From Flavobacteriales bacterium (lineage in GTDB: Bacteria > Bacteroidota > Bacteroidia > Flavobacteriales_F > PHOS-HE28), in NCBI GenBank assembly GCA_018057455.1, contig JAGPDT010000026.1, positions 1-41,388 on the forward strand: DNA of 41,388 nucleotides. The letters are read 5' to 3'. How positions within the stretch are numbered: position 1 is the first letter of the stretch; the number at the start of each line of letters is the position of its first letter. The notes below the pieces were generated by a model. That model saw only the letters and a list, made by a program, of their open reading frames with translations. It was not told the origin of the DNA and did not search any database. This document shows, one piece after another, positions 1 to 41,388 of this stretch. The translations under genes and the position numbers were made by a program.

Positions 1-90
1 ATGCGCGACGCTAAGATCACCCAGATCTATGAGGGCACCAGCGAGGTGCAGCGCATCGTGATCGGAAGGAGCGTGCTGAAGGAAGGGTAG
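1..90 (+). CDS. Acyl-CoA dehydrogenase, C-terminal end (partial)
   Basis: Only the last 29 codons are present; the gene enters from the left edge, so the ATG at position 1 is internal. The peptide reads MRDAKITQIYEGTSEVQRI followed by VIGRSVLKEG and a TAG stop. The segment QIYEGTSEVQR is the C-terminal signature of FAD-dependent acyl-CoA dehydrogenases, where it helps bind FAD at the subunit interface. These enzymes oxidise acyl-CoA to trans-2-enoyl-CoA in beta-oxidation or branched-chain amino acid breakdown. The substrate class cannot be told from this piece. The cassette array starts about 70 bp downstream. Confidence 0.9.
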   Translation: MRDAKITQIYEGTSEVQRIVIGRSVLKEG

Positions 91-124
91 GGCGCGCGGG
101 GCTTGAACAGCTTGGTCATTCATA

Positions 125-164
125 GTTGAACGCTGTTCCGCGCTCTGGAGGAATGGCGTTCAAC
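125..164. other. 15-bp palindromic hairpin at the left end of the cassette array (possible landing site)
   Basis: Bases 125-139 pair with 150-164 without a gap (13 Watson-Crick pairs and two G.T pairs) around a 10-base loop. The ends are GTTGAACGC and GCGTTCAAC, so the hairpin carries the same GTT/AAC boxes as the cassette sites. Its right arm is the outer box of the first attC-like site. It may be the original target of the array, a minimal empty unit, or a terminator of the dehydrogenase gene that was used as a target. No T-run follows it. Confidence 0.7.
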
Positions 165-291
165 GTTTTGCCGCTTTGCGAAGGCGGGGATTTTCAGCAC
201 TAAACTTCATTAGATGCACAAATCTTGAATTTAGCACTTCACAGTCATAGAAGCACAAAACCCCCGCTTTTGCAAAACGGCTGTTATGTGC
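156..291 (-). other. attC-like recombination site 5 (left end of array)
   Basis: Imperfect palindrome downstream of the left CPBP gene. In cassette orientation (minus strand) R'' is GCACATAAC (283-291) and R' is GTTGAACGC (156-164). The inside is identical to site 4, but the outer R' box differs and matches the chromosomal hairpin at 125-164. That is expected if recombination cuts inside R' (G^TT), so that the bases beyond the cut come from the neighbouring DNA. Confidence 0.75.
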
Positions 292-302
292 TGCCAATTC
301 TA

Positions 303-1061
303 TCATTGAAGTTGAAATATTTGTTCTCCGATTATCATTGCTACGTGTGCGAATATGTGTCCTATAAATGCTGCTTCAAGACCTTTTTTCCAATATAACC
401 AGCCAAAAAATAGCCCTGCGATTGAATTTCCAATTAGTACATAAGTTAGTAATGATATTGTTGGATTTTGAACTGCATTAAAAACCACAGGAAAATGTCC
501 AACAGCAAAGAGAATACTTGCTGAAATAATACCTGTCCAATAAGTCGAATTGCCTAATTTCTTGGTTATTTTGAAAATTATCCAAACAACTAAAGTCATA
601 AAGCCAAATCGCATTAAAAGTTCTTCTGTAATTCCACCATAACCAAACCTTGCAATAGTCGTTATTTTGATTTTGTTTCCTATTTCAATAAACTCTTGAG
701 GAAGTGAAGTTTTGAAAATAAGTGCAGTTACTGTTGTCAAAATGCCTGTCAGCAAGCCAAGTAAAATACCAAACTTAATTTGCTCTATAAATTTTATTTT
801 AGGTTGTTCAATTTTCAATATTGACGAAATTGTCGGAACTGAAAAGCCAACCTTGTCAAATAGTAGCGTTCCAACCACAATCGCAATAAGCAATAAAATT
901 GTCGGGTTGATTAATACAAGATATTTAAGAGTTGCTGGTGATATTTTTTCTAAAACTTCCTTTGGTAAACTATCAAGTGGTATTGTAACTGTCAGCATTG
1001 TAAATACACCAAATAGTCCAAGAATAAATAATGCTATTCCTAATTTTAATTTTACATTCAT
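303..1061 (-). CDS. CPBP family intramembrane metalloprotease (left copy)
   Basis: A 252-residue, very hydrophobic membrane protein of the CPBP (CAAX protease/bacteriocin-processing) family. The family motifs are present: EExxxR as E146, E147 and R151 in GITEELLMR; FxxxH ending at H189 in FAVGH; and the third histidine motif with H235 and H239 in GHIFAH. These residues bind the catalytic metal inside the membrane. Bacterial members serve in bacteriocin maturation, self-immunity or membrane stress; the substrate here is unknown. The start chosen (MNVKLKLG) is the first ATG outside the recombination site; upstream in-frame ATGs lie inside or next to the attC-like site of the neighbour. It is AT-rich, unlike the flanking chromosome, and is followed at once by its own attC-like site. 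Confidence 0.9.
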   Translation of the reverse strand: MNVKLKLGIALFILGLFGVFTMLTVTIPLDSLPKEVLEKISPATLKYLVLINPTILLLIAIVVGTLLFDKVGFSVPTISSILKIEQPKIKFIEQIKFGILLGLLTGILTTVTALIFKTSLPQEFIEIGNKIKITTIARFGYGGITEELLMRFGFMTLVVWIIFKITKKLGNSTYWTGIISASILFAVGHFPVVFNAVQNPTISLLTYVLIGNSIAGLFFGWLYWKKGLEAAFIGHIFAHVAMIIGEQIFQLQ

Positions 1062-1100
1062 TTTATTGCTTTTTACTGTTCGTTCTGTCTTGTTTTGGTT

Positions 1101-1236
1101 GCACATAACGTTTTGCCGCTTTGCGAAGGCGGGGATTTTCAGCACTAAACTTCATTAGATGCACAAATCTTGAATTTAGCACTTCACAGTCATAGAAGCA
1201 CAAAACCCCCGCTTTTGCAAAACGGCTGTTATGTGC
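1101..1236 (-). other. attC-like recombination site 4
   Basis: Site between the two CPBP copies. R'' is GCACATAAC (top strand GTT box 1228-1236) and R' is GTTATGTGC (1101-1109), perfect complements. Inside, 20 left-arm bases from 1115 pair with right-arm bases ending at 1226: 17 Watson-Crick pairs, two G.T pairs and one C.A mismatch. The spacers between box and stem are asymmetric (four or five bases against one), like the unpaired central spacer of attC. The predicted cut is AA^CG at 1108/1109. Confidence 0.8.
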
Positions 1237-1247
1237 TGCCAATTCTA

Positions 1248-2006
1248 TCATTGAAGTTGAAATATTTGTTCTCCGATTATCATTGCTACGTGTGCGAATA
1301 TGTGTCCTATAAATGCTGCTTCAAGACCTTTTTTCCAATATAACCAGCCAAAAAATAGCCCTGCGATTGAATTTCCAATTAGTACATAAGTTAGTAATGA
1401 TATTGTTGGATTTTGAACTGCATTAAAAACCACAGGAAAATGTCCAACAGCAAAGAGAATACTTGCTGAAATAATACCTGTCCAATAAGTCGAATTGCCT
1501 AATTTCTTGGTTATTTTGAAAATTATCCAAACAACTAAAGTCATAAAGCCAAATCGCATTAAAAGTTCTTCTGTAATTCCACCATAACCAAACCTTGCAA
1601 TAGTCGTTATTTTGATTTTGTTTCCTATTTCAATAAACTCTTGAGGAAGTGAAGTTTTGAAAATAAGTGCAGTTACTGTTGTCAAAATGCCTGTCAGCAA
1701 GCCAAGTAAAATACCAAACTTAATTTGCTCTATAAATTTTATTTTAGGTTGTTCAATTTTCAATATTGACGAAATTGTCGGAACTGAAAAGCCAACCTTG
1801 TCAAATAGTAGCGTTCCAACCACAATCGCAATAAGCAATAAAATTGTCGGGTTGATTAATACAAGATATTTAAGAGTTGCTGGTGATATTTTTTCTAAAA
1901 CTTCCTTTGGTAAACTATCAAGTGGTATTGTAACTGTCAGCATTGTAAATACACCAAATAGTCCAAGAATAAATAATGCTATTCCTAATTTTAATTTTAC
2001 ATTCAT
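1248..2006 (-). CDS. CPBP family intramembrane metalloprotease (right copy)
   Basis: Protein identical to the product of 303-1061, with the same EELLMR, FAVGH and GHIFAH metal-binding motifs. It sits on the second copy of the 945-bp duplicated cassette. The neighbour upstream is the gene-free unit, so an extended reading frame starting at 2093 runs into that unit's attC-like site; the ATG at 2006 is preferred because it is the one shared by both copies outside any site. With every array gene on the minus strand and no clear promoter of its own, it probably depends on transcription from the recombinase side. Confidence 0.9.
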   Translation of the reverse strand: MNVKLKLGIALFILGLFGVFTMLTVTIPLDSLPKEVLEKISPATLKYLVLINPTILLLIAIVVGTLLFDKVGFSVPTISSILKIEQPKIKFIEQIKFGILLGLLTGILTTVTALIFKTSLPQEFIEIGNKIKITTIARFGYGGITEELLMRFGFMTLVVWIIFKITKKLGNSTYWTGIISASILFAVGHFPVVFNAVQNPTISLLTYVLIGNSIAGLFFGWLYWKKGLEAAFIGHIFAHVAMIIGEQIFQLQ

Positions 2007-2045
2007 TTTATTGCTTTTTACTGTTCGTTCTGTCTTGTTTTGGTT

Positions 2046-2175
2046 GCACATAACGGTTGCGAGCATGAGCAGTGCGGCTTCGGAGCCAACCAACTTTCAC
2101 TCACTACAAATTTAATAGGAACTACACACTTTCACAACCAAAAAACCAGCATTGCTTATGCTTGCTGTTAGCGGT
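2046..2175 (-). other. attC-like recombination site 3
   Basis: Site ending the gene-free unit. R'' is CCGCTAAC (top strand GTT box 2167-2174) and R' is GTTATGTGC (2046-2054). The inner stem pairs GCGAGCATGAGCAGTGC on the left with the right arm, with three G.T pairs on the top strand and no Watson-Crick mismatch other than these. The top strand is the bottom strand relative to the cassette genes, which is the strand that recombines in known integrons. Confidence 0.75.
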
Positions 2176-2482
2176 TCGGTGATGCCTGAAGCAAACTCTC
2201 TAATTCATTTTCAGATAAGAGCATAATGAATTAGTTTACAGCAAACTCTCTAATTCCTATTCAGATCAAAAACTCTAATTCACTTTAAGAGTAAACACTC
2301 TAATTCATTTTAAGAGCATGGCACCGAGTATTCAACTAAAGCAAACTCTCTAATTCATTTTAGGAGCATGGCACCGAGTCTTGATTTACCGAAAAATTAA
2401 GATAAGAGCACAAAACAAAAAAAAATCGAATTTTTATCCAATTTGTCAAACTTGTACGGAGCCGAGCAGCACTGACCGCTAA
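2054..2482 (-). other. Cassette-sized unit with no recognisable gene (about 429 bp)
   Basis: Bounded by predicted cut points in sites 3 and 2, with complementary end boxes CCGCTAAC and GTTAGCGG, so it behaves as a complete unit. The only reading frames are very short, for example an 18-codon minus-strand frame beginning MLLSENELESLL. It is filled by degenerate 50-bp repeats and an A-rich stretch at 2409-2428. On the minus strand a TTTG and a T-run ending in TTTG lie upstream of the repeats and could be a weak promoter. It may encode a small RNA, be the debris of repeated gene ends, or be cargo-free. Confidence 0.6.
2191..2390. repeat. Four degenerate 50-bp tandem repeats
   Basis: Copies start at 2191, 2241, 2291 and 2341, exactly 50 bp apart, each with the core AAACTCTCTAATTCATTTT or a close variant. 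A half-copy lies at about 2268. Units 3 and 4 also share AGCATGGCACCGAGT. Unit 1 holds an inverted pair, CTAATTCATT and AATGAATTAG, able to form a 10-bp hairpin. On the minus strand the core can be read as NELESLL followed in most copies by a stop, so the repeats may be decayed copies of a gene's 3' end. Confidence 0.75.
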
Positions 2483-2532
2483 CGACTACAATATACGCCG
2501 TTTTTTTATGGCGTATATTGAATGTTGTAAGC
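2477..2532 (-). other. attC-like recombination site 2 (short form)
   Basis: Compact site after the exported repeat-protein gene. R'' is GCTTACAAC (top strand GTT box 2524-2532) and R' is GTTAGCGG (top strand AAC box 2476-2483). The inner stem CAATATACGCC (2489-2499) pairs perfectly with GGCGTATATTG (2510-2520) around a T-rich loop. Box-to-stem spacers of five and three bases are unpaired. It keeps the architecture of the longer sites with no shared stem sequence, as expected of attC sites, which are recognised by shape. Confidence 0.8.
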
Positions 2533-2568
2533 TGTATTCTTTCTATTATTTTCTATTTTAAGTAACTC

Positions 2569-3210
2569 CTAAACATGAAAATTTATAAGCGGCAACCATC
2601 TTAAAAGTTTCGGATTATTCCCAGCATAATTTAATAAGCCAATCTGTAAGCCACGTAAATCATCAGTTCGATTGATAGCAGACACCGAAAGCCCGACTTG
2701 CTTTTTTGAATAAATGTGAAAAAGTCCGATTGCCATTCCTCTGACCTTCTCTGCACCAACAAATACACCCATGGCAAGCCCATTAATAACTCTGTTATCT
2801 ATGTTTGCATTCGGCGGTGCCACTGCAAATCCTGCGAAAACCCCATTCAAAGTATCGCTATCAATTCCAAAACTAACTCCAAGCCCATTCGATTTTTCAG
2901 AGTTTTGCCAAACAGGTGCCAGAGACAGTCCGTTTATCCTTGTCGTATGAGCAGCTAATCCGCCAATTTGAACTCCGTTAGTCTTTTCGGTCATTGCTAA
3001 AAATGAAATATTAATTCCATTAATTCTTTCAGTTTCATTGTCCAATAAATTAAATCTTAGTCCATTGTAATTGCTTGAATTACCGAAGCAAATACCCGAG
3101 GTTCTGCTGCCAATGGAAAGATATTTGTTTTTTAATGAGTCACTTTGTCCAAAGGAATTGTAGCAAATTAAAAGAAGTGATATCGTAGCCAACAACTTTC
3201 CCATATTCAT
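2569..3210 (-). CDS. Exported surface-repeat protein (LA_2272-like)
   Basis: A 213-residue protein with an N-terminal signal peptide (MNMGKLLATISLLLICYNSFG, cleavage probably before QSDSLKN). The rest is a run of short glycine-rich beta repeats with cores such as INGINIS, TNGVQIGG, INGLSLA, LNGVFAG and RGLQIGL, spaced about 20-25 residues, like the LA_2272-type surface repeat domain. It ends WLPLINFHV, a beta-strand ending typical of envelope proteins. Function is unknown; it probably sits in or on the outer membrane. It is AT-rich, fills its cassette almost fully and begins just inside site 1. Confidence 0.7.
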   Translation of the reverse strand: MNMGKLLATISLLLICYNSFGQSDSLKNKYLSIGSRTSGICFGNSSNYNGLRFNLLDNETERINGINISFLAMTEKTNGVQIGGLAAHTTRINGLSLAPVWQNSEKSNGLGVSFGIDSDTLNGVFAGFAVAPPNANIDNRVINGLAMGVFVGAEKVRGMAIGLFHIYSKKQVGLSVSAINRTDDLRGLQIGLLNYAGNNPKLLRWLPLINFHV

Positions 3211-3259
3211 AATCCCGAGTTATATTTTTTCATGAACTTTGGTTTCAGTTTCTGTAATA

Positions 3260-3395
3260 GCTTACAACGTTTTCGGGCTTGGCGAAGGTGGCGATTTTCA
3301 CCACAAATGTTGATGCGGAGAACCAAACTTTGATTAACCACAAATGTGTCTGCGGAGTACTGAACCGCCACTTTTGCCAAACCCGTGTTATCGGC
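3260..3395 (-). other. attC-like recombination site 1
   Basis: Site after the propeller lipoprotein gene. R'' is GCCGATAAC (top strand GTT box 3387-3395) and R' is GTTGTAAGC (top strand AAC box 3260-3268). The arms align gaplessly with those of site 4. The two sites differ at six left-arm and six right-arm positions, and each change is matched by its pairing partner. Stem pairing is 17 Watson-Crick, two G.T and one C.A in the same places as in site 4. Confidence 0.85.
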
Positions 3396-3412
3396 TGTTC
3401 TTCTTTCTGTCG

Positions 3413-4501
3413 TCATGGGTTAAATTTTTCAAATGTTTTTCCGTTGAACTTAAATGTTCCGTTGTCAGTTGTCCCAAGCCATAATTCGCCTTGATTGTCC
3501 TTATACATTGAAACTAAATTAACGTCTTTCGTGCTGTCTTTAACTGAATAATTTGTAATGTTCTTGCCGTCATATTTATAAACTCCCTTGTCCCATGTGG
3601 TCAGCCAAATATTTCCGTTATTGTCCTCTATGATGTATGAATAGTAAACGTATTCGTCACCGCCAAATATTTTTGCATCTCCAATTCCGTTGGTCTTTTG
3701 ATATTGAAGTCTGTCGCTTTTTGTTGTTTTGTCAAAGTCAAAAATATAACGATGCCAAGTGTTGCAAAACCAAAAACCACCTTCCTTGTCTTCAAATATT
3801 GAACGAATACCAAATGTTCCACCGTTTAAACCTATTGTTAAATCTTCTTCATACATCCATTTGATGGATTGTCCGTCAAAACGGCAAGCACCAAAAACTG
3901 AAGTGCCAAACCACATTGCACCTTTTCGGTCTTTATAAATACAATAGACTTCATAAGGACTAAAAAATGGATTGATGCCTTTTGCATAAATTTCATCGTG
4001 TAGGTAATGTTTTGGGAATTCTAATTGAAACAGATTTTTTCCGTCAAAGCGATAAGGTCCGTTTTCGTTTCTTTTGCCCAATATGTTAAACCACAAATCA
4101 TTTGGTTCTAATTTCCAGTCTTTACTTTTTATAGGTTGCAAAGTCGTAAATTGTTTTCCGTCAAATTTGTTGATACCACCAAGCGTTGAGAAGAATATAT
4201 TGCCAAATTTATCTTCTTGAATTTGTCTTATACTATCGTTGCATAGTCCGTCTTTGGTCGTAAAATTGACAATTGTTTTGCCGTCATAACGATACACACC
4301 TTCGCCATTACTCCCAAACCAATAGTTGTTCTTTTTGTCTTGAAACACATACCACAAATGGTCGCCAAGTTTATTTACGGTGTCGCCTTGTGCAATGTTT
4401 TGGCTTAAATCGTCAGAGTTTGATGCTTTATTTTTTGTCTGTCCGTTGCACGATGTCAATATGGTCAATATGCTAAAAAATAAGATTGTTCTTAACTTCA
4501 T
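3413..4501 (-). CDS. Lipoprotein with two-component-regulator propeller repeats
   Basis: A 362-residue predicted lipoprotein. The start MKLRTILFF gives a signal peptide with lipobox ILTSC and lipidated C18; the longer frame from 4525 begins inside the neighbouring site. The body is made of Reg_prop-type blades with motifs such as NYWFGSNGEGVYRYDGK, GAMWFGTSVFGACRFDGQ, NIWLTTWDKGVYKYDGK and ELWLGTTDNGTFKFNGK, the blades found in the periplasmic sensor of hybrid two-component systems. Here no membrane helix, kinase or DNA-binding domain follows, so it is a free-standing beta-propeller. It is the first cassette after the recombinase. Its ligand is unknown. Confidence 0.85.
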   Translation of the reverse strand: MKLRTILFFSILTILTSCNGQTKNKASNSDDLSQNIAQGDTVNKLGDHLWYVFQDKKNNYWFGSNGEGVYRYDGKTIVNFTTKDGLCNDSIRQIQEDKFGNIFFSTLGGINKFDGKQFTTLQPIKSKDWKLEPNDLWFNILGKRNENGPYRFDGKNLFQLEFPKHYLHDEIYAKGINPFFSPYEVYCIYKDRKGAMWFGTSVFGACRFDGQSIKWMYEEDLTIGLNGGTFGIRSIFEDKEGGFWFCNTWHRYIFDFDKTTKSDRLQYQKTNGIGDAKIFGGDEYVYYSYIIEDNNGNIWLTTWDKGVYKYDGKNITNYSVKDSTKDVNLVSMYKDNQGELWLGTTDNGTFKFNGKTFEKFNP

Positions 4502-4541
4502 TGTCTGTCTGTTTATTGTTAGCATGGTCTGTAATAGAATA

Positions 4542-4658
4542 GCCGATAACTACTTGTTGCCGCATTGCGTGAATTTCCTGACTTGGACAAGCGCCCCTAT
4601 TGCGTCAACATGCCCACGGTGGGACAAATAGCGCAATGGGCTGTTACAGGTCCAAGTC
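4542..4658 (-). other. attI-like/attC-like site at the recombinase end of the array
   Basis: Junction between recombinase and first cassette. R' is GTTATCGGC (top strand AAC box 4542-4550). The opposite box, CCTGTAAC in cassette orientation (4643-4650), overlaps the recombinase stop codon. CCGCATTGCG (4560-4569) pairs with CGCAATGGG (4632-4640) with one bulged base, a hallmark of attC L boxes. CGCAATGGG can instead pair with CCCTATTGCG (4595-4604), inside an outer stem GACTTGGAC/GTCCAAGTC (4580-4588 with 4650-4658). No partner for CCTGTAAC exists on the far side of the recombinase, so this is better seen as the anchored attI equivalent than as the end of a mobile unit. Confidence 0.7.
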
Positions 4659-5822
4659 ATCCAATGGGCTGCGAATCTTGCCGAGGGCTTTGGTGCTTAC
4701 GTGGGTGTAGATCTCCGTGGTCTTGCTCGAGCTATGCCCCAACAGCGCCTGGATGTAGCGAAGGTCGGTTCCCTTCTCCAGGAGGTGGGTGGCAAAGCTG
4801 TGCCGTAAGGTATGCACGGTGGCCGGTTTTGCAATGCCTGCCTTTTCCTTGGCCCGATGGAAGAGGGCCTGCACGCTGCGAGCGGAGTAGGCTCCTCCGT
4901 TCGGACCTTCAAATAAGTGGCGCACCGGTTTGAATGCTTCGAGATACGCATCAACGGTGGCCATGGCTTTGGGGCTTAGCAAGGTGATGCGGTCCTTGTT
5001 GCCTTTGCCTCCCCGGACCAGCAGTTGTTGCCGGTCGGTTACAAGGTCCCTCCGTTCAAGGCCGATCAGTTCACTGAGCCTCAAACCGGCGGAGTAGATC
5101 AGCATCAGGATACAGCGGTGCTTCAGGTTGTCCACGGAGCGTAGGAGGGAGGCCACCTCGGTTTCGCTCAGCACGGTGGGCAGCTTGCGTTCTTGGCGCG
5201 GCCGCTCAATAAAGGTGACCCGTTTGGCATCGCCCACCACATTCATGTAGTAGTAGCGCACCGCGTTCACCACTTGGTTCAGGTGGCTGTTGCTCACTTT
5301 CCGTGCGGTGGCCATGTGGTGCTGGTAGGTCTCCATATCCTCCGTGCGGATGTCGTTGGGGTGCTTCGCGGGAAAATGCAGGAAGAAATGCTTGGTGGCA
5401 TTCAAGTAGGCATCGATGGTGCGCGGGCTATACCGGGCGATCTCCAGTTTTCGCTGCATGAGCCGCAGGGCTTCCACCTGCACGGCTGCCAAGGGCGCTG
5501 TATGTGGCCGGCTCGGCTTGCTGGACGGAAGGCTGTCAGGTGGTGTCACAGATCGGCGAGGGGCATTGCCTTTTTTGCCGAACAGGGCATCCGCATTCAC
5601 CCATGCTTGGCCCTTGTATGCGGCGAAGATGGATTTCATGCTGGCGCTGCCATTTTCCATATACCAACACCCATTGGTTTTGCTCCACTGGGCACCGATG
5701 CCCTTGGCAATGGCGATCAAGCCGCTGTCATACGGGAAGCGCATGGCGATGCGGCGCTGGCCGTTGTGGTCCAGTGCTTCCAGTGTCACAGTTTTCCGTT
5801 CGACGGCTTTTTCGTCGGGCAT
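4644..5822 (-). CDS. Tyrosine recombinase (XerC/D-like) next to the cassette array
   Basis: A 392-residue site-specific recombinase. An N-terminal extension of about 110 residues carries the FPYD and WSKTNGCWYM motifs seen in Bacteroidota integrases. A core-binding domain follows (about 118-200), then the catalytic domain with a full residue set: R248 (GLRLSE), K273 (GGKGNKD), H337 and R340 (HTLRHSF), H363 (LGHSS) and Tyr372 (EIYTHV). The tail RSPLDDLDL resembles the RSPLD end of IntI, but the insertion between the lysine and HxxR motifs that marks integron integrases is missing. It is co-oriented with the cassettes, so its transcript can run into them. The stop codon lies inside the attI-like site; the start lies 15 bp from a MITE. 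Likely role: cassette integration and excision. Confidence 0.9.
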   Translation of the reverse strand: MPDEKAVERKTVTLEALDHNGQRRIAMRFPYDSGLIAIAKGIGAQWSKTNGCWYMENGSASMKSIFAAYKGQAWVNADALFGKKGNAPRRSVTPPDSLPSSKPSRPHTAPLAAVQVEALRLMQRKLEIARYSPRTIDAYLNATKHFFLHFPAKHPNDIRTEDMETYQHHMATARKVSNSHLNQVVNAVRYYYMNVVGDAKRVTFIERPRQERKLPTVLSETEVASLLRSVDNLKHRCILMLIYSAGLRLSELIGLERRDLVTDRQQLLVRGGKGNKDRITLLSPKAMATVDAYLEAFKPVRHLFEGPNGGAYSARSVQALFHRAKEKAGIAKPATVHTLRHSFATHLLEKGTDLRYIQALLGHSSSKTTEIYTHVSTKALGKIRSPLDDLDL

Positions 5823-5834
5823 GGTGCGCTGAAT

Positions 5835-6047
5835 TTATACCAATTCGACATTCAAAATTCATCCGATATACTTGCTCCCCGGAAGTCGGGACGAGGACGC
5901 TTTTTCCGCATCACTTCTCCAAAGTGGCCACCCCGTAGCTAAGGCTACGCTGCGATCTCTTCGAATCGTCCTAAGAAAAAATTGTTTCATCCCGCCACAC
6001 GGGAAGCTGCGCATCTTTGGACGGCTTTGAATGACGAAATGGTATTA
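5835..6047. mobile_element. MITE-like element, copy 1, with TTA target duplication
   Basis: A 207-bp element (5838-6044) running from TACCA to TGGTA, flanked by TTA on both sides (5835-5837 and 6045-6047). Its terminal inverted repeats, TACCAATTCGACATTCAAA and the complement of the right end, agree at 17 of 19 positions. A block of nearly 50 bp beginning CTTGCTCCCCGGAAGTCGGG is shared with copy 2 at 16556-16746. The inside can fold around CGTAGC/GCTACG. It has no transposase gene, so it would move in trans. Its left end is 15 bp upstream of the recombinase start codon. Confidence 0.85.
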
Positions 6048-6076
6048 GGCAGGCCCCCGTTCTGGCCAAGCGGAAG

Positions 6077-6278
6077 TCAGCTTCGTCCTTCCGCAGCATT
6101 CCCGGCCAGCACATAGTTGGTGCTGCGCCCGCCCTCCCTGCTTTGCCGTAGGATGGCTTTGTCAAGGAGGTCCTTGATGTCGCGCAAGGCCGTGTCCGTG
6201 GAGGACTTGGTCATCTTGGCCCGCTTGGAGGATCTCAGTTTCCCGTCGAAGCCGTCCGGGGGCTTGTTCAGCAGGCAG
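6077..6278 (-). pseudogene. Fic family protein, C-terminal remnant
   Basis: Minus-strand frame with LLNKPPDGFDGKLRSS, then DTALRDIKDLLDKAILRQ and EGGRSTNYVL. This matches the C-terminal winged-helix part of Fic/DOC proteins with a DUF4172-type N-terminus, usually LLDGFEGKLTSSKWAK followed by DTALRDI and GGGRSTSY. The N-terminal region and the catalytic Fic motif HPFxxGNGR are absent; the similarity stops where a strong hairpin begins at 6279. Intact Fic proteins AMPylate other proteins. This piece cannot be active and marks a deletion. Confidence 0.75.
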
Positions 6279-6312
6279 CACCTATTCGCCGCAATTCTGC
6301 GGCGAATAGGTG
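6279..6312. repeat. 15-bp perfect hairpin downstream of murF
   Basis: CACCTATTCGCCGCA (6279-6293) pairs perfectly with TGCGGCGAATAGGTG (6298-6312) around the loop ATTC. It lies 39 bp beyond the murF stop and just where the Fic similarity ends. There is no T-run on either side, so it is not a typical intrinsic terminator. It may be a deletion junction or a small palindromic repeat. Confidence 0.7.
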
Positions 6313-6351
6313 GTTTATTCGTCGCAGTGGCCGTCGCGCGCGCGTCGTCCT

Positions 6352-7683
6352 TTACAGCACGGTCACCACCTCCTCCAGCTTCACCCCCCGCGAGCCTTTC
6401 ACCAGGATCAACCGGCCCGTTGGCGCATCTGCTTGCAAAGCCTTCAACGCATCGGCAGCGGCGGGGTAGCTGCGCACGTCGGCCCCTGTGGCCGCCTGCG
6501 CAAACTCGCTGCCCACGTAGATGGCTTCCAGGCCGAGCTTCTTGCACAGCTCAATGATGCCCTTGTGCTCCGCTTGGCTTACAGCGCCCAGCTCCAGCAT
6601 GTCGCCCAAGATGGCCAACTTGGACCGGTCGCTCTTCAGATGCTCGAAGTTGGTGAGGGCCGCTGCCATGCTGGTGGGGTTGGCGTTGTAGGCGTCCAGG
6701 ATCAGCTGGTTGCGGCCGGTGTCCTTGAACTGGCTGCGGCTGTTGGCCGGTTCGTAGCTGCAGATGGCGTCGGTGATGAAGTCGTCGGGCACGCCGAAGT
6801 ATTTGCCCACGGCCACGGCCGCCAAAGCATTGGGCAGGTTGTACGTGCCCACCAGCCTGGTTTCGCAGTGCCAGCCGTTGGGGAAGCCGGGCACCGTGGG
6901 CACGCCCGCCGGCGACGGCACGCTGAAGTAGAAGTTCAGGTAGGGCGCGGGGCCATCGATGAAATCGCCCTGCACGCGGTTCTGTTCGCCGGTGCCGTAG
7001 GTGATCCGCTTGGCGATGCCTTCGCTCTTTTCCATCAGCAAGGGGTCATCGCCGTTCACAAAGGCGGTACCCTGGTGTTCGCGCAGCCAGGCGTACAATT
7101 CGGTCTTGGTGGCCACTACGCCCTCCACGCTGCCGAAGCCCTCCAAGTGGGCTTTCCCGATGTTGGTGATCAGGCCGTGTGTCGGCTCGGCGATGGCGCA
7201 GAGCTCGGCGATGTCGCCGCGCTTGCTGGCGCCCATTTCGATGATGGCGATGCGGTGCTCCGGCTTGAGCTTGAGCAGAGTGAGGGGCACGCCGATGTGG
7301 TTGTTCAGGTTGCCTTCGGTGGCGAGGGTGGACTTATCGGTCTCCAACACGGCATGGAGCAGTTCCTTGGTGGTGGTCTTTCCGTTGGTGCCGGTGATGC
7401 CGATCACGGGGATATCGAAGCTGCGGCGGTGTTCACGGGCCAGGTCCTGCAAGGCTTTCAGCGTGTCGGGCACCACGGTGAAGCGTTCGTCGGTGGCCAC
7501 GGCTGGATCGTCCACCACGGCATAGGCGCAGCCTTTTGCCAGGGCTTGTGCAGCAAAGGCGTTGGCGTTGAAATTGGGGCCGCTAAGGGCGAAGAAGAGG
7601 CCGCCGGGCAAGGGTTTGCGGGTGTCCGTGCAAATGCCGGCGGACAGCTGGAAGACCTGATGTAATTGCTCAATGCTGGCCAT
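6352..7683 (-). CDS. murF: UDP-N-acetylmuramoyl-tripeptide--D-alanyl-D-alanine ligase
   Basis: A 443-residue cytoplasmic ligase adding D-Ala-D-Ala to UDP-MurNAc-tripeptide, the last soluble step of peptidoglycan precursor synthesis. The Mur ligase ATP loop is GTNGKTT (98-104), followed by EGNLNNHIGVPLTLL, IIEMGASKRGDI and NIGKAHLEGFGS. The C-terminal domain has LILDAYNANPTSM and ILGDMLELG, which are specific to MurF. Length is normal for the family. It follows gldJ on the same strand, as in flavobacteria, but a terminator-like hairpin lies in the 66-bp gap, so the two may be partly uncoupled. Confidence 0.96.
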   Translation of the reverse strand: MASIEQLHQVFQLSAGICTDTRKPLPGGLFFALSGPNFNANAFAAQALAKGCAYAVVDDPAVATDERFTVVPDTLKALQDLAREHRRSFDIPVIGITGTNGKTTTKELLHAVLETDKSTLATEGNLNNHIGVPLTLLKLKPEHRIAIIEMGASKRGDIAELCAIAEPTHGLITNIGKAHLEGFGSVEGVVATKTELYAWLREHQGTAFVNGDDPLLMEKSEGIAKRITYGTGEQNRVQGDFIDGPAPYLNFYFSVPSPAGVPTVPGFPNGWHCETRLVGTYNLPNALAAVAVGKYFGVPDDFITDAICSYEPANSRSQFKDTGRNQLILDAYNANPTSMAAALTNFEHLKSDRSKLAILGDMLELGAVSQAEHKGIIELCKKLGLEAIYVGSEFAQAATGADVRSYPAAADALKALQADAPTGRLILVKGSRGVKLEEVVTVL

Positions 7684-7693
7684 GGCCCAAAGG

Positions 7694-7728
7694 AAAGGCC
7701 CCGGAAGCGGGATGCTGCCGGGGCCTTT
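7694..7728 (-). terminator. Terminator-like hairpin between gldJ and murF
   Basis: AAAGGCCCCGG (7694-7704) pairs perfectly with CCGGGGCCTTT (7718-7728) around a 13-base loop. Read on the minus strand after the gldJ stop, the stem is followed by the T-rich stretch TTTCCTTT. It ends 10 bp before the murF start codon, so it may act as a terminator for gldJ or as an attenuator limiting murF. Confidence 0.6.
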
Positions 7729-7749
7729 GACGTCCTTTTGAACAGCCTG

Positions 7750-9522
7750 CTATTTCTTCAGGCTCTTGCGGCGCTTGTCGTCGCCCAGGCCAACGGGGCT
7801 GCCCACGCGGGTCATGGCGCAGCGGAAGCCGATCAAGGCCGTGCTTTGGCGCTCGTCCAAGTAGCGGCGGGTACCGGGGTTGGCCCAGTAGATGCGGTCG
7901 CCCCAGCTGGCGCCCTTGTACACGCGGGCGTGGTCGTTGATCAGGGTGGATTTGCCCCAGTCGTACATGGCATTGCCTTGGAAGTCGGCCTGCTCGTAGT
8001 AGATGCTGCTTTCGTTGTCGCCGTCCACGTAGTCGATGTTGTCGCTTTGGCGGTAGTTGCGCCGGTCGATGTTCTCTTCCACGGTCACGTTGCGCATTTT
8101 CACCTCACCGGGCTGCTGGCTCTGGTATTCGCTGAGGCCGGCGAGCAGTTTGGGGCAGATCTCCAGGTCCTGGCCCTTGATCAGGTCCACCATGTCCTGC
8201 ACGGTCTGGTTGGCGGGGTCGAATTTGCGCTGGTTGTTGAATTCCACGGCCTCTTCCACCTTGGTCAGGAGGTTGTCGATCAAGGCGGCTTCTTCGTCCG
8301 TTGCGCGGCCTTGGAGCTTTTCCTGGAACTGGGTGAGCCAGTACTTGATGCCGTCCACGTCGTAGATCACCTTGTCGTACTTGTCGGCAATGGCGCCATC
8401 GCTGTTGAGCACTTTGGTCTTGAAGACATTGCCACGGAAGGGTTGCAGGCCGTCTTCGTCCTCGAAGCTCAGGGGGCGGTACACGTCCATGGTCCATTCG
8501 CTCACGTTGCCGGCCATGTTGTACAGGCCGTAGTCGTTGGGCCAGTAGGTATACACGGGCGCGGTGATGTCGGCATTGTCGTTGAGGCTGCCCGATACGC
8601 CCATGTAGTCGCCGCGGCCGCGCATGAAGTTGCCGCGGAAGTCGCCGAAGAAGGAGCCGCCCTTCTTGCGGTTGTCGTAGCGCACGAAGTGGCCGTTCCA
8701 GGGATAGACGCGTCGCTCCACGATGCGCTCATCCACGGTGTTGCCCACCAGTCCGTAGGCGGCGTATTCCCATTCAGCTTCCGTGGGGAGGCGGTAGCGG
8801 GGCAACAGGATGCCGTCCTCCATGCGCACGTTGCGGGTGTCGCGGTTGGGGTTGAAGTCCTTGATGCCGTCCACCTTTTTGCCGCTTTCATATTGGGCCG
8901 CCAAGTAGCTGTCGGTGGTGAAGTGGTCCTCGTTGATCTGGTTGGGATAGTGTTCGAAGAGGCCTTCGCGGATCAGGATCGCTTCGTTCACGCGGTCGCC
9001 GCGCCAAGCGCAGTAGTCGTTGGCCTGCAGCCAATTCACGCCCACCACGGGGTAGTCGCGGTAGGCGGGGTGGCGCAGGTAGTATTCCACCTTGGGCTCC
9101 ATGAAGGCCAGCTTGCTGCGCCACACCAAGGTGTCCGGCAGGGCTTTTTTATAGATCTCGGGGTAGTCGGCGCCGTAGACGCGTTCCAGCCAGTAGAGGT
9201 ATTCGCACCAGTGCAGGTTGGTCACCTCGGTCTCGTCCATGTAGAAGGTGGAGACGGTCACGGTGCGGGGGATGTTGTTCCACTCGTGGGTGAGGTCGTC
9301 CACCACACGGCCCATGGTGAATTGGCCGCCTTCGATGAGCACCAGTCCGGGCCCTGTTTCCTGTTCTTCGAAGGGGGCTTTTTCAAACCCGCCGTTCTTC
9401 GAGTCGTTGTAGTTCCAACCCGTGGCGGTGCTTTGCTCGAACCTGCAGCTGCTGAGCAGGAGCGCCGAGCAGGCCAGCAGGCCGAGGTTCCGTGTCAGGT
9501 TCATCGTCTTCATGGGGTTCAT
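7750..9522 (-). CDS. gldJ: Gliding motility lipoprotein GldJ
   Basis: A 590-residue lipoprotein: lipobox LLSSC with lipidated C26, then a formylglycine-generating-enzyme-like (SUMF1) fold from about residue 57. Family motifs include GPGLVLIEGGQFTMG, VTVSTFYMDETEVTN, RLPTEAEWEYAAYG, GLYNMAGNVSEWTMDVYRP and the C-terminal VYKGASWGDR with GFRCAMTR. A linker of roughly 140 residues inside the domain is typical of GldJ. GldJ stabilises other Gld proteins (such as GldK) and is needed for gliding and T9SS function in Flavobacterium. The gene is 18 bp downstream of a porP/sprF gene and divergent from porU. It could be confused with GldK, but the size and the porU/porV/murF context favour GldJ. Confidence 0.92.
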   Translation of the reverse strand: MNPMKTMNLTRNLGLLACSALLLSSCRFEQSTATGWNYNDSKNGGFEKAPFEEQETGPGLVLIEGGQFTMGRVVDDLTHEWNNIPRTVTVSTFYMDETEVTNLHWCEYLYWLERVYGADYPEIYKKALPDTLVWRSKLAFMEPKVEYYLRHPAYRDYPVVGVNWLQANDYCAWRGDRVNEAILIREGLFEHYPNQINEDHFTTDSYLAAQYESGKKVDGIKDFNPNRDTRNVRMEDGILLPRYRLPTEAEWEYAAYGLVGNTVDERIVERRVYPWNGHFVRYDNRKKGGSFFGDFRGNFMRGRGDYMGVSGSLNDNADITAPVYTYWPNDYGLYNMAGNVSEWTMDVYRPLSFEDEDGLQPFRGNVFKTKVLNSDGAIADKYDKVIYDVDGIKYWLTQFQEKLQGRATDEEAALIDNLLTKVEEAVEFNNQRKFDPANQTVQDMVDLIKGQDLEICPKLLAGLSEYQSQQPGEVKMRNVTVEENIDRRNYRQSDNIDYVDGDNESSIYYEQADFQGNAMYDWGKSTLINDHARVYKGASWGDRIYWANPGTRRYLDERQSTALIGFRCAMTRVGSPVGLGDDKRRKSLKK

Positions 9523-9540
9523 GGCTGGTTCCTTGCCTTC

Positions 9541-10518
9541 TTAGAACGTGGGGCAGGGTACGGTGCGTACCCGGCGGCGTTTCTTCTTGCAGTCGAATTG
9601 CAGGGTGAGGCTTACTTCATGTGAGCCTGCGGTGGCGGTGGTGAGCTTGCTGGTGGTGACGTCGTAGCTGTACCCGAACTTAAGGTGCTCCATGTGGAAG
9701 CCGATCAGGGCGATGAAGGCATCGCGGGAGCGGTACCAAACGCCGGCCATGATCGGGCCGTGGTCCACGTACATGCCCAGGTTCAACTGGCGGAACGCGG
9801 CTTGTTGCTGGTATAGTATGTTGGGGGAGAGCTTGGTCTTGGCCTCGCCGTACTTGCCGCGCATGCCCAACGGGATGGCCGCGCCGGCGTGGGCGGTAAG
9901 CTTCATGGGCATCTTGCTCGTTCCTACGATCAGCGACTCATTGGGTTCGGTGAGGTGGTGTGCGGCGAAGCCCACGAAGAAGATATCGGTGTAGCCGAGG
10001 ATGCCCGCGGAGAAGTCCGCATTGCCCACGCTGCCGCCGCGCGGCACGTCATTGGTGGCATAGATGAAGCCGCGGCGGGGGTCGATCTGGTCGCCGAAGG
10101 TGAGTTTGTTCCAGTCCAGGGACTTCTGGAAGTAGGTGGCTTGGAAGCCGGCCTTGAGGGAGAACTTGCGGCTGACCGCCTGGGTATAGGAATAGATGCC
10201 GCTGACGGTGGTGGTGTTCAATGTGCCCTTGCCGGCCTGGTCGCTGGTGACCAACAGGCCCAAGCCGCCCATGATGCCCCGCACGTCCTGGTCGTAGCTG
10301 GCACTGGTGGTGACGAAAGTGCCGGTGAGCGCCGGCCACTGGTTGCGGTAGTTGAGCGCCACGCGCGGGCAGCGGGCCGTGCCCGCGAAGGCCGGGTTGA
10401 GGTATAAGGGGTTGGCATAGAACTGCGTGAATTGCGGGTCCTGCCCAAACGCGGTGATGGTGCCCAAAAGACTCAGTGCTAGCCCGAGGGCGGCACTTCT
10501 GCCGGTCCGAATGATCAT
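9541..10518 (-). CDS. PorP/SprF family type IX secretion membrane protein
   Basis: A 325-residue predicted outer-membrane beta-barrel with a signal peptide ending near ITAFG|QDPQF. The N-terminal QDPQFTQFYANPLYLNPAFAG is the family signature; the C-terminal half has GVWYRSRDAFIALIGFH and FGYSYDVTTSKL. SprF in F. johnsoniae is needed to secrete the adhesin SprB, and PorP works with the T9SS of P. gingivalis. The start MIIRTGR was chosen because it directly precedes the hydrophobic segment; the frame stays open to 10554. It lies upstream of gldJ on the same strand and is divergent from porU over 176 bp. Confidence 0.92.
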   Translation of the reverse strand: MIIRTGRSAALGLALSLLGTITAFGQDPQFTQFYANPLYLNPAFAGTARCPRVALNYRNQWPALTGTFVTTSASYDQDVRGIMGGLGLLVTSDQAGKGTLNTTTVSGIYSYTQAVSRKFSLKAGFQATYFQKSLDWNKLTFGDQIDPRRGFIYATNDVPRGGSVGNADFSAGILGYTDIFFVGFAAHHLTEPNESLIVGTSKMPMKLTAHAGAAIPLGMRGKYGEAKTKLSPNILYQQQAAFRQLNLGMYVDHGPIMAGVWYRSRDAFIALIGFHMEHLKFGYSYDVTTSKLTTATAGSHEVSLTLQFDCKKKRRRVRTVPCPTF

Positions 10519-10651
10519 GCTACACGGTCGTTCATTGCCTTTTGAGGCCGCCAAGTATACGTATCGTTGCGCAGTTCGTTGTTATTGCCCTCGCAATAAG
10601 CAGGCAGGATGGTCGTTGACGGGGTGTCCTGGAGTGAACGGGTCGAAGGTA

Positions 10652-10659
10652 TACTTTCG
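10652..10659 (+). promoter_or_regulatory. Candidate -7 promoter element of porU
   Basis: TACTTTCG is one base from the Bacteroidota -7 consensus TAnnTTTG and lies 35 bp before the porU start, in the gap divergent from porP/sprF. No clear -33 TTTG was found. Confidence 0.5.
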
Positions 10660-10694
10660 GCCCGAACGACAAGTCCCACCGCTAAGATCCCCCT

Positions 10695-13600
10695 ATGCGC
10701 GCCAGCCTCGGCATCCTTCTCCTCAGTGCATCCCTTGCCGCCAGCGCCCAGCAGCGCTCTCCCGTGTCCAAAGTTCCGGCAGGGCAGGAACGCCAAGCCG
10801 ATCGCAGCGCCCCCACGGTACAACAAGCTCCTGTGCCCGCTTGGTGGGGCAAGGCCGTGTTCGATGCGGACCGCCAGAACCTGCCCCTGATCCATGAAGT
10901 GCGCCCGCTGTCACGGGGTGCCACGGGGGTCACCGTCCACCTGCTGGACCAACAATGGCAGGCTCTTACGGCCGATGAACTGCGCGCTTTGCCCGGCCTG
11001 GGGGAACCCGGCGGGGATGCCGTGGTGCGGGCGGCGGTGGGCACCACCCGCAAGCGGCCCATCGCCATGGTGGACATTGAGCCCTACCGTAGGAATCCTG
11101 CCACCGGCCGCGTGGAAAGGCTGATGAGCTACCGACTGACCTTGGTGGAGGAGCATGGGGCTGCCACAGCCCACCGGTCGGCCAGCTATCCGGCCAGTTC
11201 CAAGCTGGCCCAAGGGGACTGGTACCGCTTCACCGTGCCCACGGACGGGGTGTATGTGCTCACGTACCCGTTTCTCCAGCAATTGGGCGTGGAAGTGTCC
11301 GGCTTGGCCTCTGACGCGATCAACATCTACGGCAACCATGCGGGCATGCTGCCCTTTGCCAACACCCCGTTCCTGCCCACCGACCTGTTGCAGAACGCGA
11401 TCCGCGTGGAGGACGGCGGCGACGGGCAGTTCGAACCGGGCGACCGCATCCTCTTTTACGCCAGCGGCGCGCAGCGCTGGGTGCCCAGCGGCGATGGCCA
11501 GCGCTTTGAGCATGTGAAGAACATCTATTCGGATTCGGCCAGTTATTTCGTGGGCATCGGAACGGACGCGCCCAAGCGCATCGGCAATGCGGCCCTTGGC
11601 AACGGCCCCGCCACGGACCAGGTCACCGTGTTCAACGACCGGCAGGTGATCGACAACGACGGGGTGAACGTGGTGAAATCCGGCCGGGTGCGCTTCAGCG
11701 AGGTCTTCGACCAGGTCACCAGCTACAACTACGGGTTCACCCTGCCCAACCTGAACCCCGGCGATTCAACTTGGCTGCAGGTGAACCTGTTAGGGCGTTC
11801 CATCGGCGGTGCCAGTTCATTCATCGTGCAGGCGGCCGGCGTTACACGCAACATCTCCGTGACCAACGTGGGCACCGGGGAGACCGCACCATACGGCAAC
11901 TATTCCAGCACCCTGATCCGCGTACCGGCCACGGGCTCCAACCTCACCGTATCGGTGACCTACAACAAATTCGACCCCATCACCTCGCTGGGCTACATGG
12001 ATTATTTGGAGGTGAACGCCCGCCGCACCTTGCGCATGGCCGGCGATCAGCTGGCCTTCCGCGACCTGCAGTCGGTGGGGGCGGGCCGTGTGGGCAATTT
12101 CATCCTGGACCAGGCCGCTGCCGTGGAGCACATCTGGGAGATCACCGCGCCCACGGAGGTGGCGGAGGTGGCCGCACCGCTCAACGGCAGCCAGCGAAGC
12201 TTCCTGGTGGCCACGGACAGCCTGCGGCAGTTCATCGCGTTCAAGAACAGCGGGCTGGCCACCCCCACGGCCATCGGGCCGGTGCCCGCACAGGACCTGC
12301 ATGCCACCCCCCTGCCCACGGACCTGGTGATCGTGGTGCCCGAGCAGTATCTGGGCGAAGCCACCCGCCTGGCCCAGCACCGGGCCGAAGAGGGCCTGGT
12401 GGTGCAAGTGGCCACCACCCAGCAGGTGTTCAATGAGTTCTCTTCCGGCCAGCGCGATGCCACCGCCATCAAACGCTACATGAAAATGCTGTACGACCGG
12501 GCCGGCACCGACAGCCTGCTGCTGCCGCGCTACCTGCTGCTCTTCGGCGACGGCTCCTATGACAACCTCTCCTTGGCGCCCAGCAACCAGAACCTGGTGC
12601 CCACCTACCAGAGCGCCAACTCCTGGACGCTGGACAAGTCCTATACCACGGATGATTACTTCGTGATGCTGGACGATGCCGAAGGGGAAGCGGTGAATGA
12701 CGCGATCGACATGGGTGTGGGGCGCCTGCCCGTGAGCAACATGGCACAGGCGCGGAGCGTGGTGGAGAAATTGCTGAACTACGACCGGCTGAACCTCGCG
12801 CAAACAGCGGCCACCGCTTGTGAGGCCGGTGGTGACGGCGGGGCGGCCGACTGGCGCAATTCCGTGCTGTTCTGCTCCGATGACCAGGACGGCAATGTAT
12901 CCGACGGCGTGGTGCACATGAAGAACAGCGACATCCTTGCGCGGCGCGTGGAGGACGAATCGCCGTGCCTGAACGTGAACAAGATCTACACGGACGCCTA
13001 CGTGCAGTACAGCACCCCTGGCGGGCAACGTTATCCCGACGCCACCAACGAGATCCGGGACCGCGTACAAAAGGGCGCCCTGCTGGTGAATTACGTGGGC
13101 CATGGCGGTGAGGTGGGCTGGGCCCATGAACGCATCCTGGACAACACCACCATCCTGGGCTGGACCAACTTTGACCGGTTGCCCTTGTTCATGACCGCCA
13201 CCTGCGAGTTCAGCCGGTGGGATGATCCGGTGCGGACCTCCGCGGGCGAGTATGTACTGCTCAACGCCAATGGGGGGGGAGTGGGCCTGATGACCACCAC
13301 GCGATTGGCCTACAGCAGCTCCAACCAGAACATCTCCAACGACTTCTTCGACGTGGTCTTCCTGCCCACCGACGAGCAAGGCCGCGACCGGCGCCTGGGT
13401 GATACCTACCGCCAGACCAAGGTGGCCGCCACCCCCTCCTCCAGCCTCGGGTCGCCCAACCACCGCATCTTCTCCCTGCTGGGGGATCCCTCGGCCCGCC
13501 TGGCCATGGCCCGCAACACAGCGGTCATCACGGCCATCACAGACACCCTGGGCAACCCCATGGACACCATCAAGGCCCTGTCCGTGGTGCGCATCACCGG

Positions 13601-14597
13601 CACGGTGAACGGCGCCGATGGCCTGGTGCTCCAGGATTTCAACGGAACGGTGGTGCCCACGGTGTATGACAAGAAGGTGGCCGTGACCACCTTGGAGAAC
13701 GACCCCAACACCAACACCGTCCCCTTCCACTTCGATGTGCGCAAGAACATCATCTACCGCGGCCGCGCCACGGTGACCAACGGCCAGTTCCGGTTCACCT
13801 TCGTGGTGCCCAAGGACATCGATTACCGGGTGGATTCCGGCCGCGTGTCCATCTATGCCGAAAGCCTGGCCACCAATGCCTGCGGATACACCAACGGCAT
13901 GCTGGTGGGCGGAACCGATGAGAACGCCCTGGCCGACGACCTCGGCCCCAGCCTGGAACTGTACATGAACGATGAGCGCTTCGTGAACGGCGGTACCACG
14001 AGCGAAACGCCGTTGCTCTACGCCAAGCTGTACGACAACAGCGGCATCAACACCATGGGCAGCAGCATCGGGCATGACCTTGCCGCCGTGCTGGACGCCA
14101 ACACCCAGAATGCCATCGTGCTCAACGATTGGTACGAGGCGGACAAGGACACGTACAAGAGCGGAAGCGTGCGCTACCGCCTGAACAGCTTGGCCGAAGG
14201 GAGCCACACCTTGGACCTGAAGGCCTGGGACGTGCACAACAACAGCAGCAGCAAGCGCGTGGATTTCGTGGTGGCGCCCTCGGCGGAACTGGCCTTGGAG
14301 CATGTGCTCAACTACCCGAACCCGTTCACCACGCGGACCGAGTTCCAATTCGAGCACAACCGGCCCTGCACCACCTTGGACTGCCAGGTGCAGGTGTTCA
14401 CGGTGGCGGGCCGTTTGGTGAAGACCATCAACCGGCGCCTCAACTGCAACGGGTTCCGCAGCGAACCACTGCCTTGGGACGGCTTGGACGACCAAGGGGA
14501 CCGCATCGGCCGAGGGGTGTATGTGTACCGGCTCAGCATTTCCACCCCCAGCGGGGAGCGGGCCGAGAAATTGGAGAAGCTGGTGATCCTGCGGTAA
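10695..14597 (+). CDS. porU: Type IX secretion system sortase PorU
   Basis: A 1300-residue secreted C25 (gingipain-like) cysteine peptidase that removes the C-terminal signal of T9SS cargo and attaches it to the cell surface. The signal peptide MRASLGILLLSASLAASAQ is followed by an N-terminal beta region, then the C25 domain with LPRYLLLFGDGSYDN, DDYFVMLD and VGRLPVSN. The catalytic pair is His803 in NYVGHGGEVGW and Cys837 in FMTATCEFSRWDDP, the usual PorU form. The C-terminus (NYPNPF onward, with GRGVYVYRLS) is an FlgD/T9SS-like beta domain. PorV follows 66 bp downstream. Confidence 0.95.
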   Translation: MRASLGILLLSASLAASAQQRSPVSKVPAGQERQADRSAPTVQQAPVPAWWGKAVFDADRQNLPLIHEVRPLSRGATGVTVHLLDQQWQALTADELRALPGLGEPGGDAVVRAAVGTTRKRPIAMVDIEPYRRNPATGRVERLMSYRLTLVEEHGAATAHRSASYPASSKLAQGDWYRFTVPTDGVYVLTYPFLQQLGVEVSGLASDAINIYGNHAGMLPFANTPFLPTDLLQNAIRVEDGGDGQFEPGDRILFYASGAQRWVPSGDGQRFEHVKNIYSDSASYFVGIGTDAPKRIGNAALGNGPATDQVTVFNDRQVIDNDGVNVVKSGRVRFSEVFDQVTSYNYGFTLPNLNPGDSTWLQVNLLGRSIGGASSFIVQAAGVTRNISVTNVGTGETAPYGNYSSTLIRVPATGSNLTVSVTYNKFDPITSLGYMDYLEVNARRTLRMAGDQLAFRDLQSVGAGRVGNFILDQAAAVEHIWEITAPTEVAEVAAPLNGSQRSFLVATDSLRQFIAFKNSGLATPTAIGPVPAQDLHATPLPTDLVIVVPEQYLGEATRLAQHRAEEGLVVQVATTQQVFNEFSSGQRDATAIKRYMKMLYDRAGTDSLLLPRYLLLFGDGSYDNLSLAPSNQNLVPTYQSANSWTLDKSYTTDDYFVMLDDAEGEAVNDAIDMGVGRLPVSNMAQARSVVEKLLNYDRLNLAQTAATACEAGGDGGAADWRNSVLFCSDDQDGNVSDGVVHMKNSDILARRVEDESPCLNVNKIYTDAYVQYSTPGGQRYPDATNEIRDRVQKGALLVNYVGHGGEVGWAHERILDNTTILGWTNFDRLPLFMTATCEFSRWDDPVRTSAGEYVLLNANGGGVGLMTTTRLAYSSSNQNISNDFFDVVFLPTDEQGRDRRLGDTYRQTKVAATPSSSLGSPNHRIFSLLGDPSARLAMARNTAVITAITDTLGNPMDTIKALSVVRITGTVNGADGLVLQDFNGTVVPTVYDKKVAVTTLENDPNTNTVPFHFDVRKNIIYRGRATVTNGQFRFTFVVPKDIDYRVDSGRVSIYAESLATNACGYTNGMLVGGTDENALADDLGPSLELYMNDERFVNGGTTSETPLLYAKLYDNSGINTMGSSIGHDLAAVLDANTQNAIVLNDWYEADKDTYKSGSVRYRLNSLAEGSHTLDLKAWDVHNNSSSKRVDFVVAPSAELALEHVLNYPNPFTTRTEFQFEHNRPCTTLDCQVQVFTVAGRLVKTINRRLNCNGFRSEPLPWDGLDDQGDRIGRGVYVYRLSISTPSGERAEKLEKLVILR

Positions 14598-14624
14598 AGG
14601 GCAATAACCCCCCCTGAAGCCGCG

Positions 14625-14632
14625 TATATTTG
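14625..14632 (+). promoter_or_regulatory. Candidate -7 promoter element of porV
   Basis: TATATTTG fits TAnnTTTG exactly and lies 31 bp before the porV start, so porV may be transcribed on its own as well as from porU. Confidence 0.55.
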
Positions 14633-14663
14633 CCGCCCTTTCGCTGAACGATCAATCTTGCCC

Positions 14664-15968
14664 ATGACCCTCCTTGCACGCCGCACCGTATTTCTGGGTG
14701 CGATCGCAGCCACCTCCGCGGTGAGCGCCCAGGTAAGCCAAGGCTGCATTTCCGAGCTCAGTGGCCAGGAGTGCGGCCCCCGCCTGAACACGATCACCAC
14801 GGCGGTGCCCTTCCTGCTGATCGGCCCCGATTCGCGCTCCGGCGGCATGGGTGACGCCGGCGTGGCCCTGCCGGCCGATGCCAATGCCCTGCATTGGAAC
14901 CCCAGCAAGATCGCCTTTGCCGAGAATGACATGGAGTTCCGCGTTTCGGTATCGCCTTGGCTGCGGAATTTGGTGCCGGACATGAGCTTGGCCTATATCT
15001 CAGGCTATAAGAAATTGGACAAGAACAGCGCCTTGGGCGGGTCCCTGCGCTACTTCAACCTGGGCAGCATCACCTTCACGGACATCAACGGGCAGGTGCT
15101 CCGCGACTTCAAACCGGCCGAGTTCGCCTTTGATGTCTCCTACGCCCAGAAGTTCAGCGAACGCACCTCCGGCGGCATCACCCTGCGCTACGTGAACAGC
15201 AACCTCACCGGCGGCCTCAACGTGAGCGGGGCCAATACCAAGGCAGGCCAGGCCATCGCCGCGGACCTCTCGTTCTTCTATACCAACGATCAAATGACCG
15301 TGGGCAACCGCGATGCCACCTTCTCCTTCGGCATCGACGTGTCCAACATCGGCAACAAGATGTCCTACAGCGAAACATCCCGCACGGACTTCCTGCCGAT
15401 CAACCTGCGCTTGGGCCCTGCCTTCACCGTTGACCTGGACCCCTACAACTCCATCACCTTCAATGCCGATGTGAACAAGCTGCTGGTGCCCACCCCGCCG
15501 GTGTACAAGATCGAGGAGAGCGCCAATGGCAACCCGCAGTACGTGATGGAGGACGGCAACTACGTGGTCTTCAGCGGGGAGGACCCGGACCGGGGCGTGG
15601 CCTCGGGCATCTTCGGCTCCTTCAGCGATGCCCCCGGCAATGTCTATGTGGACGAAGCCGGTGTGCAGCACGTGGAATCCGGCAGCCAAATGCGCGAAGA
15701 ACTGCGCGAGTTCTACTACGGTGGCGGGTTGGAGTACTGGTATGCCAAACAGTTCGCCTTCCGCACCGGCTATTTCTGGGAAGCGGCCACCAAAGGCGAC
15801 CGCAAATACTTCACCATGGGCCTGGGCGTGAAGTACAGCATGTTCTCGTTGGATTTCAGCTACCTGATCGCCAACACCACGCGCAGCCCCTTGGCCAACA
15901 CCCTGCGCTTCACGTTGGGCTTCAACTTCGACGGCAAGAACCGCAAGCCCACGGAAAGCGGGCAATGA
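14664..15968 (+). CDS. porV: Type IX secretion outer-membrane protein PorV (LptO)
   Basis: A 434-residue outer-membrane beta-barrel with signal peptide MTLLARRTVFLGAIAATSAVSA. Family hallmarks are the N-terminal TTAVPFLLIGPDSRSGGMGDAG and ALHWNPSKIAF, and alternating strands to the C-terminal LRFTLGFNFD. PorV shuttles T9SS cargo from the translocon to the PorU sortase. The ATG at 14664 is preferred to an in-frame TTG six bases upstream. It lies directly after porU, as in flavobacteria, and overlaps ispF by four bases (ATGA). Confidence 0.95.
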   Translation: MTLLARRTVFLGAIAATSAVSAQVSQGCISELSGQECGPRLNTITTAVPFLLIGPDSRSGGMGDAGVALPADANALHWNPSKIAFAENDMEFRVSVSPWLRNLVPDMSLAYISGYKKLDKNSALGGSLRYFNLGSITFTDINGQVLRDFKPAEFAFDVSYAQKFSERTSGGITLRYVNSNLTGGLNVSGANTKAGQAIAADLSFFYTNDQMTVGNRDATFSFGIDVSNIGNKMSYSETSRTDFLPINLRLGPAFTVDLDPYNSITFNADVNKLLVPTPPVYKIEESANGNPQYVMEDGNYVVFSGEDPDRGVASGIFGSFSDAPGNVYVDEAGVQHVESGSQMREELREFYYGGGLEYWYAKQFAFRTGYFWEAATKGDRKYFTMGLGVKYSMFSLDFSYLIANTTRSPLANTLRFTLGFNFDGKNRKPTESGQ

Positions 15969-16450
15969 ACGTCCGTACGGGTTTCGGCTACGACTCCCAC
16001 CGCTTGGTGGAGGGCCGGCCGTTCATGCTGGGGGGCGTGCGGATCCCCTTCGAGAAAGGGGGCTTGGGGCACAGCGACGCCGATGCGCTGCTGCATGCCA
16101 TCACCGATGCCCTGCTGGGCGCGGTGGCCTTGGGCGACATAGGCCTTCATTTTCCCGATACCGACGCGGCCTGGAAGAATGCGGATAGCCGCCACCTGCT
16201 GGCCCATGTCGTGCAGTTGCTGCACGGCCGCGGATGGACCGTGGGCAACATGGATTGCACGGTGGTGCTGGAACAGCCCAAGTTGCGCCCCCATGTGGAC
16301 GCCATGCGGGAAACCATCGCCGGTCTGCTGGAGGTTCAGGTGGACGCCGTATCGGTGAAGGCCAGCACCAACGAGAAGATGGGCTTCACCGGGCGCGGGG
16401 AGGGGGTGGCGGCCTACGCCGTGGTACTGGTGCAGCGCAGCGGGGCCTAA
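15965..16450 (+). CDS. ispF: 2-C-methyl-D-erythritol 2,4-cyclodiphosphate synthase
   Basis: A 161-residue enzyme of the MEP isoprenoid pathway, turning CDP-ME 2-phosphate into MEcPP with release of CMP. Metal ligands Asp10 and His12 stand in GYDSHR; GLGHSDADALLHAITDALLG and GDIGLHFPD follow; the C-terminal signature is KASTNEKMGFTGRGEG. Length is normal. The start overlaps the porV stop, so the two are probably translationally coupled. Confidence 0.96.
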   Translation: MNVRTGFGYDSHRLVEGRPFMLGGVRIPFEKGGLGHSDADALLHAITDALLGAVALGDIGLHFPDTDAAWKNADSRHLLAHVVQLLHGRGWTVGNMDCTVVLEQPKLRPHVDAMRETIAGLLEVQVDAVSVKASTNEKMGFTGRGEGVAAYAVVLVQRSGA

Positions 16451-16555
16451 AGGCCCGACGATCATTTCCGGGGCAGGGCAAGGTTGGATCGCGCGGACGC
16501 ACAATGGCGCATGCTCGTACATGCGTGGGCCGCCCCGGAAGAGTCCGACAGGAGG

Positions 16556-16746
16556 TAATACCATCATGAACCACAAATCAGTCCGATCTGCTTGCTCCCC
16601 GGAAGTCGGGACGAGGACGCTTTTTCCACATTACTTCTCCGGGGATGCAGCACCGTAGCTACGGCTAGGTCACTGCATCCCCGGATCGTCCTGCAGAAAA
16701 ATAGCAGCGCATCTTTTGGCCTGATTTGTAATTCAAGATGGTATAA
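16556..16746. mobile_element. MITE-like element, copy 2, with TAA target duplication
   Basis: A 185-bp element (16559-16743) from TACCA to TGGTA, flanked by TAA on both sides. The ends form inverted repeats (ATACCATCATGAACCACAAA against ATACCATCTTGAATTACAAA). It shares the CTTGCTCCCCGGAAGTCGGG block with copy 1. The centre holds a strong stem, TCCGGGGATGCAG paired with CTGCATCCCCGGA. It fills most of the 347-bp gap between ispF and the DUF4956 gene; the remaining bases (16451-16555 and 16747-16797) show nothing I can name. Confidence 0.85.
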
Positions 16747-16797
16747 GACCCGCGTTCGCGCTGATGCTGCCGGCAGGGAAGGCGGGGGAGCTGTCCG

Positions 16798-17466
16798 CTA
16801 GTCCCCGTCGTCGGGCAGGCCTGTGGTGAAGGACCCGTGCCCCTGCTCATCATCGAAGAAGAACACACGCATCTCGGCGGTGTCGCGCAGCAGGTCGATC
16901 TTGCCGATCTCCACGCGGCTGGGCCGGATCCCCAAGCGGTCCCGCAGGTCGGTGTAGAGCAACTCCTTGTTGCCGGGCTTGATCAGCTCGATCTTCTCAT
17001 ACACGAGTATGCGCATGGATTCATGGCGGGTCACCCACACCTTCTCCAGCAGGAACACCAGCAGGAGGATCATCAGGTTGGCGAAGACCATTTCGGCCAA
17101 GCTGATCGCATCGCTGGCCAGCGAGTTCACCACGGCCAGGGTGATCACCGCGAAGAGGTAGGTCATGTCCTTCACCTCGATCTGCTCGGTGCGGTAGCGG
17201 ATCACGCTGAAGATGGCGAACAGGCCGAAGCCGAACCCCATGCTGAGCTTCACGCTGTTCATCAGCACGCACAGGAAGAAGATGAGCAGGTTGAAGATGA
17301 AGTAGGTGAAGAGGTTCTCCTTTTTGCGGTGCACCGGGTAGTAGATCAGCCGGATCAGGATGAAGACCACCGCGGCGTTCAGGGCGAACTTGAGGACCAG
17401 CCCCAGGAGGCCGTCATTGTACAGGTGCATAGCGGAAGGGTCCATGGTCATTGATGCGGCGATCAC
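16798..17466 (-). CDS. DUF4956 membrane protein
   Basis: A 222-residue integral membrane protein with about four helices in the first 140 residues and a soluble C-terminal domain of about 80. GFGFGLFAIFSVIRYRTEQIEVKDMTYLF (split around the helix) is the typical DUF4956 core. Family members are often encoded beside VTC-domain proteins, as here, and are of unknown function, perhaps linked to polyphosphate or envelope metabolism. The likely GTG start overlaps the stop of the VTC gene (GTGA); an ATG five codons further in is an alternative. Confidence 0.85.
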   Translation of the reverse strand: MIAASMTMDPSAMHLYNDGLLGLVLKFALNAAVVFILIRLIYYPVHRKKENLFTYFIFNLLIFFLCVLMNSVKLSMGFGFGLFAIFSVIRYRTEQIEVKDMTYLFAVITLAVVNSLASDAISLAEMVFANLMILLLVFLLEKVWVTRHESMRILVYEKIELIKPGNKELLYTDLRDRLGIRPSRVEIGKIDLLRDTAEMRVFFFDDEQGHGSFTTGLPDDGD

Positions 17467-18212
17467 GCGGCCGGCTTACGGGCGCGCAGCAGGATCGGTT
17501 TGAAGCGGTTGTATTTGAGGTGGGGCCAGAGCAGCACGGTGCCGATGCAGTATTTGCTGAAGCTCACGGGCGGGCTGGGCAGGGCCTTCATCAGGGCCAG
17601 GAACGGGGATCCGTGGCCGGTGCGCCCTTCCTTGAGCTCGGCCACGCACAGGCCGGGAAGCGAGGCTTCGCGGCCATCGATGGACCGGAAGGACAGGCCG
17701 AGGTCCAAGGTGAGCCGCTCCCAGCGCGTGCGGTGTACCAAGGTGTAGCGGAAGAACGCATTGGTCAAGGTGGGCTGAAGAGCGGTATCGGACCCGGTGC
17801 ATCGGGCCACGAAACCGGCTTGGCCGGGTGTGAGGACCGGGTTGAGGGCCGGCACCGGGATCCGGCGCTTGTCCGTGCCACCACGGCCGGTACGGAGCTT
17901 CACTTCCAGGAAGCAGCTGTCCGAACCCACGTATTCGCGGATGCGCACCTTGTGGCGGAACGTACGGCCATTGTGGTGGTCGAAGTAGGCGCGCCGGCCG
18001 GGGGTGTCGAAGTAGAGCGTCCGGTACAGGGTCCCGCGCTGACCTGCGGTCTCCAGCACGCGGTATTCGGCCGAAAGCTGCTTCAAGAGCATCGGAAGGC
18101 CGGCGGCGGCGAGCAGGTACTTCGTGTCCATGCGCGATTGCAGGGCCACATTGTCCATCTCGGCCAAGCTGATGGGGGCATAGCCGCTGATCGCTCGTTG
18201 CACTTCTTCCAT
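17463..18212 (-). CDS. VTC-domain (polyphosphate polymerase-like) protein
   Basis: A 249-residue soluble protein of the VTC superfamily, related to the catalytic domain of yeast Vtc4, which makes polyphosphate from ATP in a tunnel lined with basic residues. Visible family traits are MDTKYLL near the N-terminus, TLYFDTPGRRAYFDHHNGR, KVRIREYV, FLEVKLRTGRGGTDKRR, LTLDLGLSF, VAELKEG and the C-terminal SFSKYCIG. The start MEEVQRAISGY removes an unlikely N-terminal extension of the longer frame. It is coupled to the DUF4956 gene. Polymerase activity is inferred from the family only. Confidence 0.85.
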   Translation of the reverse strand: MEEVQRAISGYAPISLAEMDNVALQSRMDTKYLLAAAGLPMLLKQLSAEYRVLETAGQRGTLYRTLYFDTPGRRAYFDHHNGRTFRHKVRIREYVGSDSCFLEVKLRTGRGGTDKRRIPVPALNPVLTPGQAGFVARCTGSDTALQPTLTNAFFRYTLVHRTRWERLTLDLGLSFRSIDGREASLPGLCVAELKEGRTGHGSPFLALMKALPSPPVSFSKYCIGTVLLWPHLKYNRFKPILLRARKPAA

Positions 18213-18275
18213 GGTTGAATGCGCGGCCAAGCTAGGGAATGGTTTCACATGGCCGTAACATGGGCGCGGTGCATG

Positions 18276-18283
18276 TACATTCG
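18276..18283 (+). promoter_or_regulatory. Candidate -7 promoter element of cdd
   Basis: TACATTCG, one base from TAnnTTTG, ends 14 bp before the cytidine deaminase start in the 85-bp gap divergent from the VTC gene. Confidence 0.4.
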
Positions 18284-18297
18284 GCACCCTACCTACG

Positions 18298-18792
18298 ATG
18301 GCAAACACCCGAAAGATCGCGTTGCACTATTTGCACCACGCCACCTGGTCGGCGCTTCCCGCGGACGACCGCGAATTGCTGGAACTGGCCGTGAAGGCGG
18401 CGCGGCATGCGTATGCGCCCTATTCAAAGTTCAAGGTGGGCGCGGCCCTGCGCTTGGAGAGCGGCGAGATCGTTCCCGGCAGCAACCAGGAGAACGCCAG
18501 TTTTCCGGCCGGCATCTGCGCCGAGCGCACCGCCTTGCATGCCGCCATGGCCGTGGTGCCCAAGGGCACCGTGGAGAGCATCGCCGTGGTGGTGCCCCAA
18601 CTGAAGGGCAGCCGCCCGGTGACCCCTTGCGGCATCTGCCGGCAGGCCTTGGTGGAACAGGAACGCCGGCAAGGCGGCCCCATGCGCCTGCTGTTGGGCG
18701 TGGTGAAAGGTCCGGTGATCGAGACCTTCAGCGCGGAAACCCTCCTGCCGCTCTCGTTCGACAGCAGCCAGCTGGGCCGCAAGCCACGCTGA
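18298..18792 (+). CDS. cdd: Cytidine deaminase
   Basis: A 164-residue zinc enzyme deaminating cytidine and deoxycytidine to uridine and deoxyuridine in pyrimidine salvage. The zinc site is C74-A-E76 in GICAERTALHAA plus C111 and C114 in PCGICRQAL; E76 is the proton shuttle. AYAPYSKFKVGAAL and NQENASFP are standard substrate-binding segments. It lies upstream of pdhA, an order also known in flavobacteria, but pdhA has its own promoter-like element. Confidence 0.95.
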   Translation: MANTRKIALHYLHHATWSALPADDRELLELAVKAARHAYAPYSKFKVGAALRLESGEIVPGSNQENASFPAGICAERTALHAAMAVVPKGTVESIAVVVPQLKGSRPVTPCGICRQALVEQERRQGGPMRLLLGVVKGPVIETFSAETLLPLSFDSSQLGRKPR

Positions 18793-18799
18793 CCCGGGC

Positions 18800-18807
18800 T
18801 ATCTTTG
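18800..18807 (+). promoter_or_regulatory. Candidate -7 promoter element of pdhA
   Basis: TATCTTTG fits TAnnTTTG exactly and ends 17 bp before the pdhA start. Confidence 0.55.
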
Positions 18808-18824
18808 CGCCGTTCTACTTTCTT

Positions 18825-19874
18825 ATGGCCATGAGTGAAACCGTTTCAAGCAAGACGACCAAGGGGAAACGCACCGGTGATGGACCGGCCACCTTCGGCA
18901 AGGAAGTCCAGCTGCGTTGGTACAAGGACATGCTGCTGATGCGGCGCTTCGAGGAGAAGGCCGGGCAGTTGTACACCCAGCAGAAATTCGGTGGATTCTG
19001 CCACCTCTACATCGGGCAGGAAGCGGTGCTGGCCGGGCTGGTCACGGCCATGCACAAGGACGACCGCATCATCACCGCCTACCGCGACCACGCCCACCCG
19101 CTGGTGTTGGGCACCCCTGCCAAGCACGTGATGGCCGAGCTCTACGGCCGCAGCACCGGCAGCAGCAAAGGCAAGGGGGGGAGCATGCACTACTTCGACA
19201 AGGAGCGCAACTTCTTCGGCGGGCATGGCATCGTGGGTGCGCAGATCGCCATGGGGGCCGGCATCGCCTTCGCGGACAAGTACCGCGGGGGGGACCAGGT
19301 GACCTACTGCTTCATGGGCGACGGGGCCATGCGGCAGGGCATCCTGCATGAGACCTTCAACATGGCCATGAACTGGAAGCTGCCGGTGGTGTTCGCCATT
19401 GAAAACAACGACTACGCCATGGGCACCAGCGTGGAACGCACCAGCAACGTGCATGAATTGTACAAGGCGGGCCTTTCCTACAACATGCCCGGTGCGCCGG
19501 TGGACGGCATGAGCTGCCAAGCGGTACACACGGCCTTCGCCGATGCGGCGGCACACGTGCGTGCAGGCAATGGTCCGTTCCTGCTGGAGGTGAAGACCTA
19601 CCGCTACCGCGGGCACAGCATGAGTGACCCCGGCACCTACCGCACCAAGGAAGAGGTGGAAGCCTACAAGATGCGTGACCCGCTGGAATTGGTGCGCCGG
19701 GAGGTCCTGAAGCAGGGTTGGGCCAGTGAGGAACAGCTCGCCAACTGGGACGCGGAGGTAAAGGCCGAGGTGGAGGAGGCCGTGAAATTCGCCGAGGAAA
19801 GCCCCTATCCCGCGGTGGAAGAACTGTATATCGACGTGTACAAGCAACCGGATTATCCCTTCATCAAAGAGTGA
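18825..19874 (+). CDS. pdhA: Pyruvate dehydrogenase E1 component, alpha subunit
   Basis: A 349-residue thiamine-diphosphate enzyme subunit that decarboxylates pyruvate and passes the acetyl group to the lipoyl arm of E2. The TPP motif runs from GDG (165-167) to NN (194-195). Other hallmarks are MRRFEEKAGQLY, GGFCHLYIGQEAV, YRDHAHPL, GKGGSMHYFD and the loop YRYRGHSMSDPGTYR. The frame is open far upstream, but ATG 18825, just after the promoter-like element, gives the normal length. The beta subunit gene is not in the window. Confidence 0.95.
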   Translation: MAMSETVSSKTTKGKRTGDGPATFGKEVQLRWYKDMLLMRRFEEKAGQLYTQQKFGGFCHLYIGQEAVLAGLVTAMHKDDRIITAYRDHAHPLVLGTPAKHVMAELYGRSTGSSKGKGGSMHYFDKERNFFGGHGIVGAQIAMGAGIAFADKYRGGDQVTYCFMGDGAMRQGILHETFNMAMNWKLPVVFAIENNDYAMGTSVERTSNVHELYKAGLSYNMPGAPVDGMSCQAVHTAFADAAAHVRAGNGPFLLEVKTYRYRGHSMSDPGTYRTKEEVEAYKMRDPLELVRREVLKQGWASEEQLANWDAEVKAEVEEAVKFAEESPYPAVEELYIDVYKQPDYPFIKE

Positions 19875-19876
19875 CC

Positions 19877-21175
19877 ATGGCCGAAGTGATCAACATGCCG
19901 CACCTGAGCGACACCATGACCGAGGGCGTGGTGTCCGCTTGGCACAAGAAGGTAGGGGATGCCGTGAAGAGCGGCGAGATCCTGGCCGATATCGAGACGG
20001 ACAAGGCCACCATGGAATTCGAGAGCTACTTTGACGGGGTGCTCCTGCACATCGGTGTACAGGAAGGCCAGACCGCCCCGGTAGATTCGCTCCTGGCGAT
20101 CATTGGCAAGCAAGGGGAGGACATCAGTGGGCTGCTTCAGGGGCCGGCGGCAACCGGGCCCAAGGAACGGCAGAAGGAGGCTGCACGACCGGATGCCCGG
20201 CAGGTGAAAGTGGAGCCGGAAGTGAAGCAGGCCCCTCCGGTGTCGCCCAAAGCAGCGGAACAGAGCGAGGTGGCGGCGGCCCCAAAGACCCGGACCGCGC
20301 CCGTGGCCGCCATGGCGGCGAACGGGCGGGTGAAGGCCAGCCCCTTGGCGCGCCGTTTGGCCGAGGAGCGCGGCATCAACCTCAAGCTCGTGCGCGGAAG
20401 CGGCGATGACGGCCGGATCATCAAAGACGACATTGAGCACTACATGGCCGGTGGGGTGGCGGCACCACCGGCACGCGAGGAACGGTACAGCGAGGTGGCG
20501 GTGAGCCAGATGCGCAAGACCATTGCCCGCCGCTTGGCCGAGAGCAAGTTCAGCGCCCCGCACTTTTACCTCACCATCGCCGTGGACATGGGGCAGGCCA
20601 TGGCCGCGCGGGAAGCCATCAACAAAGCCGTGGCACCGGACAAGATCAGCTTCAACGACCTGGTGATCAAGGCGGCGGCCACGGCCCTGCGCCAACATCC
20701 CAAGGTGAACAGCAGCTGGCTGGGCGACCGCATCCGCTTCAACGAGCACGTGCACATCGGTGTGGCCGTGGCCGTGGAAGAGGGCCTGCTGGTACCCGTT
20801 GTGCGCTTCGCCGACACCAAGCCGCTGCGCGCGATCGGTGCGGAAGTGCGCGACTATGCCAAGCGGGCCAAGGACAAGAAATTGCAGCCGCAGGACTGGG
20901 AGGGAAACACCTTCACCATCAGCAACCTGGGCATGTTCGGCATCGATGAGTTCACCGCCATCATCAATCCGCCGGACGCCTGCATCCTGGCCGTGGGCGC
21001 CATCATGGACACCCCCGTGGTGAAACATGGCGCGGTGGTGCCCGGCCATGTGATGAAGCTGACCCTGAGCTGCGACCACCGTGCGGTGGACGGTGCCACC
21101 GCCGCAGCCTTCCTGCAGTCGTTGAAGGATTCCCTGGAGAACCCCGTGCTGATGCTGGGCACGGCTTCCATCTGA
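19877..21175 (+). CDS. pdhC: Pyruvate dehydrogenase E2, dihydrolipoamide acetyltransferase
   Basis: A 432-residue E2 chain with one lipoyl domain (lipoylated Lys43 in IETDKATMEFES), an Ala/Pro/charged linker, the E3/E1-binding domain (KASPLARRLAEERGINL and GSGDDGRIIKDDIEHY) and a catalytic domain ending with the active-site motif LSCDHRAVDGATAAAFL. It transfers acetyl from lipoyl to CoA. The ATG lies three bases after the pdhA stop; an in-frame GTG overlapping that stop is less likely. It is co-transcribed with pdhA. Confidence 0.95.
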   Translation: MAEVINMPHLSDTMTEGVVSAWHKKVGDAVKSGEILADIETDKATMEFESYFDGVLLHIGVQEGQTAPVDSLLAIIGKQGEDISGLLQGPAATGPKERQKEAARPDARQVKVEPEVKQAPPVSPKAAEQSEVAAAPKTRTAPVAAMAANGRVKASPLARRLAEERGINLKLVRGSGDDGRIIKDDIEHYMAGGVAAPPAREERYSEVAVSQMRKTIARRLAESKFSAPHFYLTIAVDMGQAMAAREAINKAVAPDKISFNDLVIKAAATALRQHPKVNSSWLGDRIRFNEHVHIGVAVAVEEGLLVPVVRFADTKPLRAIGAEVRDYAKRAKDKKLQPQDWEGNTFTISNLGMFGIDEFTAIINPPDACILAVGAIMDTPVVKHGAVVPGHVMKLTLSCDHRAVDGATAAAFLQSLKDSLENPVLMLGTASI

Positions 21176-21178
21176 GCC

Positions 21179-21622
21179 ATGCCGGCCCGGCGCGCCGACG
21201 TACCGGGGCTGGCCTTGGTCATCGGCCAATTTGCCTGTATGGCCGTGCTGCTGGCCGGAAGTTGGACGTTGCCATGGTGGGCTTGGAGCCTGTTCCTCTT
21301 GGGCGTGGCCATCTTCCTTTGGGCCCTGCTTTCACTGGGCAAACACAATCTGGCCGTGCTTCCGGCGCCCCGTGCGGGCAACAGGTTGAGCAACCAAGGC
21401 ATCTACCGCCGGGTGCGCCACCCCATGTACCTGGGCGTACTGCTCTGCGGCCTGGCGTTGGCCTTGGGCGCCCCGGCCTGGTGGCGATGGGCGGCATGGG
21501 GCGGTGCGCTGGCCGTACTGGTGATGAAGGTGCTCCACGAGGAAAGGCAACTTACGCTCTTGCACCCGGATTACCCCGCGCGGATGCGTGGTGTGGCCCA
21601 TCTGTTCCCCGGCGTGTGGTGA
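21179..21622 (+). CDS. Isoprenylcysteine carboxyl methyltransferase-like membrane protein
   Basis: A 147-residue membrane protein with four or five hydrophobic segments. NQGIYRRVRHPMYLGVLL followed by HEERQLTLLHPDY is the SAM-binding signature (RHPxY and EExxL) of the ICMT/PEMT superfamily. Bacterial members methylate unknown small lipid or protein substrates. It starts three bases after the pdhC stop and is probably in the same transcript, though no functional link is evident. Confidence 0.8.
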   Translation: MPARRADVPGLALVIGQFACMAVLLAGSWTLPWWAWSLFLLGVAIFLWALLSLGKHNLAVLPAPRAGNRLSNQGIYRRVRHPMYLGVLLCGLALALGAPAWWRWAAWGGALAVLVMKVLHEERQLTLLHPDYPARMRGVAHLFPGVW

Positions 21623-21682
21623 ACGCCGGGGCAGCCCGGGAAATACTGCGATCAGGGTATTGTACCCCCCGGGGCCCATGGG

Positions 21683-21690
21683 TTCTTTTG
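21683..21690 (+). promoter_or_regulatory. Candidate -7 promoter element, near-leaderless
   Basis: TTCTTTTG, one base from TAnnTTTG, ends only four bases before the ATG of the next gene, so the transcript would have almost no leader. Confidence 0.4.
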
Positions 21691-21694
21691 CACC

Positions 21695-22645
21695 ATGGAG
21701 AACTTGGAGGAGAAAAGTGCGGTGGTGCAGCGGAAATGGGGCCTGTTGGCATTTCTGATCGTGCTGCTGCTCATGCCCATCGGGCACGCGTTGATGGTGC
21801 TCAATGAACAGGTGTTGCACGCGGACAAGTACGTGAGCGCGGGCATCATGGGCGCGGTAGGCATGGTCCTGCTGTTCTGGGGCATCATCCGCCACTCCAA
21901 CAACGCCATCTCCAGCCTGCTGGGGCTGCTGGCCGGCATCCTGGTGTGGACCGGCTGGGTGGAATTCTCTTTCGTATGGGTGGGGGAGAAGGAAAGCGTG
22001 CCGCCCATGATGGCCAACGGCGAAGTGGTGACCAAGGCCGAATATGTGGTGATGCTCTCCTCCATCGGCCTGCTGGCCGCGGTGTTGCTGATGTACACGT
22101 TCTCCTCCACGCGCTGCCCGTACTTCCGCTGGTTCCAACGCGGCCTGGGCATGCGCCAAGCGATCAGGGACACCGGCACCAATGAACCCTCCAGGCCCAT
22201 GGCCGTCACGGTCTTCATGGAGATCATTGTGATCATGTGGACCTTCTATGTGCTGCTGCTGGTGGTGTACCACCCGTTGATCGCCGGCGACCGCCATCCG
22301 GCCACGTACGCAGTGGCGTACGGCTCCCTGCTCTGGTCCGCCGTCCTGTTCGCCAAGCTCATGCGCATCAAGACCTTCGACCATGCGCTGCGCTATGCCA
22401 TCCCCACGGTGATCATCTTCTGGAATTTCATTGAGGTGATCGGGCGTTGGGACCTCTTCTCCGAGTTCTGGGTGCATCCCTTGGAGCATTGGATCGAGAA
22501 CAGCTTGATCCTGGGCGCCTTGGCGTTGGCCGTGGTGATGTACGTGCGTGACGGCAGGAAGGACCCCAAGGCCAAGGTGCGCCGCGGGGCCAAGCAGGCA
22601 GCACGGGAAAAGGTGCGCCTGCAGGCCGTGGAGCAAGTTGCCTGA
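21695..22645 (+). CDS. Conserved multi-pass membrane protein of unknown function
   Basis: A 316-residue protein that I do not recognise. It has about eight hydrophobic segments (for example WGLLAFLIVLLLMPIGHALM, MGAVGMVLLFWGII, LLGLLAGILVWTGWVEF, VMLSSIGLLAAVLLMY, FMEIIVIMWTFYVLLLVVYH and LILGALALAVVMYV) and a basic C-terminal tail rich in Lys and Arg, probably cytoplasmic. Polar motifs inside the membrane region include WVEFSFVWVGEKES and WNFIEVIGRWD. No catalytic motif is clear. It starts right after a promoter-like element and is followed by recG, which has its own. Confidence 0.75.
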   Translation: MENLEEKSAVVQRKWGLLAFLIVLLLMPIGHALMVLNEQVLHADKYVSAGIMGAVGMVLLFWGIIRHSNNAISSLLGLLAGILVWTGWVEFSFVWVGEKESVPPMMANGEVVTKAEYVVMLSSIGLLAAVLLMYTFSSTRCPYFRWFQRGLGMRQAIRDTGTNEPSRPMAVTVFMEIIVIMWTFYVLLLVVYHPLIAGDRHPATYAVAYGSLLWSAVLFAKLMRIKTFDHALRYAIPTVIIFWNFIEVIGRWDLFSEFWVHPLEHWIENSLILGALALAVVMYVRDGRKDPKAKVRRGAKQAAREKVRLQAVEQVA

Positions 22646-22689
22646 TGCTCGTACGGCGGCACTCCGGAGGGCATTGAAGCCCGGCGGGC

Positions 22690-22697
22690 TATTTTCG
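22690..22697 (+). promoter_or_regulatory. Candidate -7 promoter element of recG, near-leaderless
   Basis: TATTTTCG, one base from TAnnTTTG, ends four bases before the recG start codon, so initiation would fall at or beside the ATG. Confidence 0.4.
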
Positions 22698-22701
22698 GGC
22701 C

Positions 22702-24804
22702 ATGCACCATGTGCTGGAAACGCCCATCGAGTACCTCAAGGGCGTAGGCCCCCAACGGGGCGAGCTGCTGCGCAAGGAACTGGGCATCGCCACCTTCGGC
22801 GACCTGCTGCTGCACTTCCCGTTCCGCCACGTGGACCGCACGCGTTTCAATGCCGTTGATGAGATCCGTGAAGAAGGGGAGGCCGTGCAACTGCGCGGCA
22901 TCCTCAAGCAGGTGCGCCTGGTGGGCGAGAAGCGCGCCCGCCGCCTCACCGCCAAACTGGTGGACCCCACCGGGACCGTTGAACTGGTCTGGTTCCAAGG
23001 CATTCGCTGGCTGCAACCCCTGTTGAAAGAGGGCGGCGAATACATCGTGTACGGCAAGCCCAACTTGTTCCGCGACCACTTCAGCCTGGTCCATCCGGAG
23101 ATCGAGGCGGCGGCCACCTGGGATGAAGGCGCGGCCACACCGCTCCAACCCGTGTACAGCACCACGGAGAAAGCCGCGGCCAAGGGCCTTAACAGCCGCG
23201 GCATCGGCAAGGTGATGCAGGCCCTGGTGCCCCAAGTGAAAGGCACCCTGGCCGAAACATTGACCGCGGACCTGGTGGCGCAACTGGGCGGCTTGAGGCG
23301 CGAAGAAGCCATCTTGGAAGTGCATTTCCCCCGCACCCGGGAGCGCTTGGACCAAGCCGTGCACCGATTGAAGTTCGAGGAGCTCTTCTTCATCCAGCTT
23401 CAGTTGCTCAAACAGAAGCAATTGTTGCAGCAGGACGTGAAGGGCAACGTCTTCGGCCTGGTGGGCGACTTGTTCAACGCATTCTATTCGCACCACCTGC
23501 CGTTCCAGCTCACCGAAGCACAGAAGCGCGTGGTGAAAGAGCTCCGCAAGGACATGGGCACCGGGCGGCAGATGAACCGCCTGCTGCAAGGCGATGTAGG
23601 CAGTGGCAAGACCCTGGTGGGCCTGTTGGCCATGCTGCTGGCCTTGGACAATGGCTTCCAAGCAGCACTGCTGGCCCCCACGGAGATCCTGGCCCAGCAG
23701 CACTACCGGGGCCTATCGCGTTTCCTGGAAGGCTTGCCCGTGCGTGTGCGCCTGCTCACCGGCAGCACCAAGGCGGCCGAACGCAAGAGCCTGCTCACGG
23801 CCCTGAAACTCGGGGAGGTGCACATCCTGGTGGGCACCCATGCCCTGCTGGAGGACCGGGTGGTGTTCCACAAGCTGGGCTTGGTGGTGATCGATGAACA
23901 ACACCGTTTCGGTGTGGCCCAGCGCGCCCGCATGCAGGCCAAGGCCGTGGTGCCGCCCCATGTGCTGGTGATGACCGCCACGCCCATTCCGCGCACCTTG
24001 GCCATGACACTCTATGGCGACCTGGATGTGAGCGTGATCGATGAGCTGCCACCGGGCCGCAAGCCCATCCGCACGGTGCACCGCACGGACCACGCGCGCA
24101 ATGCCGTGCTGGACTTCCTGGAGACGGAGGTGCGCAAGGGCAGGCAGGTGTACGTGGTGTACCCCTTGATCGAGGAAAGCGAGAAGAGCGACCTGAAGGA
24201 CGTGATGGACGGCTTCGAGAGCCTCTCCCGCCGGTTTCCGCTGCCCACCTATGCCGTGGGCATTGTGCACGGCCGCATGGAGCAGGAGGCCAAGGACTAT
24301 GAAATGGCCCGCTTCGTCAAAGGGGAGACCAACGTGCTGGTGGCCACCACCGTGATCGAGGTGGGCGTGGACGTGCCCAATGCCAGCGTGATGGTGGTGG
24401 AGAACGCGGAGCGCTTCGGCCTTTCGCAGCTGCACCAATTGCGCGGCCGCGTGGGGCGCGGGGCCGAGCACAGCTACTGCATTTTGATGACCGGCGACAA
24501 GCTGGGGAACGACAGCCGCACGCGCATCAAGACCATGGTGGACACCCAGGACGGTTTTGTGATCAGTGAGGTGGACCTGCGGCTGCGCGGCCCGGGCGAC
24601 ATCATGGGCACCCAGCAGAGCGGGTTGCCCAAGCTGCACTTGGCCGATCTGGTCAAGGACGCGGACTTGCTGCAACAAGCCAGGCGCGTGGCCCAACGGC
24701 TGCTGGACGAGGACCCGGAACTGCGCGACCCGCGCCATGGTGCCGTGGCCCGCACCTTGGCCGATCAGATGAAGGAAAAGACCGTGTGGGGCCGCATCGG
24801 CTAG
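22702..24804 (+). CDS. recG: ATP-dependent DNA helicase RecG
   Basis: A 700-residue branched-DNA translocase that remodels stalled replication forks and Holliday junctions. The N-terminal wedge domain begins VLETPIEYLKGVGPQRGELLRKELG. The helicase core has Walker A GDVGSGKT (297-304), TEILAQQHY, GTHALLED, the DEQH box (398-401), MTATPIPRTLAM, and the C-terminal motifs VATTVIEVGVDVPNAS and QLRGRVGRG. The RecG-specific tail GPGDIMGTQQSGLP is present. Length is normal. The stop shares the palindrome CTAG with the stop of the convergent gene. Confidence 0.97.
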   Translation: MHHVLETPIEYLKGVGPQRGELLRKELGIATFGDLLLHFPFRHVDRTRFNAVDEIREEGEAVQLRGILKQVRLVGEKRARRLTAKLVDPTGTVELVWFQGIRWLQPLLKEGGEYIVYGKPNLFRDHFSLVHPEIEAAATWDEGAATPLQPVYSTTEKAAAKGLNSRGIGKVMQALVPQVKGTLAETLTADLVAQLGGLRREEAILEVHFPRTRERLDQAVHRLKFEELFFIQLQLLKQKQLLQQDVKGNVFGLVGDLFNAFYSHHLPFQLTEAQKRVVKELRKDMGTGRQMNRLLQGDVGSGKTLVGLLAMLLALDNGFQAALLAPTEILAQQHYRGLSRFLEGLPVRVRLLTGSTKAAERKSLLTALKLGEVHILVGTHALLEDRVVFHKLGLVVIDEQHRFGVAQRARMQAKAVVPPHVLVMTATPIPRTLAMTLYGDLDVSVIDELPPGRKPIRTVHRTDHARNAVLDFLETEVRKGRQVYVVYPLIEESEKSDLKDVMDGFESLSRRFPLPTYAVGIVHGRMEQEAKDYEMARFVKGETNVLVATTVIEVGVDVPNASVMVVENAERFGLSQLHQLRGRVGRGAEHSYCILMTGDKLGNDSRTRIKTMVDTQDGFVISEVDLRLRGPGDIMGTQQSGLPKLHLADLVKDADLLQQARRVAQRLLDEDPELRDPRHGAVARTLADQMKEKTVWGRIG

Positions 24805-25529
24805 GCGCTACGCGGCAGGGGCCTGCTTCCGCCGCCGTCCAGCACATGCAGCAACGCACCCCGTGCCAACAGGGCCTGGCCTGCGGCATAGGGCACCATG
24901 ATCAGCAGCGGTGCGTGCTCCATCGGCATGCGGAAGCGGTTCCAGGCCAACAGGCTGTCCGAGCTGATGAACAGCAGCGCACCTGCCAGCACCAGCCAGA
25001 AGCTGCGGGGCCAGGTACGCCGGTACCGGAAGGCCGCCGCCATGCCCATGAGCGTGATCGCGCCCACATAGGCGATCACGGGGAGCTCCAGGCCTTGCTC
25101 CACGTGCGGCAGCAGGTCCCACGTGAAGAAGAAGGCGAAGGCCCCGATGCCCACGGCCAGGAGCACGGCCAAGGGCAAGCCGCTGAGGTCGCCCGCGTCC
25201 ATGATGTTCTGTATGAAGGCAAAGGCATAACAGAGCTGGGCCAGGAAGAATGCGCACAGGCCGATCAGGAAGTTGAAGTCGTCCAAGTAGGTGAACATCA
25301 ACGCCACATCACCGATCAACGAGAAGAACAGACCGGCCTGCACCAGCAGCGTGAAACGGTCGCCCACACGGCGGCTGTTGAGGTAGAACCACCCGGAGAG
25401 CACCACCATCAGCAGTGGTTTGCACACCAGTTCCATACCCTGCCAGCCGTTCACCTGGGCCAGGCAGGTGCCCACCAAGGCCAGCAGGTAGACGGTGCCG
25501 GCCAACGCTAGGTTCTTCTCCCGGTACAT
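24801..25529 (-). CDS. YhhN/TMEM86 family membrane protein (lysoplasmalogenase-like)
   Basis: A 242-residue protein with about eight membrane segments. The family features are KPLLMVVLSGWFY, QAGLFFSLIGDVALMF, LCAFFLAQLCYAFAF and the C-terminal LLFISSDSLLAWNRF with APLLIMVPYAAGQALL. Mammalian TMEM86B hydrolyses the vinyl-ether bond of lysoplasmalogens; the activity of most bacterial members is untested. The start MYREKNLAL precedes the first helix; the longer frame adds a non-hydrophobic extension. It overlaps recG by four bases, tail to tail. Confidence 0.85.
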   Translation of the reverse strand: MYREKNLALAGTVYLLALVGTCLAQVNGWQGMELVCKPLLMVVLSGWFYLNSRRVGDRFTLLVQAGLFFSLIGDVALMFTYLDDFNFLIGLCAFFLAQLCYAFAFIQNIMDAGDLSGLPLAVLLAVGIGAFAFFFTWDLLPHVEQGLELPVIAYVGAITLMGMAAAFRYRRTWPRSFWLVLAGALLFISSDSLLAWNRFRMPMEHAPLLIMVPYAAGQALLARGALLHVLDGGGSRPLPRSA

Positions 25530-25577
25530 GGAAGCGCCGAAGGTACACCAGCCGCAATCCGCATGGGCCACGGCACT

Positions 25578-26537
25578 TCAGGGGCCACCCTCCGGACGGA
25601 GGGCGGCCGCGGGTGGATCGCCCAGGTCCCAGGCCACGAGCGTCTTGTCGTCACTGGCGGTGACCACCGATGCGTTGCCCAGCCACAGCACGGCATTCAC
25701 GGAATAGCCGTGGCCGCCCGAAGCGCGGTCCAGGCGCCGTATGGGCTCGAAGGTATCCGCCTCCCACAGCTTGGCGGTCTTGTCCCGCGCGGCCGTGGCC
25801 AGCTTGGTCCCGTCCGGGCTGAAGGCGATCTGGTAGATGGTGTCCTTGTGCGCGGGGAATGCATGCAGCGGTTTGAAGCGCGCATCGGTGCGCCACAGGC
25901 GGAGGTGCCCGTCCTTGCCGCCGCTCACCAGCACGGGTTTGCCCGGGTGCCACGCCACGCTGTTGGCACCGATGGCATGGCCGGGCAGCGTGAATTGCTC
26001 GTTCATGGTGGTGCTGTCGAGGATGTGGATGCTGCCACCACCGCAGGCCACGGCGAGCCATTGGCCCGTTGGGTCCAGGGCAAGCCCGCGCACCTTTTCG
26101 TCGGTGAGGGGAATCTTGCGTTGGAGTGCGATCATTCCTGCGCCATCCGGGCCGGTGGCCCAAACGGAAAGGGAGCCATCGCCACCAGCTACGGCAAGCC
26201 GCCCTGCGGGAAGGTCCGTGATGCCGAAGATGCCTTTGACATGGGCGCGTTCCAGCCGGAGTTCCGCGTGGCGGGCGGGGTGCACCACATGCAGGCCGCC
26301 GTCTTCATCACCGAGGTACAGCAGGCCGTCCGGCGATCGGTGCAAGGCGAAGATGGCGCGGTCCGACTTGGCCAGCACCACACCGTTGGCGGGGTCCTTG
26401 AGGTTCCAGCGCACCACTTGGCCATCGCCGCCCGCACTGAGGAAATGGTCTTGCTCCGCAGCGGCATGCAAGGCATATACCGCGCCCCGGTGGCCGGTGA
26501 AGCGGGCGGTGCCGGGGAACGGCTTGGTGAGGGGCAT
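25578..26537 (-). CDS. WD40-repeat protein
   Basis: A 319-residue protein made of about seven WD40 blades: GHRGAVYALH with DGQVVRWNL, DGSLSVWAT, GGSIHILDS, GHAIGANSVAWHPGKPVLVSG with DGHLRLWRT, HKDTIYQIAFSPDGTKLATA with DKTAKLWEA, and DDKTLVAWDL at the end. There is no signal peptide, so it is probably a cytoplasmic protein-binding propeller. The start MPLTKPFPG is the first ATG before the first blade. Partners are unknown. Confidence 0.85.
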   Translation of the reverse strand: MPLTKPFPGTARFTGHRGAVYALHAAAEQDHFLSAGGDGQVVRWNLKDPANGVVLAKSDRAIFALHRSPDGLLYLGDEDGGLHVVHPARHAELRLERAHVKGIFGITDLPAGRLAVAGGDGSLSVWATGPDGAGMIALQRKIPLTDEKVRGLALDPTGQWLAVACGGGSIHILDSTTMNEQFTLPGHAIGANSVAWHPGKPVLVSGGKDGHLRLWRTDARFKPLHAFPAHKDTIYQIAFSPDGTKLATAARDKTAKLWEADTFEPIRRLDRASGGHGYSVNAVLWLGNASVVTASDDKTLVAWDLGDPPAAALRPEGGP

Positions 26538-26718
26538 GGCGCAAGGTACAAGGCTTGCACGGGAACCCCTTGCGGATGATGCATCCTTACGTGCCGGACC
26601 ACGGGGAAGGAAATGGAGCGGATGAGCCGGACCTGCCAACGTTCTGATGAGCCGTTCATGTGATCATGGCTCGTGGAAGCCATTCCCTTCGCACCTTGGC
26701 CCCTCGAACCCCCATCCC

Positions 26719-27621
26719 ATGGAATTGATCATCGACGGACTGAGCAAGACATACGGCAACGGCGTGAAGGCGCTGGACAGCGTGAGCCTGCACATCCCCA
26801 CGGGCATGTTCGGCCTGCTGGGCCCCAATGGCGCAGGCAAGAGCACCTTGATGCGCATACTGGCCACGCTGCAGGAAGCGGATGCCGGCACGGTGAAGCT
26901 TGCCGGGAACGGGACGGAGATAGACGTGCTGAAGCAAAAGGATGCCGTGCGGCGCACCTTGGGCTACCTGCCGCAGGAGTTCGGCGTATACCCCAAGGTG
27001 GGGGCCTACGAGATGCTGGACCATATTGCCCTGCTGAAGGGCGTGACGGTGAAGGGCGAGCGCAAGGCACTGGTGGAGGCCTTGCTGCAAAAGGTGAATC
27101 TGTGGGACCAGCGCAAGCGCAGGCTCAGCGGGTTCAGCGGTGGGATGAAGCAGCGCTTCGGCATTGCGCAGTGCCTGATCGGTTCGCCCAAGCTCATCAT
27201 CGTGGACGAACCCACGGCGGGCCTGGACCCCGGAGAGCGCAACCGCTTCTACAACCTGCTCACGGAGATCGGGGAGAACGTGGTGGTGATCCTGAGCACG
27301 CACATCGTGCAGGACGTGAAGGAACTGTGCCGCAACATGGCCATCATCAACCGAGGGCGGGTGCTCTACGCCGGTCCGCCCGACGAATCCCTGCGGGAGA
27401 TCCAGGGCAAGGTGTGGGAAAAACGCATCGCCAAGAGCGAACTTGAAGGGTATGCCGCCAGCGGCCAGCTGATCAGCAACCGCCTGGTGGCCGGGGTGCC
27501 GGTGATCCACCTGCTCAGCGATGCGCGGCCGGCCGATGGGTTCGAGGCCGTGGAGCCCGGCCTGGAGGACGTCTTCTTCGGGGCCATCAACCGCAGCAAC
27601 ACCCGCACCCCTGCCCAATGA
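26719..27621 (+). CDS. ABC transporter ATP-binding protein
   Basis: A 300-residue ABC ATPase: Walker A GPNGAGKST (35-43), Q-loop near LPQEFGVYP (84-92), signature FSGGM (139-143), Walker B and D-loop LIIVDEPTAGLD with D163 and E164, and the switch histidine in ILSTHIVQD. The C-terminal 80 residues are a regulatory extension. The start was set at MELIIDG, right before the ABC fold. It overlaps the following permease-peptidase gene by ATGA, so the two form one ABC-2 type exporter. Confidence 0.93.
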   Translation: MELIIDGLSKTYGNGVKALDSVSLHIPTGMFGLLGPNGAGKSTLMRILATLQEADAGTVKLAGNGTEIDVLKQKDAVRRTLGYLPQEFGVYPKVGAYEMLDHIALLKGVTVKGERKALVEALLQKVNLWDQRKRRLSGFSGGMKQRFGIAQCLIGSPKLIIVDEPTAGLDPGERNRFYNLLTEIGENVVVILSTHIVQDVKELCRNMAIINRGRVLYAGPPDESLREIQGKVWEKRIAKSELEGYAASGQLISNRLVAGVPVIHLLSDARPADGFEAVEPGLEDVFFGAINRSNTRTPAQ

Positions 27622-30600
27622 CCCGGCGCTTCTTCCTCTTTGAAGTGCGCTATTGGCTCAGGCAGCCCATGGTGTACATCTTCCTGCTCATCCTGGGCTT
27701 GCTGCCCTTCTTCGCGGTGATCTCCGACAACGTGCAGATCGGGGGCGGCGTGGGCAACGTGTACAAGAACGCGCCGTTCGTGGCCTATCAGTTCTACGGG
27801 GCCATGTCCTTCCTGGCCATCCTCATGGTGGCGGCCTTCGTGAATGCCACGGCCATCCGGGACTTCACCAGCGATTCCGCGCAGATCATCTTCTCCACCC
27901 CGGTGCGCAAGTACAGCTACCTGGTGGGGAAATTCCTGGGCAGCACGTTCATGGCATCGCTGCCCCTGTTGGGTGTTTCACTGGGTATCGTGCTGGGCAG
28001 TTGGTGGCCTTCGGTGGACCCCCTGCGCGTGGGCCCCAACCAGCTGCTGCCGCATCTGGAGGCCTTCCTGGTGGTGGCTCTGCCCAATATCCTCTTCTCC
28101 GCCGCCATCATCTTCGCCGTGGCCATCCTCATGCGCTCCACCATGGCCTCGTTCATCACGGCCATCGTGCTCTTCGTGGGCTACTCCGTGGCCGGCACGT
28201 TCATGAGCGACATGGAGAACCAGTACCTGGCCTCGCTGCTGGACCCGTTCGGCAGTGCGGCCATGGACCACATCACCAAGTACTGGTCCGTTGAGGACAA
28301 GAACGCCCTGCTGTTGCCCTTGAACGGGGTACTGCTGTGGAACCGCCTGATCTGGACCGGTGTGGCACTGCTGGTTTTCCTCTTCGGCTACCACCGCTTC
28401 CGCTTCACCGACCGGGCACAGCGCGCCAAGGCAGCGGATGCCGATGAGCAGGCTCCCGTGGCCATCAGTGCACAGCCCTTGCCCTCCGTGCAGCTCCACC
28501 ACGGCCGCGCTGCCCGTCGGGCACACTTCGCCGCCCTCTTCCGGACCGACTTCATGGGCATGCTCACCAGCACGCCTTTCATCATCATCATGGGGCTGGG
28601 CCTGGTGCAGTTGTTCGTTTCGCTCGGTTTCGTCACCAGCATGTACGGCAACACCACTTATCCGGTGACCTACAGCGTGGCCGACCTCATGCAGGGGTCG
28701 CTTTCCATCTACCTCTTGATCATCGTGGCCTTCTACGGAGGGCAGCTCATTTGGAAGGAACGGGACCCCAAAGTGGACGGGATCACCAATGCACTGCCCA
28801 TGGCCACGGGCACCGGCTTGTTGGCCAAGGCCGCCGCGCTCGCGGGCATTGTGCTGGTGGTGCACCTCCTGGCGTTCGGCGCAGGGGTGGTCACGCAGCT
28901 GCTCAACGGGTATACCCGCCTGCAGCCCATGGTCTACCTGGCCTACTTCGTGCTGCCGGGCACCTTGGTCTATGCGGGCTGGGCCGCCATGGCCATCCTG
29001 GTGCATGTGCTGGTGAACAACAAGTACTTGGGCTATTTCTTCTTCATTGTCCTGTTCGTGGTGAACATTTTCGGGTGGCGCGCGCTGGACGTGGCCTCCA
29101 ACCTGGTGCTCTTCAACAGTTCATCCGGCCTGGTCTATTCGGACATGAACGGCTTCGGACCCTATCTCAAGGGCTGGCTCTTCTTCCGGTCCTACTGGTT
29201 GCTGGTGGCCCTGGTGCTGCTGTACCTGGCCTACCTGTTCGTGGTGCGCGGCAACGATACCGCGTGGCGCTGGCGCTTCCGCCATGCTGCGGCACGCCTG
29301 CGGGGAACAAGGCCCCTGGCCATCATCCTCTTCGGGGGGTGGGCGGCCTTGGGCGCAGTGGGCGTATACAACACCAAGGTCCTCAATACCTACCAGACCG
29401 GTGAGGAAGTGGAGCAGCTCCAAGTGCGGTATGAGCAGGAGTACAAACGGTTCGAGCACATGGCCCAACCGCACTTCCTGGACCTGGAATACCACATCGA
29501 GCTCGATCCGCAAGCACGGTCCATCGGCTATACCACGGACATCGTGCTCAAAAACAGGTCCGCCGAAGCCATCGACACGCTGTACTTCAATGTGCCGCGG
29601 AGGATGAACGTGGTGATGGACATCCCTGGCGCGGTGCTGGTGCTCAACGACAGTGCCCTCGACCAGCGGATGTACCGCTTGGCCAGGCCGATGATGCCGG
29701 GCGACAGCTTGGCCCTTGCCGTGAAGGGCGGATGGCGCCCCAAGGGGATCTCCAACAACGTGGAGTTCACCTCCATCGTGCAGAACGGAAGCTTCTTCAA
29801 CAACATGGACCTGATCCCCTCCATCGGGTATGATCCCGGCGGGGAGCTGATCGACCCGGAGAAACGCCGCAAGCACAAGCTGCCGCCCAATGAACGCATG
29901 CCCAAGCTGGGCGCCGACCCGGCCAAGCGCATGGACAACTACCTGCTGCGGTACAGCGATTGGGTCCATGTGCGCACCACCATCGGCACGGCCCCGGACC
30001 AGATCGCCATCGCACCGGGCTCGTTGAAGAAGGAATGGGTGGCGGACGGCAAGCGCTGGTTCACGTATGAACTCGACTACAAGGCGCTCAACTTCTATTC
30101 CTTCATGAGCGCGCGGTACGAGGTGGCCCGCGAAACGTGGAAGGACCCGCATGGCAACGCCCCTGACGTGGCCTTGGAGGTATACTACCAGAAGGAGCAC
30201 GGGGTGAACGTGCCACGCATGCTGAATTCCATGCACAAGTCACTGGACTACTACACGGCGCACTTCGGGCCCTACCGCCAGCGGCAGGCACGCATCATCG
30301 AGTTCCCCCGCTATGCATCGTTCGCCCAGGCCTTCCCGGGCACCATGCCCTACAGCGAAGGCATCGGCTTCATCACCGACCTCACCGCGGATGAGGACAT
30401 CGACATGGTGTTCTACGTGGTGGCGCATGAAATGGGCCACCAATGGTGGGCACACCAGGTGATCGGGGCCAAGATGCAAGGGGCCACGCTGCTCAGCGAA
30501 AGCATGGCCCAATACGCCGCCCTGATGGTGATGGAAAAAGAGTACGGCAAGGACCACATGCGCAAGTTCCTGAAGTACGAGGGTGACAAGTACCAGAATG

Positions 30601-31229
30601 CACGCGGCACCGAGGCCATCGGGGAAACACCGCTGCTCGCCGTGGAGAACCAGGGCTACATCCATTACAACAAGGGCAGCGTGATGCTCTACAACCTGCG
30701 CAGTTTCCTGGGCGAGGACACCCTCAACAAGGCGTTCCGGGCACTGGTCGACAGCTTCGGCTATGCCGAACCGCCCTGGCCGACCGCGCTGGACTGGTAC
30801 CGTGAAGTGGACCGGGTCACACCCGACAGCCTGAAGTACCTCCTGGAGGACGACATCAAGTACATCACGCTGTACAACAGCAAGGTGATCGAGGCCAAGG
30901 GCGTGATGAACCCCGACAGCACGTGGACCGTGACCATGAAGCTCACGGCCGAAAAGGAGCACGCCGATTCATTGGGCAAGGGCACACCGGTGCTGATGGA
31001 TGACTGGATGGACCTGGCCGTTGAGCGTTGGCCGAGCTTCGGCAAGGACAAGGCGCTGAACGATGTGCCGCTGGTGCAGCAACGCGTGAAGCTCCACACC
31101 GGCGAGAACAAGTTCACCTTCACCGTCGCGGGCAAGCCATCGGCGGTGGTCATCGATCCGGACCAGCTCTTCTTCGACCGCCACCCGGACGACAACCGGA
31201 TGCGCGTGGATACAGGGGAGAAGAACTGA
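27618..31229 (+). CDS. ABC-2 permease fused to an M1 family aminopeptidase
   Basis: A 1203-residue fusion. Residues about 1-280 and 310-580 are two sets of roughly six membrane helices, each like an ABC-2 permease (FEVRYWLRQPMVYIFLLIL at the start; FRTDFMGMLTSTPFIIIMGL in the second). From about 600 a large non-membrane part carries an M1 zinc peptidase domain with H937-EMG-H941 and a glutamate at 961 (LLSESMAQY). The spacing between HExxH and Glu is 19, one more than the usual 18. Such fusions occur in Bacteroidota; the substrate is unknown. The ATPase directly upstream supplies energy. The peptidase may act on an exported or periplasmic peptide. Confidence 0.93.
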   Translation: MTRRFFLFEVRYWLRQPMVYIFLLILGLLPFFAVISDNVQIGGGVGNVYKNAPFVAYQFYGAMSFLAILMVAAFVNATAIRDFTSDSAQIIFSTPVRKYSYLVGKFLGSTFMASLPLLGVSLGIVLGSWWPSVDPLRVGPNQLLPHLEAFLVVALPNILFSAAIIFAVAILMRSTMASFITAIVLFVGYSVAGTFMSDMENQYLASLLDPFGSAAMDHITKYWSVEDKNALLLPLNGVLLWNRLIWTGVALLVFLFGYHRFRFTDRAQRAKAADADEQAPVAISAQPLPSVQLHHGRAARRAHFAALFRTDFMGMLTSTPFIIIMGLGLVQLFVSLGFVTSMYGNTTYPVTYSVADLMQGSLSIYLLIIVAFYGGQLIWKERDPKVDGITNALPMATGTGLLAKAAALAGIVLVVHLLAFGAGVVTQLLNGYTRLQPMVYLAYFVLPGTLVYAGWAAMAILVHVLVNNKYLGYFFFIVLFVVNIFGWRALDVASNLVLFNSSSGLVYSDMNGFGPYLKGWLFFRSYWLLVALVLLYLAYLFVVRGNDTAWRWRFRHAAARLRGTRPLAIILFGGWAALGAVGVYNTKVLNTYQTGEEVEQLQVRYEQEYKRFEHMAQPHFLDLEYHIELDPQARSIGYTTDIVLKNRSAEAIDTLYFNVPRRMNVVMDIPGAVLVLNDSALDQRMYRLARPMMPGDSLALAVKGGWRPKGISNNVEFTSIVQNGSFFNNMDLIPSIGYDPGGELIDPEKRRKHKLPPNERMPKLGADPAKRMDNYLLRYSDWVHVRTTIGTAPDQIAIAPGSLKKEWVADGKRWFTYELDYKALNFYSFMSARYEVARETWKDPHGNAPDVALEVYYQKEHGVNVPRMLNSMHKSLDYYTAHFGPYRQRQARIIEFPRYASFAQAFPGTMPYSEGIGFITDLTADEDIDMVFYVVAHEMGHQWWAHQVIGAKMQGATLLSESMAQYAALMVMEKEYGKDHMRKFLKYEGDKYQNARGTEAIGETPLLAVENQGYIHYNKGSVMLYNLRSFLGEDTLNKAFRALVDSFGYAEPPWPTALDWYREVDRVTPDSLKYLLEDDIKYITLYNSKVIEAKGVMNPDSTWTVTMKLTAEKEHADSLGKGTPVLMDDWMDLAVERWPSFGKDKALNDVPLVQQRVKLHTGENKFTFTVAGKPSAVVIDPDQLFFDRHPDDNRMRVDTGEKN

Positions 31230-31479
31230 ACAGGTCGCTTCGGAAAGGTCACGGCCCACCGGGCCAGGCAATCCTAGGCGGGATTCCCTGAGTGGCTGGA
31301 TCCGGTGGGACAGGGCCACCCGTGGCCGTGTATGGACCGGGTGCATCCCCGTGGTCCCCGATGCCCGTGGAGGGCCGTGCGCCTGCCCGGTAAGGCCATG
31401 GCCCGCGGCAGGCGCGGCCGGCAGCCCCAAGGCCGGGCCCGGTCATGCAGAACAGGGCGGCCGGATCCGTGCAGGCGGT
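31230..31479. other. GC-rich intergenic stretch without a gene
   Basis: About 250 bp between the ABC-peptidase gene and the B12 operon promoter. It contains short inverted pairs such as AATCC/GGATT at about 31269-31285 that could end transcription from the left. No reading frame with protein-like composition was seen. Confidence 0.5.
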
Positions 31480-31487
31480 TATCTTTG
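31480..31487 (+). promoter_or_regulatory. Candidate -7 promoter element of the B12 operon
   Basis: TATCTTTG fits TAnnTTTG exactly and lies just upstream of the cobalamin riboswitch, so the RNA would begin at about 31493 and carry the whole aptamer. Confidence 0.6.
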
Positions 31488-31499
31488 CCGCGCTGATGA

Positions 31500-31656
31500 T
31501 CCCCGGCGTCATAACCGGGGCCAAGAGGGAACCAGGTGCGATTCCTGGGCTTTTCCTGAAGCTGTAAGCCTGTGAACCGATCCGGCACGAAGCCACTGCC
31601 CCCCGCAAGGAGGGCGGGAAGGCGCCGGGGAGGGGGCGAGCCAGAAGACCTGTCAC
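31500..31656 (+). promoter_or_regulatory. Adenosylcobalamin (B12) riboswitch
   Basis: The cobalamin aptamer is recognised by its conserved pieces in order: GGTGCGATTCCTGGGC, CTGTAAGCC, the core GAAGCCACTG, GGGAAGGCGCC, and the B12 box GAGCCAGAAGACCTG at 31638-31652. A further hairpin, TGCTTT paired with AAAGCA (31672-31677 and 31685-31690), lies in the expression platform about 90 bp before the first start codon. In this class ligand binding lowers expression, so the operon should be on when B12 is scarce. Confidence 0.93.
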
Positions 31657-31778
31657 CAGCGCAAGGGAGTTTGCTTTCAGGAGAAAAGCAGGCCCATGGC
31701 GCAGGTACCGTGCGCCTTTGGCCCGTTCATCCTGGAAGCTGTTTGGAACGAACAGCGAATTCAACAAACCAGAAAAGG

Positions 31779-32900
31779 ATGAAGACCATTGTACGCACGC
31801 TCTCCGCTTTTGCCCTGCTGGCCGCTGCGCCGGTGCAGGCACAACCGTTCACCAAGGCCGATGTGGCCTATTGGGTGGGCACCGGTACCGACAGCTCGGT
31901 GCTGGTGATGGATTTCCTTGACGGCACCGAGGACCATGCCTATGCCTGGGGCTTTCTGCACGACGGCACCGCCACCGCCCAGGACATGGTGAGCGCCATT
32001 GCCGCGGCCGATACCAACCTCACCGCCGACATCCCCGGGGGGTTCCTCAACTCAGTGACCTACAACAGCCACGCCGGCATCGGGGGAAGCCCCGACTATT
32101 GGAGCACCTGGAGCGGAACCGGCATGGACGACATGGCCATGAACATGGGCCTGGCCGAGGTGCTTTCCAACGGCAGCTGGTTCGGCTGCTCCTATACCGA
32201 TTTCGATCCGGCACTGCCGCCCACCACGCCCATCGCCGCCTTCGACCCCTTCCGGTTCACCGCCGCCGACGTGGCATTCTGGACCGGCACCGGGGCCCAT
32301 GCCGCCGTGCTGGTCGTGGACTTCCATGCGGAGAACGGCAGCTCTTCCTTTGCCTGGGGCGTGCGGTTCGACGGCACCACCACCGGTGAAGCCCTGTTGA
32401 ACGCCGTGGCCGCCGCCGACCCGGCCTTTGATGCGATGGTGGCCGGAGGCTTCCTCAATGACATCCTGTACGGCGACCTGGCCGGCGTAGGCGGGGCGCC
32501 CAACTACTGGGGCACCTGGGGTGCCACCAACCTGGGCAATTGGGCGATGAACCTGGGTATCGGCACCGAAGTGGCCGACGGTGCCCTTTTCGGCTGCTCC
32601 TATACCGATTTCGCGCCTGCGTTGCGCCCGTCCTATCCGGAGCCGGCCTCCTTCACCACCGCCATGGCCGAACAAGCCGCGCCCGCCCTGGTCGTCTATC
32701 CGCAACCGGCGCGCGATCAGCTCCACATACAAGGGAGCATGGGCAACGGTGAGCGGTTGCTGATCACCGACCTTGCCGGCAAGCTGGTGCAGGAGGGCCG
32801 CAGCACGGCACCCCTCTCCACCGTGGACGTGGACGACTTGGCTCCCGGGCTGTACGTACTGCAAGCGGGTGCGGTGAAGCGCACCATTGCCGTGCAGTGA
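31779..32900 (+). CDS. Secreted T9SS protein with a duplicated domain, B12-riboswitch controlled
   Basis: A 373-residue secreted protein: signal peptide to about residue 22 (AAAPVQAQ), then two copies of a domain of about 130 residues (about 24-150 and 158-285). Both copies share ADVAYW/ADVAFW, VLVMDF/VLVVDF, a WG-F-DG segment, IPGGFLN/VAGGFLN, YWSTW/YWGTW, and end with the block GCSYTDFxPAL. The last 75-85 residues (VVYPQPARDQL to LYVLQAGAVKRTIAV) form a T9SS type A sorting domain. I do not recognise the repeated domain. As the first gene after a B12 riboswitch, before a BtuB-like receptor, it is a candidate surface cobalamin-binding protein; this is inference. Confidence 0.8.
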   Translation: MKTIVRTLSAFALLAAAPVQAQPFTKADVAYWVGTGTDSSVLVMDFLDGTEDHAYAWGFLHDGTATAQDMVSAIAAADTNLTADIPGGFLNSVTYNSHAGIGGSPDYWSTWSGTGMDDMAMNMGLAEVLSNGSWFGCSYTDFDPALPPTTPIAAFDPFRFTAADVAFWTGTGAHAAVLVVDFHAENGSSSFAWGVRFDGTTTGEALLNAVAAADPAFDAMVAGGFLNDILYGDLAGVGGAPNYWGTWGATNLGNWAMNLGIGTEVADGALFGCSYTDFAPALRPSYPEPASFTTAMAEQAAPALVVYPQPARDQLHIQGSMGNGERLLITDLAGKLVQEGRSTAPLSTVDVDDLAPGLYVLQAGAVKRTIAVQ

Positions 32901-32934
32901 ACCGATGCGCTCCCAGCGGAAAGGATTGAAGCCA

Positions 32935-34893
32935 ATGGCCGGGGCGCCAGCGCGCCCCGGCCGATCCTTCCTGCTGCCCGTGGCGGCCACTGCGTTGTTC
33001 GGCGCGGCCGATGTGGGGGCGCAGCAGGTTGCTGATACGCTGCACCTGCCCGCCGTGGAGATCGCTGCGCCGCGCCTGGCCACTTTCGCGGCAGGCACCA
33101 AAGTGCAACAGATCGACAGCGCCACGCTGGCCCGCTATGCCCACACCGACCTGGGTGAGCTGCTTGCCGGTGAAAGCCCGGTATCCGTGAAGAGCTACGG
33201 CCTGGGCAGCTTGGCCACCACCAGCTTCCGGGGAGGCAGTGCCGGCCACACGGCCATTCTGTGGAACGGCATCAACCTGGGCAGTGCCATGAACGGGCAG
33301 GCCGACCTCGCATTGATCCCCGTAGGTATCGCGGACGCCATCAGCGTGCAGTATGGTGGAAGCACCGCGCTTTGGGGCAGCGGCGCGCTCGGCGGAGCCG
33401 TGCATCTTGAAAAATCGCCCCGCTTCGGCACCGGCCTGCACGTGAAAGGGGGAACCAGCTTCGGAAGCTTCACCCGGCAGTCCCAACACCTGCAAGCGGA
33501 GCTGGCCAAGGACCGGTGGACCACCGGCCTCACGTTCTTCAATACCACCGCGGAGAACGATATTGCGTTCAACAAGGGCAGTGCCGACGCACCGGTGCAG
33601 CAGCGGCAAACCAACGCCGCCTTCAGCCAATACGGCCTGCTGCTGGACCAGCAACTGCTGCTTGGCCAAGCCGACCGCATCAGTGTACACTACTGGCACC
33701 AACGGTCCAACCGGCACGTGCCTCCTACCCTTGTGCAAACCGCCAGCACGGCGTACCAGCTGGACGGTGGAGACCGCCTGGTGGCGGAATGGCGGCACAG
33801 CAGGCGTACCTGGGGCAGCACCGTGCGAGGCGCCTGGCTCGATGACCGGATCGCCTGGTTCTCCACACAGGATGCTGAAGCGGCGCTGAGCCGTTCCGGC
33901 ACCATGGTGGCGGATGCGGAGGCGCGCTGGCGGCCCCCAGGCCCGCATACCTTGGACCTGGGTGCCAGCTTCACCCATGCCAAGGCTTGGAGCGATGGCT
34001 ACCTGGGCGGTGCCGGGCAAGACCGCCAAGCGCTCTTCGTCTTGTACCGATTCCATCCGGGCAAGGGCCCCTTCACGGGCACGGCCGCGGCGCGGCAGGA
34101 GTGGGTTTCCGGGCAGGCGGTGCCCTTCACCGCATCCTTGGGGGGCGAATTGCGCGTGAAGCCCTGGGCCACGCTCAAAGCACAGGCGGCACGCCTTTAC
34201 CGCGTGCCCACCCTCAACGACCTGTACTGGCAGCCGGGAGGCGACCCCGGGTTGCTGCCTGAACAGGGCTACAGCGGCGATCTGGGGGCCGAATTCAGTC
34301 ACCGCTGGGCCGCAGCCGAATGGCATTGCGAGATCACCTGGTTCAACCGCTGGGTGGACAACTGGATCATCTGGTTGCCGGGACCGCAGTGGTGGAGCCC
34401 CGGCAACATCATGCAGGTTTGGAGCCGCGGTGCGGAGACCACCTCGCGGATCGCCTGGAAGCTCGGCGGCTCCACCTTGAAATGCGGCATGGGCACCGGC
34501 TATGTGGCCAGCACCAACCAAGTGGCCAAGAGCCGCTTCGACGACAGCAAGGGCAAACAGCTGATCTATGTGCCCATGTACACCGGCCATGCCCACATCG
34601 GTGTGGCACGGGCCCGTGCCTCGCTCTTCATTTCCGGCACCTACTCGGGGTACAGGTATACCAGTACGGACAACCGTGATTTCCTGCCACCGTACTGGTT
34701 GTTGGGCGCCAACGCCTCACTGTGTGCGGTGAAGCGCCCGCGATGGCAGGCCGATCTGTTCCTCCGCGCCAACAATCTGCTGGGCACCGAGTACCAATTG
34801 ATCCTGAACCGCCCCATGCCATTGCGCAGTTTCGAAGGGGGGCTGAGCATCCATTTCAACCGGCCCGATGCGTTGGCCAGCCACGAACCATGA
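32935..34893 (+). CDS. TonB-dependent receptor, BtuB-like (vitamin B12 uptake)
   Basis: A 652-residue outer-membrane receptor. After the signal peptide (ending near GAADVGAQ) come a TonB-box-like LPAVEIAAPR and a plug domain with LGELLAGESPVSVKSYG, TSFRGGSAGHTAILWNGINL and YGGSTALWGSGALGGAV. A 22-strand-type barrel follows, with YRVPTLNDLYWQPGG and the C-terminal FEGGLSIHFN. The size and riboswitch control fit a BtuB-type cobalamin receptor. The start at 32935 was chosen because AAAGGA lies about nine bases upstream; two earlier ATGs lack this. The stop overlaps the next start by ATGA. Confidence 0.9.
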   Translation: MAGAPARPGRSFLLPVAATALFGAADVGAQQVADTLHLPAVEIAAPRLATFAAGTKVQQIDSATLARYAHTDLGELLAGESPVSVKSYGLGSLATTSFRGGSAGHTAILWNGINLGSAMNGQADLALIPVGIADAISVQYGGSTALWGSGALGGAVHLEKSPRFGTGLHVKGGTSFGSFTRQSQHLQAELAKDRWTTGLTFFNTTAENDIAFNKGSADAPVQQRQTNAAFSQYGLLLDQQLLLGQADRISVHYWHQRSNRHVPPTLVQTASTAYQLDGGDRLVAEWRHSRRTWGSTVRGAWLDDRIAWFSTQDAEAALSRSGTMVADAEARWRPPGPHTLDLGASFTHAKAWSDGYLGGAGQDRQALFVLYRFHPGKGPFTGTAAARQEWVSGQAVPFTASLGGELRVKPWATLKAQAARLYRVPTLNDLYWQPGGDPGLLPEQGYSGDLGAEFSHRWAAAEWHCEITWFNRWVDNWIIWLPGPQWWSPGNIMQVWSRGAETTSRIAWKLGGSTLKCGMGTGYVASTNQVAKSRFDDSKGKQLIYVPMYTGHAHIGVARARASLFISGTYSGYRYTSTDNRDFLPPYWLLGANASLCAVKRPRWQADLFLRANNLLGTEYQLILNRPMPLRSFEGGLSIHFNRPDALASHEP

Positions 34894-35888
34894 GGACCTT
34901 CCTGCTGCTCTCCGCCCTTATTCCAAGTCTGCCCGCCTTGGCGCAGTTTCCGCCACCGGCGGGCCAGCCCGGCACAACGGCCATGCATGCTGACAGCAGC
35001 GCTTTTGTGGCGTGGGCCACGGGGTGCAGCGTGCAACGCGGGCCCATGGACATCAGCGATGCGGCCGCCGGGCAGGCCAGTGTGGGGGAAGCGGCCGCGG
35101 CGCAAGGCCCGGCCACCGGTACAGGCGTGGTGAGCCTCGGCGACGGGGGCTCCGCCACGCTCACCTTTGCCGTGCCCCTCACCAACGGCCCCGGCTGGGA
35201 TCTCGCCGTGTTCGAGAACGGCACCAACACCTTCCTGGAGCTCGCCTTCGTGGAAGTAAGCAGCAATGGCAGCGACTTCTTCCGGTTTCCAGCCACCAGC
35301 AACACCCAGGCGGACCAGCAGGTGGGGCCTTTCAGTGAACTGGATGCCACCCTGCTGGACAACCTGGCGGGGAAATACCGCGCCCAGTACGGCACCCCTT
35401 TCAACCTGGAAGACCTCGCCGACCAGCCGGGCCTGGATGTGGACTTCGTCACCCATGTACGCGTGGTTGACGTGGTGGGCTGCATCCAGGACCCCTACGC
35501 CACGTACGACCATTTGGGCAACAAGGTGAACGACCCCTGGAGCACGCCTTTCGCTTCCAGCGGATTCGACCTGGATGGCGTTGGTGTGATCCACCAACAG
35601 GTGGGCACGGGCATCGTGGTGCCAGCCGGACCCGGGGTTGAAGCCGCGCTCTTTCCCAACCCGGCGGCCGGTGCGGCAGAAATCAAGTTCGTGCTGCCCA
35701 TGGCAGGCCCCGTGCAGATCGCCATCACCGATGCCATGGGGCGGAATGTGCTTCCTGTCCAGGAGGTCTTGTTGCCTGCAGGTGCGCATCAACGGTGCCT
35801 GGACTTGTCCAAGGTGCGGCCCGGTGCCTACCTGCTCTCCATCCTGTCCATTGCGGGCCGGGCCTGCCTGAAGATCTCCGTGGAATGA
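34890..35888 (+). CDS. T9SS-sorted secreted protein of the B12 operon
   Basis: A 332-residue secreted protein with signal peptide MRTFLLLSALIPSLPALA. The body has VSLGDGGSATLTFAVPLTNG, WDLAVFENG, LELAFVEVSSNGSDFFRF, LAGKYRAQYGTPFNL and FDLDGVGVIH, a beta-sandwich-like pattern seen in Bacteroidota cell-surface proteins. The last 80 residues (ALFPNPAAG to LLSILSIAG) are a T9SS type A sorting domain. It is translationally coupled on both sides (ATGA overlaps) to the receptor and the BtuG-like gene. A role in capturing or presenting cobalamin at the surface is likely from context; the fold alone does not show it. Confidence 0.82.
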   Translation: MRTFLLLSALIPSLPALAQFPPPAGQPGTTAMHADSSAFVAWATGCSVQRGPMDISDAAAGQASVGEAAAAQGPATGTGVVSLGDGGSATLTFAVPLTNGPGWDLAVFENGTNTFLELAFVEVSSNGSDFFRFPATSNTQADQQVGPFSELDATLLDNLAGKYRAQYGTPFNLEDLADQPGLDVDFVTHVRVVDVVGCIQDPYATYDHLGNKVNDPWSTPFASSGFDLDGVGVIHQQVGTGIVVPAGPGVEAALFPNPAAGAAEIKFVLPMAGPVQIAITDAMGRNVLPVQEVLLPAGAHQRCLDLSKVRPGAYLLSILSIAGRACLKISVE

Positions 35889-36913
35889 AATTCAACCCCG
35901 CCGTGCTGTTGCCGTTGCTTGTTGTGCTGTCCGCCTGCCGGAAGGACAAGCCTGAAGCACCGCTGGAACAACCGGCTTCCGCCGGCGTGAGCGGCGTGTA
36001 TGTGCTGAATGAAGGCAACTTCAACTGGGGCAATGCCGGGGTCAGTTTCTACAACAAGGCTACGGGCGGCGTGGTGGAGGACCTGTTCGGCCCGGCCAAT
36101 GGGACCGCACTGGGCGATGTGCTGCAATCCATGCAACTGGTGGACGGCAAAGGCTACCTGGTCGTGAACAACTCGGGCAAGGTGGTGGAGGTGGATACGG
36201 CCACCTTCGCGGCCACGGCCACCATCACCGGGCTCACCTCGCCCCGCTACCTGTTGCCGGTAGGTGGTGGAAAGGCCTATGTCACCGACCTGTACGCCAA
36301 TGCCATCAGCGTGGTGGACCTCCATGCCCACACCGTCATCGGCGCCATACCGTGCCCGGGCTGGACCGAAGAACTCGTGCTCTCCGCGGGCAAGGCATTT
36401 GTCACCAACAAGAACAAGGCCTATGTGTACGTGGTGGATACCGGTAGTGATCAAGTGGTGGACAGCATTGGCGTAAGCCGTGGCGGGAACAGCATCGTGG
36501 AGGATGCCCATGGCAAGTTGTGGGTGGCCTGCACCGGTGGGGCCGGCACCCAGGCCGCGCTTTACCGCATCGATCCCGTATCCATGTCGGTGGAAGCTTC
36601 CTTTCCATTCAGCAGTCCTTCGGCCAGTCCTTGGCGGCTGGTGATCAACGGGGAGCGCACGGTCCTGTATTTCCTCAATGATGATGTGTGCCGGATGAAC
36701 ATCACGGACACGGCACTGCCCGCGGGGCCGCTGATCCCGGCCGATGGGCGTACCTTCTACGGCTTGGGCGTGGACCCCGCCGACGGAACGGTCCACGTTT
36801 CGGATGCCATTGACTACACCCAACGTGGGCGGGTGTTCCGCTACACTTCGGAAGGGGTTGCCCTGGGGGACTTCCTCGCGGGCCGGATCCCCGGTGGATT
36901 TGTTTTCCGTTGA
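35885..36913 (+). CDS. BtuG-like surface beta-propeller lipoprotein
   Basis: A 342-residue lipoprotein (lipobox VLSAC, lipidated C18) with YncE/DUF5074-type propeller blades: GVYVLNEGNFNWGNAGVSFYN, VVNNSGKVVEVDTATF, YVTDLYANAISVVDLHAHTV, FVTNKNKAYVYVVDTGS, KLWVACTGG and the final DAIDYTQRGRVFRY. In Bacteroides thetaiotaomicron the propeller lipoprotein BtuG binds B12 very tightly and hands it to BtuB. The riboswitch, the BtuB-like receptor and the coupled start support the same role here. Inner-membrane BtuCDF genes are not in the window. Confidence 0.85.
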   Translation: MKFNPAVLLPLLVVLSACRKDKPEAPLEQPASAGVSGVYVLNEGNFNWGNAGVSFYNKATGGVVEDLFGPANGTALGDVLQSMQLVDGKGYLVVNNSGKVVEVDTATFAATATITGLTSPRYLLPVGGGKAYVTDLYANAISVVDLHAHTVIGAIPCPGWTEELVLSAGKAFVTNKNKAYVYVVDTGSDQVVDSIGVSRGGNSIVEDAHGKLWVACTGGAGTQAALYRIDPVSMSVEASFPFSSPSASPWRLVINGERTVLYFLNDDVCRMNITDTALPAGPLIPADGRTFYGLGVDPADGTVHVSDAIDYTQRGRVFRYTSEGVALGDFLAGRIPGGFVFR

Positions 36914-37018
36914 ACGCCGGTTTTCTGGAGGCCCGGACCAACAGCGTATGCCGCCGGTGCGCGCGCGATGGACAGCGGAATGGACGCGGCAACGCCGGGT
37001 CCATCCCTTAATTGCCGC

Positions 37019-37026
37019 TACTTTCG
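37019..37026 (+). promoter_or_regulatory. Candidate -7 promoter element of pheT
   Basis: TACTTTCG, one base from TAnnTTTG, ends 19 bp before the pheT start and separates it from the B12 operon. Confidence 0.5.
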
Positions 37027-37045
37027 CGCACTATTCCCATGCGGC

Positions 37046-39484
37046 ATGCGTATTTCGTGGAACTGGCTCAGGTCCTTGGCGGACGTGGCTGAATTGACGC
37101 CCCGGCAAGCGGCGGACATCCTCACCAGCACGGGGCTGGAAGTGGAAAGCGTGGAGCCCTTTGAGCCGGTGCCCGGCATGCTGGCCGGCGTGGTGGTGGG
37201 GGAAGTGCTTTCCTGCGAAAGGCACCCTGATGCCGACCGCTTGCACGTTTGTTCAGTTGACATCGGTGGAGCCGTGCCATCGCAGATCGTGTGCGGGGCA
37301 CCGAACGTGGCCGCCGGGCAGAAGGTGCTTGTTGCGACGCTGGGCACTACGCTGCATCCTTCGGCCGGAGAACCTTTCACGATCAAAAAAGCCAAGATCC
37401 GCGGGGTGGAAAGCCATGGCATGATCTGCGCCACCGATGAACTCGGCCTGGGCACCGATCATGCGGGCATCATGGTGCTGGATGCTTCCGCAAAAACGGG
37501 AACGTCGGCCGCTGAAGATCTTCAATTGAAAAGCGACCACATCCTGGAGATCGGCCTCACGCCGAACCGCTCCGATGCCATGGGCCATTGGGGCGTGGCA
37601 AGGGACCTCATCGCCGCACTGAACCACCGCACCGGAAGCAAGCACACCGTGTTGCTGCCTTCGGTGGAAGCCTTCCAGCAAGATGATGATGCGCGCACCA
37701 TACCGGTGGATGTGCAAGCACCGGAAGCCGCACCGCGCTACGCCGGGCTTACGCTCACCCAACTCAAGGTGGCACCATCGCCCGCGTGGCTGCAGGAGCG
37801 ATTGAAGAGCATCGGCCTCAAGCCCATCAACAACGTGGTGGACGTCACCAACTTCGTGCAACATGAGCTGGGCCAGCCTTTGCACGCCTTCGATGCCGAC
37901 AAGTTGAAGGGCGGGAAGATCATCGTCCGCAAGGCGCACGCGGGCGAACACCTTATCACCTTGGATGAAAAGGACCGCACCCTCAGCGAGGAAGACCTGC
38001 TGATCGCGGACGCGGAAAAGGGCGCTTGCTTGGCCGGCGTTTACGGCGGCAACCACAGCGGTGTGTCCGACAGCACCACGGCCCTCTTTTTGGAAAGCGC
38101 CTGCTTCGATGCCGTCACCATCCGCCGCACTGCGCGCAGGCATGGCCTGAACACCGATGCCTCGTTCCGCTTCGAGCGCGGCGTGGATCCCGAGATCACC
38201 ATATATGCATTGAAACGCGCGGCCCTGCTGCTGAAGGAAGTGGCCGGGGCGAAGTTCAGTTCGGCCATCACGGACATCGCACAGCCGCGCCCGTGGGCCG
38301 AAGTGCATTTGCGTTTCACCACGGTGGACCGCCTTTGCGGCATGGCCATCGCGCCGGATGCCGTGGTGCGCATCCTCGAACTGTTGGACTGCCGCATCAG
38401 CGACCGCAACGCCGAAAGCATTTGTGTGCAAGTGCCGCCATATCGCGTGGACGTGCTGCGCGAAGCCGACCTCGTGGAGGAAGTGCTGCGCATCCACGGC
38501 TTCGACCAAGTGCCCATCCCGGAACGCTTGATGGTGCCCGCCGTGCAACAACCCGGGACCACGGACGAAGGTTTTGGGCAACGCATGGCACAACACCTGG
38601 CAGCGCGCGGATTCCGTGAAGTGATGACGCCGTCGCTGGTGAACGGTGCCCGTACCGTGAAGTTGAAAGCGGCTGAGGAGAACACACTGGTGCGGCTGAA
38701 GAATCCGTTGAGCGCCGAGCTGGACGTATTGCGCCCCACCATGCTCTTCGGCCTGCTGCAAAGCGCCGCGCACAACCTGGCCCGCCAGCAGCACAACCTG
38801 CGCTTCTTCGAGAAGGGCCGCACCTACGCCGTGAACGATGAGGGTGCCACGGTGGAAAGCGGACGCGTCGCCTTGCTGATCACTGGCAACGACGGGAAGG
38901 AGAGCTGGCGCGGCAAGGCACGCCAGTCCGAGCTCGCCGACGTGAAGTCCGAAGTGGAGCTGCTGCTTGAGCGGCTGGGCCTGGCCAGAGGCACCGTGTA
39001 TGCAGTGACAGAGCATCCCCTGTTGACCGCTGCGGTGGAAGTGAAGCACGGCAAAAAGGTGGTGGCCCTATTGGGTGAAGTGCAGCCGGCCGTGGGAAAG
39101 GCGTTTGAGGTAAACCAACCCGCCTGGTATGCCGAGCTGATGGATGAAACGCTCGTGGAGCTGCTGCGCAAGGATAGAACCACCTACCGCGAAGTGGCCA
39201 AGTTCCCCTCCGTGCGCCGCGACCTGAGCCTGCTGTTGAACAGCGCGGTGGACTATGCTTCGCTGGAACGGGTCGCTTTTCAAGCCGAGCACAAGCTTCT
39301 GCGCGAGGTGGGCCTCTTCGATGTGTACGAAGGCGACAAGCTGCCCGCAGGCAAGAAGAGCTATGCGCTCAGCTTCATCCTGCAGGACAAGGAAAAGACC
39401 CTCACCGACGAGCAGGTGGAGAAGGCCATGGGGCGTATTCGCCAAGCGCTGGAGAAGGAAGTGGGGGCGGAGTTGCGAGGGTAG
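37046..39484 (+). CDS. pheT: Phenylalanyl-tRNA synthetase, beta subunit
   Basis: An 812-residue subunit of the alpha2-beta2 synthetase. From the N-terminus: MRISWNWLRSLADV, the EMAP-type tRNA-binding domain (HPDADRLHVCSVDIG; MICATDELGLG), the B3/B4 editing region (ESACFDAVTIRRTARRHGL and SFRFERGVDP), the B5 domain (PPYRVDVLREADLVEEVLRI), a synthetase-like core, and the C-terminal anticodon-binding FDX-ACB domain (KFPSVRRDLSLLL to FILQDKEKTLTDEQVEKAM). Length is normal. The ATG at 37046 begins the conserved N-terminus. The alpha subunit (pheS) is not in the window. Confidence 0.96.
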   Translation: MRISWNWLRSLADVAELTPRQAADILTSTGLEVESVEPFEPVPGMLAGVVVGEVLSCERHPDADRLHVCSVDIGGAVPSQIVCGAPNVAAGQKVLVATLGTTLHPSAGEPFTIKKAKIRGVESHGMICATDELGLGTDHAGIMVLDASAKTGTSAAEDLQLKSDHILEIGLTPNRSDAMGHWGVARDLIAALNHRTGSKHTVLLPSVEAFQQDDDARTIPVDVQAPEAAPRYAGLTLTQLKVAPSPAWLQERLKSIGLKPINNVVDVTNFVQHELGQPLHAFDADKLKGGKIIVRKAHAGEHLITLDEKDRTLSEEDLLIADAEKGACLAGVYGGNHSGVSDSTTALFLESACFDAVTIRRTARRHGLNTDASFRFERGVDPEITIYALKRAALLLKEVAGAKFSSAITDIAQPRPWAEVHLRFTTVDRLCGMAIAPDAVVRILELLDCRISDRNAESICVQVPPYRVDVLREADLVEEVLRIHGFDQVPIPERLMVPAVQQPGTTDEGFGQRMAQHLAARGFREVMTPSLVNGARTVKLKAAEENTLVRLKNPLSAELDVLRPTMLFGLLQSAAHNLARQQHNLRFFEKGRTYAVNDEGATVESGRVALLITGNDGKESWRGKARQSELADVKSEVELLLERLGLARGTVYAVTEHPLLTAAVEVKHGKKVVALLGEVQPAVGKAFEVNQPAWYAELMDETLVELLRKDRTTYREVAKFPSVRRDLSLLLNSAVDYASLERVAFQAEHKLLREVGLFDVYEGDKLPAGKKSYALSFILQDKEKTLTDEQVEKAMGRIRQALEKEVGAELRG

Positions 39485-39491
39485 TTCCCAG

Positions 39492-39560
39492 CATCAAGGT
39501 CCCGAGTGAAGACCTTGGTGGAGTTTTGGGCATCAAGGTCCCGAGGCGGAGACCTTGATG
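39492..39560. repeat. Two tandem 39-bp hairpin repeats between convergent genes
   Basis: CATCAAGGTC...GACCTTGGTG (39492-39520) and CATCAAGGTC...GACCTTGATG (39531-39560) each form a 9-10 bp stem with a loop of about 10 bases (second: a perfect 10-bp stem with loop CCGAGGCGGA). They are spaced 39 bp apart. Lying between the stops of pheT and the convergent pyrophosphatase gene, they may act as a two-way terminator or be a small palindromic repeat family. Confidence 0.7.
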
Positions 39561-39568
39561 GATCAAAT

Positions 39569-40099
39569 TCATCGGACCGCCCATTTGCGTATCGCCTCCA
39601 TCGCCTCCGCGCGCCCCTTCACGCCCACCAACTGCGCGCCATCCTCGGGATCGTAGTTCAGCAGCCAAGCCACCAAAATATCCTGTGCGGCCTTGGGCAG
39701 GCGGTCCATGTCCGCCACATCCACCGTGCGCAAGGCCGGGTCCACGGGCAAGGCGATCACCTTGTCGTCGCGCTCGCCGGCATCCAGCAGCTCGATGATG
39801 CCGATGGGTTCCACCTCCAGCACGGTGCCGCTGTGTACGCCCGCGCACAGCACGAAGATGTCCAGCGCATCGCCATCGCCGCCTTGGGCACGGTCCATCA
39901 GCGTGCCGGGGATAAAGCCGTAGTTGGCGGGGTAGGGCAGGAACTTGATGCGGCGCGGCACACCGTTGCGCAGGTCCACGGGGAAGGTGTTTGTGGCAGG
40001 TTCATATTGGCGCTTATCGCTGGTGCCCGAGGGGATCTCGATCACAGCTTGGACGTTGCCATTTGGCAGGAAGGCGGGGAGGTGTTCGAGGTTGATCAT
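39569..40099 (-). CDS. ppa: Inorganic pyrophosphatase (family I)
   Basis: A 176-residue soluble enzyme hydrolysing pyrophosphate to phosphate, which pulls biosynthetic reactions such as tRNA charging forward. Family I markers are FLPYPANYGFIPGT and the metal-binding GDGDALDIFVL (DGDxxD motif; alanine replaces the common proline), plus DKVIALPVD near the active site. The start MINLEHLPA gives the normal length; the upstream open frame is excluded. It is convergent with pheT across the tandem hairpins. Confidence 0.95.
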   Translation of the reverse strand: MINLEHLPAFLPNGNVQAVIEIPSGTSDKRQYEPATNTFPVDLRNGVPRRIKFLPYPANYGFIPGTLMDRAQGGDGDALDIFVLCAGVHSGTVLEVEPIGIIELLDAGERDDKVIALPVDPALRTVDVADMDRLPKAAQDILVAWLLNYDPEDGAQLVGVKGRAEAMEAIRKWAVR

Positions 40100-40129
40100 G
40101 GTGGCGTGTTCGGGCTGCAAGGTCGGGAT
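40097..40129. repeat. Direct repeat, copy A, at the ppa start
   Basis: About 32 bp beginning CATGGTGGCGTGTTCGGGCT and ending GGTCGGGA, covering the ppa start codon and its upstream bases. A near-identical copy is at 41250-41281. The pair brackets the hydrolase gene. Confidence 0.75.
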
Positions 40130-40148
40130 TGGATGTTCGCCATCCTTG

Positions 40149-41186
40149 CTATCGACTTTCCGATCCAATGCCGTGGTCCACAGCCCACTGGATGAACGCA
40201 TTCATCACGCGTTCCCAGTGCTTTTTTGAGTGGTCGGCTTTTCCATCTGGTCCCACCTCGAAGAAGTTGTGTTCCAAGTGCGGATAGCGGATCAAGGTGA
40301 GATTCGATTTTCCTTGCTGGATGAAGTACAGGGGTAGAAGATCGCAGTTCACGGCCACGTAGTCCTCGCTTCCATTGGCGACATAAACGGGAATGTCCAA
40401 GTACGCGAGGTCTTCCATGGTGCTGGTGGAGAAGGTTCTCCAAGCCTGATACCCCGGGTGCTTATCAAGGGAATCGGAATTGAGGACTTCCTTATAGAAT
40501 GCGTATTGCTGTTGCTGGAGCGAATCCGCAGTTTCCCAACTGATCTTTCCTTGCTGTGCTTGGAGTCGGTATTTCCACACTTCCTGTGTGATCCTTCCCA
40601 AGGGATTGAAACCGAACAGGCCCAACAGGTCCACTTGCGTGTTGGCCGTTGCAATACCTGCGGCCACGCGGGCACCTTGGGAATGGCCCGCCACGACCAG
40701 TCCGTCCGGATCCACCCATCCTTGGTGCAGCAGGAATGTGATGACGGCATTGGCGCGGTCCACGTAATTGTCCAGTCGGTCGTTGCGCAGGAAGGCCTCG
40801 GAATAGCGGTTCGGTCTGCTCGTGTCCGGAACAAAGCAGTACGAATCGTTGAGTTGGTCTATTCCCGCTACCACCGGTGTCTTCGGCATGGAAATGACCA
40901 CGACATGGTAGTGCAACTTCATATTGGGCAGATCGAAATTGTCCAATGGCACGGGAACGATCGCCCCTTTGCCAAAGTCGATGAACAAGGGTACTGGTTG
41001 CGATCCCTGGCAGAACAGCAGAACGGGTTTTCGCTGCGAAAGCGTCGTATCTGCCACTACGAAGTCGATCGTATCCTTTGCGTGGGCCAGTTGGTAGTGC
41101 GTGTAGTCACCAATGATCGACCGCGTGGCCTGGCCCGACGCCGAAATGACAAGCGTCAATAGCAAGAGGAAGTGGAAGTGTCTCAT
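40149..41186 (-). CDS. Secreted alpha/beta hydrolase (esterase-like)
   Basis: A 345-residue protein with signal peptide MRHFHFLLLLTLVISASG. The nucleophile elbow is GHSQG with Ser169 (LVVAGHSQGARVAAG); VLLFCQGSQPVPLFID earlier could provide the oxyanion region, a later aspartate lies near the VANGSEDYVAVN segment, and the catalytic histidine is probably in YPHLEHNFFEVG. It is an exported serine hydrolase of unknown substrate. The start is set at the ATG before the signal peptide. Its base composition is less GC-rich than its neighbours, and near-identical direct repeats flank it, so it looks inserted between ppa and the gene beyond. Confidence 0.8.
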   Translation of the reverse strand: MRHFHFLLLLTLVISASGQATRSIIGDYTHYQLAHAKDTIDFVVADTTLSQRKPVLLFCQGSQPVPLFIDFGKGAIVPVPLDNFDLPNMKLHYHVVVISMPKTPVVAGIDQLNDSYCFVPDTSRPNRYSEAFLRNDRLDNYVDRANAVITFLLHQGWVDPDGLVVAGHSQGARVAAGIATANTQVDLLGLFGFNPLGRITQEVWKYRLQAQQGKISWETADSLQQQQYAFYKEVLNSDSLDKHPGYQAWRTFSTSTMEDLAYLDIPVYVANGSEDYVAVNCDLLPLYFIQQGKSNLTLIRYPHLEHNFFEVGPDGKADHSKKHWERVMNAFIQWAVDHGIGSESR

Positions 41187-41249
41187 CGTGCCATTCCGTC
41201 TTTGAGTAAGATTACACCCACACACCAGCGTGGGTACACGAAGTTTGGG

Positions 41250-41281
41250 CATGGGTGCGTGTTCGGGCTGCAAGATCGGGA
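41250..41281. repeat. Direct repeat, copy B, upstream of the hydrolase gene
   Basis: Begins CATGGGTGCGTGTTCGGGCT and ends GATCGGGA; it matches copy A at 40097-40129 except at a few positions. It begins just after the stop of the partial gene at the right edge, as copy A would have before an insertion. Confidence 0.75.
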
Positions 41282-41282
41282 A

Positions 41283-41388
41283 TCAGTGGCCGGGTTGATC
41301 CATTGCGGCAAGCCGATCGATCCGCCGCAACACCAACCAAAGTGGAACCGCGCCGATCACGCCGAAGGAGGCATCGATGCAGCGCCAG
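41283..41388 (-). CDS. C-terminal end of a probable membrane protein (partial)
   Basis: Minus-strand frame entering from the right edge and ending with TGA at 41283-41285. The visible peptide, WRCIDASFGVIGAVPLWLV then LRRIDRLAAMDQPGH, looks like a last transmembrane helix plus a short basic tail. It is too short to name. The call rests on composition and on its spacing to the repeat shared with ppa. Confidence 0.5.
   Translation of the reverse strand, partial: WRCIDASFGVIGAVPLWLVLRRIDRLAAMDQPGH

Follow-up and report, generated by a model that had tools for sequence, protein, structure and literature searches.

The window that we analyzed, a stretch of 41,388 nucleotides from a Flavobacteriales bacterium, very likely carries an integron-type gene-capture platform, composed of a recombinase, an attI site and cassettes that each end in a hairpin site. 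On the minus strand, and outward from the recombinase, the array begins with an attI-like site and passes through five cassette units to a fixed distal palindrome. The preliminary description had read these units along the top strand; we have corrected the direction, such that the site belonging to each unit is the one on its low-coordinate side. The outer box pairs that it placed between 125 and 4658 were all found at their positions. The features of the locus are as follows.

4644-5822, minus strand: tyrosine recombinase, 392 aa, with its 3' end toward the array
4548-4646, minus strand: attI-like site between the recombinase stop and the first cassette; sister-species conservation ends between ..AAGTA and GTT
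3268-4549, minus strand: cassette unit 1, with ORF 3413-4525 (two-component regulator propeller repeats, Pfam PF07494) and hairpin site 3260-3395 (103.5 bits); boxes GTTATCGGC (3387-3395) and GCCGATAAC (4542-4550)
2483-3267, minus strand: cassette unit 2, with ORF 2569-3210 (LA_2272/VC2662-like surface protein, NCBIfam) and short hairpin site 2476-2532; boxes GTTGTAAGC (2524-2532) and GCTTACAAC (3260-3268)
2054-2482, minus strand: cassette unit 3, with internal direct repeats, no ORF of at least 60 aa, and hairpin site 2046-2175 (71.2 bits); boxes GTTAGCGGT and ACCGCTAAC, matched at 6/6; outer pair GTTAGCGG (2167-2174) and CCGCTAAC (2476-2483)
1109-2053, minus strand: cassette unit 4, with a CAAX/Rce1-like protease ORF (Pfam PF02517) and hairpin site 1101-1236 (102.9 bits); second copy of the unit 5 box pair at 1228-1236 and 2046-2054
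164-1108, minus strand: cassette unit 5, an exact 945-bp copy of unit 4, with hairpin site 156-291 (101 bits); boxes GTTATGTGC (283-291) and GCACATAAC (1101-1109)
125-164, no strand: fixed distal array end, palindrome of GTTGAACGC (125-133) and GCGTTCAAC (156-164), kept at array ends within the genus

Box pairing in the window exceeds chance: 8-mer box pairs form a chain of 6 in the first 9 kb, a length not reached in any of 200 shuffled versions of the first 5 kb (maximum 3), and the four pairs that lie between detected sites match at 6/6 variable bases. Units 4 and 5 are exact copies in tandem, and the duplication ends on the AAC/GTT boxes, at the predicted G^TT cut point; no near DNA relative of this CAAX-protease cassette was found among 147 genomes. 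The short site of unit 2 was not picked up by our site model R1, and its fold has a z-score of -6.45 on the plus strand. We rejected the 125-164 pair as a cassette, because an identical palindrome closes the arrays of sister species (G042, G004 and G010b). The palindrome is near-perfect in two further genomes (G008 and G017), and no hairpin site lies beyond it.

The cassette sites are predicted to fold as hairpins of approximately 124 nt with a 19-bp stem, strong covariation (18 pairs of the long helix covary) and uniform polarity, and from the covariation and polarity we infer a preference for the bottom strand. On that strand G.T wobbles are conserved (110 G.T versus 40 C.A), with G.T at one inner pair in 43 of 45 sites and adjoining boxes in 45/45. 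The unpaired spacer is asymmetric, usually 5 nt versus 1 nt, and its polarity is the same in 67 cases versus 2. Paired cells made up 95.1%, as opposed to 35-52% when slid, and the covariation score was 0.684 versus at most 0.152. The array bottom strand 3' of the recombinase held 44 sites, compared with 1, 1 and 1 elsewhere and 0 in shuffles. An insertion or deletion in the arm is absent from 58 of the 85 matches to the site model, and an extra arm base, at varied positions, is present in 19; the model was trained on sites from a scanner that required an ungapped stem. These properties bear on whether the units could be dif modules, exchanged at pdif sites by XerC/XerD acting on double-stranded DNA. 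The recombinase is Xer-like, and resistance modules of Acinetobacter plasmids do use pdif sites (PMC7530245), but hairpins of this length, with covarying long-helix pairs and strand polarity, are so different from 28-bp double-strand sites that we consider this explanation scarcely credible.

In relatives, exact box chains alone proved too weak, and a search for hairpins together with boxes was needed. Of 46 pairs of consecutive sites, 30 matched at every variable box base (6/6), compared with 3/177 non-consecutive and 3/89 within-site pairs; the remaining 16 of 46 were imperfect, often, probably, on account of an undetected intervening site. Two further arrays were perfect at 9/9 bases, in 13/13 and 10/10 pairs. 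In roughly two dozen arrays, the matching GTT box of the first cassette lies 47-250 nt past the recombinase stop. When attI segments were compared, identity in 32 pairs was 83% up to GTT and fell to 37% beyond it, with 4 pairs reversed. Identical cassette starts also occur at GTT behind unrelated attI sites, and cassette ORFs are directed away from attI in 45 of 54 cases. All-against-all BLAST of the arrays returned few shared cassettes because the cargo is mostly unique. A Pc promoter is only hinted at by the sequences: TAnnTTTG is present array-ward in 8 of 32 attI segments (1.3 expected), in none on the opposite strand, and not in the window.

The proposal in the preliminary description that these are true mobile cassettes, following the integron rule in a Bacteroidota genome, is supported by these comparisons. 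Fixed gene order, which would have spoken against it, is not kept in relatives, where breakpoints fall at GTT, and box-matched units beside this recombinase are common elsewhere. We also considered whether dispersed hairpin repeats and homologous recombination might shuffle the genes without any site-specific recombination, as the recurrence of one site (S5) in many genomes at 88-97% identity could suggest. This seems to us extremely improbable, since box pairing tracks the cassette rather than the site, GTT breakpoints fall between unrelated sites (as seen for tet(X), below), and there are perfect chains of 10 and 13 units.

The recombinase consists of an N-terminal domain of approximately 80 aa (partly DUF5710-like), a SAM-like core-binding domain and a catalytic domain with residues R248, K276, H337, R340, H363 and Y372. 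A fold search with the N-terminal domain alone yielded nothing significant; a weak match to the SMARCAL1 HARP domain (prob 0.44) was not used. The IntI-specific insertion (approximately 41 aa, near patch III) is absent from the protein, in which residues 285-318 supply 33 aa versus 76 in IntI4, and from 22/22 aligned relatives, and the spacing from K to HxLRH is 64-66 aa in this family versus 106-107 aa in IntI. Because the insertion is absent, the recombinase is not an IntI, and the label "classical integron" would be wrong. The match to TIGR02249 reaches 210.5 bits, under the curated IntI cut-off of 265 bits, and in a quick tree search, from which L001 was left out for want of a clean ORF, true IntI formed one clade (SH-aLRT 99) that excluded the recombinase family. 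The XerA and XerC/XerD recombinases supply both the nearest curated family (NF040815) and the best fold match of the catalytic part (PDB 5hxy, 4a8e and 1a0p), with IntI4 (2a3v) also among the best fold matches.

That TIGR02249 score and the IntI4 fold match, together with AAC/GTT boxes and a cut rule as in attC, could be taken to indicate a canonical integron in which IntI has simply diverged or no longer has its insertion. Given the sub-threshold score, the consistent lack of the insertion, the altered spacing and the placement outside the IntI clade, we find this highly unlikely. The sites point the same way: canonical attC of true-IntI loci in the phylum, which we located via weak matches of model R1, contain 2-3 single-base bulges and score 14-31 bits, versus up to 118. 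No sites were recovered when six true-IntI loci were searched with a scanner that tolerated a single bulge, probably because the canonical attC there hold 2-3 bulges. The rarity of classical integrons asserted in the preliminary description does not hold across the phylum, where 84 of 296 genomes exceed the TIGR02249 cut-off, but is borne out in the class of the window (1 of approximately 73).

The system is present in 111 of 147 genomes of that class and in 63 of 118 across the phylum; restriction to the one class was rejected, as sites are also present in others. Sites were found in 75 of 78 recombinase-bearing genomes versus 36 of 69 without a close homolog (Fisher 2e-10). A recombinase is missing from the contigs of many arrays, among them two in the window genome (C95 and C56), so the sites may be acted on in trans or by a different enzyme. 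In its strongest form, this would mean that the cassettes and sites are real but are moved in trans by host XerC/D or by a true IntI, with the adjacent recombinase a passenger. The homolog-free genomes, the recombinase-less arrays and the presence of true IntI elsewhere in the phylum are compatible with such an arrangement, yet we judge it very unlikely in view of the strong co-occurrence, the fixed position of the array, which in many families begins 47-250 nt beyond the recombinase stop, and the near-absence of true IntI from the class. Many recombinase homologs, moreover, are located close to the end of a contig, their 3' end facing the break, as expected beside repeats.

Judged by sequence, tet(X), erm(F) and blaOXA-347 are cassettes of the recombinase-linked system. 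One resistance array resolves into cassettes for a tet-like MFS protein, erm(F), aadS, SMR, tet(X) and catB. The tet(X) cassette begins with 60 identical bases, from exactly GTT, behind four unrelated upstream sequences, and its box pair matches at 9/9 both in G533 and in Sphingobacterium. Across six plasmid settings, the ends of erm(F) are identical. In Acinetobacter, the "xerD" that neighbors tet(X3)/tet(X5) belongs to the recombinase family but is truncated at its 5' end (50% identity over residues 146-392). There tet(X) is the first cassette behind an attI-like segment, and the site that follows tet(X3) is truncated, with a mismatched box. The "xerD"-tet(X3)-res-ISCR2 unit of Acinetobacter plasmids has been described as an ISCR2-associated context and was not presented as a cassette of an integron-type system (PMC7530245, PMC7494873). 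In Flavobacteriaceae, a catB and ant(6)-I cluster adjoins tet(X2) (PMC7494873).

The units, the box rule, the GTT breakpoints, the hairpin covariation, the polarity and the recombinase co-occurrence are established by sequence analysis alone. The window array is apparently functional as a gene-capture system; no recombination, circles or strand choice has been shown experimentally. We propose that the bottom strand of a cassette site would fold into a long hairpin, the single-strand substrate being inferred, and that the recombinase would bind the AAC/GTT boxes flanking the asymmetric unpaired spacer, with catalysis by the window recombinase likewise inferred. Cutting at G^TT (the exact position is an inference) would allow joining to attI or another site, such that cassettes may leave as circles and enter beside the recombinase in one orientation. 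The strand would be selected through the conserved G.T wobbles together with spacer asymmetry, in place of extrahelical bases.

As in the integrons of the Vibrio cholerae chromosome and of class 1, attI adjoins the recombinase, cassettes mostly hold a single ORF pointing away, and the site that terminates each one is an imperfect palindrome bearing AAC/GTT boxes, with the G^TT cut rule and bottom-strand polarity. VCRs are of a length comparable to these sites. In contrast to integrons, the recombinase lacks the IntI insertion, falls outside the IntI clade and is usually transcribed toward the array rather than divergently, and the sites, unlike canonical attC, mostly have no extrahelical bases and have conserved G.T wobbles instead. 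XerA and XerC/XerD are closest in curated family and catalytic fold, but the recombinase differs from them in its tie to cassette arrays, its extra N-terminal domain and its use of hairpin sites rather than dif. An "Integron-like" subgroup of tyrosine recombinases includes insertion-less members, for which neither cassette arrays nor hairpin sites are reported in the available part of that paper (Smyshlyaev et al. 2021, PMC8138268). We found no description of the system in the open-licence full-text literature, subscription papers and preprints being outside our scope. IntegronFinder needs an IntI domain to call an integrase (PMC9668308), and arrays of the window type would therefore escape complete-integron calls.

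We lean toward the view that this is a parallel integron system that does not descend from IntI. In it, a Xer-type recombinase would act on folded single strands with neither the IntI domain nor extrahelical bases, the system would be the general cassette exchange of Bacteroidota, and tet(X), erm(F), aadS, catB and several beta-lactamase genes would first have been mobilized by it, their carriage by transposons and ICEs coming later. Published accounts treat the IntI insertion as indispensable to the working of integrons and give extrahelical bases a role in selecting the strand (PMC8138268, PMC9024848, PMC8946536). A phylum-wide system with neither would be a natural test of the requirements of single-strand recombination. 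It also suggests how the boundaries of the tet(X) and erm(F) units, which are found from Bacteroides through to plasmids of Acinetobacter and Salmonella, came about, and likewise the catB and ant(6)-I clusters beside tet(X2) in Flavobacteriaceae, and it provides a route to survey such cargo.

The array in the window (all of contig C30, 41,388 bp, one of 130 contigs in the genome) comprises, in reading order:

5822 to 4644, minus strand: tyrosine recombinase gene, the first element
After the recombinase, up to 4548, minus strand: attI-like segment
Directly after the attI-like segment, minus strand: unit 1, with a propeller-repeat gene
Minus strand: unit 2, with a small surface-protein gene
Minus strand: unit 3, with no gene
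Minus strand: units 4 and 5, both with the same CAAX protease gene
125-164, far end of the array: 40-nt palindrome

Every box pair named in the preliminary description was found in the window. The pair at 125-164, however, fails as a cassette unit: the same palindrome was found again at the distal ends of arrays in sister species, and we therefore regard it as a fixed end. Units 4 and 5 are identical across 945 bp, and the identity starts and stops at the AAC shared by the boxes, a pattern that cassette-level duplication would be expected to leave. We also observed imperfect 25/50-bp direct repeats, AGCAAACTCTCTAATTCATTTT, in the gene-less unit 3 (2185-2370) and, outside the array at 6279-6312, a perfect 15-bp inverted repeat, CACCTATTCGCCGCA / TGCGGCGAATAGGTG, whose arms enclose a 4-nt loop.

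To examine the box rule in relatives we took 90 hairpin sites from 39 stretches around recombinase homologs, which gave 46 consecutive pairs. All six variable box bases agree in 30 of these 46; non-consecutive pairs reach this in 3 of 177 cases and comparisons within one site in 3 of 89. For many of the mismatched consecutive pairs the gap is big enough to conceal an undetected site. All nine box bases agree in 13 of 13 units in genome G138, where 14 sites adjoin a recombinase, and in 10 of 10 units in G533, which has 11 sites. In roughly two dozen arrays, the matching GTT of the first unit lies 47-250 nt past the stop codon of the recombinase gene. Mobility with breakpoints at G^TT is favoured by the test that the preliminary description had proposed, here a comparison of the 40 nt before and after GTT in 20 attI regions of the window's genus: the 32 attI pairs at least 60% identical before GTT have a mean identity of 0.83 before it and 0.37 after it. 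Four attI pairs show the reverse pattern (0.15-0.35 before, 0.71-0.97 after).

The sites share a layout on the "bottom" strand, that opposite to the reading direction: NNNNNNAACG, a spacer, a 19-bp helix, a loop, the returning helix and TGTTNNNNNN. Scanning 80 named loci identified 44 sites downstream of the recombinase on this strand, compared with one downstream on the other strand, one per strand upstream and none in shuffled sequences. A strand-neutral scan placed the longer spacer 5' in 67 sites and the opposite way in 2, and its non-Watson-Crick pairs were 110 G.T versus 40 C.A. In an alignment of 45 sites, 95.1% of cells are paired, versus 35-52% when the partner is slid, and 19 of 24 pairs have changes on both sides. 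G.T occurs at one inner pair in 43 of the 45 sites and at the pair adjoining the boxes in all 45; on the opposite strand each of these conserved wobbles would be a C.A mismatch, which favours the bottom strand as the one that folds, and we infer that the wobbles set strand choice. This alignment comes from a scanner that demanded an ungapped stem, and the E-values of the model are only approximate. Of 85 matches in a broader model search, 58 had no arm insertion or deletion and 19 had an extra arm base.

The recombinase retains intact catalytic residues. Its top curated model is NF040815 (XerA-like), its match to the curated IntI model falls under that model's cut-off, and its predicted structure (pLDDT 82) resembles both XerA and IntI4. 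Its alignment with IntI4 falls into two blocks, between which it has 33 residues and IntI4 has 76. From the lysine loop to HxLRH, the Bacteroidota members span 64-66 aa and IntI 106-107 aa. In a quick tree, IntI forms one clade (SH-aLRT 99) with the recombinase family outside it; deeper branches are weak. The N-terminal domain (residues 1-81; 5580-5822, minus strand) is well predicted and carries a DUF5710-like W..xCWY motif, and a fold search with it against the PDB returned no clear match. Hairpin or single-strand binding is a candidate role. The 3' end of the gene faces the array in most members; G123 and G084 appear divergent by coordinates.

True IntI loci in other classes of the phylum gave weak model matches (14-31 bits), which are canonical attC sites. 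One arm of their folded bottom strand has single-base bulges, two or three in number, and the two site types are therefore distinguishable within the same phylum. At one such locus, L177, the array is found 5' of the gene, in the divergent arrangement usual for integrons. Of 296 phylum genomes, 84 have a true IntI above the curated cut-off, compared with 1 of about 73 genomes of the window's class (the exception is G177); true IntI is common in other classes and nearly absent from this one.

At a threshold of E <= 1e-8, 111 of the 147 genomes from the class and 63 of the 118 from the phylum contain hairpin sites. The sites occur in 75 of 78 genomes with a close recombinase homolog versus 36 of 69 without (Fisher 2e-10, uncorrected for relatedness). 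The window's own genome has more arrays on contigs lacking a recombinase (C95:68578-71770 and C56:17098-18174), and a further hairpin site, likewise without a recombinase on its contig, is seen at C104:52060.

Units of this kind also carry resistance genes. In the literature the tet(X) neighbourhood is described in terms of ICEs, ISCR2 and xerD, and no match is reported between its Flavobacteriaceae and Acinetobacter contexts (PMC7494873, PMC7530245). On plasmids of Acinetobacter (L186:5001-7130, L185, L187), the "xerD"/TnpF gene adjoining tet(X3)/tet(X5) is a 5'-truncated family member, with 50% identity to residues 146-392 of the window's recombinase, and tet(X) starts exactly at a GTT box. 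At five loci the first 60 bases of the tet(X) unit are the same and begin exactly at GTT, preceded by four unrelated sequences. In G533 and on a Sphingobacterium plasmid the unit is flanked on either side by hairpin sites and its box pair matches at 9/9 bases; in Acinetobacter the following site is reduced to half and the box is mismatched, and for these reasons we consider that unit a fossil. One G533 array (L195:3571-13420, contig C2), with 10 perfectly boxed units, carries tet-efflux-like, erm(F), aadS, SMR, tet(X) and catB units, of which erm(F) and catB are oriented against the reading direction; the MFS and SMR proteins fall under their curated cut-offs and the other four resistance proteins above theirs. 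The erm(F) unit has identical ends in six plasmid settings (L203-L208), from Bacteroides (fragilis), Parabacteroides, Riemerella, Myroides, Flagellimonas and Salmonella, and is interrupted in B. fragilis and Salmonella. On a Myroides plasmid, the box pair matches at 9/9 bases for blaOXA-347 and 8/9 for blaMYO-1. Judged from sequence, the system in the window works like an integron, and two defining features that were tested exclude it from the IntI family.
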